From contig NZ_BAJV01000012.1 in NCBI RefSeq assembly GCF_000613885.1, positions 62,001 to 126,000 on the forward strand: DNA of 64,000 bases. The letters run 5' to 3'. A program made the translations under genes and the position numbers. The DNA comes from Asaia prunellae JCM 25354 (lineage in GTDB: Bacteria; Pseudomonadota; Alphaproteobacteria; Acetobacterales; Acetobacteraceae). Below are positions 1 through 64,000 of the stretch, one piece after another; position 1 is the stretch's first letter; each line of letters opens with the position of its first letter. The notes beneath the pieces were generated by a model that saw only the letters and a program-made list of their open reading frames with translations, ran no database searches and was not told the origin of the DNA.

Positions 1-1086
1 TTCTGCTCGTCCTTGGCGGCGAAGGCACTTCGTGAAATTGTTGTTGGGCCGACATACGCGCCAGTGCTGTAGACGCCCTCGTAGTTTGACCGGACATAAT
101 CATAACGCCCTCGGGATGAGAACTGCCAGTTGGTGTTGAACCGGTGATCGAAGATATAGGTTCCGGCCCCCTGGGTCCTTCGGAACCGCTCGAAATTCAG
201 GTCGCCGTCATAGAAATTGCGGGGTACCTTGCCGTAAATTGCCGGATACAACGAACCAACCATTGGAAACGAGCCATAGGACGAATTTTCAGGATCGACC
301 TGAAATTGGTGATGAGCGTGAGTCTGTCTCGTCCTCCCGCTCCGATTGTCATGGTCGGGCTGATCGAAAACCGACGGTTCTTTGTGCGGGCAAGCTGGGA
401 ACGTGAGCCGTTGGCCGTTCCGTAAATCCGCCCGCGGACAGAGCCGTCTGACGTGAGGTAACCCCCTATGTCTCCATCAATACGATAGAGGTCAAAGCTG
501 CCTCCTGTAGCAGTGAGAGCGCCGTAAGAACGCGCATCTGTCGGCATTTTGCTCGTCTGTGCTATCAGCCCACCAGGAGTGGAGCGCCCATAGAGCGACG
601 AGGCTGGTCCTTTCAGAACCTCGATCCGTTCCAGGCGTGAGGTATCCGTCTGAGGCGTCGCAAAACCTGTTGGTGCCTTGGGCAGGATCAGCCCGTCCAG
701 ATATGGCAAGACGGCGAACCCACGTAACTGGAAGAAATCGTAACGTGGAGAGGTGCTGCCGCGCAGATCAGGGTGATGCCCGCCGTGTAGCGTAGAGCCT
801 GCCCCAGTGTCAGAACACCGCGCAGATCCATATCAGTACGGGTGATGACCGTAACGGATTGCGCTGTTTCAACCAGAGGGGTGGCCGATTTGGTGGCTGA
901 AGAAGCAATGGTTGAGGCTCGCTGGCGCCCGGTGACTACGATCTCCTCCGCGTCCGATGCGGCCAGAGTGCTGCTGCTCTTGTTGGTGGAGGCTGTAGCT
1001 CCCTCAGTCGCCATTACACGTCCGATGCTGGCATCGCAAAGCGCAGCCGAGCCTAACAACACACGTATAATCAACCCGTATCTCAC
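1..1086 (-). CDS. TonB-dependent siderophore receptor, N-terminal part (runs off window; frameshifted as sequenced)
   Basis: Outer-membrane receptor for ferric siderophores, energised by TonB. The first segment has a signal peptide, a TonB-box-like EEIVVTGR and the start of the plug (ITRTDMDLRGVLTLGQAL). The plug continues in a second frame (RLERIEVLKGPASSLYG, GGLIAQTSK), which is a hallmark of the family, and the barrel starts in a third frame (YDGDLNFERFRRTQGAGTY). Two frame changes, near 770 and near 305, each equal one lost base, so the gene may be intact in the organism. The C-terminal barrel lies beyond the left edge. A Fur-box palindrome sits about 40 bp upstream, so iron repression is likely. 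The siderophore cannot be named. Confidence 0.85.
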
Positions 1087-1123
1087 CGCTCATCTCCTCG
1101 TTTGATGAGCATTGGCCTATAAT

Positions 1124-1142
1124 GCAAGTGATAATCATTATC
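1124..1142. promoter_or_regulatory. Putative Fur box upstream of the TonB receptor
   Basis: The 13-base core GATAATCATTATC is a perfect match to the inner part of the 19-bp Fur consensus; over 19 positions I count 16 matches. It lies 38 bp before the receptor start on the minus strand. Iron-dependent repression is inferred from this match and the receptor type. Confidence 0.7.
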
Positions 1143-1405
1143 AAAAAGATTTATATAATTATCCTTTGCTCTGTGACCTACAGCCGGAAACGGGAATACC
1201 CAGAATTTTTCCAGGTTATAAAAATGTTACATTTAGAAAATAGATTGATTATATCCTCTCAAGATAAGCCTGAAGCTTATTTTGCAACGACAATGAGAGG
1301 GGACTGATAGTTCTGCAATAGGACTTGCGTTGATTTTATTGTATTAATAACTTTGTTTTCTCTAACGAGTAATTTGTATCTAACTTAAATGGAGATTTAA
1401 TAGAG

Positions 1406-2296
1406 ATGAGCGGTCCTGAAGCAAAGAAAAAATCATCATCATCAAGAAAAAAATCCGCGACTCAATCACTCACGCCAGATATCACGCTAGAGGTAATGAC
1501 TCGCTTACTTGATGCCGTATCAGATGGAAATGGTGCTATTATTCTGGATGGATTGAGACAGAATCCGTCTGATCTCGGTTCTCTGATCCAGCAGATTGCC
1601 AATAGTCATGGTATTGAAAAGCAGAGAAAACTGACACAAACCAGCGACATAATGGAAAGTGGCAGGATGGAAGCGGATTTTGCTTATGTGGGGTTACCTG
1701 CAGAGGCGCGTTCCATGGATTTCAGATCAGCATTTGATAGACATTTAAGATCCCGTTTGGGTAAACGGGCAGACGGATTTGCGATCATCTTTGATCGGCT
1801 GGATAAGCACAGTCGCCCGGTCATCATTGAAACCGGTTGCCTACGTGTACCGGACAACTGGGAAGGAGATGGACAGAGTACTTTCCAGTTTGACTGGTAT
1901 GCACGCGAACGCCAGGGATGCGTCTTTACAATTGATATCAATCCCGCAAGCATAGATAGCGCGCGGCGTGCTTGCAGCGGGACAACAAACACAATTCTGA
2001 ATGATTCACGTCCGGCCTTGCATGCTCTCGGGCAAAACTGTGCTCGTCCTGCTTCTTTGCTCTATCTGGACTCATTTGATCTTGATCTGAATAATCCTAT
2101 GCCGAGTGCCGTACATCATGCCACGGAGATGATGGCAGCTAGGGGATTAATTGGGGAAGGTACTATCATTTGCGTGGATGATTTCGATGTCCCGCCGCTA
2201 GGAGCAGGAGGAAAAGGATTGATAGTGGATCAGTTTATGAATTCTGTTGGCGCTCGATTGCTTTATTCGGGATATCAGAAAATCTGGGAGCTATAG
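1406..2296 (+). CDS. Class I SAM-dependent methyltransferase-like protein
   Basis: A 296-residue protein with a low-complexity Lys/Ser start (residues 1-20), an alpha-helical N-terminal half and a Rossmann-type methyltransferase core. Motif I is the IETGC stretch at about residue 141, the acidic ribose-binding position is IDIN at about 176, and a post-core acidic strand YLDSFDLD lies at about 220, followed by VDDFD at about 257. Proteins of this type often sit in polysaccharide clusters, which fits the GT61 gene downstream. A GGAG-like element precedes the ATG. The DNA is visibly AT-richer than the rest of the window, suggesting transfer. The substrate is unknown. Confidence 0.6.
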   Translation: MSGPEAKKKSSSSRKKSATQSLTPDITLEVMTRLLDAVSDGNGAIILDGLRQNPSDLGSLIQQIANSHGIEKQRKLTQTSDIMESGRMEADFAYVGLPAEARSMDFRSAFDRHLRSRLGKRADGFAIIFDRLDKHSRPVIIETGCLRVPDNWEGDGQSTFQFDWYARERQGCVFTIDINPASIDSARRACSGTTNTILNDSRPALHALGQNCARPASLLYLDSFDLDLNNPMPSAVHHATEMMAARGLIGEGTIICVDDFDVPPLGAGGKGLIVDQFMNSVGARLLYSGYQKIWEL

Positions 2297-2313
2297 GATC
2301 TAGTATATTATCT

Positions 2314-2481
2314 TCAATATCTACTATTATATTGATGAGCGCGTAGTTTTTTCAGTACAGGCTCCAAAGCGGTGCAGTCGTATGGCTTGATCTTCGCATA
2401 ACACTGACTGCAACGCAGGGGATCTACTGTATCGTTTACACATGGTTCTCCTTTTGTTTTTAGAACTGACGGCTTGTTCAT
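2314..2481 (-). CDS. Possible 55-residue Cys-containing small protein
   Basis: ATG to TGA reads a 55-residue protein with a CSQCY motif near residues 24-28 and another Cys at 36, ending in a basic Lys/Arg-rich tail. A second ATG in another frame is preceded by a good AAAGGAG element and would give about 38 residues, so the frame is ambiguous. There is no recognisable family; it may be spurious or a remnant. Confidence 0.2.
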   Translation of the reverse strand: MNKPSVLKTKGEPCVNDTVDPLRCSQCYAKIKPYDCTALEPVLKKLRAHQYNSRY

Positions 2482-2706
2482 ATTACCATCATTGATTTCT
2501 ATATTATTTAACTGTAATAATCATTGGTAATTCGCGCATGATAGGTGCGGCATGCATATGATCCTGCTGCTGTATGGCTTTTTGAAGCCATTTTCTGTCT
2601 GAGAGACTTGGTGTCCCTGTCATGAGTATATGTCTTGTCTCGATCTTACGAAATCAGGAGGAACCAAAGAGTTGCAAGACTCATCTCACCGTAATGGGTG
2701 CCAAAA

Positions 2707-2865
2707 TCATTGGTCGCTGTTCTGAATTGGAAGAGAATATCGGTTCATAGGCTCTTTTGCCTGGCATGTTGCACCGACATAGATGATCTCTTTGATCGAA
2801 GGCATAATGAACTGACACTTGCCGGAGGGACAGCCGGTCGAAAATGTCTTGGTAGTCAGGGTCAT
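2707..2865 (-). CDS. Possible 52-residue small protein
   Basis: An open frame of 52 residues with the motif GCPSGKC near residues 11-17 and another Cys at 34. No clear ribosome binding site precedes the ATG. It lies on the same strand as the other small Cys-containing ORF in this gap. No family is recognised and coding status is doubtful. Confidence 0.15.
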   Translation of the reverse strand: MTLTTKTFSTGCPSGKCQFIMPSIKEIIYVGATCQAKEPMNRYSLPIQNSDQ

Positions 2866-3016
2866 ATTTTCTGATAGATCTTGTTCATGACAAAATTTGA
2901 TAAAGAATATGTATTATAAATCCGGAAAAATATAAAATACTCTATTTGTTATAATGCAGATGGTGGAAATTTATTTTATAATTGGGCAGGAATGAAAAAA
3001 TCTAGGCCAATTCATT

Positions 3017-4422
3017 ATGATCATGGTTTCTCATTGTGTCGATTACGGTCTCCAGATCTTTGATAATGACCCACCGATCCAGACCTTTCATGACACACTT
3101 TATATACCGAGGATCCCTGGACATTATGACTCGCAATTCGGCCTGTATGACAATTATGGTCGGCTGATACCGACAGCAGGTCCACGTCGTGGATGGCCCA
3201 ATGCAGCTCTGGGACAATCTCCAAGCTGTTGTGTCAGCCCTTCAGATGCGTTCCCCCTGTCGCCGGAGCCAACCTATTTTTACGGAGGCAACATAACCCC
3301 TCACTACGGGCATTTCATGACTGAAACTCTGCCCCACTACTGGTGTGGGCGCCGTTTCTATGAGGGTCTGAAAATTCTTGTTCATGCCGAGAAAACGCTT
3401 GATTCGCTTTTTGCACTTCCCTGGCTTGCTGATTTTTTCTCATTGCTCGGGCTCGAACGTAAGGATTTTGTGGTTTTCGAGCGACCTACGCGTATCAGGA
3501 TGCTGATTGTTGCCGGCTCGGCATTCGAAGAGAATCATTTTGCCCACAAGGCATTTGCCAGATATTGCAATGAGCTCGGCGAAAAACACGGTGAGGATAT
3601 TGCTGATGGCCGGCCCATCTATCTCTCACGTGCCCAGTATAAGAGCGAGATGCGTCAAATCGACGGTGAACCCGAGGTTGGTGCCTATCTTGCTCGTGAG
3701 GGGTTTTCGATTGTTGCGCCCGAAACGCTTCAGGTTCGGCAGCAATTACGTCTGTTTTCCGAGCATCGACCGACGGTCGGGTTTGTTGGCTCAGCTTTTC
3801 ACAACAGTATTTTCTGCCGACGACCGGTTGGGGTTGCCTTGACTTGTGATGGCCTGATCTCCTCGAATTTCGCCCTTATGGATCAGGCGAATGAGGCTCG
3901 TATACAGTATGTAACGGCCCCCGAGGTCACGCTCGAAAAATTTGTCCTTGGTCAGCCAGCCCTCTATCGTCTCAATGATCCGGTACATACGGCGCGTGTG
4001 CTGGTTGACCTCGTTTACAGGCGCGTCTGGCAGAATGAGAAGACGCATGATGCTGAGGGCATTGATAAGGAAAAGACCTATCTGATCAGAACTTATCATC
4101 AGAGCTGGATGCAGATCGATCGTCAGACAGGTATCGTGTTCCATGGAAATGGTGAGGGTGAGCGCATCGTCAGACTGGTGCTCATCTGGGCGACAAAGGC
4201 TGGGCAGCGCTCACGACTTTCCCGGGTGACTGTCTTACGGTTGAGAGGGACAATCACCAAGGTACAACAATTTACTACCGGTTCCATAAACGCCCTGATG
4301 GAAGGGTAGCGTTTTACAATGATGAGACGCATCGCTTTCTATGTGCCACACCAGATGGCAAGATTTGCTGCGATCGCCTTGAGTCTGATGACTGGGAGTG
4401 TTTCACGCTGGAGGATGCCTGA
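3017..4422 (+). CDS. Glycosyltransferase family 61 (DUF563) protein, frameshifted near its end
   Basis: Predicted transferase of capsule or exopolysaccharide synthesis. DUF563 features are present: TPHYGHFMTETLPHYW at about residues 95-109, RPIYLSR near 200 and VGSAFHNSIF near 257. The first frame loses sense after about 4150. Reading one base earlier from about 4165 gives a coherent tail (YYRFHKRPDGRVAFYND, then CATPDGKICC and WECFTLEDA), ending at the TGA at 4420. That tail resembles a small beta-rich module. The shift equals one lost base. Start choice is weak, since no strong ribosome binding site precedes 3017. Confidence 0.65.
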
Positions 4423-4455
4423 GGCGCAGGCAGCCGTGTCGCAGGGGCAGGAATA

Positions 4456-4475
4456 GCGGGGCTGAAGGGCCCCGC
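4456..4475 (-). terminator. Hairpin terminator after the sugar transporter
   Basis: A GCGGGGC / GCCCCGC stem with a 6-base loop lies 7 bp past the stop of the minus-strand sugar transporter and between two convergent genes. It has no strong T-run. Confidence 0.55.
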
Positions 4476-4482
4476 CTGACGA

Positions 4483-5898
4483 TTATCGTCCCAGTTTCCG
4501 AAGTTTCTCGCCTGACATAAGACGCTTTTCGATGACTTCGAGCGACATACCCTTGGTCTCAGGGATAAAGAGAAAAGTCAGCAGGATGAACGAGGCATTC
4601 AGTCCTGAGAAAAGCCAGAATGTGCCGGACGTACCAAATGTGTTCATCAGCGTCAGGAAGCTGGCGCCCACGATCATGTTGGTGATCCAGTTGGTCAGTG
4701 TCGAGAGCGAAATACCCAGATTACGCCCTTGCATCGGCTGAATCTCGGAGCAGAGAACCCACATGAGCGGGCCTGCAGACATGGCAAAACCCGTGCAGAA
4801 CAGTAGAAGCAGGAAAATGGCGATGAATTTCGAAGTCTCTCCCGACATGTCTGTCGAAAGCAGAACAGCCAGAGCAGCCATGCCCAGCGCCATGACCGTG
4901 AAACCCATGTAAAGAATAGGTTTGCGGCCCCATTTATCGACCAGTCCCACTGCAATGAACGTGGCCAGCATGTTTACGAGACCGATAATGGCAGTGCACC
5001 ACATCTGCGAAGTGGCATCGAACCCGGCGCTCGAAAGAATTTTGGGCGCGTAGTACATGATGATATTGATGCCTGCGAGCTGCTGCATAGCCTGCAGCAT
5101 GATGCCCAGGGCGATGGAGCGACGGAAATTCGAGTTTGTCCTGAGAAGCTCGAAACCGTGCTGCTTGACCTCGAGCTGCTCGCGAATGGCCTTGATTTCC
5201 TTCGCAGCCTCAAGAGGATCTTCACGCAGGGAGAGAAGAACCTCGCGAGCCTCCTTATGGCGCCCCTGCATGATCAGCCAGCGTGGGCTATAGGGCAGAA
5301 ACAGAACGCCAAACAGGAAGAGGGCAGCAGGAATAGCCGCTACGCCGAACATCCAGCGCCAGTTCCCCGAATAGGAGAAATAGGTGTTCGACAGAAAGGC
5401 CAGGAAAATGCCGACCGTCACCATGAGCTGATAGGTCGAGACCATGGCGCCACGTGTGGCCTCGCTGGCAATCTCGGACAGATAGAGTGGGGCTGTGAAG
5501 GCCGAAATACCGACAGCCAGTCCCATGACCACACGAAAGCTGATCATGGAAGGGACAGACCAGCTCAGCGCGCAGCCGATCGAGCCAATTACGAAAATCG
5601 AGGCCCCAGCAATAAGCGAGCGCTTGCGACCAAGTGTATGGGCCATCCAGCCAGCGGCCAGGGCACCAACGGCAGCGCCTGCCATCATGGAGCTGACGAC
5701 CCATTCCTGAGCAAAGGTCGAGGCGTTATATTGCTTGGCGAAGAAATCGAGCGCGCCTGCGACCACACCGATATCCAGACCTGACATCAGACCGGCAAGA
5801 GCTGCCAGCACTCCGATAACCAGAATCTTGAATTTCGTTGCATCGAAAACTGACGCCAGCCCGCCTTCCGTATTTCCGGCATCTGTATCTATCGCCAT
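4483..5898 (-). CDS. MFS sugar:H+ symporter (GalP/XylE-like)
   Basis: A 471-residue, 12-helix sugar porter of the inner membrane, predicted to import a hexose or pentose with protons. Family signatures are in order: GLDIGVVAGAL in helix 1, the GRKRS loop, RVVMGLAVG, PYSPRWL before the central loop, QQLAGINIIMYYAP in helix 7, VDKWGRK and the C-terminal PETKG. Length is normal. It starts only 3 bp after the asparaginase stop, so it is probably co-transcribed with zur, the unknown gene and asparaginase. Sugar specificity cannot be read from the sequence. Confidence 0.88.
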   Translation of the reverse strand: MAIDTDAGNTEGGLASVFDATKFKILVIGVLAALAGLMSGLDIGVVAGALDFFAKQYNASTFAQEWVVSSMMAGAAVGALAAGWMAHTLGRKRSLIAGASIFVIGSIGCALSWSVPSMISFRVVMGLAVGISAFTAPLYLSEIASEATRGAMVSTYQLMVTVGIFLAFLSNTYFSYSGNWRWMFGVAAIPAALFLFGVLFLPYSPRWLIMQGRHKEAREVLLSLREDPLEAAKEIKAIREQLEVKQHGFELLRTNSNFRRSIALGIMLQAMQQLAGINIIMYYAPKILSSAGFDATSQMWCTAIIGLVNMLATFIAVGLVDKWGRKPILYMGFTVMALGMAALAVLLSTDMSGETSKFIAIFLLLLFCTGFAMSAGPLMWVLCSEIQPMQGRNLGISLSTLTNWITNMIVGASFLTLMNTFGTSGTFWLFSGLNASFILLTFLFIPETKGMSLEVIEKRLMSGEKLRKLGR

Positions 5899-5901
5899 GG
5901 A

Positions 5902-6914
5902 TTATTCTTGTCCTTTTCCGGCGGCACGCAGCGTGCCGACTTCTCGTCCATTCCAGTTTTTCATTACCTGATGCGACAATCCGGTCAGCACGGCGCGGTC
6001 TGCATCAGACCAGCCAGCCTCATCGAACCCGAGCAGAAGTGCGGCAAGGGCCACCTCTGCCGCCCGGTTCGCGCCATCATCGGTTTTGATCGCTATGCCG
6101 AGCCCGAGTTCGGGCACAGATGCCACCATCACCCCTTCTGCACCCATTTTGCAAAAGATTCGGTTACCGAAATGCGCCATCAATGTCGTATCGAAACGCC
6201 CGCTCCCTGCCACCATGAAGGGCTCGGACGCGACAGCAGAACGCAAGCGGGCGGCTGCCGACGCATGGCCCGATGAAAAATTTTTTCCTGTGCCAAAACG
6301 CGCAAAACCCGTTGCCAGAGCGGAGAGGGGAATGGCGTAGGTTGGCATCGAACAACCATCGAGCCCGCGATTGGTCTCCTCATGCGGGACAGATGTGGCC
6401 ATGACAAGCGCTTCGGTTACCTGACGCTGTGCTTCATGGGTGGGGTCGATATAGCCAGAAGGGTCGAGAGACTGGTCGATCGCGAGGCAGATCAGGCCGG
6501 CATGCTTGCCTGAACAGTTGTTGTGAAGTGCTGAGGGATGGCGCCTGAGGCGGCAAGCGCATGAGCTGCCTTGTCATAGGTGGGCCAATGAGCTCCGCAT
6601 TCGAGACATGTCAGCGTTTTGCCAGCTTTTGCCAGCATTGCGGCGGCCGTCTCGGTATGTCGTGGTTCGCCGCCATGAGAGGCGCAGGCAAGAGCCAGCT
6701 CGGCATTGGTCAGGCCCAGCCGATCGGCAGCACCGGTTTCGACCAGTGGGAGAGCCAGAAGCGCCTTGACCGTCGAGCGTGGAAAGACTGGTCTCTCAAT
6801 GGCCCCATGCGCCCGAACGACACGGCCGGTATCGTCCATGACGGCAATTCGGCCGAGATGACGGGATTCGATGCGTCCGCCGCGCGTGACTTCAGCTAGG
6901 GCGATATCGTCCAT
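5902..6914 (-). CDS. L-asparaginase II family protein, frameshifted as sequenced
   Basis: Hydrolyses asparagine to aspartate and ammonia. This is the COG4448-type asparaginase II family, about 337 residues, not the classical type. The N-terminal segment has PRSTVKAL and a HGGEPRH stretch. The second frame supplies the family hallmark HNNCSGKHAG, then GLDGCSMPTYAIPL, and a C-terminal FCKMGAEGVM with GLGIAIKTDDG. The frames join near 6527 at a C run, and the change equals one lost base. It lies between an unknown gene and the sugar transporter in the zur transcription unit. Confidence 0.82.
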
Positions 6915-6955
6915 GACGGGATCCTCAATAAGGTATGATGGATTGGGGATCGGTC

Positions 6956-7441
6956 TCAGCCGATCGGTGTCTGTCTCGAGAGCAGATAACAGGATGCGCC
7001 CAGCTGTGCACTCGAATCAGGGTCGTTATCAAGCCAGGGAGCAATATGAGCCTTGCGTACGCGCAGAAGAAGCATGTCTCTTTCGTCGTATTCATCGGCC
7101 TGGGCCGCAAAAAGCGGAAGCAAGGCCGGGCGTTCACAGAAAACCAGAGGCTCGCGGGCATCGAGCTTCAGACCGTTATCAATCAACCTCCATCCCTGTT
7201 CGGCCGGGAGCAGGGTATAAAGCCATCCATCCGGACGTTCTGCTTCCGCAAAGACGCGTGTGGTTACCACCAGCAGCGGGGCTTCTGCCGGCAGGAGATG
7301 CGTTTTGAGGATCGGAGGCTCGTAGTCGAAGAGATCCGGCTGTGTCTGTGACAGTATTTCCTGTCTGGGCACGCGTGATGCCCGTTCCGGGCGGGAATGA
7401 ACGGTGCCACCAGTCAGGGGAAACCTGTCAGTTCGGGCCAT
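6956..7441 (-). CDS. Uncharacterised 161-residue protein in the zur operon
   Basis: No family is recognised. The protein is soluble-looking and acidic, with no signal peptide or membrane segment. Visible features are a Pro-rich middle (DYEPPILKTHLLPAEAPLLV), aromatic strands (RPDGWLYTLL, GWRLIDNGL) and the tail RKAHIAPWLDND. It starts 14 bp after the zur stop and ends 41 bp before asparaginase, so it is probably co-transcribed with both. Zur regulation is possible but not shown by this sequence alone. Confidence 0.6.
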   Translation of the reverse strand: MARTDRFPLTGGTVHSRPERASRVPRQEILSQTQPDLFDYEPPILKTHLLPAEAPLLVVTTRVFAEAERPDGWLYTLLPAEQGWRLIDNGLKLDAREPLVFCERPALLPLFAAQADEYDERDMLLLRVRKAHIAPWLDNDPDSSAQLGASCYLLSRQTPIG

Positions 7442-7455
7442 GAGACGGAGATCGG

Positions 7456-7965
7456 CTACGTGCTATCAGCCTGCTGGCACGAGGCGCAGATTCCTTCGAT
7501 CTCGATGGTCGATTGTTGCGGCTTGAAGCCTATTTTCCGGGAGGCACTTGTTATGGCATGAGAGATCTCACTGTCTTCCACCTCACTGACCGCACCGCAG
7601 CCGCTACAGATCAGAAACTGCGCGCGATGACCGCAGCCATTGCCATGATGACAGTCTAGGCGATGCGCGCAGCCGATGAAGGCACTCATGCGCTCAATCC
7701 GGTGGATCAGGCCCTGGGCCAGCAGGAAATCAAGTGCACGATAGACCGTGGGCGGCGCTGCATTGCGCTGATACTGCCGCAGATGATCAAGAATGTCATA
7801 GGCGCCGGCAGGTTTGCGACTCTCCAGAATCAGCCCGAGCACAAGCCGACGCGTTTCAGTCAACCGGCTGGCGCGCGTGGTACAGAACGCGGCAGCACGG
7901 TCGAGCAGTGCGAGTGTGCGGGGAGAGAAAGGGTCCAGTTCGGTCGTGGCCGTGCTGCTGAGCAT
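7456..7965 (-). CDS. zur: Zinc uptake regulator, Fur family (Zur)
   Basis: A 169-residue zinc-sensing repressor. The winged-helix DNA-binding half includes RLTETRRLVLGLIL and the recognition region PPTVYRALDFLL (residues 71-82). Metal sites follow: CAHRLDCHHGNGCGHRAQF, then structural zinc ligands CSGC (near 120) and CASC near the C-terminus. It is divergent from znuACB, with a Zur-type operator between, which supports Zur rather than the Fur or PerR branch. Confidence 0.88.
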   Translation of the reverse strand: MLSSTATTELDPFSPRTLALLDRAAAFCTTRASRLTETRRLVLGLILESRKPAGAYDILDHLRQYQRNAAPPTVYRALDFLLAQGLIHRIERMSAFIGCAHRLDCHHGNGCGHRAQFLICSGCGAVSEVEDSEISHAITSASRKIGFKPQQSTIEIEGICASCQQADST

Positions 7966-8028
7966 GAAGGAATTCCTTTTCCGGCTTGTCCTGACCAGAG
8001 TTCCGCCTCTATATCGCGTATCTCAGTC

Positions 8029-8041
8029 GTTATAATATAAC
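8029..8041. promoter_or_regulatory. Zur operator between zur and znuA
   Basis: GTTATAATATAAC is a perfect 13-bp palindrome around a central A and matches the core of the known Zur operator GTTATANTATAAC. It lies 14 bp before the proposed znuA start and 63 bp before the zur start, so it could repress the transporter and possibly zur itself. Confidence 0.75.
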
Positions 8042-8055
8042 TAAAGGCGACTTTT

Positions 8056-8918
8056 TTGCGCCAGACCCTGTTCCTGCTGATCTGCTTCCTGTTCCTGCCG
8101 GGCTCTGCCAGAGCTGAGCCGGTGAAGGTTTTCTGTGCCGAAGCCCTGTGGTGCGATCTGGCCGAAACCCTGGGGGGGAAATCTGTCACTACGACCAGCA
8201 TACTCACGTCGCCACGGATTGACCCGCATGATTTTCAGGTCACGGCTGATATGGCCCGCAAGCTGGCGGATTCCAATATCGTTCTGATGATGGGCGGTCA
8301 TTACGATGACTGGATGCCACCATTGCTGGCGGCTCAATCCAGTGCATCGCGTCAGATAATTTCGGTTGCCGCTCTGGCAGGTCTTGGACCGCAGGAAAAT
8401 CCCCATCTTTTTGACGACCCGACAGCTATTGGCCTCATGGTTGCAGCTCTCTCGACAGAGCTTGTGGCACGCCTTCCCGACGAGGCTGGAGGTATCAGGC
8501 GCGTCAGGCGGATCTCGAGTCGGTCATAGGAGCCTTTTCCGGGCGGCTGAGGACATTGCGGCTTCAGACACAGGGAATGAAGATTGCTGTGGCCGAACCT
8601 GTAGGCGGACCTCTGCTTCAGGCGCTTGGAATCGAAGTTGTTGATCCTGAATATGCTCTGGCGACCATGAATCACGATGACCCGGCCCCCCGCGATATAG
8701 CCCGCCTGGAAGATGCGATGCGCCAGAAGACTGTCCGTCTTCTGATCATCAACCCTGCCATGAAGACCCCGTCTGTAAGCCGTATTGAGGCTATCGCGCA
8801 GAAAGCTCATCTGCCTGTTGTGGATTTCGACGAATTTCCAGAAGCCGGACATGCTTGGCAACACTGGATGCAGGATCGGCTTGACCGGCTTGCCAGGGCA
8901 CTGGGCGTTCATGACTGA
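8056..8918 (+). CDS. znuA: Zinc ABC transporter substrate-binding protein, frameshifted as sequenced
   Basis: Periplasmic zinc-binding protein delivering Zn2+ to ZnuBC. It has a TTG start, a signal peptide ending near GSARAEP, the DPHDFQ metal-His segment, GGHYDDWM, and in the second frame MNHDDPAP and VDFDEFPEAG, which carry the remaining ligands. No long His-rich loop is present. The join lies near 8490 (second frame GGYQARQADLESV) and equals one lost base. The stop overlaps the znuC start by 8 bp. A Zur operator sits directly upstream. Confidence 0.82.
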
Positions 8919-9588
8919 CAATTCTCCTGCGATCCTGCTGAGGCAGGTCACGCTGAGCCATGGCGCGCGCGTGCTTCTCGACCGGGCCGATCTTTCTCTG
9001 GCTTCCGGAACCTTTACAGTTCTGGCGGGCGCGAATGGCCATGGCAAGACAACCCTGATGCGCGCCCTGCTTGGTTTGCATCCCGTTCATGAGGGGGAAA
9101 TCCGGACTCTCGGCCGGAAACCGTCCGCCGCCCGGCGATGGATTGGCTATATGCCCCAGGAGCGCAGGATTCCCGCGCCACAGCTTACGGGGAAAGCCCT
9201 TATCAGTGCTTCGTGGCGTGGCACATCTCTGGGTCTGCCAGGATGGGGGCAGGGTGCAAAAACAGCGCTGAAAGCGGCTTTGACGCTGACCGGGGCAGAG
9301 GCATTGGCAGCCCAGCCTTTGAACCAGCTTTCAGGCGGCGAACGTCAGAGACTTTTTCTGGCCGAAGCCCTGCTCGACAATCCTGCCCTGCTGATACTCG
9401 ATGAACCATTGAGTGGCATGGATATGGATTGGCAGCGCAGGATTTTGGCCATGCTCAGGGCGCGTTGTCGCGAGACGGGCATGGCGGTGCTGATGTCCTG
9501 TCACGGGCTTGAGGAAGTCAGCAGGTTTGCCGACCATCTTCTTCAGATTTCTCAGCGTAAACTGGAGCTGAGCGATGTTGCATTATGA
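8911..9588 (+). CDS. znuC: Zinc ABC transporter ATP-binding protein
   Basis: A 225-residue ABC ATPase that powers zinc import. It has Walker A GANGHGKTT, Q-loop MPQERRIP, signature LSGGERQ, Walker B LLILDEPLSG and an H-loop in MSCHGLEE. The ATG at 8911 was chosen over a longer upstream frame because it overlaps the znuA stop by 8 bp, as usual for this operon. Its end overlaps the permease start by 14 bp. No frame problem is present. Confidence 0.88.
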   Translation: MTDNSPAILLRQVTLSHGARVLLDRADLSLASGTFTVLAGANGHGKTTLMRALLGLHPVHEGEIRTLGRKPSAARRWIGYMPQERRIPAPQLTGKALISASWRGTSLGLPGWGQGAKTALKAALTLTGAEALAAQPLNQLSGGERQRLFLAEALLDNPALLILDEPLSGMDMDWQRRILAMLRARCRETGMAVLMSCHGLEEVSRFADHLLQISQRKLELSDVAL

Positions 9589-10388
9589 ATTCATGCAGAA
9601 TGCCTTTCTGGCATCGGGCGTCGTAGCTGTTCTGAGTGGATTGGTGGGGTGGTTTCTTGTTCTGCGTGGCCAGAGCTTTGCCGGTCATGCCCTGTCTCAT
9701 ATCGGTTTTGCCGGTGCGACCGGAGCAGCGCTGGTAGGGCTGACGCCCTTCATGGGTATGACGCTTTCTGCAGTTGCGGCCGGACTGGTTCTGGGCTGGG
9801 AAGCAGAAGGCGATCTGCGCGCGAATCCGGCTTCTGCCAATCATCGTGACAGCGTGATAGGGCTTGTTCTGGCGGCGAGTCTCGGGCTGGGACTGTTATT
9901 CCTGCAGTGGCAGCATATTCCGGTCAGCAGCACCACCGCCCTGCTTTTCGGTAATGTTCTCGGGGTGAATCACGCTACCTTGTGCTTGCTGTTCCTGCTC
10001 GCGGGACTTTGCCTGTTTGGTCTGTGCTTTCTGACGAGGCCTCTGCTTTTTGCGAGTCTTGATCCCGATCTGGCCGCGGCGAAGGGCGTCAGACTGCGTC
10101 TGGTTTCCTGCGGTTTCATGAGTCTTGTAGCGCTGGTTACAGCCATCTGTTCGGAAACCACGGGAATATTGCTGGTCTTCAGCCTGCTTATTGGCCCGGC
10201 AGCTGCATGCTGCGTCTGGGCCTTGCTCCATGGCAGGGGCTGGCTGGCTCTGCCCTGCTGGCATTAGCGCTTTCCTGGGGAGGCTGGTACTCTCCTGGTA
10301 TACGGATGCACCGGTCTCATTCTGGATCAGCGCCGGTGCCGCATGCAGCTATCTGGCCGTGCGATTTCTTGCGCCGACAACCCATTAG
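9575..10388 (+). CDS. znuB: Zinc ABC transporter permease, two frameshifts as sequenced
   Basis: Inner-membrane permease of the zinc importer (ABC-3 family), with about eight hydrophobic helices. The first 210 residues are in frame (LRGQSFAGHALSHIGFAGAT, family-typical). The C-terminus is read through two more frames: LRLGLAPWQGLAGSALL from about 10200, then LVLSWYTDAPVSFWISAGA from about 10285, ending at the TAG at 10386. Both changes equal one lost base. A conserved end in the expected place argues for sequencing indels rather than decay. Confidence 0.82.
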
Positions 10389-10404
10389 AAGGCCGGGTTG
10401 GAAC

Positions 10405-10530
10405 TCAGTTGACGTGCCAGTCAAGCAGCATGATACCGACGATAAATATCGCAAGAACGATATGCATGATGATCAGCTCACGCACGTTGATCGTCGGAAC
10501 ATCGGATCTGGATCTGGGTAGATTGGCCAT
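10405..10530 (-). CDS. Small 41-residue single-helix membrane protein
   Basis: The ORF runs from ATG at 10530 to TGA. A cytoplasmic basic start (MANLPRSRSDVPTINVREL) is followed by one hydrophobic helix (IIMHIVLAIFIVGIMLLDW) and a three-residue tail. A good AAGGAG element lies 7 nt before the ATG. It is antisense-oriented between znuB and a plus-strand sugar transporter. No family is recognised; small proteins of this form are often conserved but unnamed. Confidence 0.5.
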   Translation of the reverse strand: MANLPRSRSDVPTINVRELIIMHIVLAIFIVGIMLLDWHVN

Positions 10531-10597
10531 GCGAGTCTCCTTATCGATTTTTACCGGACAAGGGTAAACCAAATAGCCGGTGTCCGGTTATAGCGTC

Positions 10598-12078
10598 ATG
10601 AAAAATAATACAGAGACGCGTCATCGCGAAGCGACGAATCATGACGAACACCCAATCGAGGTTTCGCCTTATGCGAAATACATCCTGATTCTTGCAGCCG
10701 TTGTCGCTGCCATATGTGGCGGTCTCTATGGTTATGATACGGGTATCATTTCCGGTGCCCTTCTGCTGATCTCGGATGATTTTCATCTTGGCAGCACAAT
10801 GCAGGAAATGGTGGCTTCCGCCATTCTTGCCGGTGCCATTATCGGCGCATTGGCAGCGGGGTCGTTTTCTGAAAAATACGGGCGTCGTGCCTGCGTGACC
10901 CTTGTGAGTGGCGTGTTTGTTCTGGGAGCCTGGCATGCGCCTTTGCTCCGAATGTATGGCTTCTGATCGTTGCGCGCATTTTTCTGGGATTTGCTGTGGG
11001 TGGTTCAACCCAGGTGGTACCCATGTATATCTCGGAGCTGGCCCCTGCCGAAAAGCGCGGTACTCTGGTGACGATGTTCAACGTGGCCATCGGGCTCGGT
11101 ATTCTGCTGGCCAATATCATCGGCTTCACCGAGCGTGAGGCCTGGGGATGGCGTCCAATGGTTGGGCTGGCTGCCATTCCGGCTGCGATCGTTTTTGTCT
11201 CGATGTTCTTCATGCCCAAAAGTCCGCGCTGGACGGCAGAGAACGAGGGCATGAAACGCGCCATTATCGAGCTTGGACGTATTCGTACCTCGAAAAAGGT
11301 TATCCGCAGGGAAGTGCGCGAAATGCGCGAAAATGCCGAAGCGGCCGATCCACGCAATCGTGGCTGGAAAGGTCTGTTTCGCCCCTGGGTACGCCCGGCT
11401 CTGGTCGCGGCACTGGGTGTTGCCTTTTTTACCCAGTGTGGCGGACTGGAAATGATGATCTACTATGCGCCGACCTTTCTGCGTGATGCCGGATTTGGCG
11501 CTTCCTCAGCCCTGATGGCCTCCCTCGGTGTGGCCATTACCTACTGCATCATGACATTCATTGGATGCCTGATTGTCGATCGCGTGGGGCGTCGTCGCCT
11601 CATGCTGATCATGGGACCGGGTTCGATCGTGAGTCTGATCGGACTGGGCATTGTATTTGCCATGCACCCGGCAGCGCATAGCGTGGGGTCCTATCTGGTG
11701 ATCGTGTTCCTTCTGCTGTTCATGGCGTTCAATTCAGGAGGTATTCAGGTCTGTGGCTGGCTGCTGGGTGCGGAGATGTTCCCGCTCTCCATGCGCGGTC
11801 AGGCCACCAGCCTTCATGCTGCGACGCTCTGGGGCTCGGATCTGCTGGTAACCGGTACGGCGCTGACACTGGTGCAGCTCATCACATTGGGTGGTACGAT
11901 GTGGTTCTATGCAGCCGTGAACCTTGCCTCAGTGCTGTTCATTTTCTTCTTTGTCCCTGAGACGGCGGGGGCCACACTCGAAGATATCGAGCTTGCCCTG
12001 CACGAAAAACGCTTCCGCCCCACGCGCGGTCATACACGTATCGTTTCCGAAGACGAGCAGCAGGAAGCAGCTGCCTGA
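10598..12078 (+). CDS. MFS sugar:H+ symporter, frameshifted as sequenced
   Basis: Second sugar porter in the window, about 490 residues. It has GGLYGYDTGIISGALL in helix 1, SEKYGRR, then in the second frame VARIFLGFAVGG, PKSPRW, FFTQCGGLEMMIYYAP, VDRVGRRR and PETAGATLEDIE. The join at about 10931 reads GCCTGG where GCCCTGG would keep the frame, so one C is missing. A GTG at 10580 could extend the N-terminus by six residues. The stop abuts the stop of the convergent VWA gene with no spacer, so transcripts probably overlap. Confidence 0.83.
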
Positions 12079-13245
12079 TCAGCCGCCGGTCACAAGTGGA
12101 ATGCCCTGCCCACCTGCCCAGGCATGAAGGTCCTCCCTCTTCAGGGCTGCGGCCATCATGTCAGGGAAACGGTCGGGTGTGCAGGCAAAGACAGGGCACC
12201 CCATAGCAGCGAGCGCACGGGCGTGGCCCATGTCAAAGCCGGGACGCCCATCATCAGAGAGTGCAAGCAGGACGATGAGATTGACGCCAAGGTTCACGAG
12301 GTTTGCTGCCCGCTCCAGCATCTGTCTGGCATCACCGCCCTCGTAGAGGTCACTGATCAGGATGAAATGGCTCTGTGCAGGGCGTTCGATCAGAGACGTG
12401 CCATAGGCCAGCGCGGCATTGATATCTGTGCCACCGCCGAGCTGAATGCCGAAAAGGACGCTGACCGGATCGCTGAGCTGTTCCGAGAGATCGACAACAG
12501 ACGTATCGAAACAGACGAGCCTCATATCCAGTACCGGTAAAGATGCCATGACAGCAGAAAAGATCGAGGCATAAACGACCGAGCTTGCCATGGAGCCGGA
12601 TTGATCGACGCACATCACGATCTGATCCAGATCGGCTCTGGTCCGGCGCTGTCTGGCGTGGCCGATCAGTTTCTGCGGGATGATCGTCTGATATTCAGCT
12701 TGCCAGTGATGCAGATTGGCCCGGATCGTACGCGGCCAGTCAATATCGGCGGGGCGCGGTCTGGTTGTACGTTCACGACGATTGACTGCCCCCCTGACAG
12801 ATTCGGCCGTGCGGCTGGCCAGTCTGGCCATGAGTTCAGCAACGATTTTTCTGACGACAATACGTGCGGTCTCATGGGTTTTTGCAGGCATGACATTACG
12901 CAGGGCCATGAGATCCGCCACAAGATGGACGTCGCCTTCGAGGCTCTGGAGCAGTTCCGGCTCAAGAAGCATTGCCTTGAGATCGAGCCGCTCCAGTGCG
13001 TCTTTCTGGATGATTTGCACGACCGGCGCAGGGAAGAATTCGCGAATATCGCCGAGCCAGCGGGCGATCTGTGGCGCAGATCCGCCAAGGCCGCCCTTGC
13101 GTTTGCTGCCTCCGGCAGCTGTTTCATAAAGAGCGGACAAAGCGCGGTCGATACGCCTGTCCCTTTCGCAGAGACCGTTTGGCTCGTCTGTTCCGAGTGC
13201 GAGTTGCCATCGCCTGTTTTTCTCGGCGCGCAGATCCTGGTTCAT
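12079..13245 (-). CDS. VWA-domain protein of the MoxR/SWIM cluster (YehP-like)
   Basis: A 388-residue cytoplasmic protein with an alpha-helical N-terminal half and a C-terminal von Willebrand A domain. The metal-ion-dependent adhesion site is intact: DQSGSM (about residue 218), the Thr in GGGTDINAAL (about 275) and the Asp in LISDLYEGGD (about 300). VWA proteins of this kind partner with MoxR ATPases, and one is encoded two genes upstream. The start overlaps the DUF5682 stop as ATGA, indicating translational coupling. It resembles E. coli YehP in size and neighbourhood (from memory). Confidence 0.8.
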   Translation of the reverse strand: MNQDLRAEKNRRWQLALGTDEPNGLCERDRRIDRALSALYETAAGGSKRKGGLGGSAPQIARWLGDIREFFPAPVVQIIQKDALERLDLKAMLLEPELLQSLEGDVHLVADLMALRNVMPAKTHETARIVVRKIVAELMARLASRTAESVRGAVNRRERTTRPRPADIDWPRTIRANLHHWQAEYQTIIPQKLIGHARQRRTRADLDQIVMCVDQSGSMASSVVYASIFSAVMASLPVLDMRLVCFDTSVVDLSEQLSDPVSVLFGIQLGGGTDINAALAYGTSLIERPAQSHFILISDLYEGGDARQMLERAANLVNLGVNLIVLLALSDDGRPGFDMGHARALAAMGCPVFACTPDRFPDMMAAALKREDLHAWAGGQGIPLVTGG

Positions 13246-15610
13246 GAGACGAATCCCAGAATACGATGCAGCAGCGGCAACGCCAGATCGGTGAATTCGG
13301 CAGGCAGGACGTCTTGCCGGCTACCCTGTTCAGAGTGTCGCTGCGCCGGTTCTGTATCCGGCGTCTGCTCCAGGCTCGTCAGAAGGCGCTTGCGACTTGA
13401 GAGCGCAAAAGCACTGAAACACCGGCGCAGCATAGGCAGAATTTCCATAAAATCAGCCTCGTCCAGAACACCAATCCAGTGATCCAGCGCGTCAAGAAGT
13501 GCGCGATCCTGCGCGATGATCTCGGCCCCGCCGGAGAGAAAGCCATCAATATACTGGCCGGCACTGACCGCTCTGCTGGGAGGCAAAGTGGCACGCGAAA
13601 AACAGGTAACCACCTGTTCAACCGGTAAAATCTGCCGTTCATGAAGAAGACGCAGGGCCAGGCCACCAATCAGGGGGGCGACGCGATCGTTTCGAGTGGC
13701 TTCTGCCAGGGTCTGGTTCCAGAGCCCAGTCAGATGCGTCTCGCCGAACAGGGTCAGAGCATGATCAAACGCAGCCATGGTCGTGCTGATGGGCCGTGCA
13801 CCCTGCGGGTCGATATCTGTCGTTGCCATGACAAATCCCGTGCAGATCTCGACACAAAGCAGAGAGACGAGCGCGCGCAGGGGATCGATTGGTAACGGGC
13901 GTGACGTCCCGTAGCGTAACAGCGAGACCAGGGTTGTCACGCTTTCCATCAGGGGGGAAATGGCCTGACTCGTGACGGCGACATGCTGCAATCTTGTGAT
14001 GGTCTGTTCCGCGGCATCCTCCAGTCCGGCGAGCAGACATTTCTGGACGAGGGCCGCAAGCCTGCCGACATCGTGGCTCTGCCTGGCTTCCTGTATGGCC
14101 TTGTTGCGTGCGGCCTGTTCTATGGTGGCACCATAAGGCAGGGCCTGAACGAGGGCGAGAGCGACAGAAGGGGACCAGGTCAGACGCCAGGTCTCGCGAT
14201 AGGTGCCGCGTCCGGCAGCGCCGTCGAGCAGGGTCGCCCAGGGAATGTCGATCACAGACAGTCTGTGCAGGAGTGTCGAGCGTAAAAGTCCGGCCTCTGT
14301 TCTGAGATCAAGGGCGATATCGCGTAGCAGATCATCCGGTTTGAGACGGCATTTTTTCTGCCATCGTTCCAGATCGCGTGCGAGGGGTATCTGAGGTACT
14401 TCCGGATCGAGTGCACCGATCTGCTCACCTTTCAGAAGGCGGGATTCAATCAGATCGAGCGGCGCTGTATCACCATGGCACAGGGCAGAAAGCGTGGCAT
14501 CACGCATTTCCTCCAGATCAGGCAGGGGCTTGTTTCTTAACGCTGCAAGGGTCAGTGCGAGGCGGGCGGCCTCTATGGTCGAGGCGGGAGAAGCAACCAG
14601 CTTTTCTGTACGAAGGAACCCGGAGACTCTTGCCATCCAGCGCGCCGTGAAATCCTCTGCGGAAGAGGCACCTGCAGCGCCCCGCAAAGACCAGAGATGG
14701 CGATACCACCCCGGCGCCTTTACCCCGGCGCCATATCCCGATCCGGCAGCGAGACGGGAATCACTCCAGGGAACCCAGGCTGTTTCTGTCCTGACTTTTT
14801 TCAGGTCGCGTATGAGGGTGCGATCGGCCGTCTGGGATGTCTTGCGTCTCAGAGCCGGGACATGCCAGGCCCCGACGATGACGGCGATCTCCCCATCGGT
14901 ATCCTTGAGTGCCTGACGCAGGGCGATACGCATGAAGGCTTCGCGTATCTGATCGCGCCTTTGCCGTGTATTGCCCAAAAACGATTCCTGCTCTGCTGCG
15001 TCCCGCAGGGCTGTCATGGCGTTTTCTACAGCCTCGAACATCTCGGGGCCGGACGGGGTATGTTCGACCATGGCGTGCCACCAGGATTCACCATCCTCAT
15101 ATCCGGCGAGCGGGCCAGATCATCCATGGGATCGGTGGGGTGCTGCGTCGACGGGAGATCTGCTTCCTGCCGGCGCAAAGCACCATCATCGTCTGGAACC
15201 AGTTCATCGGGAATGGTCTTGTCGGCAGCGGGCTCAGCGGATTCGAGCGTACCAGAATCCTCGTCCCCGGCGCTCTGTTCTGTTTCCCAGGCGAGCAGGC
15301 AGGATGCGGGCCAGTCGATAAAGCGTACCGGGCGTTCATGTGACCGTGCCCAGCAGAGGGCCTGCCATTCGGGCGAGTATTCCGCGAAAGGCGCAAAGAC
15401 GGCGTTGACCGGGTTGTCAGACTGGTAATGAAAAAGCGCAAGGGGCAGGGACATGCCGGGCAAGGTGGCACAGGCGATGAGGGGATCGGCCTCGGGTTGC
15501 CCTTCAATCAGAAGGACCGCAGGGTCGAGCGCATCAAGCGCTGTGACCAGGCTTGCGGCGGAACCGGGGCCATGATGGCGGATACCAAAAAGATGAAGGC
15601 GCGGATCCAT
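13242..15610 (-). CDS. DUF5682 family protein, frameshifted as sequenced
   Basis: A large protein of about 790 residues. The N-terminus has FGIRHHGPGSA, LLIEGQPEAD, FAPFAEYSPEWQAL and RFIDWPAS, the pattern of DUF5682, a family I recall as related to ChaN/EreA-like folds with conserved His and Glu. After a variable acidic linker, the second frame gives LAGYEDGESWWHAMVEH and continues 600 residues. The join near 15108 equals one lost C. The C-terminal half is helical, without obvious motifs. It starts 6 bp after the MoxR stop. Its activity is unknown. Confidence 0.72.
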
Positions 15611-15616
15611 GGGATT

Positions 15617-16699
15617 TCAGATCACATCCCTGATGGCCCCGTAGAGATCGCGCCAGCCCTCGCGCTTGCGCACGACATTTTCGAGATATTCCTGCAGGGC
15701 CTGACCATCGGCGGTCGGATCCTTGACCACAGCTCCCACGATATTGGCGGCGAGAGACTGGGCATCCATCCTGCCAGAGCCGAAATGGGCGGCCTCTGCC
15801 CAGGCATTGATCCCGACAGAAATGGCCTCGGCGGTGGAGAGTGAGCCGGAAAGCGGCTTGAGCTTGAGTTTGCCATCCAGTGTCTGTTCGCTGCGCAATT
15901 CACGAAAGATCGTGACGATGCGGGCGATCTCGGCATCCGCAGGCGCAATGGGGGGAAGCGCCAGGGAAAGGCCTGTCTCTGCAATGCGACGGGTCACGAT
16001 ATCGGTTTCTTCCTCAATCGTGGCAGGGGCTGGCAGGACAACGACATTGAAGCGTCTTTTGAGGGCAGACGACAATTCGTTGACACCCTTGTCCCGGTTA
16101 TTGGCGGTGGCAATCACGTTGAAGCCCGGTCTGGCATGGATCGCATCATCCAGTTCCGGGATCGGCATCATTTTTTCCGAAAGGATGGTGATGAGCGTAT
16201 CCTGGACATCAGACCCCATACGGGTCAGCTCCTCAAGACGCACCAGGGTACCTTCCTCCATGGCGCGCATCATGGGCGTACGCACCAGTGCATCGGGTCC
16301 GGGTCCGTGGGCCAGAAGCATGGCATAATTCCAGCCATAACGTATCTGGCTTTCATCGGTGCCGGCGGTACACTGGATGACCCTGTTCGAGGTGCCCGAT
16401 ATGGCGGCAGTCAGATGTTCGGACACCCAGGATTTTGCGGTACCCGGCATGCCAAGCAGAAGCAGGGCACGGTCGGTGGCCAGTGTTGCAACAGCGGTTT
16501 CTATCAGTCGGGGGTTGCCGACATATTTTGAACTCACCGGCGTACCATCAGCGGCCTGGCCGCCCATCAGGTAAGTCACGACGGCGCGGGGCGACAGGGC
16601 CCAGTTTGCCGGGCGGGCATGGGTATCACCACGTCTGAGGGCGTCCAGCTCGTCAGCATAACGGTCTTCCGCGCTCTGGCGCAGGCGGGTTGCGGTCAT
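15617..16699 (-). CDS. MoxR-type AAA+ ATPase (YehL-like)
   Basis: A 360-residue AAA+ ATPase, expected to remodel or load a partner together with the VWA protein. Walker A is GMPGTAKS (about residue 83), sensor 1 is IATANNRDKG (about 198), and the arginine-finger region is LSSALKRRF. The Walker B position reads LVRLEELTR, with Glu where Asp is usual. The ATG overlaps the upstream DUF5691 stop (ATGA). The DUF5682 gene follows after 6 bp. Confidence 0.85.
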   Translation of the reverse strand: MTATRLRQSAEDRYADELDALRRGDTHARPANWALSPRAVVTYLMGGQAADGTPVSSKYVGNPRLIETAVATLATDRALLLLGMPGTAKSWVSEHLTAAISGTSNRVIQCTAGTDESQIRYGWNYAMLLAHGPGPDALVRTPMMRAMEEGTLVRLEELTRMGSDVQDTLITILSEKMMPIPELDDAIHARPGFNVIATANNRDKGVNELSSALKRRFNVVVLPAPATIEEETDIVTRRIAETGLSLALPPIAPADAEIARIVTIFRELRSEQTLDGKLKLKPLSGSLSTAEAISVGINAWAEAAHFGSGRMDAQSLAANIVGAVVKDPTADGQALQEYLENVVRKREGWRDLYGAIRDVI

Positions 16700-18174
16700 G
16701 AGGGCGTCTTTTCCTGATAGAGTTTGATGAGGATATCGGCCAGCAACACGGCGCGACGGCTCTGGTCGGGGTGCAGATCGATCATGCGCCGTTTGAGCGG
16801 CCCGATCTGTCCGACTGGTGTCAGAACCATGCAGGCAACAAGGGTGTTTTCCTGAGCCCGGGGAGCGGACAATACGGCGTCGGTCAGAATGCTGGCCTGT
16901 TTTTCGGGCAGAGGCATGCCAAGCGCATCAGCCAGGGTCTCGATGGCGCTCGCAAGGTTCTGAAACTGGTAGCTATGGGCTTCATCCCAAACAGGTAGCG
17001 GCTTTTCTGTTATGGCAGCGACATAGTTCAGACGATCGACAGACGATCTGAGGCCCGGCTTGTCGAAACCGTATCGGACAAGAAACGGCCAGATCGGCTC
17101 TCTGGCACAGGAGGCTATCAGTGAAAGAAGCGTCCAGTTTCTGTCATTTGCGGCCGCAATGCCAAGGCAGTACATCAGGGCAAGATCGTCCGAAGCCGCG
17201 GTTACCAGATCCTGCTCCGACAGAGCGAGCTGCGCGGCCAGGGTACGTATCGACAGGACATCGCATGCCATGGCAACCCAGTTCAGCATGAAATGGGAGA
17301 AGCCCCCCGCAAGGCGTTTGCTGGCAATATCGGCCGGAAGCTGAAGGCTCACAGTGATCCTGCGTCTGAGCAAACCGTTTTTTGAAACTGTGACACGGGA
17401 AGCGAAGTCTGTCAGCTGAGCCTCGGCATAGGCAGACCCGGGCAGGTGACCCAGTATTCGCTCGCTTTCCTGTCTGACAGGACCAGATCGATCCGTTCTT
17501 ATGCTTTCAAGTAGTGGCTTGTCGTCACCGGAGAGGGCGATCCAGAGGAGTGAGACCAGTTCCAGACGTGCATCGGCTTTCTCCAGCGGTAATTGCGCGG
17601 CAATCAGGGCGCGAGCCTGTGCAGGGTCCCTGTGACGGAGTGCCTCCAGAAAAGAGAGTCTGTGTGCATGAGAGGCTTCTGCAAGAAGGGTCGTGTCGAT
17701 GGCACCGTTTTCGGTCAGCAAAAGGGAAAGTGGATCTTGTGCTTCCAGACCCGGCTCGTTGAGTACCGCTCTGAACCGTTGCCTGAATGTCCTGAGTTTA
17801 GGGCCATCAAAGGGGTGAAGCGTCCGTCCGAGGCGCGAGAGGTGATGGGCAAGGGCGATAGCGGCACTGTCCGTGGCACGTCCGACAGCATTGCCGACCA
17901 GATGGATGATGTCCGGACGCAGCGCCTGCGGAACGATGGCCCCTGACGAATGATAGGGAGCGATCGTATCGAAATGCTCTGGTGTGGCGGGCATCCTGAA
18001 AGACTCTGCCTGTACGAACAGCGTCATGACACCCAGGGGATCGATATTGTGCCCCTGTTCTGTGGCAGAGGGAGTTTCTCGGGGAGCAACGCAATATGCA
18101 GGCAGTGTGGCGCTGTCGATCGGGCGTCGTGCCAGCCCCTGCAGCAGGGACTGATAGAGAGGCGAAGTGTTCAT
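16696..18174 (-). CDS. DUF5691-type helical repeat protein
   Basis: A 492-residue protein from the ATG at 18174, which overlaps the SWIM gene stop in a TGATG arrangement; a start 21 codons upstream is open but less likely. The sequence is alpha-helical with HEAT-like character (for example PAQARALIAAQLPLEKADAR and DDLALMYCLGIAAAND) and no catalytic motif. The DUF5691 assignment is from memory of this conserved neighbourhood. It is probably a scaffold or adaptor of the MoxR/VWA complex. Confidence 0.65.
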   Translation of the reverse strand: MNTSPLYQSLLQGLARRPIDSATLPAYCVAPRETPSATEQGHNIDPLGVMTLFVQAESFRMPATPEHFDTIAPYHSSGAIVPQALRPDIIHLVGNAVGRATDSAAIALAHHLSRLGRTLHPFDGPKLRTFRQRFRAVLNEPGLEAQDPLSLLLTENGAIDTTLLAEASHAHRLSFLEALRHRDPAQARALIAAQLPLEKADARLELVSLLWIALSGDDKPLLESIRTDRSGPVRQESERILGHLPGSAYAEAQLTDFASRVTVSKNGLLRRRITVSLQLPADIASKRLAGGFSHFMLNWVAMACDVLSIRTLAAQLALSEQDLVTAASDDLALMYCLGIAAANDRNWTLLSLIASCAREPIWPFLVRYGFDKPGLRSSVDRLNYVAAITEKPLPVWDEAHSYQFQNLASAIETLADALGMPLPEKQASILTDAVLSAPRAQENTLVACMVLTPVGQIGPLKRRMIDLHPDQSRRAVLLADILIKLYQEKTPS

Positions 18175-19527
18175 CACGGCGTCCATGCGCCAAGAGCCGT
18201 CTCGGCGAGGAGCGGGGTATAATGCCGACCATCCCATGTGCCGAATATGCCTATCTCATCGAAAGGGCAGAGAGGCGAAGCGATATCGGTGATGGACTCG
18301 CTCAGGGGGAGGGCAAGACCGTCGCCTGTCAGATAAAGCCTGTCTTTTGCCTGCCGCAGACTGACGCACGAGGCGTAGAAGGGAAACGCGCCAAGCATGG
18401 CAGTCTGGCCAGGGCTTGGCGCCAACCGGTCATGGCGGAGCTGAGCGATTTCGCAGGGCATTGCCACGGGTCCGAAGAGGCAGCCACACCTGTACTGGTG
18501 ACGATCTGCGCCCGGAGGGGAACGGGAGATGGATAAAAGGCAAGCTCTGCTGTTAGTCTGTCATTCACCAGCACAGGCAAAGAGCCTGTTTGGCTCGCCG
18601 GTGCCAGATAATCGACCAGAAGAGCAACGACACCCGGGTCTTGTTCAAAACCAAGCCAGGTATCCACACGAGTCAGGCGGTCAGGCTGGAGTGTCTCGGT
18701 TCTGGCAAGCACACGCCATTGTCCGGAAAGGCGCAGGGTCTGTGTATCAGCAAACAGTTCCTCTCTTGTAAACGTCCAGCCTGCCATGCGCCTGGCATCT
18801 GCCACAAGATGAGGGTCCAGCCTTCTGCCCTGAGGCAGGCCTGGCCGATGAGATATAGCGTCGAGAGGCATCGTGCTGCCTCGAACGGGCGCTCCCCTGC
18901 ATCCAGCGATGAGAGGGATTCGGGAAGCCGGGCGACACGACTGGCCAGCCCGCCTGCTTTGGAATCATGCAGACGTTTGGCCAGAATGGCGCAATCCACA
19001 TTTGCGCGTTGATCAAACCCGGCAAGGCCGCGATCGAGCTGGTCACCCAGCCACTGGTTCATGGCGGCGATGCCCGAGGCGATTTCGCTTTCACGACGGG
19101 CGCGCGTTTTGGCTTGCTGAGCCTGTTTCTGTGCAGTTTCTGGCCCGGAAAGAGCTGTTTTGTCCTGTGAGGGTGCTTCTGACTTGTCTTTTGATGCAGT
19201 GCGACGACGCGACAGCCATTCCTGCACCCAGTCGGGAACGGTCTCGCTGACGAATGTTACGCTTCGCTCAGCGCGAAATCCCATCAGTGCCAGACTGTGC
19301 TTGCAGGGAAATTTCCGGCTCGGGCAGGTGCATTTGAATCCTGCATCCGTTTCTGAAAGACAGATCCGATAAGGTTTGGCTCCGGAGCCCTGACACTCTC
19401 CCCATACGAGACCGTTGCCGTCTTCACCGAGTGTGACCCAGTTTGAAGGGTTCATCAGTTTTCTTGCTGCAGCAAAGCTGGCTGTATCCGGCGCAAGCCG
19501 CGCAACGCGATCCATGGCGTCTGACAA
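18174..19527 (-). CDS. SWIM zinc-finger protein, two frameshifts as sequenced (YehQ-like)
   Basis: First gene of the five-gene operon, about 450 residues in three frames. The SWIM finger is FKCTCPSRKFPCKH at about residues 69-82 (C-x-C then C-x-H), a motif that binds DNA or protein. A Lys/Gln-rich charged linker (QKQAQQAKTRARRESE) follows. The second frame from about 18815 (PHLVADARRMAGWTFTREE) and third from about 18400 (MLGAFPFYASCVSLRQ) continue one protein. Each change equals one lost base. The stop overlaps the DUF5691 start. Confidence 0.72.
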
Positions 19528-19908
19528 GAATACTCCTGGGCTCGAAAAACAAGGACTATTGAAACAGAGATTGCGTAACGCCTGCCGTTTCTTGCTGGTA
19601 TGTCAGTTCTTATGCCGGAGGACGGCGTTTTCTTCTCGCGTCTTTCTCGGGTTTTGTAAGTTTGTTTTTTCTGACTGACATGATGGATTTTCTTTTTCCA
19701 GAGTGCCAATCAGTTTTGCTTGAGATCGCTTCGCATGTTGGTCAGAGGCGAGAAGGCCCGGATCGCCAGAATACCGATGTCGTAACGTCAATCTGGCATT
19801 GCGCGTCAGATATCGCTAAAAGCCCCTTCAGAATGACTGTTGCCCATCCGACCGCAGCGCCTTTGTGCCAGGGGAAACCATGCGGAACAGGCGAGAAGTA
19901 GGATCAAT
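19528..19908. other. 381-bp divergent intergenic region
   Basis: It lies between the SWIM-led operon (minus) and accD (plus), so it should hold both promoters. A T-rich stretch near 19640-19680 is visible. No tRNA, operator palindrome or convincing small ORF was found. Confidence 0.5.
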
Positions 19909-20784
19909 ATGAGCTGGCTGACCGAATACGTTCGACCGAAAATCCGTGGCCTTCTGCAACGTGAAGTGCCGGATAATTTGTGGACCAGCTGTGAATCCTG
20001 CTCACAGATGATCCTCATCAAGGATCTGGAGAAAGCCCAGCGCGTCTGCCCGCATTGCGGTCATCACGGCAAGGCGAAAGCGACAGAGCGCCTCGACTGG
20101 ACGTTCGATGATGGCAAATACACCAGGATCGAGCTGCCGAAAGTCCCGAGCGATCCGCTCGGCTTTCGCGACCAGAAGAAATACGCCGACCGTCTGAAGG
20201 ACGCCAAGGCCAAGACCCATCTCGATGAGTCGCTGGCTGTTGCGCATGGCCAGATCGGTGGTCATGATGCGGTTGTGGCCGTCATGGCCTATGAGTTCAT
20301 GGCAGGCACCATGGGTACAGCACTGGGTGAGGCGTTCATCGCCGCCTGCCGTCTGGCTGTGCTGCAAAAGGCCGCACTTGTAATCTATACGGCTTCAGGC
20401 GGCGCCCGCATGCAGGAGGGTGTTCTCTCCCTCATGCAGATGCCTCGTACGACCATTGGTGTCGAAATGCTCAAGGATGCAGGCCTGCCCTATATCGTTG
20501 TGCTGACCAACCCGACGACAGGTGGTGTTTCGGCATCGTTTGCCATGCTGGGCGATGTGCAGATTGCCGAGCCCGAGGCGCTTATTGCCTTCACCGGACC
20601 GCGCGTCATTCAGGATACGGTGCGCGAGAAGCTGCCGGAAGGCTTCCAGCGTTCCGAATATCTGCGCGATCACGGCATGGTCGATATGGTGGTTGCGCGC
20701 CCCGATCTGCATGAGAAGCTTGGCAGCCTGATCGGCATGATGATGAACAAGCCTGTTGTGGCTGCTCCTGTGGAAGCAGCCTGA
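19909..20784 (+). CDS. accD: Acetyl-CoA carboxylase, carboxyltransferase beta subunit
   Basis: A 291-residue subunit that transfers carboxyl from biotin to acetyl-CoA in the first step of fatty-acid synthesis. It has an N-terminal zinc ribbon (CESCSQ about residues 27-32, CPHCGHHG about 46-53) and the crotonase-like core with SGGARMQEG, TTGGVSASFA and GPRVIQDTVRE. The start at MSWLTEYVRPKI is the family-conserved N-terminus; an upstream in-frame ATG is less likely. folC follows after a hairpin. Confidence 0.93.
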   Translation: MSWLTEYVRPKIRGLLQREVPDNLWTSCESCSQMILIKDLEKAQRVCPHCGHHGKAKATERLDWTFDDGKYTRIELPKVPSDPLGFRDQKKYADRLKDAKAKTHLDESLAVAHGQIGGHDAVVAVMAYEFMAGTMGTALGEAFIAACRLAVLQKAALVIYTASGGARMQEGVLSLMQMPRTTIGVEMLKDAGLPYIVVLTNPTTGGVSASFAMLGDVQIAEPEALIAFTGPRVIQDTVREKLPEGFQRSEYLRDHGMVDMVVARPDLHEKLGSLIGMMMNKPVVAAPVEAA

Positions 20785-20796
20785 GCCATTGACTCT

Positions 20797-20820
20797 CCCC
20801 GCCCCTGTCAGGGAGCGGGG
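20797..20820 (+). terminator. GC-rich hairpin between accD and folC
   Basis: CCCCGC pairs with GCGGGG, with an inner CCCT/AGGG stem. There is no T-run after it, so it may be an attenuator or mRNA-stability element rather than a full stop. Confidence 0.45.
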
Positions 20821-20844
20821 TTGCTACTGCCCATCGGATGATTC

Positions 20845-22158
20845 ATGACGACCCAGGCACCCCCGGCCAAGCTCAGCGATGAATACGAGGGCCGGACCGG
20901 TGCCGTTCTGGCCCGGGTTCAGGCGCTTTATCCCAAGCTTATCGATCTCTCCCTTGATCGCCTTCATGCCCTGCTGGGCAAGCTGGGAAATCCGGAACGT
21001 TCCTTGCCTCCTGTAATTCATGTGGCGGGCACCAATGGCAAGGGCAGCACCTGTGCGACGCTGCGAGCCATTGCCGAGGCCGCTGGATGGTCGGTGCATG
21101 TCATGACCAGCCCGCATCTGGTCGATGTCACCGAGCGGTTCCGCATTGCCGGGAAACTGGTGAGCGAAGATGCTCTTGTTGCCACACTCGAGGAAATCGA
21201 ACGTGTGAACGGGGGCGATCCTATCACCGTGTTCGAGGTGTTAACGGCCGCCGGTCTCCTGCTTTTTGCCCGCAACAAGGCCGATCTGGTCATTCTTGAA
21301 GTCGGTCTTGGTGGTCGTCTTGATGCCACCAATGTTGTGGCGCGCCCTGCTGCCTGCGTGATCACGCCGGTCGATCTCGATCATCAGGCATTTCTGGGCG
21401 ACACGCTGGCGCTTATTGCCGCCGAAAAGGCCGGTATCATCAAGCCAGGAGTGCCTGTGGTCTGTGCTGCCCAGCATGAGGCGGCGAGGCAGATCATAGA
21501 GCAGCAGGCTGCGCGTTGCACCGCCCCGCTCTGGCAGGTCGGATCCGAGATCGGCTTTGAAACCCGTGACGATGGCAGCCTCTGCTATCATGACCCTCTG
21601 GGTACTCTGTCTTTGCCCGCCCCCGGCCTCAAAGGGATTCATCAGGCTGGCAATGCGACTCTCGCTGTAGCGGCGCTGCGCGCAAGCGGGTTGTCTGTGC
21701 CTGACACCGCCTGGGCAGGGATTGCCCGCACACAATGGCCTGCACGGCTGCAGCGTCTTGAAGGCAGGCTTGCCGCGCAACTGCCTGAAGGCTGGGAACT
21801 CTGGCTGGATGGGGGTCATAACCCCAATGCCGGGGAAGCACTTGCCCCCAGTCTCGCCGCATGGTCGGACCGCCCCCTGCATGTGATCGTAGGCATGAAG
21901 CAGAGCAAGGATGCCTCGGGCTTTCTGCGCCCTGTTCAGCGCCATGCGACGACACTTCATGCCGTGAGTGAAGCGGGCCAGCATCTTGCCCTGCCCGTGG
22001 ATGATATCGTGGCGGCTTCAGGCGGTGTAGCCCTGCCCGGGCCGACCATCGCCGCTATTTTTCCTCGCCTGCAAGGACCGCCTGCGCGTGTTCTGATCTG
22101 CGGCAGCCTTTATCTTGCAGGTGTGGTGCTGAAGCAGGACGGCTCTATTCCGCGATGA
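20845..22158 (+). CDS. folC: Bifunctional folylpolyglutamate synthase / dihydrofolate synthase
   Basis: A 437-residue Mur-ligase-family enzyme that adds glutamate to dihydropteroate and to folates. It has the ATP loop HVAGTNGKGSTC (about residues 58-69), LEVGLGGRLDATN, DHQAFLGDTLALIAAEKAGI with the metal and carbamyl-Lys region, and WLDGGHNPNA near 325. Length is normal and the frame is clean. It lies 60 bp downstream of accD, an order common in Alphaproteobacteria. Confidence 0.93.
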   Translation: MTTQAPPAKLSDEYEGRTGAVLARVQALYPKLIDLSLDRLHALLGKLGNPERSLPPVIHVAGTNGKGSTCATLRAIAEAAGWSVHVMTSPHLVDVTERFRIAGKLVSEDALVATLEEIERVNGGDPITVFEVLTAAGLLLFARNKADLVILEVGLGGRLDATNVVARPAACVITPVDLDHQAFLGDTLALIAAEKAGIIKPGVPVVCAAQHEAARQIIEQQAARCTAPLWQVGSEIGFETRDDGSLCYHDPLGTLSLPAPGLKGIHQAGNATLAVAALRASGLSVPDTAWAGIARTQWPARLQRLEGRLAAQLPEGWELWLDGGHNPNAGEALAPSLAAWSDRPLHVIVGMKQSKDASGFLRPVQRHATTLHAVSEAGQHLALPVDDIVAASGGVALPGPTIAAIFPRLQGPPARVLICGSLYLAGVVLKQDGSIPR

Positions 22159-22207
22159 GGTGATGAGCGTGACCAGGGTCACAGGTGAATAAAACCTTCT
22201 CTTCTCT

Positions 22208-23665
<1,458 letters not shown>

Positions 23666-23734
23666 TTACCCTGAATACATGATCAATACAGCGCATGATT
23701 TTCATTGGACTCTGTGGAAGCGGAACGTAGCGTG

Positions 23735-24921
23735 ATGAAGCAGCTAGAGGCAATTGTTCCGTCAGGTCCGCTTTCGAATGCAGACCTTGTCCCTGTCCGC
23801 GCAAGGCACTGGTGCGCGGTCTGATTGCTATCGGATGGTATGGTATTCAGACATGGCTTGCTTCGAATGCCCTTGTTCTGTTCATTCTGCATTTCTTTCC
23901 CGATAGTCGGGCTTATGCAGATCTGCATCATCATGGCCTGCTGGGGTTGTCGATGCTGGGCTGGGCGGCATTTCTCCTCGTCTGGCTGGTGCAGCTTGTG
24001 GTCTTCTGGCGCGGTATGGAAGCAATACGTCATTTCATAGACTGGGCTGGTCCAGCCATTTATGCCGTTATTCTGCTTCTCGATGTGGCACTTTTCTTAA
24101 AGACCCATGGAGACTGGCATTTCTCCGTTTTGCCTCACGGTGATTTTTCTGTGTCGGGCATGATCCGGGGAACGTTGGGCGTTACTTCTCTCACTCTGGC
24201 CTATTTCTCTGCAATTATTCCGAATTTCGGTGATTTCGCCCGTTATGGTGTGAGCATGGACGATGTGCGACGCGGTAATTTCTGGGGGCTGCCAATCAAT
24301 TTCATGGCGTTTGTCCTGCTTGTACTGACAACAATCGTTCTTACGCAGCCCGCACTGGGTCGGCTGCTCACGGATCCTGCGGAGACGATCGTCCTTTTTG
24401 ACAACCAGACAATTCTTCTGATTGGCACACTGACACTGGTCGCAGCGACGATCGGGATCAATATTTCGGCCAATTTTGTCTCGGCGGCATTCGATTTTTC
24501 CAATATTGCTCCTTCTTTTATCTCATGGCGTCAGGGAGGCAATATTGCTGCAGTCGGCGCCATTCTGCTGACCTCGTGGAATCTCTATGCCCATCCCGAG
24601 CTTATCCATATGACCCTTGATATACTGGGGCTGTTCATTGCGCCGGTTACAAGTATCCTGCTTGCTGATTATCTCATCGTGCAAAGAGCGCCGCTGGACA
24701 TCAGGGCGCTTTACAGCACGAGCCAAGAAGGTCCTTACTGGTATCGTAATGGTATCAATTTCAGGGCTCTTGGAGCGCTAGGCCTTTCCGTACTGCTCGG
24801 CCTGTCACTGGTTTTTCTCTCCGGATTGTCAGGATTGCAGAATTTCCTGTGGGTGATCGGATTTATCACCGGGGGTTTTTTCCATATTATTTTTTCCCGA
24901 AGAACAGCGTGTTCAAGGTAG
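23735..24921 (+). pseudogene. NCS1 nucleobase/hydantoin permease with internal deletion
   Basis: The N-terminus (ATG at 23735, PSGPLSNADLVPV) is the typical NCS1 start. It is followed immediately, out of frame, by RKALVRGLIAIGWYGIQTW, which in intact family members lies about 100 residues further on. The helix 1-2 region and the sodium/substrate-site segment are therefore missing. The remaining 370 residues (PNFGDFARYG, NISANFVSAAFDFSN, PVTSILLADY) are in one clean frame. The protein is probably non-functional. Because small indels abound here, a collapsed assembly segment is an alternative to a true deletion. Confidence 0.75.
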
Positions 24922-25187
24922 TGAACGCGAGACCGTGTCAGAGTGGTGAGACAGGTTGAAGGGCCTGTTCGGTGAACAGGCACAGGCGACGGCCGCCTGT
25001 GAGAGTGATGATGATAGGGTTCATCGCTGTCATGAGACAGGACAAGGAAAGACAGAGTATCATATCCTGCTGTCATAATCACAAAGTCGCGTCTGGTACT
25101 GAACTGAAGATTTAGCACTTGCAGAGTGGAAGTGAATAGATAAACGTGTCGACTCGTAAATACTGACGTTTTGTCAGAGGAGGCATT

Positions 25188-26498
25188 ATGCCGATCAATA
25201 CGAAAAAATTATGGCTGATAACGGCATGTACGGGATTTTTTTTCCTGAAAAATACCGCCTGGTCACAGAGTAACTGTTATGGTCTGGCGTTGAAAACCTG
25301 CCCGAGTCCTGAGGATAGAACAGTTCCTGACGTAAAGGATATGCTGACATGGGACCAGAAACAGCGCGTCGTCGGGTTTCGCAATGATTATCGTTCCTAT
25401 GAGGGAGATGTTTTTCGCGCAGGCAGGGCGTATCCCATTCCCAGGTCACCGCGTTCTCTGGATGGGATAAGCTATCGTTATAAACGACATGACTACAGGC
25501 TGTCAGATTATCTCCATCGCAACAGCGTGACCGGTATGATGGTGATCAAGGACGGAAAAACAGTCTGGGAATATTACGGGCAGGGAAATACCCCGACCAC
25601 ACTCTGGACTTCGCGCTCTGTCGGAAAATCGGTCGTCTCGACTCTGATCGGTATTGCGCTGAAGCAGGGGAAGATAAAGAGTCTCGATGATGCGATAGTG
25701 AAATACAATCCCGATGTAAGAGGAACGGTATGGGAGAACGTGACGCTCCGACAGCTCTTGCAGCATAGTTCCGGTGTGGCCTGGAACGAGGATTATACCA
25801 AACCCGGATCCGATTTTGCCCGGCTTACACAGTGCGAAGCGGGTGCTGACGCCTATGAGTGCGTCAGGAAACTTGTCGAGGATCCCGCACGTCAGTCATA
25901 TGCTCCAGCAGGAAGCAGCTGGTCATATTCTTCCGGTGGCGCATGGTTGCTTGGCGACACCCTTGAGAAAGCAACCGGAAAATCCCTGTCGCAGAACCTG
26001 CAGGAAATGATCTGGCAACCTTATGGTATGACGCAGGATGGTGTGTGGCATAGCTATCTCAAGGGAAAGCACGATGTTGGTGCACATGGCTTCAACGCAA
26101 CCCTTGAAGACTGGGGGAAATTCGGTCTTTTCGTGCTGAACAACGGCGTTCTTCCGGATGGACGCAAGATGCTGCCCGATCACTGGATGGAAGAGGCGCG
26201 TCATTGGGTCCGGGCCAGGAATTCGGTGTCAGCAAGCCACCCTGAAGGTATCTATGGGTATCAGTGGTGGAATAATTCTGTACCATCCGGAACGCGTGAC
26301 GCCGCGCCTCTTCACGGTCTCGAATATGAAAATTCGCAATGGGCAATCGGCATTTTCGGACAGTTTATCGCGGTCGATCAGAAAGAAAATCTGGTTATCG
26401 TCCAGTGGTCCACATGGCCGGAAGCAGAACCATCTTTCGATACCAGACCTCTTGAGACGTCTCTCATGTTCAACGCCATTGCGAATTTCCTGAGATGA
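25188..26498 (+). CDS. Secreted beta-lactamase-fold serine hydrolase
   Basis: A 436-residue exported protein (signal peptide ending near NTAWSQS) of the class C beta-lactamase / 6-aminohexanoate-dimer hydrolase superfamily. The nucleophile motif S-x-x-K is SVGK in TSRSVGKSVVS (about residue 144), and the Tyr motif is YSSGGAWLLG near 245. A GGAGG element precedes the ATG. Such enzymes act on amides, esters or peptidoglycan peptides; the substrate is not deducible. A hairpin terminator follows. Confidence 0.8.
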   Translation: MPINTKKLWLITACTGFFFLKNTAWSQSNCYGLALKTCPSPEDRTVPDVKDMLTWDQKQRVVGFRNDYRSYEGDVFRAGRAYPIPRSPRSLDGISYRYKRHDYRLSDYLHRNSVTGMMVIKDGKTVWEYYGQGNTPTTLWTSRSVGKSVVSTLIGIALKQGKIKSLDDAIVKYNPDVRGTVWENVTLRQLLQHSSGVAWNEDYTKPGSDFARLTQCEAGADAYECVRKLVEDPARQSYAPAGSSWSYSSGGAWLLGDTLEKATGKSLSQNLQEMIWQPYGMTQDGVWHSYLKGKHDVGAHGFNATLEDWGKFGLFVLNNGVLPDGRKMLPDHWMEEARHWVRARNSVSASHPEGIYGYQWWNNSVPSGTRDAAPLHGLEYENSQWAIGIFGQFIAVDQKENLVIVQWSTWPEAEPSFDTRPLETSLMFNAIANFLR

Positions 26499-26542
26499 GG
26501 CACGGCCTGTTCTCTTTTTGAGGGAAGTGAAAATGAGTCTTT

Positions 26543-26559
26543 CCGCAGTTTTTCTGCGG
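26543..26559 (+). terminator. Hairpin terminator after the serine hydrolase
   Basis: CCGCAG, five T, CTGCGG forms a perfect 6-bp stem 45 bp past the stop. The following 200 bp to mdcA are AT-rich and should carry the mdc promoter. Confidence 0.5.
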
Positions 26560-26776
26560 CTTCCCCAGACAGGGTGTGCCGTCAATTCGGTATTGGATGT
26601 CATGGTGGTTCTTATGTGTGTAAAACAGGATAATTTTAAATAAAAAACAAGATAATTCTATTGTCAAAAAAGTAAACACCAATGCGTGATAGGTGTGCGG
26701 TAACGGTCTAGTGAAGAAAACATGAGGGCATCTGACAGTTTAATATTGTGGAAACTGGCTGTAGGGAGCTTCTGCT

Positions 26777-28421
26777 GTGACCCGATCCTGGGACAAAGAG
26801 CGTAAAGCACGACAGAAGCGCGTTGATGCCGGAGAGAGATTTTCCCGAGGCAAGGTAATCGACCCCTCGAAGCTGACGAATTTCCTGCAAGCTGTTCTTC
26901 AGGCTGGTGACAGGGTCTGCCTTGAGGGGGATAATCAGAAACAGGCAGATTTTCTGGCGCGCGCGCTTACCAGAGTCGATCCATCTGTCATCAATCATTT
27001 GCATATCGTGCAGTCAGGTATTGTCCTGCCTGAACATCTTGATCTGTTTGAACTAGGGATCGCAAAAAAACTCGATTTTTCCTATTCCAGCCCTCAGGGC
27101 GCAGCGGTCGCCCGGCTTCTCAATAAAGGCAATGTCGAGCTGGGGGCTATCCATACCTATATAGAACTTTTTGGTCGCTATTATATGGATCTGACGCCGC
27201 ATGTTGCGCTCGTTGTTGCGCGGCAGGCAGACAGGCAGGGTAATCTCTATACCGGCCCCAATACGGAAGATACGCCAACAATCGTGGAAGCCACAGCATT
27301 CAAGAATGGTCTGGTGGTTGCGCAGGTCAACGATATTGTTGATCACCTCCCTCGCGTTGATATCCAGGGCGATCAGGTGGATTTTATCGTTCAGTCGCCC
27401 AAGCCTTTCTATATTGAACCTCTATTTACACGCGACCCGGCAAACGTCACCGAAACCCAGATTCTGATGGCGATGATGGCGATCAAAGGTATCTATGCCG
27501 AATATGGTGTAAAAAGACTGAACCACGGCATTGGCTTTTCTACGGCTGCAATTGAGCTCATTCTGCCAAGTTTTGGTGCAAAACTCGGATTAAGAGGAAA
27601 GATTGCGACACATTGCTCTGAATCCGCATCCTACGCTGATTCCTGCCATTGAAGACGGATGGGTCAAGCAAATCCACTGTTTCGGGTCTGAAGTCGGCAT
27701 GGATCGCTATATGTCGGCGCGTCCTGATATCTACTTTATCGGGCATGACGGTTCATTGCGATCCAACCGTCTCATGTGTCAGACGGCAGGATTATATGCC
27801 TGTGACATGTTTATCGGATCGACCCTGCAGATCGATCTTGCCGGTAATTCTTCCACCATCACAACCGATCGTATTGCCGGATTTGGCGGCGCACCAAATA
27901 TGGGGGCTGATGCGCATGGACGTCGTCATCCAAGCGCCCCATGGCTCAAGGCAGGTCGGCAGGCTTCCGATGCACGGGGTGATATGGTGCGTGGGCGTAA
28001 ACTGGTGGTCCAGATTGTCGAGACATTCGGGGACAGGATGGCACCAGCCTTTGTTGAAAAGCTGGATAGCCTCACCCTTGCGGAAAAACTCAAACTCGAT
28101 CTGGCTCCTGTCATGATTTATGGCGACGATGTTACGCATATTGTCACAGAGGAAGGCATTGCCAATCTGCTTCTGTGTCGTTCCGCTGATGAGCGTGAGC
28201 AGGCTATCAGAGGGGTCGCTGGTTACACCGAGATAGGGCGACGGAGAGACCGCGCCATGGTCGCAAATCTCCGCGAACGGGGCATTATCCGCAGGCCTGA
28301 GGATCTTGGGATTGACCCTCTGGAGGCAACGCGTCAGCTTCTGGCCGCACGTTCAATTCAGGATCTCGTCGCGTGTTCCGGAGGGCTTTACGAGCCTCCA
28401 TCGAAATTCCGCAACTGGTGA
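26777..28421 (+). CDS. mdcA: Malonate decarboxylase alpha subunit, frameshifted as sequenced
   Basis: Acetyl-ACP:malonate ACP transferase of biotin-independent malonate decarboxylase, about 548 residues. The start MTRSWDKERKARQKR is typical of MdcA. The first frame runs to LGLRGKIATH, and the second resumes with LNPHPTLIPAIEDGWV and GFGGAPNMGADAHGRRH. The join near 27616 fits loss of two G from a GGG run (TTGCTC for TTGGGCTC). It is the first gene of an eight-gene operon; the DNA upstream is AT-rich and no LysR-type mdcR is visible. Confidence 0.9.
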
Positions 28422-28432
28422 GGGGGGCTGCT

Positions 28433-28746
28433 ATGGAAAAGCTTACGATTTCTCTCAGGACGCAGGCAGCCCTGCAAGGCTGAGAGAGGAGGCGCTTGTC
28501 GGTGTTGTGGCTTCCGGCAATCTCGAAGTCTTGGCTCAGAGGAATGAATCACCTGATCTGTGCGTTGTCGAATTGCTGACGAGTGTCAGAGGGTACGAGG
28601 AAATATGGCGTGCCGTAATTCAGGATTTTGTAGATCGCCTTTCCCCGGGGGGAGTGCGTTTCACCATTCATGACGGTGGTGCACGGCCTGATACGGTCAT
28701 GTTGCGTCTTATGCAGGCAGCCCGCCTCATGGAGAGCACATCATGA
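28433..28746 (+). CDS. mdcC: Malonate decarboxylase acyl carrier protein (delta), frameshifted as sequenced
   Basis: A carrier protein of about 104 residues holding the 2-(5-triphosphoribosyl)-3-dephospho-CoA group. The first 16 codons (MEKLTISLRTQAALQG) run into a stop; one base earlier the frame continues with the family's prosthetic-group region (VGVVASGNLEVL, with the candidate Ser) and GVRFTIHDGGARPDTV. The change near 28485 equals one lost base. Its end overlaps mdcD by 4 bp. Confidence 0.85.
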
Positions 28747-29671
28747 ACCCTTCACTCCACAGAAATGGTGCAAGCTGGTATGAGGCCTCTGCCCGGGAGA
28801 GAATTGCAGGGCTTCTCGACCCGCATTCCTTCAGGGAATATCTCGGTCCTTCTCAGGCCATCATGAGCCTCATCTGGCCCTGTTCGATCTGCCACCTGCT
28901 TTTGACGATGGTGTTATCATTGGCAAAGGCAGGCTGGATGGGAGTGACGTCCTGATTGCCGCCCAGGAGGGACGATTTATGGGCGGAACCTTTGCCGAAA
29001 TTTCGGGCGCCAAAATTCTTGGCCTTCTGAGAGGCGCGCGCACGAATGTTGCTGGTAAAGGGCCGGAAACCATTATCCTTGCTCTGGATTCAGGCGGCGT
29101 ACGTCTGCAGGAAGCCAATGCAGGTGAAATGGCTGTTTCTGAAATCATCCGCGCTATTGTCGAGGCACGAATGCACGGCATTTCAGTCATTGCCCTGGTT
29201 GGTGGGAGAGCCGGGGCATTTGGCGGGGCGGGTCTGATTGCGGCTACATGCTCGCATATCGTTATATCCCGACATGGACGTATTGGCGTCTCCGGACCTG
29301 AAGTTATCGAGACGAACAAGGGCGTCGAGGAATTCGATTCAAGGGACAAGGCACTGGTCTGGCGTATAACCGGCGGACGGACGCGTGTCCTGTGCGGAGG
29401 AGCCGATTTATATGTCTGTGATGATATTGCGGCATTCCGCGCAACGACAATCGCCCTGCAATCGGCACAAAGGAGGAAGTTGACGCCTGATACGCTGTTG
29501 CGGGAACAGAAACGTCTTGAGCAGCGACTGGCAGAAAACGGATCAGCGCGCGATGCACCTGAGATCTGGAAAAAGCGAAATATTCCTGATCCGGAACATA
29601 TCGCTGATCTTGCCGAAGGCGACTTCATCACTCTTCATGAAAAAACGGGAGTGCATCATGACGCGCGATGA
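28743..29671 (+). CDS. mdcD: Malonate decarboxylase beta subunit, frameshifted as sequenced
   Basis: Carboxyltransferase-like subunit that, with MdcE, decarboxylates malonyl-ACP. The start overlaps mdcC (ATG inside its last codons). It reads SWYEASARERIAGLLDPHSF, then after a one-base loss near 28868 continues PHLALFDLPPAFDDGVIIGK, RFMGGTFAEISGAKI and GGRAGAFGGAGLIAATC, the oxyanion-type region. Total is about 309 residues. Its end overlaps mdcE by 14 bp. Confidence 0.88.
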
Positions 29672-30403
29672 GCTGTTGCAGGCGTTGTTTTCGGACAGAG
29701 CTATTCTGACGGAATGTCGCGGTGCCGTTTTTCAGGCCATGCCAGAACAGAAAAAGGGGTGGAGCTGGGGCTGATTGGCATTGATGGCGGTGTGCCGGTC
29801 AGTATTGATATTGCATGTGATCTGGCACGATATGTTCTGGCATTCGCCCAACGCGAAGACAGGGCGCCCCTTGTCATACTGGTCGATACATCTGCCCAGA
29901 GCATGACCCGACGGGATGAATTGCTTGGATTGAACGAATACCTTGCTCATCTGGCAAAAACAATTCTCGTGACATCCGGTAAAGGCCATCGGACAATCGG
30001 CATTCTTTACGGGAAAGCGGCAGCAGGTGCATTTATTGCAACAGCTCTGGCTACTGACTGGCTCATCACGGTTCCTGGTGCAGAACCCAGTGTCATGGAT
30101 CTTCCCTCCATTGCGCGCGTGACCAAGCTTCCTCTGGAACGTCTCGAAGAGCTATCCCGTACTACTCCGATATTTGCGCCTGGTGTCGAGGCTCTCGCAG
30201 CAACAGGTGCGGTAACAGAAACATGGACCAGACCATCCGAGTATCCGGGGCAGCTTGATGCCCTGCTGGAAAGGGAATTTCCCGGTGATCGACGCGATCA
30301 GCTGGGGAAGGAACGTGGAGGTCGGACAAAAGCCGCCGATATTACCCGATCCGTCATGGCTCTGGTCCAGGAGAAAGAAAATGATCGTCTGGCAGCGTCA
30401 TGA
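29658..30403 (+). CDS. mdcE: Malonate decarboxylase gamma subunit, frameshifted as sequenced
   Basis: Partner of MdcD in the decarboxylase core, about 248 residues. The N-terminal frame is MTRDELLQALFSDRAI; after a one-base loss near 29735 it continues GHARTEKGVELGLIGIDGG, ILVDTSAQSMTRRDE and GKAAAGAFIATALA. The last 23 bp overlap mdcG. The order D-E matches known mdc operons. Confidence 0.87.
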
Positions 30404-31058
30404 CCTGATCAATCTCTCGCCTTCTGTCTGGCAGAAACTGATAAAAAACCAGAAGTCGCAAGCAGTACGCAACGCGCTGTATTTCTGGCAGAACAGGGCA
30501 TTACCCCTGATGTGCAGACGCCGGAGTTCTGAGGATCGTGCTGATCTTGTTCCGGTCTGTATTGCTTTCCCTCCTTCCTGGAAGGTGACGCGTCTGAGGT
30601 TGCAGATCGATCCTGACGACATAGAAAATATTGTGATGCCACCCGCTCTTCAGCAGATTGCTCACAGGCTTCCATCTGCCCAGCAGGAACAGGCTTGGAC
30701 TATATCAACGCTGATAAAGGCAGAAACCGGACTCACGCCGCGTCTTTTCGGGAGCGTCTTGTGGCAGGGTATATCCGGCCTTCCCTATCTCAGAGATACC
30801 TCCGATCTCGATCTGCTCTGGATTATGCCGGATTGGAGCAGACACGCCGTGTTTGATCTGGTTGCACGTTTGATAGTCGTCGAAAAGCAGCTGTCCTGTT
30901 CTCTTGATGGCGAGATTGTTCTGCCGGATGGACGCGCAGTCCATTGGCGGGAAATCGCAAAAGAAAGCCCGGTGGCCGATCTTCTTGTCAAAACGGCTGC
31001 AAATGTCTGTCTCATGAGCCAGGAGGCCTTCTTCAGCCATACATCGAGCCTGATATGA
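30381..31058 (+). CDS. mdcG: Malonate decarboxylase holo-ACP synthase
   Basis: Phosphoribosyl-dephospho-CoA transferase that attaches the prosthetic group to MdcC, 225 residues. The ATG at 30381 (MIVWQRHDLINL) was chosen because it overlaps mdcE slightly and matches the family start. The nucleotidyltransferase-like motif is FGSVLWQGISGLPYLRDTSD with DLDLLW just after (about residues 117-143). The frame is clean. Its stop overlaps the mdcB start as ATGA. Confidence 0.86.
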   Translation: MIVWQRHDLINLSPSVWQKLIKNQKSQAVRNALYFWQNRALPLMCRRRSSEDRADLVPVCIAFPPSWKVTRLRLQIDPDDIENIVMPPALQQIAHRLPSAQQEQAWTISTLIKAETGLTPRLFGSVLWQGISGLPYLRDTSDLDLLWIMPDWSRHAVFDLVARLIVVEKQLSCSLDGEIVLPDGRAVHWREIAKESPVADLLVKTAANVCLMSQEAFFSHTSSLI

Positions 31059-31903
31059 TGGTGAGTGTACCTGGAAGTTCCGCAAGCCCGAGGTCGCCAG
31101 ACATCATTGCAGAACTGGCACGTAAAGCCCTGTTGCAGGAGGTCGTTTCCTATCCCAAACCAGGTCTCGTAAGCCGGGTTGACGGGGGTAGTCATGGCGA
31201 CATGGACTATCAGAGCTTTACAGCCAGTATCGACGCGATTGTCCCTTTTTTCAGACAGATGGCGGCTATTGGTGCTGCTGACCAGGGTTTCAGGGCACTG
31301 CAACAGGTGGGCATTGCGGCAGAAATGGCGATGCTGCGAGCGACTGGGGGGGTCAACACCCATAGAGGTGCAATATTCGGGGTAGGTCTTCTTTGTGCGG
31401 CATCGGGTACCGGAGCGTCTGATCTTGGGGCCTGCATTGCCATGCGTTGGGGTAAGGAAATACTCCGGCACGCTCCCGTGTCAGACAGTCACGGTACAAA
31501 GGTACGGGAAAAATACGGTATTGGTGGTGCGCGACAAGAGGCTGCGACCGGTTTTCCAACCCTCTATGCTGTCGGTTTGCCGGTACTGCATCAGGCAAGA
31601 ACCATTACGTCCGATCAGGATGCCTGTTCGTTACAGGTACTGATGTCTTTCATAAGCAGAATGGAGGATACGACACTTTTTCATCGTGGTGGTAGGGCTG
31701 GGGCGCAATGGGCTGCCAGAACGGCGCGCCTTTTTCTTGACCGGGGTGGTATTCGTGATCCGGACTGGTACGAGAACGCTGTCACGCTGCATCATGCCTT
31801 CGTCGCCAAAAACCTCTCTCCCGGGGGCTGCGCTGATCTTCTGGCCATGACCCTGTTTGTGGATGCGCTGCACAGCGACCCTTCATCCGGGGAAAGATCA
31901 TGA
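31055..31903 (+). CDS. mdcB: Triphosphoribosyl-dephospho-CoA synthase
   Basis: Makes the prosthetic-group precursor from ATP and dephospho-CoA (CitG family), 282 residues. Motifs are PKPGLVSRVDGGSHGDMD near residue 36, GVNTHRGAIFG near 99 and GGARQEAATGFPT near 155. The start overlaps mdcG (ATGA) and the end overlaps mdcF (ATGA). The frame is clean. Confidence 0.88.
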   Translation: MMVSVPGSSASPRSPDIIAELARKALLQEVVSYPKPGLVSRVDGGSHGDMDYQSFTASIDAIVPFFRQMAAIGAADQGFRALQQVGIAAEMAMLRATGGVNTHRGAIFGVGLLCAASGTGASDLGACIAMRWGKEILRHAPVSDSHGTKVREKYGIGGARQEAATGFPTLYAVGLPVLHQARTITSDQDACSLQVLMSFISRMEDTTLFHRGGRAGAQWAARTARLFLDRGGIRDPDWYENAVTLHHAFVAKNLSPGGCADLLAMTLFVDALHSDPSSGERS

Positions 31904-32850
31904 CAGCCATTCTTTTACGCTCTCTTCTGCCGATATTTGTCCTGATTGCTCTTGGTTTCGCGCTTGGTCGGAGCGGACGGATCGACAACAGAAATGTGAC
32001 GTCGCTCAACAAGATCCTGATGGATATTGCTCTTCCTGCTTCCATGTTTACGACAGTCGTTCAGACAACGCGTCATGAGCTTCTCACGCAAATGCCTCTG
32101 GTGCTCACTCTGACTGCGAGCTTGCTGATATTGTGGTGCCTCGTATTTCTGATCTGGCGAAAAATACTGAAGCGTCCTGCAGCCAATGCCGCAACAGCGG
32201 CAATTTCCGTGGCGTTACCCAATTTTGCAGCTGCTGGTCTGCCGTTACTGGAAGCTCTTCAGGGACCTGTTGGTCATGTGCGCGCGAGTTTTGCCATTGC
32301 TGTCGGTGCCGTTACCCTGTCTCCTCTGACATTGACTGTCCTTGCTCTGGATACTCATCAATCCTCTGGTGAGAAATCGGGAATAGCCAGTCTCGTTGCG
32401 GCTTTTTCGCGTGCTGCAAGAGCTCCACTAGTCGCCCTGCCCTGTCTTGCAGTTATTCTGGTTATGGCTGGCATCCTGTTACCTTCATCAGTCATACAGA
32501 TTTTCAGACTGATGGGGGCAGCTGCAGCAGGTCTCGCACTGCTTCTTACCGGTCTGGTGTTGAGTGCCTATCAGGTAAGAGTATCCTGGCCGATCGTTTC
32601 TGGTATTATAAGCGTTACCATTCTGCATCCATTGCTGTCTGCAGGGCTGGGTTTGCTGTTCGGGCTGGAACCATCGGCATTTGCAGCCAGTATTCTACTG
32701 ACGGCGCTTCCCGCAGGTTTTTTCGGTATCTTTTTTGCTTTGCGTTATGAGCAGGATGTTAGAGAGGCGTCTGCTATTGTATTGCTGAGCACGCTCGTGA
32801 GCATTGCGACCCTTACAGGGAGTGTTGCCTGGTTTGGAGGGGCAGGATGA
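31900..32850 (+). CDS. mdcF: AEC-family malonate transporter
   Basis: A 316-residue inner-membrane carrier of the auxin efflux carrier (AEC) fold with about ten helices in two halves. Features are LIALGFALGRSGRID near the N-terminus and NFAAAGLPLLEALQG mid-protein. Its place inside the mdc operon, overlapping both neighbours, supports malonate uptake; MdcF is the name used for this AEC-type carrier. Confidence 0.82.
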   Translation: MTAILLRSLLPIFVLIALGFALGRSGRIDNRNVTSLNKILMDIALPASMFTTVVQTTRHELLTQMPLVLTLTASLLILWCLVFLIWRKILKRPAANAATAAISVALPNFAAAGLPLLEALQGPVGHVRASFAIAVGAVTLSPLTLTVLALDTHQSSGEKSGIASLVAAFSRAARAPLVALPCLAVILVMAGILLPSSVIQIFRLMGAAAAGLALLLTGLVLSAYQVRVSWPIVSGIISVTILHPLLSAGLGLLFGLEPSAFAASILLTALPAGFFGIFFALRYEQDVREASAIVLLSTLVSIATLTGSVAWFGGAG

Positions 32851-33773
32851 GCCATCCGCTTGCCATTCTGTGTTCCGGGCAGGGGGGGCAGCATGCCTCC
32901 ATGTTTCGGCTCACGGCCTCATCTCCCCTTGCTGAGCCGGTCTTTCGTGAAGCCGGGCATGTTCTCGGGGATGATCCGCGCTCATTTGTACAGAAAGCAG
33001 ATAGGGTATCACTCTACTCGAACCATGCGGGGCAAATTCTCTGTTGCACGGCAGCTCTTGCTGCATGGTATGCGCTCCGGCTTTCAGAGGAACCGGATAT
33101 TCTTCTTGCCGGGTACAGTGTTGGAGAACTGGCCTCCTGGGGATGCGCCGGTTTATTCGATCTGAAGCAGTTCATGCATCTTGTGTCCCTGCGTGCAGCG
33201 GCAATGGACAGGGCTGCGCCGGAGAAAGCGGGCCTTCTGGCCATTTCGGGGATACGCCGGGATATACTTGATCGACTCCTGTCAGAAACAGGGAATTATC
33301 TTGCAATCAAGTTTTCCGAGGATGGTTTTGTTGCAGGAGGGAAAGACAAGGCCCTTGATACCCTGGCAAAGACTGTGCGCGATCATGGTGCCCGGTCAGC
33401 CCATCGTCTGGCAGTCAGTGTTCCGGCGCATACGCCTTACCTGAAACAGGCTTCGGCGGATTTTCTGGCCTTGTTGCATGTTACGCCGCCCGGCGAGCTG
33501 ACACGTAACATCCAGCTTCTTTCTGGTCTTGATGGCGGTCTTGTGCGTCATCCCGTAGCGGGTTGCCAGAGTCTGTGTGCGCAAATCAGCGAGACAATAA
33601 ACTGGACCGCTTGTGTTGATACACTTGTCGAGAGAGGAGCAACGGTGGCTCTGGAGCTTGGTCCCGGCCGGGCGCTTTCCAACATGACAGGAGACAGGCT
33701 TCGGAGCAGTCGAAGTCTTGAGGATTTCGATACATTGGAAGGTGTCAGGAAATGGCTGGCATGCGTCTTGTAA
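32847..33773 (+). CDS. mdcH: Malonate decarboxylase epsilon subunit (malonyl-CoA:ACP transacylase)
   Basis: Loads malonyl onto the carrier protein to start the catalytic cycle, 308 residues, FabD-like. The active-site Ser is in GYSVGELASWG (about residue 94), the catalytic His segment is VSVPAHTPYL (about 194), and the N-terminal GQGGQHASMF motif is present. Last gene of the operon, followed by a perfect hairpin. Confidence 0.88.
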   Translation: MSHPLAILCSGQGGQHASMFRLTASSPLAEPVFREAGHVLGDDPRSFVQKADRVSLYSNHAGQILCCTAALAAWYALRLSEEPDILLAGYSVGELASWGCAGLFDLKQFMHLVSLRAAAMDRAAPEKAGLLAISGIRRDILDRLLSETGNYLAIKFSEDGFVAGGKDKALDTLAKTVRDHGARSAHRLAVSVPAHTPYLKQASADFLALLHVTPPGELTRNIQLLSGLDGGLVRHPVAGCQSLCAQISETINWTACVDTLVERGATVALELGPGRALSNMTGDRLRSSRSLEDFDTLEGVRKWLACVL

Positions 33774-33795
33774 GCCTGACAAGTATGTCAGGCTT
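33772..33795 (+). terminator. Perfect 10-bp hairpin ending the mdc operon
   Basis: AAGCCTGACA and TGTCAGGCTT pair perfectly around an AGTA loop, starting at the mdcH stop codon. No T-run follows, so it may act with Rho or as a stability element. Confidence 0.6.
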
Positions 33796-33914
33796 GGTAA
33801 GCATCATAATACACGACACGGAAAACCATTAAAAGAATGTGATTTGGGATTCCGTTATGCAGGAGATACTCCTCCTAAACCACTATAGCCCGCAGAAAAC
33901 TGCGGTAAATGCTG

Positions 33915-33990
33915 TGGTGTCCCGTACGGGATTCGAACCCGTGTTACCGCCGTGAAAGGGCGGTGTCCTAGGCCTCTAGACGAACGGGAC
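33915..33990 (-). tRNA. tRNA-Glu (anticodon TTC)
   Basis: The minus strand reads a complete cloverleaf: acceptor GTCCCGT, anticodon stem CCGCC/GGCGG with loop CTTTCAC (anticodon TTC), T-arm CGGGTTCGAATCCCG, matching acceptor end ACGGGAC and an encoded ACCA tail. It is 47 bp downstream of recJ. Confidence 0.95.
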
Positions 33991-34037
33991 TGGAGGCGTG
34001 AGCGGCTGATTATCCCAGCAGGGGGGAGGGGTCAACC

Positions 34038-35846
34038 CTAAATCGTGGCGGCATCCAAAATAAAAAAGCTGAGCTGGTCCTGGCCCTGCCACTGTTCGCA
34101 GCGCAGTTGTCCTGCCACATGCAGGACAGGCATGGCGCGGTCTTCGAGAAGGGCTGCATAATCCTTGTCACCGGCGCGGAAAACGAGGCCACGCAGTCTT
34201 CCACCATCTTCGCCCTGCAGGATGACACGCAGTGTATTGCCGTCACGACCGATCCGTTCTGTCTTGACTGCACGTACCCGGCTGATGGCGATGACCGGTT
34301 CTTCGTGTCCCGTACCAAACGGGCCGAGACGCGCAAGCTGGGTCGCAATTTCTGCCGTTGCTCCTCGCAAGCTCAGAATACCATCGATGCACAGCGCATC
34401 ATGACGGGGGCGGTGGCGTGCTTCGGAGAGGGTTTCGTCAAGAAAGACGTGAAAGGCTTCTGCCTTGTCTGCGGCGAGCGAAAAACCCGCCGCCATGGCA
34501 TGGCCACCGCCTGTCAGTAAAAGACCCGATTGACTGGCGCCGATGATGGCCGCCCCGATATCGATGCCCGGCACAGAGCGTGCTGAGCCCTTGATCAGGC
34601 CGTCCTGAACCGCGCCTACCAGAACCGGACGGTTGCTTCGTTCCCGCACGCGGCTTGCAACAATGCCGACAACGCCGGGGTGCCAGTCTTCCCCGTGCAG
34701 AAACAGGGCCGCATGTCCCGCTTCAAGCTGGGCTTCGGCCTGTTGATAGGCTTCGGTCAGGATATCGGCCTCGACCGTCTGGCGCTGTCGGTTGATTTCG
34801 TCGAGCTTCTCCGCCAGTGCACGCGCTTCGAACGCATCGTCGCTTAGCAGAAGTTTTACACCCAGTTCGGCCTGCGCAATGCGCCCTCCGGCATTGATAC
34901 GTGGACCGATACCGAAGCCGCAGGCCATGGCGCTTGTGGTTTCCTTGACGCCTGCAACGGAAGCCAGTGTAGCCAGGCCGAGCCGTTCCCCCCTTCCCAT
35001 GACTCGCAGTCCCTGGGCGACAAAGGCGCGATTCAGGTCACGCAGTGGCATGACATCGCAGATTGTTGCGAGGGCGACCAGATCGAGTTTGCGCAGCAAG
35101 GCAGGTTCTTCGTGGGTCTCGAACCAGCCTGCCAGTCTGAGCGTGCGGCAGGTCGCAATCAGGGCAAGGAAAGCCACGCTCGTGGCGCAGAGATGCCCGA
35201 GCCCGGAAGTGCAATCGAGGCGATTGGGATTGACCACAATGCAGCCAGACAGAGTTGCGCCTTCAGGCTTGTGATGATCCAGTACGATAATATCGCCATC
35301 CTTGCGCAACTGATCGAGCAACGATGTCGCAGCCGTTCCGCAATCAACGCAGATCAGGAGCGTGGCTCCCTGGTGGCGTAGTGCCTCAAGTGCAGGACCG
35401 TTAGGGCCGTATCCCTCTTTCTGGCGGTCTGGAATATGGAAATGTACGGTACAGCCGAGCTCGCGCAGTGTCTCGGTCAGAATGGTCGTACCGCAGGCGC
35501 CATCAACATCGTAATCGCCAAATATGCCGATAGTCTCGTTTGACCGGACAGCGTTGGCCAGACGCATGGAGGCTTCGTCCATGCTGCGGATGCAGGAGGG
35601 GTCGGGCAGCCAGTCGCGCAGGCGGGGGTCCAGAAATGAGGCAACGCGCGACACTTCGACGTCACGACTATGAAGTATGCGGGCCACAATTTCCGGAATG
35701 GCGGCTCTTTGGGCCATGGCCAGAGCCAGTCGGCCATCACCGGTCGCGAGACGTTCATCACGCCAGATCCAGCTTCGTCCACTACCACTTGAATGGACCG
35801 AAAGAACCGGTTCTGGCGGGATGATGAGAGTGGGGGCGTCAGACAT
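34038..35846 (-). CDS. recJ: Single-stranded-DNA-specific exonuclease RecJ
   Basis: A 602-residue 5'-3' exonuclease of recombination and mismatch repair. DHH-phosphoesterase motifs are DYDVDGACGTT, ICVDCGT and VLDHHKPEG. The DHHA1 part contains GGGHAMAAGFS, and an OB-fold C-terminal domain follows. Length is normal and the frame is clean. It lies 21 bp downstream of glpX and is followed by tRNA-Glu, suggesting an alaC-hom-glpX-recJ transcription unit. Confidence 0.92.
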   Translation of the reverse strand: MSDAPTLIIPPEPVLSVHSSGSGRSWIWRDERLATGDGRLALAMAQRAAIPEIVARILHSRDVEVSRVASFLDPRLRDWLPDPSCIRSMDEASMRLANAVRSNETIGIFGDYDVDGACGTTILTETLRELGCTVHFHIPDRQKEGYGPNGPALEALRHQGATLLICVDCGTAATSLLDQLRKDGDIIVLDHHKPEGATLSGCIVVNPNRLDCTSGLGHLCATSVAFLALIATCRTLRLAGWFETHEEPALLRKLDLVALATICDVMPLRDLNRAFVAQGLRVMGRGERLGLATLASVAGVKETTSAMACGFGIGPRINAGGRIAQAELGVKLLLSDDAFEARALAEKLDEINRQRQTVEADILTEAYQQAEAQLEAGHAALFLHGEDWHPGVVGIVASRVRERSNRPVLVGAVQDGLIKGSARSVPGIDIGAAIIGASQSGLLLTGGGHAMAAGFSLAADKAEAFHVFLDETLSEARHRPRHDALCIDGILSLRGATAEIATQLARLGPFGTGHEEPVIAISRVRAVKTERIGRDGNTLRVILQGEDGGRLRGLVFRAGDKDYAALLEDRAMPVLHVAGQLRCEQWQGQDQLSFFILDAATI

Positions 35847-35867
35847 ACGCCCCCATATAGTGTGGGA

Positions 35868-36859
35868 TCAGTGACCTGCCCATGTCTTGGTGGAGAAATC
35901 GTGACGCCCCTCGATAAAGCGCACTGTGCCGATTTCGACCGCATCACGATGGAATGTGTGCGGGCAACGGTCGGACCATAGAAGCGTACGCCGCGCAGCA
36001 GCGTACCGGTGGTTACTCCTGTAGCCGAGAACAGGACGTCACCGCGTGCCATGTCATGCAGGCCCAGCTTGCGTGTAGGATCGTTGCCTGGGTCCATGGA
36101 CCGGGCGCGTTCAACCTGGTTTTCGTCCTCGAACATCAGGCGACCTTGCATCTGGCCACCCACACAACGAACGGCAGCGGCAGCCAGAACACCCTCAGGA
36201 GCACCACCCGAGCCGGCATAGATGTCAACGCGACTTTCATCCATGCAGGCGGCAATGGCAGCTGCCACGTCGCCATCTGTCAGCAGCATGACGCGCGCCC
36301 CGGCTTCACGGGCACGGGCAATGAGTTCTTCATGACGCTCGCGATCAAGCGCACACATGGTGATCGAGGAAATATCCTTGCCCTTGGCCTTCGCGAGATC
36401 ACGCAATGTGGTCTCGATAGGAGCATCGATATCGATCAGATCGGGTGGTAGGTTGGGTCCGACGACCAGCTTCTGCATATAGATGTCAGGAGCGTGCAGA
36501 AAATTGCCGCTTTCAGCCAGTGCCACCATGGTCATGGCATTGGGCATATCCTTCGCACAAAGATTGGTGCCTTCGAGCGGATCGACGGCAATATCCATCT
36601 TCGGGCCACCGGCGCCCACCTTTTCGCCGATATAGAGCATCGGCGCTTCATCCATCTCGCCTTCACCGATAACGACCGTCCCCTCGATCGCTACCGTGTC
36701 GAACGCAGCCCGCATGGCCTGAACGGCCGCACCGTCAGCCTCGTTCTTTTCCCCACGGCCAGTCCAGGCCGATGACGAGATGGCCGCGGCCTCGGTCACG
36801 CGAACGAGTTCGAGAGCGAGGTTGCGATCCGTCACTTTGTATTTTGGAGAGAAAGGCAT
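35868..36859 (-). CDS. glpX: Class II fructose-1,6-bisphosphatase, frameshifted at the end
   Basis: Removes the 1-phosphate of fructose-1,6-bisphosphate in gluconeogenesis. Motifs are IGEGEMDEAPML, the metal and substrate site VDPLEGTNLCA (about residues 90-100), and GSGGAPEGVLAAAA. As sequenced the frame runs on into recJ DNA. Restoring one G near 35920 (TCGGGCACA) gives the conserved end TVRFIEGRHDFSTKTWAGH at the TGA 35868-35870, for about 330 residues, which is the family's normal length. Confidence 0.9.
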
Positions 36860-36943
36860 CCGGTAAATCCTATCTGTACTCTATCCAGCGTAGCTGGAAT
36901 TGCGACACGCCCTGTTATGCCGGTATGTGCCGCCTTTGCCACA

Positions 36944-38257
36944 TCACACAGTCTCGATTTTCATGAGCAATGGGGTTCCAACGACGGTTTCCAGGGGTTT
37001 CAGGGCAGTGAGGACGGAAAGCATGGCCGCCTCACTGGTTTCATGGGTAATGAGCGCAAGCGGTACAACCGTCTGTGAACTCGCGGTCTGGGCTGCGGGT
37101 TCGGCGCCATGCTGCGACAGCGCGCGCAGTGAGACACCGTAGTCACGCAGGGCTGCCGTGATGTCAGCAACAACGCCGGGACGGTCCTGCACAAAAAGTC
37201 GAAGGTAATACGCACCGCGAAGGGTCTCGCGAGGTGCACAGGCGATTTCGGGCTGGGGTGCCATGCCCCAGACGGGCAAGGCCGTGCCGCGGGCCAGATC
37301 GATCACATCAGCCATGACGGCGCTGGCGGTCGGGCCTGCCCCCGCGCCTCGCCCTTCGATCAGCATGGGGCCGCTGAAGGCCCCTTCGGTCAGAACCGCA
37401 TTGAACACGCCATCGACATTCGCGATCGGCGCGGATTGCGGCACCATGCAGGGGCGCATGGAAGCCTCGATCCGGCCTGTTTCATCGCAGCGCGCGCTGC
37501 CCAGAAGCTTGATACGATAGCCCATCTCGCGGGCAAAAGCCTGATCGCATGCTGCGATATTGCGGATGCCCTCGACATGCAGGCTGTCGAAACGCACCGG
37601 CCTGCCAAAGGCGAGTCCTGCCAGAATGGCCAGTTTATGTGCGGCATCCCAGCCATCGACATCGGTGGAAGGATCGGCCTCGGCATAGCCGAGCTCCTGA
37701 GCCTCGGCGAGGATATCGTCAAAATCGCGGCCTGTTTCGCGCATCGCGGTCAAAATGTAATTGCAGGTACCGTTCAGAATGCCGCCGACGCGCAGCAGAT
37801 GATCGGCGGCCAGTCCCTCGCGCACCAGCTTGATGGCGGGAATGCCACCCGCCACCGAGGCCTCAAACAGCAGGGAGGTGTTGTTTTCCCCTGCCAGCGT
37901 CGCCAATGCGGCACCGTGGACGGCAAGGAGAGCCTTGTTGGCGGTGACCACGGGCTTGCCCGCCTTGAGTGCTGCCTCGACCAGGGCGCGTGCAGAGCCT
38001 TCTGCACCACCGATCAGTTCAAGCACCACGTCAACACCGGGGTCGGAAGCAAGGGCGACCGGATTGTCATGCCAGGTCAGTCCAGACAGATCGACGCCAC
38101 GATCACGGGTTCGATCGCGTGCCGAGACAGCCACCACTTCGATACGACGCCCGGCGCGGGCTGTAATGGCTTGTGCATTTTCGCGCAGAAGACGCACGAC
38201 ACCGGCGCCGACTGTGCCAAGACCCGCAATACCAAGATGAAGAGTGTGACCGTTCAC
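36944..38257 (-). CDS. hom: Homoserine dehydrogenase
   Basis: A 437-residue NAD(P)-dependent enzyme reducing aspartate semialdehyde to homoserine for Thr/Met synthesis. The N-terminal Rossmann motif is GLGTVGAGVV, the catalytic domain has EASVAGGIPAIK and GILNGTCNYILT, and a C-terminal ACT domain (RPGVVADITAALRDYGVS) suggests threonine feedback. The GTG start overlaps the alaC stop (GTGA). The frame is clean. Confidence 0.93.
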   Translation of the reverse strand: MNGHTLHLGIAGLGTVGAGVVRLLRENAQAITARAGRRIEVVAVSARDRTRDRGVDLSGLTWHDNPVALASDPGVDVVLELIGGAEGSARALVEAALKAGKPVVTANKALLAVHGAALATLAGENNTSLLFEASVAGGIPAIKLVREGLAADHLLRVGGILNGTCNYILTAMRETGRDFDDILAEAQELGYAEADPSTDVDGWDAAHKLAILAGLAFGRPVRFDSLHVEGIRNIAACDQAFAREMGYRIKLLGSARCDETGRIEASMRPCMVPQSAPIANVDGVFNAVLTEGAFSGPMLIEGRGAGAGPTASAVMADVIDLARGTALPVWGMAPQPEIACAPRETLRGAYYLRLFVQDRPGVVADITAALRDYGVSLRALSQHGAEPAAQTASSQTVVPLALITHETSEAAMLSVLTALKPLETVVGTPLLMKIETV

Positions 38258-39476
38258 GAAACTGCCTCTGCCTGTTTGACACCATGTTTGTTGAGAAACG
38301 TCTTGATTGCACGTGTGGCCTGACGCAGGCGCTGTGTGTTTTCAACAAGACCGATACGTACGAAACCTTCTCCGTATTCACCAAAGCCAAGTCCCGGCGC
38401 CACGGCCACCCCAGCCTCCTTTAGCAGCAGCTTGCTGAAATCGACACTGCCCATCTCAGCGAAGCGTTCCGGGATGGGGGCCCAGGCGAACATTGAACCC
38501 TGCGGTGATGGTACGTCCCAACCGGCTGCATGCAGGCCACGTATCAACACGTCACGTCGTTCGCGGTACATCTCACGCACTTCCGTGACACAGTCCTGAG
38601 GGCCGCTCAGGGCAGCGACAGCAGCGACTTGGATGGGGGTAAAGGCGCCGTAATCGAGATAGGATTTGATGCGGGTCAGTGCCTGGATCAGGCGCGGATT
38701 GCCTGCTGCAAAACCCATGCGCCAGCCAGCCATCGAGTAGGTCTTGGACAAGGAGGTGAATTCGACGGCAATATCCTTGGCACCTGGTACCTGCAGGATT
38801 GACGGCGGGGGCTCGTTGCCAAAATAGATCTCGCAATAGGCGAGGTCGGAGAGAATCCAGATCTGCTCGCGACAGGCGAAAGTAACCAGCTCCTTGTAGA
38901 AATCGAGCGAGGCTGTGAATGCGTCGGGTTCGAGGGAAAGTTCACGATCAGTGCGGTCGGCTTGGGCACGGAGTGACGTACGGCGCGCTCAAGGGCACGG
39001 AGCATGTCCTCATCCGGCGTTGCAGGAATGGAACGCACCGAGGCTCCGGCGATGATGAAGCCGAACTGATGGATCGGGTAAGACGGGTTAGGCACCAGAA
39101 TTGTGTCGCCGGGGCTCGTGATGGCTGCAGACAGATTGGCCAGCCCCTCTTTCGAGCCAAGGGTGGCTATGACCTCAGTTTCCGGGTCCAGACCGACATC
39201 GAAGCGACGTTCGTAATATCCTGCCAGCGCTTTGCGCAGACCGGGAATGCCACGGCTGACAGAATAGCGGTGGCTGCGGGGGTCAGCGACCGTTTCGACC
39301 AGTTTTTTGACGATATGGGGGGGCGTCGGGCTGTCGGGGTTACCCATGCCCAGATCGATAATGTCTTCACCATGCGCTCGGGCTGCGGCCTTGGCCTTGT
39401 TTACCTCGGCGAAAACATAGGGCGGCAGACGGCGGATACGGTGAAACTCTTCGGTCATTTTTGGGCTCGGGGGCAC
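38254..39476 (-). CDS. alaC: Alanine/LL-diaminopimelate-type aminotransferase, frameshifted as sequenced
   Basis: PLP-dependent class I aminotransferase of about 407 residues, most like AlaC. The N-terminal frame has LGMGNPDSPTP, YSVSRGIPGLRKA, TLGSKEGLANL and VNFPSNPT. The second frame continues ILSDLAYCEIYFG, SLSKTYSMAGWRMGFAAGN (PLP lysine) and the C-terminal domain. The join near 38937 reads ACGCA for ACGGCA, one lost G. It overlaps hom, implying co-translation. Confidence 0.88.
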
Positions 39477-39556
39477 AGGGTTGAAATAAAATTGCCGAAG
39501 TCAGCACGACTCCGACAATCTTCACTAACCCGATTCCAGAACCGGCGGAACCTTCC

Positions 39557-40536
39557 TCAATAGGGTGAGCGGTCAATTCTTGCGCCATGACCCAGTGCAC
39601 CGGCGCTGATGCGTATGTCCGATGCCGGTATGCCGCGCAGAATCAGGCTCTGTGCCAGCACCCGTGCACGCAGCAGGCCGAGCTTGATGCCCAGAACCTG
39701 TTCAGAGGGCCGGAAGGAGGTAATCTCGCCGAATCCCTTTACGTAAAGGATCTCATGAGGGCGGCGTGAACCCAGTATCTTGCCTATTGTGCCTTCTTGC
39801 CCGTTCGCCATCTGGTCCGATGCCTGGTTGAAGCGGATCAGGGTGCCGTGAGGTTCTGTCAGATCATAGGCGGGCGGGGCAATATCGGGCAGTGAGGCAT
39901 CACGGGGAATGGCAAAGCCCGGAAAGCTGGGTGCGACGGGCGGCAGATCGTTGATCTGGGGTAGTTCGCCTGGCTTGATGGGCGGCGGCGTAAAGACAGT
40001 AACAGCAGGTAAGGAAGCTTCCGGAGCTGGTTGTGCATCAGTTCCGGCCTTGACGGGTTTTGACTGTGACCCGGTTTCTGCTGTGTGCGGTCGTGCCTGG
40101 TTTGCCGGTGCGGTCGATGCTGCAGGTGGAACGGTGGCAGCCGGGGCCGTCTGACCAGGAGCGCCGACGCTCATAGAAGAGCCGCTGTCATCATTGGCAG
40201 GGCGTGGTTTCGGTGGCGGCGGCGGTGGCGCAATGATCAGAGGGCCGTCGGCCACGACAAGGTGCTGGCTCAGATTGCGCTGAAGCGTGAGGCGATCGGT
40301 CAGGGCCTGTCGCGCCTGGGCGCTTGGCAGGTCAACGGTTGTTGTGGGAGTCAGGCCGACATGCGGATAGGGCTCATGTACACCCGGTGCGGGTGGACGT
40401 TGCTTGGCAATCTCACCACCCTGGTACTGATGGTACCAGTTATCGACCGTATCGACGGCATCCCGATGCCCGCAGCCGGCCAGTGTCATCACGCCTGCCA
40501 TGCAAAGCCTGCTCGCAGCCAGCCTGTTTTCTGCAT
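39557..40536 (-). CDS. Proline-rich lipoprotein with OmpA-like C-terminus, frameshifted at signal peptide
   Basis: The proposed start at 40536 gives MQKTGWLRAGFA, then one missing base near 40505 (TTTGCATGG for TTTGCCATGG) joins it to MAGVMTLAGCGH. Together these form a clean lipoprotein signal with lipobox LAGC. The mature protein has Pro/Ala-rich stretches (IIAPPPPPPKPRP) and a C-terminal region with GTLIRFNQASDQM, RPHEILYVKGFGE and LGLLRARVLAQSLILRGI, which resembles an OmpA-type peptidoglycan-binding fold. Function is unknown; probably envelope structural. Confidence 0.6.
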
Positions 40537-40684
40537 TTCTTCCGATCGACTTGTGTTTCCTGTACGGCGCTCTTGCCCGGTCACTACCCTAACCGTTCCC
40601 GCCTTCTCTGGCGAGATGCTTGATCCATGGCAAAAATCAGAGGGCCCCTTGTGAGGGGCGCCCATCAAGCGCAACATAGAGTGT

Positions 40685-41385
40685 ATGAACAGGCTCCACC
40701 AATATAGGGACCCCAGCATGCGTGGAACGACACCCCAGGATATCTCCCGTCTCGCCCCACGTCTCGACGATGAAGATCCCGATCCGCAATCCCCCGACGC
40801 GCCCGAGCAGAAGGAGCCCGCTGAAAAGCTCCCTGGTGCCGAGCTGGAAGGTAAGCTCTTCGAGCAGCGCAAGGTCCTGATTTTTGGCGGGATCAACGAC
40901 AAGGTTGCGCGTGACGTGACCGGGCGTCTGCTTGCGCTTGCCGGGGCATCCGACAAGCCGATTGATGTCTATGTCAACTCGCCAGGCGGTCATGTCGAGA
41001 GTGGCGATACCATTCATGACATGATCCGCTTTGTGGATTCAGTTGCGCCCGTCAACATGATCGGTACGGGTTGGGTGGCTTCTGCGGGTGCCTGATTTTT
41101 GCCGCCGGTCGCCCCGAACGGCGTCTGTGCCTGCCGAACACACGATTCCTGCTGCACCAACCGATGGGTGGCGTGCGTGGCCCGGCAACCGATATCGACA
41201 TTGAAGCCCGCGAAATCATCAAGATGCGCGAGCGCCTCAACCGTCTCTTTGCCCGTGAGACCGGTCAGTCCTATGAGAAGATCGCGAAGGATACCGACCG
41301 CAATCACTGGATGTCGGCAGAGGAAGCCATTGCTTACGGCCTCGTTTCGCGCGTCATCAGTAAAATGAGCGACATCAAGGAATAA
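40685..41385 (+). CDS. clpP: ATP-dependent Clp protease proteolytic subunit, frameshifted as sequenced
   Basis: ClpP-family serine peptidase of about 233 residues, with an unusual charged N-terminal extension of about 55 residues before [13 protein letters not shown]. The nucleophile region is [15 protein letters not shown], the His is in [11 protein letters not shown], and the Asp is in [14 protein letters not shown]. The TGA at about 41094 arises because one C is missing right after the nucleophile Ser (GGTGCCTGATT for GGTGCCCTGATT). Two ferritin-like genes follow closely. Confidence 0.88.
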
Positions 41386-41403
41386 GAAGAGGAAATCTCT
41401 CTC

Positions 41404-42410
41404 ATGTCACGTCTTGAAGATCTCTATAGCCATCTTCCCGATGCGCCGTCCGACAAGACCCTGGCCAAGGCCGATTTCGAAGCCCGTCACTGGAGCAGCG
41501 CCATTCCAGGCCCGCTCAAGCCGGGCACGGAAGAACACAAGCGGGCAGTGGCCGACATGTTCAGGGAGACGTTCAATCCTTACAAGCCTTCGGTCATAGA
41601 ATGGCCGAGGCTGGACCCTGATACCCTGCATCGCATCACGTCCCTGCCAATCTGGGACATTGCGGTGCAGACCGAGGGTAAGGCGCGTCTGCGCATGGCG
41701 GCCTATGCCGACATGATCGATGATCCCGACATGAAGGACGCCCTGCGTCGCAATGCCTGGGAGGAGAACCGCCACAAGGAGGTGCTCTCCAAGCTGGTTG
41801 AGGCCTACAATATTCCGATGGCCCCCGAGCCGCCCTATATCGAGCCGAAAGACACGGAATGGGCCTATCTGGTCACCGGGTTTTCGGAATGCGTTGACAG
41901 CTTCTTCGCTTTCGGTCTCTTCGCACTCGCCGAGCGCGCTGGTCTGTTCCCGATGGAGCTGATCGAGACCTTCGAGCCAGTCATGCAGGAAGAGTGCCGT
42001 CACATCCTGCTTTTTGCCAACTGGCTGGCCTGGCATCGTGCCACCATGCGTGGTGGAAACGTCCGCTCTTTGAAGCGCGTGTTCTCGGTGTATGGGCTTT
42101 TCTGGCTTATGAACGTATGGATCTGGCGCGATCGATCGATGCCGAAGGTAATGAACATACGCAGGATAACAACTTCACCGTAACCGGCGCGAAGGAAATG
42201 ACCGATATTGACATCAAGGTACCTGAGCTCATGCAGCTTTGCCTTGATGAAAATGACCGCCGTTTTTCGGGTTATGATCATCGCCTGTTGCGCCCCACCA
42301 CCACGCCAAATCTCGTGAAGACCGGTCTGTTTGCCTATCGTCTGTGGGAAAAGGCTTCAGGTGCTGTGCGGTCACGTCTAGGTCACAAAGCACAGCATGC
42401 GCCTGCATGA
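41404..42410 (+). CDS. Ferritin-like diiron protein, copy 1, frameshifted as sequenced
   Basis: A protein of about 336 residues with two EExxH-type motifs, EENRHKEV (about 119-126) and EECRHILL (about 198-205), plus further acidic helices (ECVDSFFAFG), as expected for a four-helix di-metal site. The name of the family is not certain. The second frame from about 42085 (VWAFLAYERMDLARSIDAEG) completes the C-terminus; the change equals one lost base. It starts 19 bp after clpP and overlaps copy 2 by 4 bp. Confidence 0.65.
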
Positions 42411-43279
42411 GCATGATAGAACCCGGGTCAGAGGAACATAAGCGCTATTTCTGTCAGCAATTCATCGACACCCATCAGGTTTTCAATCCCGAAACCCTGC
42501 CCTGGCCCGAGCTGACAGAAGAAGAGCTGACCCGGCTTCGTGCAGTCCCTTTCTGGCAGGAAGTGTATCACACCGAACGCCGGGCGGGGGCTATTGTCGA
42601 TGCTTTTACGCCTCAGATTATTGACCCTGAAGTAAAAGAAGCTGTTCGGCTCCAGGGTTATGAAGAGGCCCGTCACGCCGATCTGATTCGGGTCATGATC
42701 GAGCGTTATGGCCTCACGGCAGAAAAACAGCCAATTGAAAAATTTCCTGCCGATCTCGAGAAAGCCTTCATCGATTTTGGTTTCGGGGAATGTCTCGATG
42801 CCTTTCTCGGCTTTGGGGCTTTCAAGAGTGCGCGTCAGTCAAGATTTCTGCCTGAGAAGATGTTCGAGATCTTCGACATCCTGATGTTCGAGGAGACGCG
42901 TCATATCGTCTTCTTTATCAACTATATGGCATGGCGCGAAAAACGCCGTGGCCTTGGGCGTGCAAGGCGATCGTTCAAGTCGCTGCATTTCTACCTGCGC
43001 GCGCTTAGTCGCCTTCTTGGCATGGTGCGCCGTGGGCAGGAACCCAATGACGGGCGTGATTTTGCCGTGACCCAGACCAATCTCTTTCTCGACGGCTTTT
43101 CTTTCCGCGGCTTCGTCGAAGATTGCTACCGCGAAAATGCAAGGCGCATGACGGCCTTCGATCCGGGGTTGATGCAGCCCCGTTTGCTGCCGGGTATTGC
43201 CGATCTGGCCCTGAAAGGGCTTCGTGTATGGGATGCAGGGCGCAGTCTGGGAAAACCCGGCAGGGGCAGATCTGCCTGA
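42407..43279 (+). CDS. Ferritin-like diiron protein, copy 2
   Basis: A 290-residue paralogue of the upstream gene. Shared landmarks in order are EEHKR, FNP, WP.L, the first motif EEARHADL, GFGECLDAFLGFG, and the second motif EETRHIVFF. The frame is intact. The ATG at 42407 overlaps the stop of copy 1 (ATGA), so the two are translated together and may form a heteromer. The reaction is unknown; oxidase, oxygenase or iron handling are possible. Confidence 0.65.
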   Translation: MSMIEPGSEEHKRYFCQQFIDTHQVFNPETLPWPELTEEELTRLRAVPFWQEVYHTERRAGAIVDAFTPQIIDPEVKEAVRLQGYEEARHADLIRVMIERYGLTAEKQPIEKFPADLEKAFIDFGFGECLDAFLGFGAFKSARQSRFLPEKMFEIFDILMFEETRHIVFFINYMAWREKRRGLGRARRSFKSLHFYLRALSRLLGMVRRGQEPNDGRDFAVTQTNLFLDGFSFRGFVEDCYRENARRMTAFDPGLMQPRLLPGIADLALKGLRVWDAGRSLGKPGRGRSA

Positions 43280-43418
43280 GGTCCGGATGACGGGGCATAC
43301 ATTCACCTCTTGCGAACAATCACAAGCCTTGGCCTGCCATCGGACCACATGAGTAGTCAGTTGCAAACCTTGTCAGCCTGGCTGCGAGCCGTGTGCCGAA
43401 AGCATCATCACCATATTC

Positions 43419-43453
43419 GTCGCCGCATGATTTTTCTGGGTTCATGCGACGAC
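43419..43453 (-). terminator. Hairpin after the Hint-domain gene
   Basis: A 12-bp stem with one mismatch (GTCGCCGCATGA against TCATGCGACGAC) and an 11-base loop, 9 bp past the minus-strand stop at 43463. Confidence 0.5.
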
Positions 43454-43462
43454 AACTGATGT

Positions 43463-46258
43463 TTACACTCTGATAGATATTCTTTCTTCCGGGAACAGCT
43501 GACACGGTTCTGCATGATCAATCGCATAAGGACCGGATGCGAGAACATGTATGGATAACATCCTCAAAACATCAGCCGTGTCTGTTGTGAAAAGCGGCAA
43601 TACAGCGCGCCCGGAAGTCCATCTCGAAAAAGCATTGTCCGGTTTCAGCCACCCTTCAGCCTCATTCATGAATGTTGCGACATTCACGGTTTCTATTTTG
43701 CTGGAGGAAAAAATCGTAATATCACCAATCAGCAGGCCAAGTTTGCGCCGATCATCCACATACGGTCCGATGACGTCGCTTGGTCGCCCGCTTCGGGAGC
43801 AAAGATAAAGCAGATTGGCTGAAGCTGGAATCTGGAATATCCAACGCTCACCGCATACACGTATCGGTCGAATAATTTCTTCCTGATCCGTTTCAATGTA
43901 AAAATCAGGGTCTGTTGCTGATACTGTAGCCTTCCGGGGTGTAATGCCTGCGCGTTTGGCGATTGCAGACCATATTGGCTCAACAAACGCACGGGTAACG
44001 TTCAGCGGCGCTGCCTGCTTTTTCAGCCCAGCTGCGTCCTGTACCGGTGGAAGGAACGATATTCTCCTGTCGGAAAAAATTCTGCGGTTTCCAGTATCCA
44101 GATAACTTTCACTCAGAATCCCGTTTGATCTGACAATGGAATGAGCCTCGGTTTCGAAGTGATGGTAGGTGTATTCCCTCAGAGTTGTATCGTGGAAAAT
44201 ACTGACTCCATTAACGAGCATTCGCGCTGGAATCAGGGCACCATCAATAAGGACGCAGTGTTCTGGTGTTATCAGAAGATCTTCTCTTGGCTCGGAAAAT
44301 CCAAACGCTTCAGCCTTGATACGTATTGGAAACGACGTCAGTTCCGCATTTTCAGTTTCTTCAGACGAGACACTGCGCATCCCGGTCCAGATGATTTTCC
44401 GGGTTTTTTCCTTATCGCCTTCATATGCGGTGATGTAATCACCGATTTTGAGAGTTTCGACAGCCACCTCGCCTGACGGGGTACTGATCATTGTTCCTGA
44501 CAGGAAACATACTGAAAAAACAGTACTCCCACTGCCATTATCGGAAAGATCATAACCATATTTCTGCACCCCGATAATATTGAGGTCCAATGCTGTTCCA
44601 TCGCGCATTCTGAACCGGACTGTATCGGCATCAGGGTAGTCTACACCGATAATATTTGAGCGAGGTATATCCCTGAGCAATATGTGATCAGACAGTTTCG
44701 GGTCAGATCCCTTGAAGCCGGATATCACAACACTGGATTTTTCGCTTCCGGTCAGTGTCAGGGCCGTGTAGTCCTGACCGGAAGGTAAAACGACCGTTCC
44801 TCCCGCCTGAATATTTACTGTCGCTGATGCGCCAGCATCCAGTCGGGCCGCACCGGTTAACTTTCCACTGCTATCGATCTGGAGAGAGCCACCTGAGCCC
44901 ACCCTGACGGGGCCGGCAAAAGTTCCACCTGAAACGATATCGACCAATCCTGCAGTGAGGATCGTGCCGCCTGAAGCAATGCCAGAAACAATGATTGTTC
45001 CTGCATAGGACCCGCCGGAAGTGGCGCTGAGCAGACCGCCTGAGGCCACGGTACCGCCGGACAGGAGGGTTCCGCTCTTCAGCAGAACAGCCCCGCCTGA
45101 TAATATGGTAGAGTCAAAGGCCTTGGCACCTGACGTAAGGAGGTCTTGAGTCCCGCCAGAAGAAATATACGTTTCCCGGGCAGTTCCTGTGCCATAGACG
45201 AACTGCTTTGACTGGTTTTCGATATGAGTTGCAGTGGCTGTATCAGCGCCAGTCGAGAATGCGCTGTTGAACACGTTCAACCCCACATCCATCCAGCCAG
45301 CACTGGTCAATGTAACGTCTGTGGAATTACCACGAACAGCAATATAGCCTCCGTCCACCCGCGCGCCGGAAACGTCTGCTCCAGAGGCCACTTCCAATCG
45401 ACCAGCGGCAGAATTTCCTGCCGGAATAAAACCCGATCCATAGACGCTGATATTGGTGGCACTTCCGCCACTCATAATCAGCTTGGCATTTTCGGAAATT
45501 TTTACCGTGTCGGCCAAGCCGCCGCCAGAGACAACCGTCCAGGCATTGGCACTCATTACGGAATTCGCGATTGTCCCCCCACTGGATATGGTCACACGCG
45601 TACCATTTAAGGCCGTGAGCTCAGAGAGAATTCCACCACTCAGAGCAACGCCGGATCCGTTATTGATCGTGACCCCTGCAGCGTTGCCATTTGATGCGAA
45701 TACCGTCCCGCCGGCACTGACATATCCTGTTCCGCCGCTATGAATATTAGGATTAAATGCTGAAGTCCCACTCAAGACGGTCATAAGTCCACCGGCAAAA
45801 ACCTCGGTGTTGTAGGCTTTTGCTCCGGCAGCCTGTAAATTCTGAAAGGCTCCGGATGAGACATAGGAATTGCTTGCTACACCCGTACCATAGACAAACT
45901 GATAACTACCACTTTCGATATGCGTATCGATAACCAGACCGTTTCCTGAGGCTCCAGCGTAATTAAGACCAACGTCCTGCCATCCGCGTCCTGTTATCGT
46001 GGTGTTTCTGGCTGTGGCCTGATCTCCAGCGACGGACATATACCCGCCACTGATAAATGAGTCGGTGACAAGCCCACCGCCACCCACAATAATGGATCCT
46101 TCAGAAACATTTCCGAAGCCGATCCCGAATGCAGAAAGCCGTACCCCTGTTCCTCCGGAGCTGACATATACCTGCCCCCCATTTCGCATAATATCAGCGT
46201 TACTCAGTGTAGCACCCGAGGAAATATAGATTTTATTATTGATTTGTACGTTTGCCAT
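43463..46258 (-). CDS. Large surface protein: AIDA-like repeats plus Hint domain
   Basis: A 931-residue protein. Residues 1-500 are Gly/Ser/Thr-rich passenger-type beta-helix repeats (SSGGT, SGGTV). A unit of about 117 residues occurs twice (about 44-160 and 276-390), with matching landmarks WQDVGLN/WMDVGLN and FVYGTG. From Cys 584 a Hint_2-type domain begins (CFLSGTMISTPSGEVAVETL, then ITPEHCVLIDG). No signal peptide or autotransporter barrel is seen, so the export route is unclear. Such Hint proteins are common in Acetobacteraceae. Confidence 0.75.
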   Translation of the reverse strand: MANVQINNKIYISSGATLSNADIMRNGGQVYVSSGGTGVRLSAFGIGFGNVSEGSIIVGGGGLVTDSFISGGYMSVAGDQATARNTTITGRGWQDVGLNYAGASGNGLVIDTHIESGSYQFVYGTGVASNSYVSSGAFQNLQAAGAKAYNTEVFAGGLMTVLSGTSAFNPNIHSGGTGYVSAGGTVFASNGNAAGVTINNGSGVALSGGILSELTALNGTRVTISSGGTIANSVMSANAWTVVSGGGLADTVKISENAKLIMSGGSATNISVYGSGFIPAGNSAAGRLEVASGADVSGARVDGGYIAVRGNSTDVTLTSAGWMDVGLNVFNSAFSTGADTATATHIENQSKQFVYGTGTARETYISSGGTQDLLTSGAKAFDSTILSGGAVLLKSGTLLSGGTVASGGLLSATSGGSYAGTIIVSGIASGGTILTAGLVDIVSGGTFAGPVRVGSGGSLQIDSSGKLTGAARLDAGASATVNIQAGGTVVLPSGQDYTALTLTGSEKSSVVISGFKGSDPKLSDHILLRDIPRSNIIGVDYPDADTVRFRMRDGTALDLNIIGVQKYGYDLSDNGSGSTVFSVCFLSGTMISTPSGEVAVETLKIGDYITAYEGDKEKTRKIIWTGMRSVSSEETENAELTSFPIRIKAEAFGFSEPREDLLITPEHCVLIDGALIPARMLVNGVSIFHDTTLREYTYHHFETEAHSIVRSNGILSESYLDTGNRRIFSDRRISFLPPVQDAAGLKKQAAPLNVTRAFVEPIWSAIAKRAGITPRKATVSATDPDFYIETDQEEIIRPIRVCGERWIFQIPASANLLYLCSRSGRPSDVIGPYVDDRRKLGLLIGDITIFSSSKIETVNVATFMNEAEGWLKPDNAFSRWTSGRAVLPLFTTDTADVLRMLSIHVLASGPYAIDHAEPCQLFPEERISIRV

Positions 46259-46470
46259 CGTCAGAGATCCGCCTTGTTTTCGAAATATGCTCAGCGATTT
46301 TTATTGATTGAGGCGAATTTCTCTTAATTAGGCAAATAGAAATAAATACAATAAAAATATGATACATGAACAAATTCACAATAAAAACAGTAATTTCATT
46401 TTCTGGCGTTTCGCTCTGCTATGGAAGCGATCTGCTTGCTTTGGGTATCTGATCAGCGCATAAGTTACGC

Positions 46471-47163
46471 ATGCTGCAACCAGAAGTCGAAACGGAACGT
46501 GCCAGTGGCCATGTGATCGAAGAGCGGATCATTCACGCTGTGCTTTCAGGGCGGATTGCGCCTGGCGAGCGTTTTGGCGAAAAAGAAGTCGGGGATATCT
46601 TTGGCGTATCGCGCACATTGGTACGCGAAGCAATGATACGCCTCAGCAGTCGTGGTCTGGTCGATGTTTCACCACGCCGGGGGTGGTTCGTGATCGAACC
46701 TTCAGTAATCGAGGCGCGTGAGATCATCAATGCGCGGCGAGCCGTCGAGACCGGTTTGATCATGAATCATCACGCCATCTCTGCGGAAGCCATTACGCGT
46801 CTGAGAGCGCATCATCTGGCCCAGCAAACAGCCATTGCAGACCAGGATCTGGCCCGTCGCGCTTATCTGCTGGGAAATTTTCATGTGCATATGGCACATG
46901 TGCTGGGAAATTCTATTCTAGCAGATATTCTTGAAAATCTGACAGCACGTACTGTGCTCATTGCAGCCCTTTACCAGTCCGAGGCTGATGCCCAGCATTC
47001 CTGCGATGATCATGGTGCGCTGATCACCGCCATGGAGCGTGGTGACAAGGATGAGGCCATACGCATCACGCAGGATCATCTGGTGCATCTGGAGAGAGCC
47101 TTGAGGAATCGTGCCAGCAGCAATCGTCATACAGGATTGCGCAGTGCGCTTTGCACCGTATGA
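46471..47163 (+). CDS. GntR-family regulator with FCD domain
   Basis: A 230-residue FadR-subfamily regulator. The winged helix spans about residues 13-80 (ERIIHAVLSGRIAPGERF, VSRTLVREAMIRLSSRGLV), followed by an all-helical FCD ligand domain with metal-type His positions (NFHVHMAHVLGN). It is divergent from the Hint gene and convergent with a TonB receptor, either of which could be a target. The ligand is unknown. Confidence 0.82.
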   Translation: MLQPEVETERASGHVIEERIIHAVLSGRIAPGERFGEKEVGDIFGVSRTLVREAMIRLSSRGLVDVSPRRGWFVIEPSVIEAREIINARRAVETGLIMNHHAISAEAITRLRAHHLAQQTAIADQDLARRAYLLGNFHVHMAHVLGNSILADILENLTARTVLIAALYQSEADAQHSCDDHGALITAMERGDKDEAIRITQDHLVHLERALRNRASSNRHTGLRSALCTV

Positions 47164-47199
47164 GAAAATCTGCCCTGTCTGACAGGGCAAACCGGATAA

Positions 47200-49322
47200 T
47201 CAGAGCCGCCCGTCTATCGTAAATCCGAAAGCGCGAGGTTGCCCTATCTGTGCTTGCAGACCTGCCCAGTTGGTGCGGCCGCTATAAAGAATATTCTCAT
47301 TCGTCAGGTTTTTTGTATAAAAACGGATCGTATAATGGCGTGTCCGGTAACCCAGATGGGCGTTGAGCACATTATAATCTCCCGCGATCACCCCGGTACC
47401 GCTTTCAACCTGGGAGGTATAGCTGCCTACACGGTTGAAGTTTGCTCCCATGAACAGACCATTATGAAAGCTTTTTTCCACCCCGATATTCAGTGTCGCC
47501 GATGGAGCATTACTGAATTTCTTGCCTTCAACTGAATGATAGGCTTCTGGCGCATTGAGAATTTTTGTGTCCAGCAGGCCGAGACCGCCAAAAACCTCAA
47601 GACTTTTCGTGACATGGTAGATCGCTTCAAGCTCCAGTCCCAGCTGCGCCCGTGAGGAATATTGACGAAGGTGTAGTTCAGGAGATCCTGATAATCATGA
47701 TAGTCGTTATAAAAGAGATTGGTATTCAGACTTAGTGCCCGGTTGAGCAATTCAGTATGCCCTTCGAGTTCGTAGGTCGTCACGGTCTCCTTGCCGTATT
47801 GGTAATAGGTACCATTGTCCCAGTCGATAGCCCCGCCTCCCGGATTGTAACCACGACGTACGGTGAAGCTGGTGCTTGTGACTGGCGTAAAACGATAACT
47901 CAATCCGCCCTTGGGCAGAAACATGGTTGTGCCTGTATCGAGCGCGACCTTGCCCCATGAAAGGGCAACGTTGCGTGTTTGCTCCTCACGCTCCACGCGC
48001 GCGCCTGCGATCAGACTCAGTCCGCCGGTCAGATGCAGTGTGCCATCGAGATAGCCCGCATAGGTGCGTTCGGCATCGGGGCCGTTTACGCCCATATCAG
48101 ACCGTATATTCTGATCCCGGTTGAAGTAATAAAAGCCGGCAACGCCATTCAGACGGCCCTGTGCAGGGGCAAGAACGATTCTGTCTTCAACCGTGTTGTT
48201 CTTTTCACGCAGGGCGAGGTGACCAAGACTGTTGGTGCTGCCAAGAGCATTACCCTGATGGAAAAGCGCATCATACCAGACATGACCATAGGTCAGCTCA
48301 TTGGTCAGGGAGGGACTGATCCGATAGCTGGCGCGCAGACTTGCCTGATCAATGCTCGAATCCGAAATACGCGTATTCATATCCGGATTATCAAACCGGT
48401 ATCGAAACAGATCCGGTCCTGCCGCGGTATAGAGATATTCACCATGCTGCTCGCGATGCCAGCCCATGAGAGTCACCTTGAGGTCGGGCAGGATTTTCGG
48501 TGTCCAGAGCAGTTTGCCCCGTACGGAAGTCTGACTTACCTCATGCGGGTTGAAGGGCCAGTTATCGCCTGGGTAGCGTATATAGCTATCGCCGCGTACG
48601 CCATCGCCTGTGATACGGAATGCCAGTTCGTCCTTGATGATCGGGCCAGAAAGTACCCCGGCAAAGACCCCTTTGCTGCCTGCGCTTTCATAACCCCCTC
48701 TGACACCAGCCTGCCAGTATTGTGTAGGCGCTTTCGAATTGAGAGTGATGGCGCCGCCAATCGCATTTCGACCTTGGGTCGTCGCTTGCGGACCACGGAG
48801 AACGCTGACCTGATCCATATCCCAGGTCCCGGCATCGACGTAACGCTGGCCGGAATAGGTTTCAGGGAGTCCGTCAATGATGGTGGCTGTTCTTGGTCGA
48901 CTGCCGGACATCAGACTGAAGATGCCGCCTGCTGCACCCGACCCGGTCATTCCACGTATTGTGGGAATATCGGCAGCATTGCCGATCATGTTTGGTACCC
49001 GATTGACTACATCATAGAGCGACCGATATTCGCTGGCATCGAGATGGCGCAGGATTGTCGTGGCGCTGTTTGTATTCTGCAGTCGGTCAATTTTCTCACC
49101 AACGACAATGATTGTCTCGGCCGGATTGGGGCTCTCTTTTTCCTTTCTGATCCCGATCTGTTTTTTTGACTCTGTTGTCATGGATGACAGAGAGGTTTTC
49201 CGGGTTTCGTCTGCCCAGCTGGTTTCAGGCTGACAGATAAAACCTGTTGCAAGGGCAAGGCAGAAGAATCCGGTAGCAGATTCATTACGCCCCCGGGTCA
49301 GGCTGGTGTATCGGCGGATCAT
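47200..49322 (-). CDS. TonB-dependent outer-membrane receptor, frameshifted as sequenced
   Basis: An iron-chelate receptor type of about 707 residues. It has a signal-like N-terminus (FFCLALATGFI) starting at MIRRYTS, the TonB-box-like TIIVVGEKI, and the plug with RGPQATTQGRNAIGGAITL. The barrel ends in Phe-rich strands and AFGFTIDGRL. The longer start would place the coding region over the Fur box, so 49322 was chosen. A one-base loss near 47665 joins the frames (YSSRAQLGLELEAIYHV). Confidence 0.85.
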
Positions 49323-49351
49323 GGGAATAGAAGCCTTCGGAGTTTCCATAT

Positions 49352-49370
49352 GATAATGATTATCATTATT
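49352..49370. promoter_or_regulatory. Putative Fur box for the TonB receptor
   Basis: GATAATGATTATCATTATT matches the 19-bp Fur consensus at 17 positions. It lies 30 bp before the chosen receptor start. Confidence 0.75.
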
Positions 49371-49532
49371 ATATGGAAGAAATCCAGGAAGTATCTTCGT
49401 GAAGCATTTCGATGCGAAAATGTGATTGTTGCGTTCAGGCCACAAATCAGGAGGGCAGCCTGTTGTCTGACAGTTCTGTATATAGGTAAAACCGGCCACT
49501 GACCGAGGAACTAACAGTTACAGTTCAGAGGG

Positions 49533-50603
49533 ATGCGAAGCTATCCCGTCCTTATGACCCTATCGCTCGCTCGTCCCCAATCGATTGCTCCGTATGCAGT
49601 CTCTCTGTCACCGGAGTTTCTTCACCACCCTGCATTCGGTCAGGCGTTGCGTGTAGGTACGCGCGCTTCTCCGCTGGCTCTGGTTCAGGCACGGAGCTTC
49701 ATGACCCAGCTCAGCCTGGCCCATCCGTTTATCGAACTGTTCGGGTCCCTGTGTGAAACGCCGATTTCCACACGTGGCGATCGGGACCAGGTGAGACGTC
49801 TGGCTGATATTGGTGGAAAAGGTCTGTTTTCAAAAGAAATTCATGAGTCATTGCGTGCTGGAACAATCGATTTTGCCGTTCATAGTCTCAAGGATCTCGA
49901 AACCTTTCTGCCTGATGACCTCGTTCTGGACTGCACACTGGAGCGTGAGGATCCGCGCGATGCACTGGTACTGCGCAATCGTGATGCTGTAGCCCAGACT
50001 GGGGAGCCGCTTGACTGTTTGCCGAAGGGAGCTGTGATTGGCTGTGCCTCTGTCCGTCGGCAGGCCCAGCTTCTGGCCCGTCGCCCGGATCTGCGTTTCT
50101 GTCTGATACGAGGCAATGTTCAGACCCGGCTGCGCAAGCTGGAAGAGGGAGCCTGTGATGCGACATTTCTTGCTCTGGCAGGGCTGAAACGTCTTGGTCT
50201 TGCTGATCGTGCTGATGTCATTTTCGACCCTGAGGAAATGCTTCCCGCCTGTGGCCAGGGTATCATCGGCATCACACTGAGGCGTCGCGACACCGGATTG
50301 CGCGCACTGGTAAAGACGATTGCGGACTCCACCACGCACCTGGCCGCCATTGCCGAGCGTACCTTGCTGGAAACACTCGATGGTTCCTGCCGCACGCCGA
50401 TTGGTGGTTTCGCTCGCATAGAGAACGGGGATCTGGTGCTCCATGGTCTGATCGCGGCTGAAGACGGCAGCGTATTGGTAAGAAGAAAAATCAAAGGTTC
50501 CCCTGCTGATGCGGCCCGGCTGGGGGTGGAAATGGGCGTAATGCTGCGTCGGGATACACCGAGTGCAGTGTTCGAGCGCGTAATCGGTCAGCCCGGATGG
50601 TAA
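49533..50603 (+). CDS. hemC: Hydroxymethylbilane synthase (porphobilinogen deaminase)
   Basis: Condenses four porphobilinogens in haem synthesis, about 350 residues. Motifs are RVGTRASPLALVQA, the active-site Asp segment FAVHSLKDLE, RRQAQLLARRPDL and the dipyrromethane-cofactor Cys in LDGSCRTPIGG. The N-terminus extends about 35 residues before the usual start; a second Met at 49554 is equally possible. The frame is clean. It lies upstream of the haem enzyme gene katG but is not obviously in the same transcript (146-bp gap). Confidence 0.92.
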   Translation: MRSYPVLMTLSLARPQSIAPYAVSLSPEFLHHPAFGQALRVGTRASPLALVQARSFMTQLSLAHPFIELFGSLCETPISTRGDRDQVRRLADIGGKGLFSKEIHESLRAGTIDFAVHSLKDLETFLPDDLVLDCTLEREDPRDALVLRNRDAVAQTGEPLDCLPKGAVIGCASVRRQAQLLARRPDLRFCLIRGNVQTRLRKLEEGACDATFLALAGLKRLGLADRADVIFDPEEMLPACGQGIIGITLRRRDTGLRALVKTIADSTTHLAAIAERTLLETLDGSCRTPIGGFARIENGDLVLHGLIAAEDGSVLVRRKIKGSPADAARLGVEMGVMLRRDTPSAVFERVIGQPGW

Positions 50604-50749
50604 GGACTCTTCGGATAAAAGACAGGTTTTACCTGTTATAGATATAGAAACTATCGGTTTGATAAATAACGGGTAAAACCCTAGGACAGAACAACGATAG
50701 TGATCTTCGCAATCGAAATGGTCATTATAAATACTCATGGAGTAAATTG

Positions 50750-53003
50750 ATGAAACTTCTGAAGATCGGCATGGCGGCACTGGTTGCCTCTACGACCCTC
50801 ACCTCGATGCCTTCTTCCGCACGTGCGGATGGTATTGAAAAGCCACACGAGTTCTACTGGCCGACACGTTTAAGTCTGGCTCCTCTTCGTCTGCACGATG
50901 CACAATCGAATCCTTACGGTGCCGATTTCGATTATCCACGTTATTTCCAGAAGCTGGACCTGAATGCGGTCAAGGCTGATATCCGCAAGACGCTAACCCA
51001 GTCGCAGCCCTGGTGGCCTGCCGATTATGGCACCTATGCGCCATTCTTTGTGCGTATGGCTTGGCACGCGGCAGGTACCTATCGTGCCATGGATGGTCGT
51101 GGCGGTGAAGAAGGTGGTGAACAGCGTTTCGAACAGCTGAACAGCTGGCCCGATAACGCCAGCCTGGACAAGGCACGCCGTCTGCTCTGGCCAGTCAAGA
51201 AGAAGTATGGCCGCGATCTTTCATGGGGCGATCTGATGGTGCTGACAGGCAACGTTGCGCTCGAATCCATGGGCTTCAAGACCCTTGGCTATGCAGGCGG
51301 CCGCCCCGATGACTGGGAGTCAGAGCTGGTCTATTGGGGTCCGGGTACGCAGTTTGGTGCCTCGAACGTGGATTCCCAGATCAAGAAATCCAGTGTCGAG
51401 CCTGGTGGCCATCTGCCCAAGCCTCTGGCTTCGACCACCAAGGGTCTGATCTATGTAAATCCGGAAGGCCCGAATGGCGTGCCTGATCCGGCCGCCGCAG
51501 CCAGATGATCCGTCTTGCATTCGGCCGTATGGCATGAATGATGAGGAAACTGTGGCACTGATTGCTGGTGGTCACACTTTCGGCAAGGCACATGGTGCGG
51601 CCTCGGCAGCCAAATGTGTTGGCGATGCTCCTGCAGCCGCTCCTGTTGAGCAGCAGGGTCTGGGCTGGGCCAATCATTGCGTCAAGGGCAAGCTGAAGGC
51701 GACCGACGCCATCACCAGTGGACTTGAGGGTGCCTGGTCGGCTGATCCGATCCACTTCACGTCGCAATATCTCGATAATCTGCTCGGCCATGAATGGGTC
51801 AAGACGAAGAGCCCTGCCGGTGCCATCCAGTGGATGCCCAAGGATGCCGAGAATATCGTGCCGGATGCCAGTGATCCGAACAAGGCGCATCCGTTGATGA
51901 TGTTCACAACTGATATCGCGCTCAAGACCGACCCGGCTTATCACGAGATCATCACGCGCTGGGCCGCTCATCCCGAGCAGTTTGCCGATGCCTTTGCTCA
52001 TGCCTGGTTCAAGCTGACCCATCGCGATATGGGACCGAAGTCGCGTTATTTCGGATCTGAAGTTCCGGCTGCTGACTTCCTGTTTCAGGACCCGCTTCCC
52101 CATGCACAGGGTGCGGTCATCAACCAGGCTGATATTCGCGAGCTGAAGAAAGCCATTGCAGCTTCAGGTGTGTCTGAACGCGATCTGATCAAGACGGCCT
52201 GGGCCTCAGCTGCTTCTTTCCGGACCTCCGATCATCGCGGCGGTGCCAATGGCGCCCGTATCCGTCTGGCCCCCGAGAATGACTGGGCCGTGAATGATCC
52301 GGCAGATCTGAAGATCGTCCTGCCCAAGCTCGAAGCTGTGCAGCAGCACTTCAACAGCGCCAATCATCATGGTCGCAAGGTCTCTCTGGCTGACGTGATT
52401 GTGCTGGCAGGTAATGTCGGTGTTGAACAGGCTGCAAAGAAAGCCGGTGTAAATCTTGACCTGCCTTTCGCACCCGGTCGTGTGGATGCCGGGCCGGAGC
52501 AGACCGACAAGCAGAGCTTTGCCCTGCTGGAGCTGAGCGCTGATGCGTTCCGCAACTACTACCGTGCCGAACAGGATGAGAAATCGCCGACTGAAATGCT
52601 GGTCGATCGTGCCAGTAATCTTGATCTCTCCGTGCCGGAAATGACGGTACTTCTGGGTGGTCTGCGTGTGCTGGATATCAACACGGCTCATTCAGAACAG
52701 GGTGTTCTGACCACGCGTCCGGGCACGCTCAGCAATGACTTCTTCGTCAACCTGCTCGACATGTCCACACGCTGGGAAAAATCTGCCTCGCAGCCTGGCG
52801 TCTATGACGGTTTCGACCGCGAGACGAACAAGCAGCGCTGGACGGCCTCATCGGTTGATCTGGTCTTCGGTGCGAGTGCCGAACTGCGCGCTGTAGCCGA
52901 GGTCTATGCTTCGGACGACGCCAGGACCAAGTTCGTGAATGATTTTGCCAAGGCCTGGACCAAGGTCATGACGCTTGATCGTTTCGATTTGCATCGCAAC
53001 TAA
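50750..53003 (+). CDS. katG: Exported catalase-peroxidase KatG, frameshifted as sequenced
   Basis: Bifunctional haem enzyme destroying H2O2, about 751 residues. Uniquely it begins with a Sec signal ([14 protein letters not shown] to ARADG), so it is probably periplasmic. The distal site is [13 protein letters not shown], the adduct Tyr is in [10 protein letters not shown], and the proximal His is in [12 protein letters not shown]. Two one-base losses at about 51508 and 51534 interrupt the conserved stretch between PDPAAAAR and MNDEETVAL. The GGAG element supports the ATG at 50750. Pseudoazurin and cytochrome b561 follow. Confidence 0.9.
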
Positions 53004-53063
53004 GTGTTCTGAATACGTAAAAACCGTCAGCCCTTGCGGGCTGGCGGGCCCAGGGAGAATCCT

Positions 53064-53501
53064 ATGTCCAGAATGATCCGCGCTCTGGCGCTCTGCGCCA
53101 CCATGATGCCCCTCGCGGCCCAGGCAGCGACAATTGATGTCAAGATGCTGTCTCATGCCTCCAACGGCAGCAGGGGGTTCGAGCCTGCAATCGTGCATAT
53201 CCAGCCCGGTGATACGGTGCATTTCATCGCCAGTGATCCCGGTCATAACGCCCAGTCAATCACCGGTATGATTCCCGACGGCGCGACGCCTTTTGCGGGT
53301 CAGATGGGGCATGATCTGAGCGTCACATTCTCGAAGCCTGGTATTTACGGTTATAAATGCCTGCCACATTATTTTCTGGGCATGGTCGGTCTCGTCGTGG
53401 TCGACAAGCCTGTAAATGAAACGGCAGCAAAAGCGGTATCCCAGCCTGGCGCAGCAAAGATGCGTTTCGATCAGCTCTTTACCCAGCTCGATCATGGCTG
53501 A
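53064..53501 (+). CDS. Pseudoazurin-type blue copper protein
   Basis: A 145-residue periplasmic electron carrier with a signal peptide (ALALCATMMPLAAQA). The type 1 copper ligands are visible: His in GHNAQ, then Cys, His and Met in YGYKCLPHYFLGMVG. A GGGAG element precedes the ATG at 53064. It lies 60 bp after katG and 12 bp before cytochrome b561, suggesting a joint redox role. Confidence 0.88.
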   Translation: MSRMIRALALCATMMPLAAQAATIDVKMLSHASNGSRGFEPAIVHIQPGDTVHFIASDPGHNAQSITGMIPDGATPFAGQMGHDLSVTFSKPGIYGYKCLPHYFLGMVGLVVVDKPVNETAAKAVSQPGAAKMRFDQLFTQLDHG

Positions 53502-53513
53502 GGGAAGGGCGTC

Positions 53514-54083
53514 ATGAAGCAGGAAGGCACACATTATACGCTTGCTGCCTCTTTGCTGCACTGGTCAATTGCAGCGTTGATCCTGACCCAGATTGGCCTC
53601 GGTCTGGTGATGGATCACCTGACGTTCGACGACATGTTGGCGTTTTCCCTGTTTCAAACCCATCGCGCTCTGGGTATCGCGACGCTTCTGCTTGTTGCGC
53701 TTCGGGTCATCTGGCGTCTTGGTCATAAACCACCAGCGCTTCCAAAGACTCTGGCACCGAGCGCAAGAAAACTGGCGTCATCGACGCATTTTCTGCTCTA
53801 TGTCGGACAGATTCTTTCACCTCTGAGTGGCTGGGCTCTGGCTTCGGCATCGAGCCTTGCTTTGCCCCTGAGTCTTTTTGGCTTTTTTGACTGGCCACTC
53901 TTTCCTTTTCCCAGTGATGGCCGTTTCGAGGAACCACTTCGCACTCTACACCACTGGGCCGGCTGGATCCTGGCAGGGATCATCGCCGGACATATTGCGG
54001 CGGCTCTCTGGCACGGTCTGGTAAGAAAAGACGGTGTCTTCAGCCAGATACTTCCCCGGTCTGGAGCCGGAACACGATCCTGA
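53514..54083 (+). CDS. Cytochrome b561 family protein
   Basis: A 189-residue inner-membrane dihaem cytochrome with four helices. Haem-ligand His candidates are in LLHWSIAA (about 16), FQTHRALGI, STHFLLYVG and LHHWAGWIL. It could pass quinol electrons to periplasmic pseudoazurin. It starts 12 bp after the pseudoazurin gene. Confidence 0.85.
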   Translation: MKQEGTHYTLAASLLHWSIAALILTQIGLGLVMDHLTFDDMLAFSLFQTHRALGIATLLLVALRVIWRLGHKPPALPKTLAPSARKLASSTHFLLYVGQILSPLSGWALASASSLALPLSLFGFFDWPLFPFPSDGRFEEPLRTLHHWAGWILAGIIAGHIAAALWHGLVRKDGVFSQILPRSGAGTRS

Positions 54084-54260
54084 CTATCAAGTCAGGTCGT
54101 TGGCATAAAAACACACACGAAATCGGGATAAAAATGACCGTTTTATGTATTCGATAAAGTTTATGTGTGGAAATATGAAGTTTTTATAAACGGGTATTAT
54201 AATCCATTTTGTTTTTGTAAGTGATCGCGCCTTATCAAGATCAAAAATCAATGGTGCGTG

Positions 54261-56575
54261 ATGCGAAGACATATTCTGCTTTGTGGTTGTTTTCTTACCC
54301 AGGCGTTCTCCACAGCTCAGGCAGCAGCCCCTGATTCAAAATATGTCCCCTCAAAGCCGACGCACACGCACGCCAGATCTGTGGAAGAGAATGTGACCGT
54401 CTCTGCCAGACATCATGCGGCTGGTGGCGGTATGATGATTGCGCATACGACGCCTAAAACCATCAGCACACTGACGGCTGATTTCATTTCCAAACAATCA
54501 CCGATGTCCACGCCGACAGGCTGATTGCCAATTTGCCTGGTGTAGTAGCTTCCAGTCAGGGACCGCTGACGGCCTCATTCGAATCTTTTCACATACGTGG
54601 TCTGGATCGTACGGAAATTGGCGTAACCCTTGAAGGTATTCCTGCGGCCAACCCCTTTACCTATAGTGTTTATACGCCTTCCATGGTGGACCCCGAGAAC
54701 ATGGGTTCAATCTCTGTCATGCAAGGCTCATCCGACATGAATGCGCCCGTCTATAACGCAGTGGGCGCTCAGCTTTCCATGACCATGCGTCGCCCTGCCA
54801 CCCATCAGAACCTGTTCGTTCAGGCTTCTGGAGGCACGCATAGCCTGAACAAGGAGTTCCTGCGCTACGATACGGGAGAGATTGGCCATACTGGTGTGTA
54901 TGGTTTTGTTTCGGGCTCCTATTCGAGCGGCAATCTCTGGCGCGGGCCTGGTTCGGTCAGTCGCTGGCATGTCGACGCAGCACTTACCAAAAGCTGGAAT
55001 GCCAGCAGTGATTCAGAGGCGATTTTCGGCTATACGAAATCGGATCAGACATCATGGCTTTATCCGACACTGGGCCAGTGGCAGCACTATGGCGTGGGTT
55101 ATAATGCCAACAAGGATCCGTCTTCACCCGGCTTCTACGAGATCAACAAGCGTAATACCGGCACGGTTTATGGGGCGCTGAAAAATCACTTCGAGTTCGA
55201 TCATGGACTGTCGTTCGATGCTACAGCGTATGGCGTGGAGTTCAACGGGCCGTATTTCTCAGGCGCGACTGTACCGGTTTCGAATGGTTATATCGGCACG
55301 CAGCGTTACGATCATCTCGACGGTTATGCGCCTTCTTCTGCGAGTGTCAGAACCGTTATGCATCAGCCCTGGTTCACCCTTTCTTCCGGTCTCACTCTGG
55401 TGGGAAGCTGGAAAAAATCCTTCAACACACTCAGTCTTTCCTATTGGTATTCTTACGCCAACCAGTCTTCGAACCAGCGTTATTACCCGCTCAATCAGGC
55501 CGGACAATGGACGCGCTCGACAGGGTACCTCACGGCTAATGGTTTGCCGATCAATGAAGATCCTGAAAATGCTGTGCAGCAGAGCAATACCATTGCGCTA
55601 AAAGACCGGATCAGCCTGCTGCATGACCGCCTGATTTTCGAGGCAGCCCTCAAGACCGGCATGTTCAATCGGCAATACACGATGGATCTGCCAGGGGCGT
55701 CGCCCTATAAATCGGTCAGGAATGTTTTCATTCCTGCGCCACAAGTGACGATGAGCTACCGGTTTGCGCCAGCGCATCAGGTCTATATCAACGGGACGAC
55801 CGGCTATCGCCTGCCAAGCAGTCTGAGTTCGCAGGTTTCGATGATCAGCCATTTTACCGGTCAGCCCACGAGCAAGCCTCTGGATCCTTACGAACCGGAA
55901 TATATGATTGGTGAGGAAATCGGCTATCGCTATAGCGGGGTCATGATGGCGAATATCGCCTATTTTCACTACAACATGACCCATCATCAGATCACCAGCT
56001 CGATGTATCAGCCCGGTACGACAAACATGATCTCACAGATTATCGATGCGGGCGGTCAGCAAGCCGATGGCGTACAGCTGGAACTCGCAACCCGGCCCTG
56101 GCATCATTTGAGCGCTTATGCGTCAGGTCAGTACATGACGTCACGCATCGGCAACAACGTTTCCTATCAGGGTGATTATCTGCCGACGAAAGGCAAGCAG
56201 GAACCTGGAGCGCCCAAATTCCTGGCGACGGCCGGTCTCAGTTATGATGATGGCGCGAATTTCGGCACGTTCAATCTGCGTTACTCGGATGCGCAATATG
56301 CGACTCTCATGAATGATCAGAGCATTCCATCCTATATGACTGCGGATATTTCCATGGGGCGCAGATTGCCGAAAATCGGTCGCGTTTCGCCGAAACTGAT
56401 GCTGAATCTGATCAATATTTCGGACCAGCATTACCTGTCAGGTGTTTACGGCTATACTGCAGCTGCAAATGCGCATCGAGGCGTTTATGGCAGCTCCCTG
56501 ACCGGTGCCCAGCCGACCTATGATATTGGCTCGGGCTTTGCTGCTGTTGTCAGTATATCCGGTAATTACGAATGA
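54261..56575 (+). CDS. TonB-dependent receptor, frameshifted as sequenced
   Basis: An outer-membrane receptor of about 770 residues. The signal peptide is HILLCGCFLTQAFSTAQA, and a His-rich linker and SVEENVTVSARH follow. The plug continues across a one-base loss near 54520 (NLPGVVASSQGPLTASFESF, then HIRGLDRTEIGVTLEGIPAA). The barrel ends with FAAVVSISGNYE. No Fur box is apparent upstream, and the substrate may not be iron. The 177-bp upstream region is AT-rich. A hairpin lies about 115 bp downstream. Confidence 0.83.
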
Positions 56576-56690
56576 ATGCCGGCAAAGAAAAATCCATATA
56601 AAGGACGAATGTCTGATGGATGGTCTGGGTGCTGATCCACACAATTCTGTCAGAGGGTCGGGTTGAAAACAGTTCGAATGATTTCAGAAA

Positions 56691-56721
56691 AGCAGGATTT
56701 CCGGATTGACGAAATCCTGCT
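56691..56721 (+). terminator. 11-bp hairpin after the TonB receptor
   Basis: AGCAGGATTTC pairs with GAAATCCTGCT around a 9-base loop, in the 280-bp gap before the M48 gene. No other feature is seen in that gap. Confidence 0.55.
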
Positions 56722-56855
56722 GAGATCGGGAGAATCTTCGACAGAGCTGTTGTGGCTGAAACAATAAAAAACTGAAATAACATAGTTTTTTTACACATAC
56801 AAAATGATTCAATATAATAGATAATAAACTCCTTCTGATGTGACGGCTGAATATA

Positions 56856-57667
56856 ATGGAAAATTTCCTTTCTTGTTCAAAGGCAAGGTCTTGGCGTCTT
56901 GCCGTGTTGGGCGGTTTTGCACTCTCCATTTCAGGTTGTGCAAGTATCGCTGAAATGTCTGGCAATGATACGAATTCACTGAACCTCAAGTCAGAACAAC
57001 AATACGCCCAAATAGTCGACAATGCGTCGCAGAAGAATGCGCTTGTTACCAGTGGCGCCATGTACGATCAGGTTCGCCGGGTTCTGAGCCGCCTCGAGCC
57101 GATAGCTGATCAGCCAATACAACGGGCGTTCCTTTCAAGTGGCAGCTGGCATTGTTCCGGAGTAATGAAATCAATGCCTGGGTTATGCCTGGTGGCCGGG
57201 TGGGTGTTTATACGGGCCTGATACAGACGCTTCATCTTTCTGATGCTGAAGTGGCAGCCGTATTGGGGCATGAAATGATTCATGCTCTGGAAGAGCATTC
57301 GAAGGAGAAAGCAGGGCAACAGACTCTTTCAAGCCTGGCTACCGTGGCCATGAGTGCTTATGCGGGCAGTAATGCGGGAGCCCTCCTGGGAGCGGCTTCA
57401 CAGATGGGAATAGGCTTGCCTTTTTCGCGCCGCCTTGAGACCAGAGCTGATCTGGGTGGTCTGATGATCATGGCGCAAGCCGGATATGATCCTCATGCGG
57501 CTATAAGCCTCTGGCAGAAAATGGCCTCTCTCAAGGGGCAGTCCAATACAGGGGGGCTGGCGCGTTTCCTGTCTGATCATCCTGAAGATGCTGAGCGTCA
57601 GAAAGCAATTGAAGCGGCGTTGCCCCGTGCTATGGCGCTTTATAATCAGGCACAGCATCCCGCCTGA
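56856..57667 (+). CDS. M48-family metallopeptidase lipoprotein, frameshifted as sequenced
   Basis: A protein of about 270 residues with a lipobox (LSISGCAS) and a zinc peptidase domain. HEMIH (HExxH) is in VLGHEMIHALEEHS and the third ligand Glu is in LETRADLGG. It resembles LoiP/YggG- and BepA-type envelope proteases. The two frames join near 57125, where CGGGCG stands for CGGGGCG, one lost G (VPFKWQLALFRSNEINAW follows). A shared terminator separates it from pgm. Confidence 0.83.
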
Positions 57668-57692
57668 TCCGAACGCCTTTCAATGGTAAAAA

Positions 57693-57719
57693 AGGCTCTT
57701 TCCCATCGGGAAAGAGCCT
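57693..57719. terminator. Bidirectional terminator between the M48 gene and pgm
   Basis: A perfect 12-bp stem AGGCTCTTTCCC/GGGAAAGAGCCT with loop ATC lies between convergent genes. An A-run on its left gives a T-run for the minus-strand gene; TTCATTT follows for the plus strand. Confidence 0.85.
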
Positions 57720-57726
57720 CTTCATT

Positions 57727-59371
57727 TCAGGCATTGAAGAGTGCCGAGATGGCGGTCTGGGCATCCTTCTGGATCTGTTTCAGATGGGCTTCGCTGACGA
57801 AACTCTCGGCATAGATCTTGTAGACATCTTCCGTACCGGAAGGACGGGCGGCAAACCAGCCGTTCTCGGTCGTCACCTTCAGCCCGCCAATGGCAGCGTC
57901 GTTGCCGGGTGCGCGTGTCAGTGTGGCCGTTACCGGATCACCTGCCAGATGGGTCATGGAAAGATTTTCTGGCGTGAGTTTCGAAAGAATGGCTTTCTGC
58001 TCAGGGTTCGCAGCCGCGTCGATACGCTGATAGAAAGGGGCACCGAGTTCGGCTGTCAGCGCATGGTAATGTTCTGCCGGTGTCTTGCCGGTCACGGCAG
58101 TGATTTCGGCAGCCAGCAGACCAAGAATCAGGCCATCCTTGTCGGTTGACCAGACGCTGCCGTCACGACGCAGGAAGGAAGCGCCCGCGCTTTCCTCGCC
58201 ACCAAAGCCAAGACTGCTTCATAGAGGCCATCGACGAACCATTTGAATCCGACAGGCACCTCCACCACATCGCGGCCAATCTTTCTCGCAACACGATCAA
58301 TAAGAGCCGAACTGACCAGCGTCTTGCCGATTTTTGCGTTTTCGCTCCAGCCCTTGCGCTGGGTGAAGAGGTACCAGATCGCGACAGCCAGGTAATGATT
58401 GGGATTCATCAGCCCATCGGGGCGTGAGACAATGCCGTGGCGATCGGCGTCGGTATCGGTGGCAAAGGCAACGTCGAATTCGGAGCCCATACCAATCAGA
58501 CGTGCCATGGCGTAGGGTGAGGAGCAATCCATGCGGATCTGCCCGTCCCAGTCTGCCGTCATGAAGCCGAAAGCGGGGTCGAGTTCGTTGCTGACGATTT
58601 TAGCTTTCAGACCGTATTTCCTGATGATGGCAGGCCAGTAATCGAGCGCTGCACCACCCAGCGGGTCAATGCCGATACGGATAGTCGACTGACGGATCGC
58701 ATCCATATCAATCACGGCGCCAGATCATCCACATAAGGCGTGATGAAATCATGACCGCGCACGCAGTCGGCCTTTCGCGCTTCTTCATAGGGCAGGCGAT
58801 GAACGTCTTTCAGACCGGCTGACAGAAAGGCATTGGCCTGATCCTGGATCACCTTGGTGATATCGGTATCGGCGGGACCACCATGGGGTGGATTATATTT
58901 GAAGCCACCATCGACCGGTGGATTATGCGACGGGGTAATCACCACCCCGTCAGCCAGCCCTTCACTGCGGCCTTTGTTATAGGTCAGGATAGCATGTGAG
59001 ACGACAGGTGTCGGGGTGAAACGATCATTGCAGTCAATGCGGACTTCCACGCCATGCGCGGCAAAGACCTCGATGGCCGAACGCTGCGCCGGGCCGGAAA
59101 GTGCGTGGGAATCAATGCCGATAAAAAGCGGCCCGGTGATTCCTTTCTCATTTCGATAGCGGCAGATCGCCTCGCTGATGGCCAGAATATGATTTTCGTT
59201 GAAGCTGGTATGCAGTGATGAACCACGATGCCCGGATGTGCCAAAGGAAACGCGCTGCGTAGAAACAGTCGGGTCAGGCTTGCGGTTGTAATAGGCAGCG
59301 ATCAGGGCCGGAATATCGGCCAGATCGGCTGCGGGCAGCGTCTTGCCGGCGAGGGGGCTGACAGTCGTCAT
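57727..59371 (-). CDS. pgm: Phosphoglucomutase (alpha-D-glucose type), two frameshifts as sequenced
   Basis: Interconverts glucose-1- and glucose-6-phosphate, about 548 residues. The N-terminal frame has [10 protein letters not shown] and the phosphoserine loop [14 protein letters not shown]. The second has the metal loop DTDADRHGI and [14 protein letters not shown]. The third has the phosphate-binding [10 protein letters not shown]. Joins near 58715 (GGCGCC for GGCGGCC) and 58210 each equal one lost base. All catalytic parts are present, so the gene is probably functional. Confidence 0.9.
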
Positions 59372-59617
59372 GAAATCAAATCCTTGAACATGCGGGCATA
59401 AACCATGGCGTCAGGTGAAACCGCCTGAAGACATGAAGTCAATGTGTCAGGTCGGGTTGCCTGTGCTTTTGACGGTCTGTCAGGACGTCGGGAACAGTCA
59501 GATGTGATTTGTCACGAATGATTGATAACAACTTGTTATAAATCCGTTTTGGTCCTGATACTGTAGAATGGCGTTATGGAACGCGGCGCGTGTCGCAAGA
59601 CCCATTCACAGGACAAG
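59372..59617. promoter_or_regulatory. Divergent promoter region pgm / gluconolactonase
   Basis: A 246-bp spacer, AT-rich near 59500-59550 (ATTGATAACAACTTGTTATA). Promoters for both genes are expected here, but no operator is recognised. Confidence 0.35.
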
Positions 59618-60807
59618 ATGATGGACCTGAATCTCCCCCTCGCCCGTAGAGGGTTTTTGACTACAGCCCTGAGCGGTGTTGCCTGCGCTGCCCTGCCAGC
59701 CAGAGCGGCTTCAGAAGTGACCGTCAGCCCGCCAAGTGTGGTCAGCCAGCCTGCGCGCCAGTGGGGCAGTGCAGCCGGGCCTGCCTATTTTCCGGATCCG
59801 GATGTTCTGGCGCTCGACCCGTCTTTTAACGCCCTGACCTATTTCGCGGCGCCTATCAGACGAATCTGGGACAAGGGTGTCTGGACAGAGGGGCCGGCCT
59901 GGAGCAGCGAAGGGCGCTATCTTGTTTTCAGCGATGTCGTGCGGTCCAAGGCATTGCGCTATGTCTGGGAGACGGGCGAGGTGTCCGAATTCCGCCCTGA
60001 CAGTTATTCCGCAAATGGCAATTGTTTTGATTATCAGGGGCGCCTGATTACCTGTGAAGATTTTTTCCGTCGTCTGGTACGCTTCGAGCATGACGGAAGT
60101 GTCACGGTTCTGGCCGACAAATTCGAAGGCAAGGGTCTGAACTCACCTAATGACGTGGTGGTTCATCCCGATGGAAGTATCTGGTTCACCGATCCCGGTT
60201 ACGGGACCAATATCAGCGAGGGACATGCTGATGAACCGGGCGGTCCGACCAATCCCGATGGCAAAATCAAGTGGAAGATCGGCCGTGAACTGATTGGCGA
60301 GATCGGTGGCGTCAGACGTCAGCAGGATCATGTGTTCCGTCTTGCTCCCGATGGCACGCTCAAGGCTGTTCTGGCCGAAAAGGACATTACCTGCCCGAAC
60401 GGTCTGGTCTTCTCTCCTGATTTCAAGAAGCTTTACATTGCTTCCACTCCGGCAGGACCGGGTCAGACCAAGGGGGGTGACCAGGCCATCCACGTTTATG
60501 ATGTGCAGGGTGACAGCCTGACCAACGGGCGCGTTTTTGCAGATATGCGCCTGCATGGTGCACAGATGAACCTGACGGATTCCGGGCTGATGTCTATGGC
60601 AACCTCTGGTGCGGTGTAACTGGCCCTCTTGGTCTGTGTGGCGTTTTTGTTTTTAACCCGCTGGGTGTGCTGATCGGTCGTATCCGTCTTCCGCAGGGCT
60701 GCTCGAACCTGACTTTTGCCGGGCCGAAGCGTGATCATATCATTATGTGCGCTGGCAGTGCCTTGTTCATGCTTCAGGTTGGTGTGCAGGGTGCAGCCCC
60801 ATCCTGA
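59618..60807 (+). CDS. gnl: Periplasmic gluconolactonase (SMP-30 family), frameshifted as sequenced
   Basis: Hydrolyses gluconolactone made by periplasmic glucose oxidation, about 397 residues. A Tat-like signal (LARRGFLTTALSGVACAALPARA) follows the ATG at 59618. Propeller motifs are TEGPAWSSEGRYLVFSD, LNSPNDVVVHPDGSIWFTDPG and CPNGLVFSPD. A one-base loss near 60571 (AACCTG for AACCCTG) joins to DGFRADVYGNLWCGV and LPQGCSNLTFAG. It is typical of acetic acid bacteria. Confidence 0.87.
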
Positions 60808-60902
60808 TTCCTGCTTGAGAAATCCTGCCCCGTTTCCCCGTGCATAAAACCTCTCCGGGGCAGGATGCGTTCGGTCACAGTTCATTCCGAGAGGGGTATA
60901 TC

Positions 60903-61786
60903 ATGACAGCCATCGACGCATCGCAATCCGGTCATTTCTCCATTGGCGGAGATCTGAAGGTTGTTCGCCTCGGCTTCGGCGCCATGCGCATCACCGGTCA
61001 GGGTGTGTGGGGAGAACCGGAAAGCCGTGATCAGGCTCTTGCGACTCTCCGTCACACACGTGATCTGGGTATCACCCTTATTGATACGGCAGATTCCTAT
61101 GGTCCGTTCGTGTCTGAAGATCTGATAAAAGAGGCGTTGTTTCCCTATAATGATCAGGTCATTGCCACCAAGGGAGGGTTGACCCGGCATGGTCCTGATA
61201 TCTGGCGCCCGGTCGGTAATCCGGATTATCTCAGGCAGTGCGTATTGATGTCACTGCGTCGTCTCGGTGTTGCACGGATCGATCTGTGGCAGCTTCACCG
61301 GGTCGGGTCTGATTGTGCGCCCGAGATCCAGTTCGAGATAATTGCAAAAATGCGTGAAGAAGGCTGATACGTCATGTTGGCCTGTCCGAGGTTGACGTGC
61401 CGATGATTGAGCGGGCCAGCCGCTTCTTCCCGGTTGCAACCGTTCAGAACCGTTTCAATCTTGTCGATCGTAAATCCGAGGATGTTCTGGATTATTGCAC
61501 CGAACGCAATATCGGTTTCATGCCATGGGCGCCTCTGGCTGCCGGTTCTCTTGCCCGGTCTGGAACGGTACTTGATACGATCGCAAAAGAGCGGGAGGTA
61601 TCAGCCGGCCAGGTTGCTCTTGCATGGCTCTTGCATCGTTCCCCGGTCATGCTTCCCATCCCCGGAACCGGCAGTCCGTCTCATCTTGAAGACAATATGC
61701 GTGCAGCGGCGATCTCGTTAAACGCGGATGAGTGTGCGGCACTCGACAGGCAGGGGCGGGAAGTATGGGAAAAAGCGGACAAATAA
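60903..61786 (+). CDS. Aldo/keto reductase, frameshifted as sequenced
   Basis: An NADPH-dependent oxidoreductase of about 294 residues. Catalytic residues are visible: Asp and Tyr in [10 protein letters not shown], Lys in VIATKGG, His in WQLHRVG. The second frame has [27 protein letters not shown] and the usual C-terminus. The join at about 61364 reads GGCTGATA for GGCCTGATA, one lost C. The substrate is unknown. Confidence 0.87.
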
Positions 61787-61848
61787 GGCTTGTCCTGCCA
61801 TGATTGCAGGGGGCGACGGGGACAACGGAGAATGGTAGAATACGCTTT

Positions 61849-64000
61849 ATGATCAACGCCACCACCGCCCTTTCTTCCGCAGAGTTTTCCCTGATCTGGT
61901 TCTCTACCGCCTCGGGTGGCGGGGGTAGTACGCGTGTGCCGCTAGGGGGAGGAAGAAAGCCGACCGGGGGCGGTCAGTCTCCTCGTGGCCCCCGTTTTCG
62001 CCGGTGGCGGCAGGGTCTCGCGATTGCGGTCGGTGTTGTTCTGGTCGGGGTGGCCGGATCGGGATTGTTCATCTGGCATCAATATGAGCGCATTGCGTCC
62101 GATTTGCCGAGTGTCGATACGCTCAAGACGTACCAGCCGCCAACGGTCAGTCGGATTTACACCTCCGACGATCGGATCATGGCCGAACTCGCGGCAGAGC
62201 GAAGAATATATGTTCCGATCAATGCGATTCCGGAGCGGGTGAAAAATGCTTTTATCGCCCCCGAGGATCAGAACTTCTATACCCATGCCGGGCTGGATCC
62301 GCTTGCTATCCTTCGTGCAGAACTGACCAATCTCACCCATCGCAGCAAACGTGCATTGGGTGCATCGACCATTACCCAGCAAGTGGCGCGCAACATGCTG
62401 CTCAACAGCAATGCGCGTACGCTGGAACGCAAGGAAAAAGAAGCGCTTCTGGCGCTGCGTATCGAGCAGACGCTGAGCAAGAACAAGATTCTTGAGATCT
62501 ATCTTAATGGTATCTATCTCGGGAATGGTGCCTATGGCGTTGCAGCGGCGGCACAAACCTATTTCAACAAGCCTCTCGACCAGCTGACGGATGCCGAGGC
62601 AGCGTTTCTGGGGGCGTTGCCCAAATCACCTGCCAACTACAATCCTTATCGCCATCCTGAACGTGCTATCGAGCGTCGGAACTGGGTGCTGGATCGTATG
62701 GCCGACATTCATGCCATCACCCGCGAAGCGGCTGATGCCGGTCAGAAAGAGCCGCTCATTCCACATGACGCCGTGCGTTTCGGGCCTTTGCCCAATGCCG
62801 AGTGGTTCGGCAGCGAAGTCCGTCGTCAGCTGATTGATCGTTATGGTCCCGACCGCGCCATGCAGGGCGGGCTTGAGGTTCATACGAGTCTTGATCGCAA
62901 ACTGCAGGATGCGGCCACTCTCAATCTGAGACAGGGTCTCATGGAGTATGACCGTGCGCATAGTCGCTGGCGTGGCCCTGTTACCAGGCTGCATGAAGCG
63001 GGACTGGGCGATGGATGGCATACTGCCCTGAAAGAGGTCACGCCTCCCGCTGGCATGATCGATCAATGGCGTCTTGCGGTTCTTCTGAACCCTGCACAGG
63101 GTCGTGTAGGCTGGCTCTCCCATGGTGAAGCTCACGAAGGCCAGATCCTCCCCAAGGATCTCGGCTGGATGCGAAGTGGTAATGTATTGGCCGCGGGCGA
63201 TGTGGTCATGATCGAGCCGCAGGCCGACTCAGAGCATGTTGCCATACGTCAGGTTCCGAAAGTCGAAGGTGCGCTTGTGAGCCTTGATGCCCGTACCGGG
63301 CGGGTTCTGGCCATGGTCGGTGGCTGGTCCTTCAAGGAATCCCAGTTCAACCGTGCGACACAGGCGCTGCGTCAGCCGGGATCCTCGTTCAAACCCTTCG
63401 TCTATCTTGATGCGATGGAGCAGGGGATTCCGCCTTCGGAAAAATTTGATGACGCACCTGTTTCCTATGGTGACTGGCATCCCAAGAACTACGAAAAGGA
63501 TAACTGGGGACCAACGACGCTGCATGATGCGCTGCGCGAAAGCCGCAATCTCGTTACCATTCGTCTGGCAGCTCATCTTGGCATGAAATCGGTTGCTGAT
63601 ATGGCTATCTCGATTGGTCTGGTTGACCAGATGCCTCATGTGCTGCCTGCCGCACTTGGTGCCGTCGAGACGACCGTGCTGCGTGAGGCAGGGGCTTATG
63701 CCACCATCGCCAATGGCGGCAAACTGGTAACGCCCTCTCTCATTGATGCCGTGCTCGATCGGGATGGTACCGTGCTATGGCGGCCTGAGGGTATGGTCCT
63801 TGCCACCACCATGCAGGCTCCTGACCAGACAGCTACTGTCGCGGCTGCCACGCCTGCAGCACCTGCGTCCGACCCTGGCGCATCACCGGTCCCGGCATCT
63901 CCGGCGCAGCCATCTGTCACGACACCGGTTCCCGGTAGTGTGGAGGTGCCGGTCTTCAGGGATAACCGGCGTCAGGTCGCCAGTGCGGCCAGTGCCTATC
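61849..64000 (+). CDS. Penicillin-binding protein 1A (bifunctional), partial at window end
   Basis: Peptidoglycan glycosyltransferase/transpeptidase, open for at least 717 codons to the last base. After a Gly-rich cytoplasmic start there is one membrane helix (LAIAVGVVLVGVAGSGLFIW). The GT51 domain has EDQNFYTHAGLD and GASTITQQVARNML, and the transpeptidase domain has the Ser nucleophile in GSSFKPF and the SxN motif in ESRNLVT. A Pro/Ala-rich insert (APASDPGASPVPASPAQP) lies near the end. The KTG motif must lie beyond the window. Confidence 0.92.
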   Translation, partial: MINATTALSSAEFSLIWFSTASGGGGSTRVPLGGGRKPTGGGQSPRGPRFRRWRQGLAIAVGVVLVGVAGSGLFIWHQYERIASDLPSVDTLKTYQPPTVSRIYTSDDRIMAELAAERRIYVPINAIPERVKNAFIAPEDQNFYTHAGLDPLAILRAELTNLTHRSKRALGASTITQQVARNMLLNSNARTLERKEKEALLALRIEQTLSKNKILEIYLNGIYLGNGAYGVAAAAQTYFNKPLDQLTDAEAAFLGALPKSPANYNPYRHPERAIERRNWVLDRMADIHAITREAADAGQKEPLIPHDAVRFGPLPNAEWFGSEVRRQLIDRYGPDRAMQGGLEVHTSLDRKLQDAATLNLRQGLMEYDRAHSRWRGPVTRLHEAGLGDGWHTALKEVTPPAGMIDQWRLAVLLNPAQGRVGWLSHGEAHEGQILPKDLGWMRSGNVLAAGDVVMIEPQADSEHVAIRQVPKVEGALVSLDARTGRVLAMVGGWSFKESQFNRATQALRQPGSSFKPFVYLDAMEQGIPPSEKFDDAPVSYGDWHPKNYEKDNWGPTTLHDALRESRNLVTIRLAAHLGMKSVADMAISIGLVDQMPHVLPAALGAVETTVLREAGAYATIANGGKLVTPSLIDAVLDRDGTVLWRPEGMVLATTMQAPDQTATVAAATPAAPASDPGASPVPASPAQPSVTTPVPGSVEVPVFRDNRRQVASAASAY

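Follow-up and report, generated by a model that had tools for sequence, protein, structure and literature searches.

The SWIM, DUF5691, MoxR, DUF5682 and VWA genes of Asaia prunellae form, by sequence comparison, one unit that is conserved across several phyla. In a minority of loci the unit is linked to RNA-repair genes, and for RlaP this linkage is above chance. These neighbours are a new observation, absent from the earlier note on this DNA. We tentatively propose that the unit may be an ATP-driven MoxR-VWA machine that, as part of a response to RNA damage, deploys a TIKI-like hydrolase; this reading is plausible but held at rather less than even confidence.

In the window, the 64,000-nucleotide stretch of DNA that was analysed, the five genes are found at positions 12079 to 19527 of the minus strand in the 5' to 3' order SWIM, DUF5691, MoxR, DUF5682 and VWA_CoxE. 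Reading of the sequence gives TGATG at the SWIM/DUF5691 junction (18176-18172), ATGA at DUF5691/MoxR (16699-16696), a spacer of 6 bases between MoxR and DUF5682 (15616-15611) and ATGA at DUF5682/VWA (13245-13242). The order and junctions given in the earlier note match the sequence, and its families, a MoxR-VWA pair with a SWIM finger, a helical-repeat protein and DUF5682, are confirmed by Pfam and, for the helical repeats, by AlphaFold; two breaks in the SWIM gene and one in DUF5682 went unmentioned. The features, with E values from a Pfam scan of the window pieces, are as follows.

18174-19527, minus strand: SWIM zinc-finger gene in three frames (Pfam SWIM 6.3e-5; tblastn with the intact Asaia lannensis protein)
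18673-19527, 18329-18871 and a tail to 18174, minus strand: open reading frames, parts of the split SWIM gene
19297-19332, minus strand: SWIM motif CTCPSRKFPCKH (position checked)
16696-18174, minus strand: DUF5691 protein, predicted alpha-solenoid (Pfam 5.9e-25; AlphaFold of the A. lannensis homologue; segment in common with DUF4132)
15617-16699, minus strand: MoxR AAA+ ATPase, YehL-like (Pfam AAA_5 9.4e-35; 90% identity to A. lannensis)
16427-16453, minus strand: MoxR Walker A region GMPGTAKSW (position checked)
15026-15610, minus strand: DUF5682 N-terminal piece, homologous part 15110-15610 (Pfam 1.2e-29)
15569-15586, minus strand: first GxxH motif of DUF5682, in the N-terminal piece with an invariant Glu
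13242-15071, minus strand: DUF5682 main piece with C-terminal helical repeats, homology from 15110 (Pfam 3.2e-162; AlphaFold of the A. lannensis homologue)
14862-14873, minus strand: second GxxH motif of DUF5682, GAWH, in the main piece
12079-13245, minus strand: VWA protein, CoxE family (Pfam VWA_CoxE 5.8e-53)
12592-12606, minus strand: VWA MIDAS motif DQSGS, intact (position checked)

Of the 80 MoxR relatives that rank best by similarity among 581, 75 have the complete five-gene set; this sample is non-random and includes near-copies from Mesorhizobium. DUF5691 is above the cut-off in seven of 398 Pseudomonadota genomes, the window's included, and all seven have a DUF5682 of this architecture adjacent; two further genomes have a DUF5691 match below the cut-off. 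The earlier note had let its candidate system stand or fall with co-conservation of the five genes, which these counts bear out. DUF5682 is above the cut-off in 14/398 Pseudomonadota, 7/326 Bacteroidota and 6/297 Acidobacteriota genomes. A MoxR relative is also found in 40 records of a plasmid collection, some of chromosome size, and a locus on an Iodobacter plasmid adjoins restriction-modification genes.

The MoxR-type Walker A and B patterns are conserved in 79/80 MoxR relatives, the VWA motif DxSGS in all 76 relatives having the gene and the SWIM pattern CxCPSxKxPCKH in 78/80, both misses starting at a contig end. MoxR identity is 60-90% within its own kind, to which the tree built here is confined, and the window MoxR matches the bpMoxR model at 4.9e-7, just above that model's cut-off. 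At a MoxR identity of 60-65% the corresponding values are 54% for VWA, 38% for DUF5682, 32% for DUF5691 and 31% for SWIM, of which the DUF5691 figure is flattered, since identities were taken from local BLAST and DUF5691 was compared in 1024 of 1151 pairs.

The unit appears to be a sister architecture of the E. coli molR-yehI-yehLMPQ genes. The E. coli operon (metG-molR-yehI-yehK-yehL-yehM-yehP-yehQ) likewise unites MoxR, DUF5682, VWA and SWIM genes but has large DUF4132 proteins upstream of MoxR where DUF5691 is found here, and its SWIM gene is at the 3' rather than the 5' end. Of the YehL-subfamily traits, MoxR-type Walker motifs and an operon with DUF5682, VWA and SWIM genes are present. 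The parallel with yehLMPQ drawn in the earlier note holds in a refined form, as a distinct branch: MoxR is about 40% identical to YehL, over 95%, DUF5682 is 27-31% identical over the matched parts among the E. coli matches listed, and DUF5691 replaces DUF4132/MolR. The WGR-DUF4132 neighbour in E. coli is presumably MolR.

Where the E. coli branch has DUF4132/MolR, this unit has the helical DUF5691 protein. AlphaFold models the A. lannensis homologue as nearly all helix (pLDDT 89.7), and a HEAT-like segment is common to DUF5691 and 16 DUF4132 sequences, which may reflect similarity of repeat type. Foldseek gave no match to this model with E <= 0.001, the best being helical repeats, proteasome subunits included. 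Weak annexin profile matches (best 0.004) were judged helical chance matches, and no paper on DUF5691 was found in the literature searched. Because DUF4132 genes sit in the Deinococcus damage regulon, LexA and RDRM boxes were sought upstream, using LexA patterns and an RDRM pattern loosened from excerpts of PMC8533742; one match in 77 stretches is about chance and the window operon has none, and DNA-damage control was rejected.

The N-terminal domain of DUF5682 looks like a TIKI/TraB-type hydrolase. H12, E36, D99, E173, R193, R213, E214, G237 and H240 are found in all 79 DUF5682 sequences, from both architectures, and G9 in 73 of them, giving two nearly invariant GxxH motifs and a Glu as in the TIKI/TraB hydrolases. 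The His-Glu pair and distal His given as conserved in this superfamily in excerpts of PMC6254334 have counterparts in H12, E36 and H240, with a His-Glu spacing of 24 residues vs 28 in Bcr135. Like TIKI, TraB, ChaN and Ere, the domain alternates strands and helices, and in the AlphaFold model of the intact A. lannensis protein (pLDDT 90.2) the strand order suits the TIKI parallel beta-sheet core. The DUF5682-TraB profile score is 29.8, against a mean of 14.8 and a maximum of 23.8 for 60 decoys and 24.9 for an unrelated VWA profile vs TraB; TraB and ChaN, described as kin, score 29.0. The DUF5682-ChaN score is 19.8, such that TraB alone, not ChaN, lies above the decoys. DUF5682 differs from these families in giving no significant fold match: Foldseek returned none with E <= 0.001, the best being helical proteins. 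The 25 Pfam families listed, out of 36 matched by 64 DUF5682 proteins (E up to 10), include no TraB, ChaN or Ere model. We infer that DUF5682 is the only enzyme-like part of the unit; no paper on it was found in the literature searched.

RNA-repair genes (Hen1, Pnkp, RlaP, RtcA, RtcB, RtcR, Ro60) flank the unit in 5/104 loci and in 1/12 loci of a fresh sample. In two of these six a cassette lies upstream on the same strand: RlaP-RlaP-Hen1-Pnkp in L055, where Pnkp ends 42 bases before SWIM, and Hen1-Pnkp-RlaP-RlaP in L193, from the Bacteroidota of the fresh sample. The others have RtcR and Ro60-VWA (L053), RtcA-RlaP-RtcB-Ro60 (L101), RlaP-RlaP-RtcB (L121) and, near an operon of the other architecture, RtcB (L034). 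The cassette proteins differ from those of the operon, which mostly lacks such neighbours: no RNA-repair gene was found in the fetched flanks of 99/104 loci, in 11/12 fresh-sample loci or in another 14 stretches of 20 kb surrounding seven loci, some of these flanks being shortened by contig ends.

RlaP was observed in the flanks of three loci vs 0.054 expected (P 2.5e-5), and of two vs 0.023 (P 2.6e-4) when the block of loci that prompted the idea is excluded; the expectation assumes even gene placement, and the idea came from inspecting flanks. At the genome level RlaP is present in 11/28 operon-bearing Pseudomonadota genomes, a count that leaves out the ungrouped, RlaP-bearing L115, vs 20/200 (Fisher 2.3e-4, a comparison that genome size and taxon confound). 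Among those 200 genomes, RlaP is present in 3 of the 9 or 10 with DUF5682 vs 17 of the rest (P 0.05-0.07). The unit can exist without these repair systems, since the window's own genome gave no RtcB or RlaP match and 25/49 operon-bearing genomes no RlaP match. All-against-all BLAST of 573 flank ORFs from the 80 loci, in which the largest cluster spans 12 loci with mixed positions and strands, did not pick up the RNA-repair genes, since these belong to different families at different loci. Separately, TROVE was above the cut-off in 15/48 genomes, a baseline-free count not entered as evidence. No paper on this operon was found in the literature searched on MoxR, SWIM or VWA plus RNA repair, and excerpts of PMC7159879, PMC11090510 and PMC7824862 do not mention it.

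In the proposed RNA-damage response the five genes would encode one protein machine. The MoxR ring, coupled via the VWA protein, would load or remodel DUF5682, while substrate recognition would fall to the SWIM protein and the DUF5691 solenoid, the target probably being an RNA-protein complex that has suffered damage. When RNA is damaged, the machine would work together with RNA-repair enzymes or alongside them, and a possible task is to dismantle or clear complexes holding cleaved tRNA or rRNA. The alternatives weighed against it are not mutually exclusive.

NorQ-NorD and RavA-ViaA also pair a MoxR ATPase with a VWA partner, to our knowledge without DUF5682, SWIM or solenoid parts, and CoxD-CoxE is an insertion chaperone for CO dehydrogenase. 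The clients or partners of NorQ-NorD and RavA-ViaA named in excerpted reports are respiratory enzymes, among them nitric oxide reductase for NorQ-NorD, and NorQD is described in excerpts of PMC9976466 as inserting iron. The unit may be a dedicated metal- or cofactor-insertion chaperone whose client is either DUF5682, which has invariant His, Glu and Asp residues, or the product of a gene located elsewhere, a reading that fits the CoxE family of the VWA protein and the link of MolR to molybdate (PMC8533742, in excerpt) but that we consider unlikely. No family adjoins the operon in more than 12/80 loci. Pfam scanning of 137 flank ORFs from 43 loci (215 were picked, 13/80 loci having been dropped as near-copies) found no family in more than 4/137 proteins among the 25 of 151 families listed. 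Excerpts of PMC8533742 report expression of the molybdate genes moeA and moeB unchanged in the Deinococcus experiment where DUF4132 genes rose, and metal insertion leaves the RNA-repair neighbours unexplained.

Similarly improbable is a general stress-time chaperone without an RNA tie, like RavA-ViaA. The MoxR-VWA pairing favours it, as does the place of YehL as one of only two MoxR proteins in E. coli K-12 (PMC3893208, in excerpt), whereas the six loci with RNA-repair genes nearby, and the hydrolase-like part and SWIM gene in 75/75 complete sets of this form, argue against it.

The defence role raised in the earlier note, as an anti-phage or conflict system with a logic akin to the MoxR-vWA ternary systems, is doubtful. 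Those systems also combine MoxR, vWA and a third component in a conserved operon (Kaur et al. 2020, PMC7159879), and the patchy spread of DUF5682, the plasmid records, the Iodobacter locus and the tie of RNA repair to immunity (PMC4411300, in excerpt) would suit such a role. Their four subsystems, however, take their names from VMAP, iSTAND, FtsH and beta-propeller components and vary in their effectors, and the excerpted main text contains neither SWIM nor YehL. By Pfam none of these third components is present in any window piece, the partners being DUF5682, DUF5691 and SWIM, and gene-level comparison finds the identical set in 75/80 loci rather than variable effector domains; two Asaia species carry the operon at one and the same site. 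Nor did PADLOC give a defence signature: the seven window pieces had one weak match (0.0064) and 0/64 DUF5682 relatives matched at 1e-5. The survey of defence islands proposed in the earlier note found flanks no richer in PADLOC families (32 in 137 vs 32 in 118 control genes at 1e-10, 25/32 families being listed in each set), the controls being flanks of TraB and ChaN genes from Pseudomonadota only and the tested loci spanning several phyla. One viral-contig scan gave no confirmed relative, and phage origin, suggested by one unverified phage record with a 26% match to DUF5682, was rejected.

The frame breaks appear likelier to be draft indel errors than decay, because neighbouring genes are also broken and the five genes are intact at the same genomic place in A. 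lannensis. By tblastn, residues 2-256, 262-404 and 380-470 of the A. lannensis SWIM protein correspond to 19527-18823, 18808-18380 and 18470-18183, and DUF5682 residues 1-157 and 158-777 to 15610-15110 and 15110-13245. Also split within the same 16 kb are neighbours identified by eye as a sugar transporter, ansA, znuA and znuB; in this stretch 6/12 genes compared with A. lannensis are broken, with seven frame changes in total. That the window copy alone is decaying and non-working in Asaia prunellae is suggested by its three frame changes but is rather unlikely, given the 84-94% identity to A. lannensis on either side of the break in the transporter and ansA, which points to draft errors, and the 90% and 76% identity of MoxR and VWA.

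A more specific form of the RNA-damage reading, which as a whole we regard as a distinctly long shot, is a quality-control machine in which the MoxR-VWA motor would drive the TIKI-like DUF5682 onto RNA-protein complexes, guided by the SWIM finger and the MolR/DUF5691 solenoid. DUF5682 would cut protein or the aminoacyl- or peptidyl-tRNA ester bond, freeing cleaved tRNA for mending by Pnkp-Hen1 or RtcB, and E. coli molR-yeh would be a second form. The proximity to RNA-repair genes in some genomes gives the function of the five-gene unit a testable direction. Together with the putative hydrolase assignment of DUF5682 and the segment common to DUF5691 and DUF4132, it would bring several families under one testable hypothesis, which can be checked in E. 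coli, whose molR-yeh operon appears to be the sister form.

Pfam assigns the five genes that run on the minus strand from 19527 to 12079, in order, to a SWIM protein, DUF5691, a MoxR ATPase, DUF5682 and a CoxE-type VWA protein, and the gene junctions described in the earlier note (TGATG, ATGA, 6 bases and ATGA) were all present when read from the sequence. A MoxR-alignment scan of named genomes found at least 581 relatives, the best 80 of which were kept for analysis. In 75 of these 80 loci the five genes are complete and in this order; of the remaining five, four stop at the end of a contig without reaching VWA, and one carries at the DUF5691 position a frame of 545 residues for which there was no BLAST match. 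The SWIM motif CxCPSxKxPCKH is present in 78/80 relatives (the two misses are cut at a contig end), both Walker motifs of MoxR are kept in 79/80 and the VWA MIDAS motif in 76/76. By tree labels, the best 80 belong to the Pseudomonadota, Bacteroidota, Acidobacteriota and Thermodesulfobacteriota, with single bins from the Verrucomicrobiota, Myxococcota and Actinomycetota; a plasmid copy adds Deinococcus to the range. Among 398 Pseudomonadota genomes, DUF5682 was found in 14 and DUF5691 above the cut-off in seven, with two more matching DUF5691 below it, and the seven are exactly those genomes whose DUF5682 has the window architecture. The five genes are one conserved unit; the co-conservation on which the earlier note had staked its candidate system is borne out by both the 75/80 loci and the seven genomes among the 398.

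Variants of the locus were also seen. A Desulfovibrio bin has a tandem pair of DUF5691 genes (L090:4090-7604), and MoxR and DUF5682 are separated by one or two small additional genes in Deinococcus, in Hymenobacter and in a Bacteroidota genome (L022:11089-11325, L023:11115-11726 and L193:17256-18330), a possible accessory slot. In a Myxococcota bin a gene for a LonB/LonC-like AAA protease is directly downstream of VWA (L059:6919-9474).

The window's genome is a draft of 3.18 Mb in 38 contigs, and the nearest relative lies in Asaia lannensis, where all five genes are open. Two of the five, SWIM and DUF5682, are broken in the window, which the earlier note had missed: when the intact A. lannensis proteins are aligned to the window, their matches are spread over three frames for SWIM and two for DUF5682. 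Altogether six of the 12 genes compared with A. lannensis are broken, inside about 16 kb, the other four being as follows.

5911-6914, ansA, broken by a frameshift with respect to the A. lannensis gene (named by eye)
8056-8912, znuA, broken by a frameshift with respect to the A. lannensis gene (named by eye)
9578-10364, znuB, broken by a frameshift with respect to the A. lannensis gene (named by eye)
10583-12066, sugar transporter gene, broken by a frameshift with respect to the A. lannensis gene (named by eye)

Some of the split genes are still 84-94% identical to A. lannensis on either side of the break, and accD, folC, the operon, the transporter, the znu genes and ansA are in identical order in both. 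As the neighbours are also split, the order is kept and the A. lannensis copies are open, the breaks are probably indel errors of the draft rather than decay, and any other gene that looks broken in this genome should therefore be judged with care.

A second architecture is found in E. coli, where the order is metG, a WGR-DUF4132 gene (which we take to be molR), a DUF4132 gene (yehI), a small gene, yehL, yehM, yehP and yehQ; this form also occurs in other sampled genomes, where a SWIM gene was not always detected. MoxR proteins share 60-90% identity inside the window form and about 40% with E. coli YehL, and the slot directly upstream of MoxR holds DUF5691 in the window form and DUF4132 in the E. 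coli form. A helical, HEAT-like segment is common to the profiles of these two families (score 40.5; 40 decoys reached at most 21.9). For comparison, the profile of the helical half of DUF5682 gives 18.1 with DUF4132 and 21.5 with DUF5691. In six DUF5691-bearing Bacteroidota operons (L094, L097, L111, L113, L118 and L123) DUF4132 directly follows VWA, and therefore both helical proteins can share one locus; one genome, G344, has an operon of each architecture (L029 and L033). In Deinococcus radiodurans the DRA0165-0166 operon, with DUF4132, is reported to be upregulated on DdrO depletion and the DRA0166 protein to increase after mitomycin C, and the metG/DUF4132/yeh region of E. coli ST131 has received a resistance transposon, with 184 isolates in which this region is disrupted (PMC8533742, PMC9334617).

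Besides the Pseudomonadota, DUF5682 was found in 7/326 Bacteroidota genomes, above the cut-off in 6/297 Acidobacteriota, and in 3/150 genomes of the window's own family (two above the cut-off), all DUF5682 counts taking in the genomes used as centres. In the MoxR tree the window groups with A. lannensis and a Novosphingobium (support 100/99), and this group nests in a 12-member set that includes five Acidobacteriota (100/97), which suggests that the operon may have been transferred. The operon is rare and probably mobile. A DUF5682 relative with 26% identity was also seen in an unverified 14-kb faecal phage record (L229, MT835988.1), representing either contamination or real carriage.

The AlphaFold model of A. 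lannensis DUF5682, made with 64 relatives, is confident (pLDDT 90.2) and shows an alpha/beta domain at the N-terminus and helical repeats after it. Eight residues (H12, E36, D99, E173, R193, R213, E214 and H240) are invariant in all 79 sequences of both forms, as is G237, with G9 in 73/79. In the model, G9-x-x-H12 follows the first strand, E36 closes the second and G237-x-x-H240 comes after a late strand. This layout resembles that of the TIKI/TraB/Ere hydrolases, whose described features include a His-Glu pair and a distal His (PMC6254334). The DUF5682 profile scores 29.8 to TraB (decoys up to 23.8), about equal to TraB with ChaN (29.0), and the alignment covers the first GxxH and the Glu; with the window-form profile alone the best local match to TraB falls on the second motif. 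Against such a kinship, an unrelated VWA profile scores 24.9 to TraB, and DUF5682 scores only 19.8 to ChaN. No TIKI-type Pfam model was among the families shown for 64 DUF5682 members, and no solved structure matched by sequence, or by fold at E <= 0.001. Profile comparison moderately supports a possible TIKI/TraB-like N-terminal domain, making DUF5682 a candidate hydrolase.

Genes of RNA repair were found beside some of the operons. When 137 proteins encoded in the flanks of 43 loci (L045-L089) were scanned with Pfam, RtcR, Pnkp and Hen1 were identified. In L055, a bin placed among the Acidobacteriota by the tree, the operon is preceded on its own strand by two RlaP genes, Hen1 and Pnkp, with Pnkp ending 42 bases before SWIM, and in Rhizobium herbae (L053) the operon is followed by RtcR and a Ro60-type protein. 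The idea was then tried on loci outside those that gave rise to it. Downstream of VWA in a Sphingomonas (L101) are RtcA, RlaP, RtcB and a Ro60-like gene, and a Pontibacter (L121) has two RlaP genes and RtcB less than 6 kb from VWA; RlaP and Ro60 were named by similarity to Pfam-named proteins, and the others we take to be RtcA and RtcB from sequence signatures. In an E. coli-like locus (L034) an RtcB homologue is 1.6 kb from the DUF4132 frame. Such neighbours occur in 5/104 distinct loci and in one of a fresh sample of 12 found by DUF5682 in Bacteroidota and Acidobacteriota, so that most loci are without one; in this locus (G757) the operon comes after Hen1, Pnkp, RlaP and RlaP, all on one strand save for a small opposite-strand frame. 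None was found in 14 further 20-kb stretches around seven Pseudomonadota loci, and neither RtcB nor RlaP had a match in the window's own genome. RlaP is present in 24/49 operon-bearing genomes searched, and three RlaP clusters were observed in operon flanks against 0.054 expected if placement were even (P = 2.5e-5), or two against 0.023 outside the discovery block (P = 2.6e-4). RlaP occurs in 11/28 operon-bearing Pseudomonadota versus 20/200 genomes of the phylum (Fisher, 2.3e-4), a difference that genome size and taxon may confound.

No paper naming DUF5682 or DUF5691 was found in the literature searched. A link between the operon and RNA repair may already stand in the 2016 RNA-repair survey of Burroughs and Aravind. 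YehL has been named as a MoxR subfamily (PMC3893208); a term search of the main text of a paper on MoxR-vWA ternary systems found neither SWIM nor YehL, and the paper mentions RNA repair once, in the reference list (PMC7159879).

Defence, one of the possible roles named in the earlier note, is in the narrow sense not supported by PADLOC comparisons of the operon and flank proteins; RNA repair itself has been linked to immunity (PMC4411300). Sequence comparison shows which parts make up the operon and that they are inherited together. By analogy with MoxR biology, the MoxR ring would act with the VWA protein on a client and, since no outside family accompanies the operon at more than 12 of the 80 loci, this client would most simply be DUF5682 or a cell-wide target on which DUF5682 acts. 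Recognition would come from the SWIM protein, since such fingers bind nucleic acids or proteins, and from the solenoid, a type of structure that holds partners. Given the RNA-repair neighbours, the occasion for such a machine may be damaged RNA or its protein complexes.
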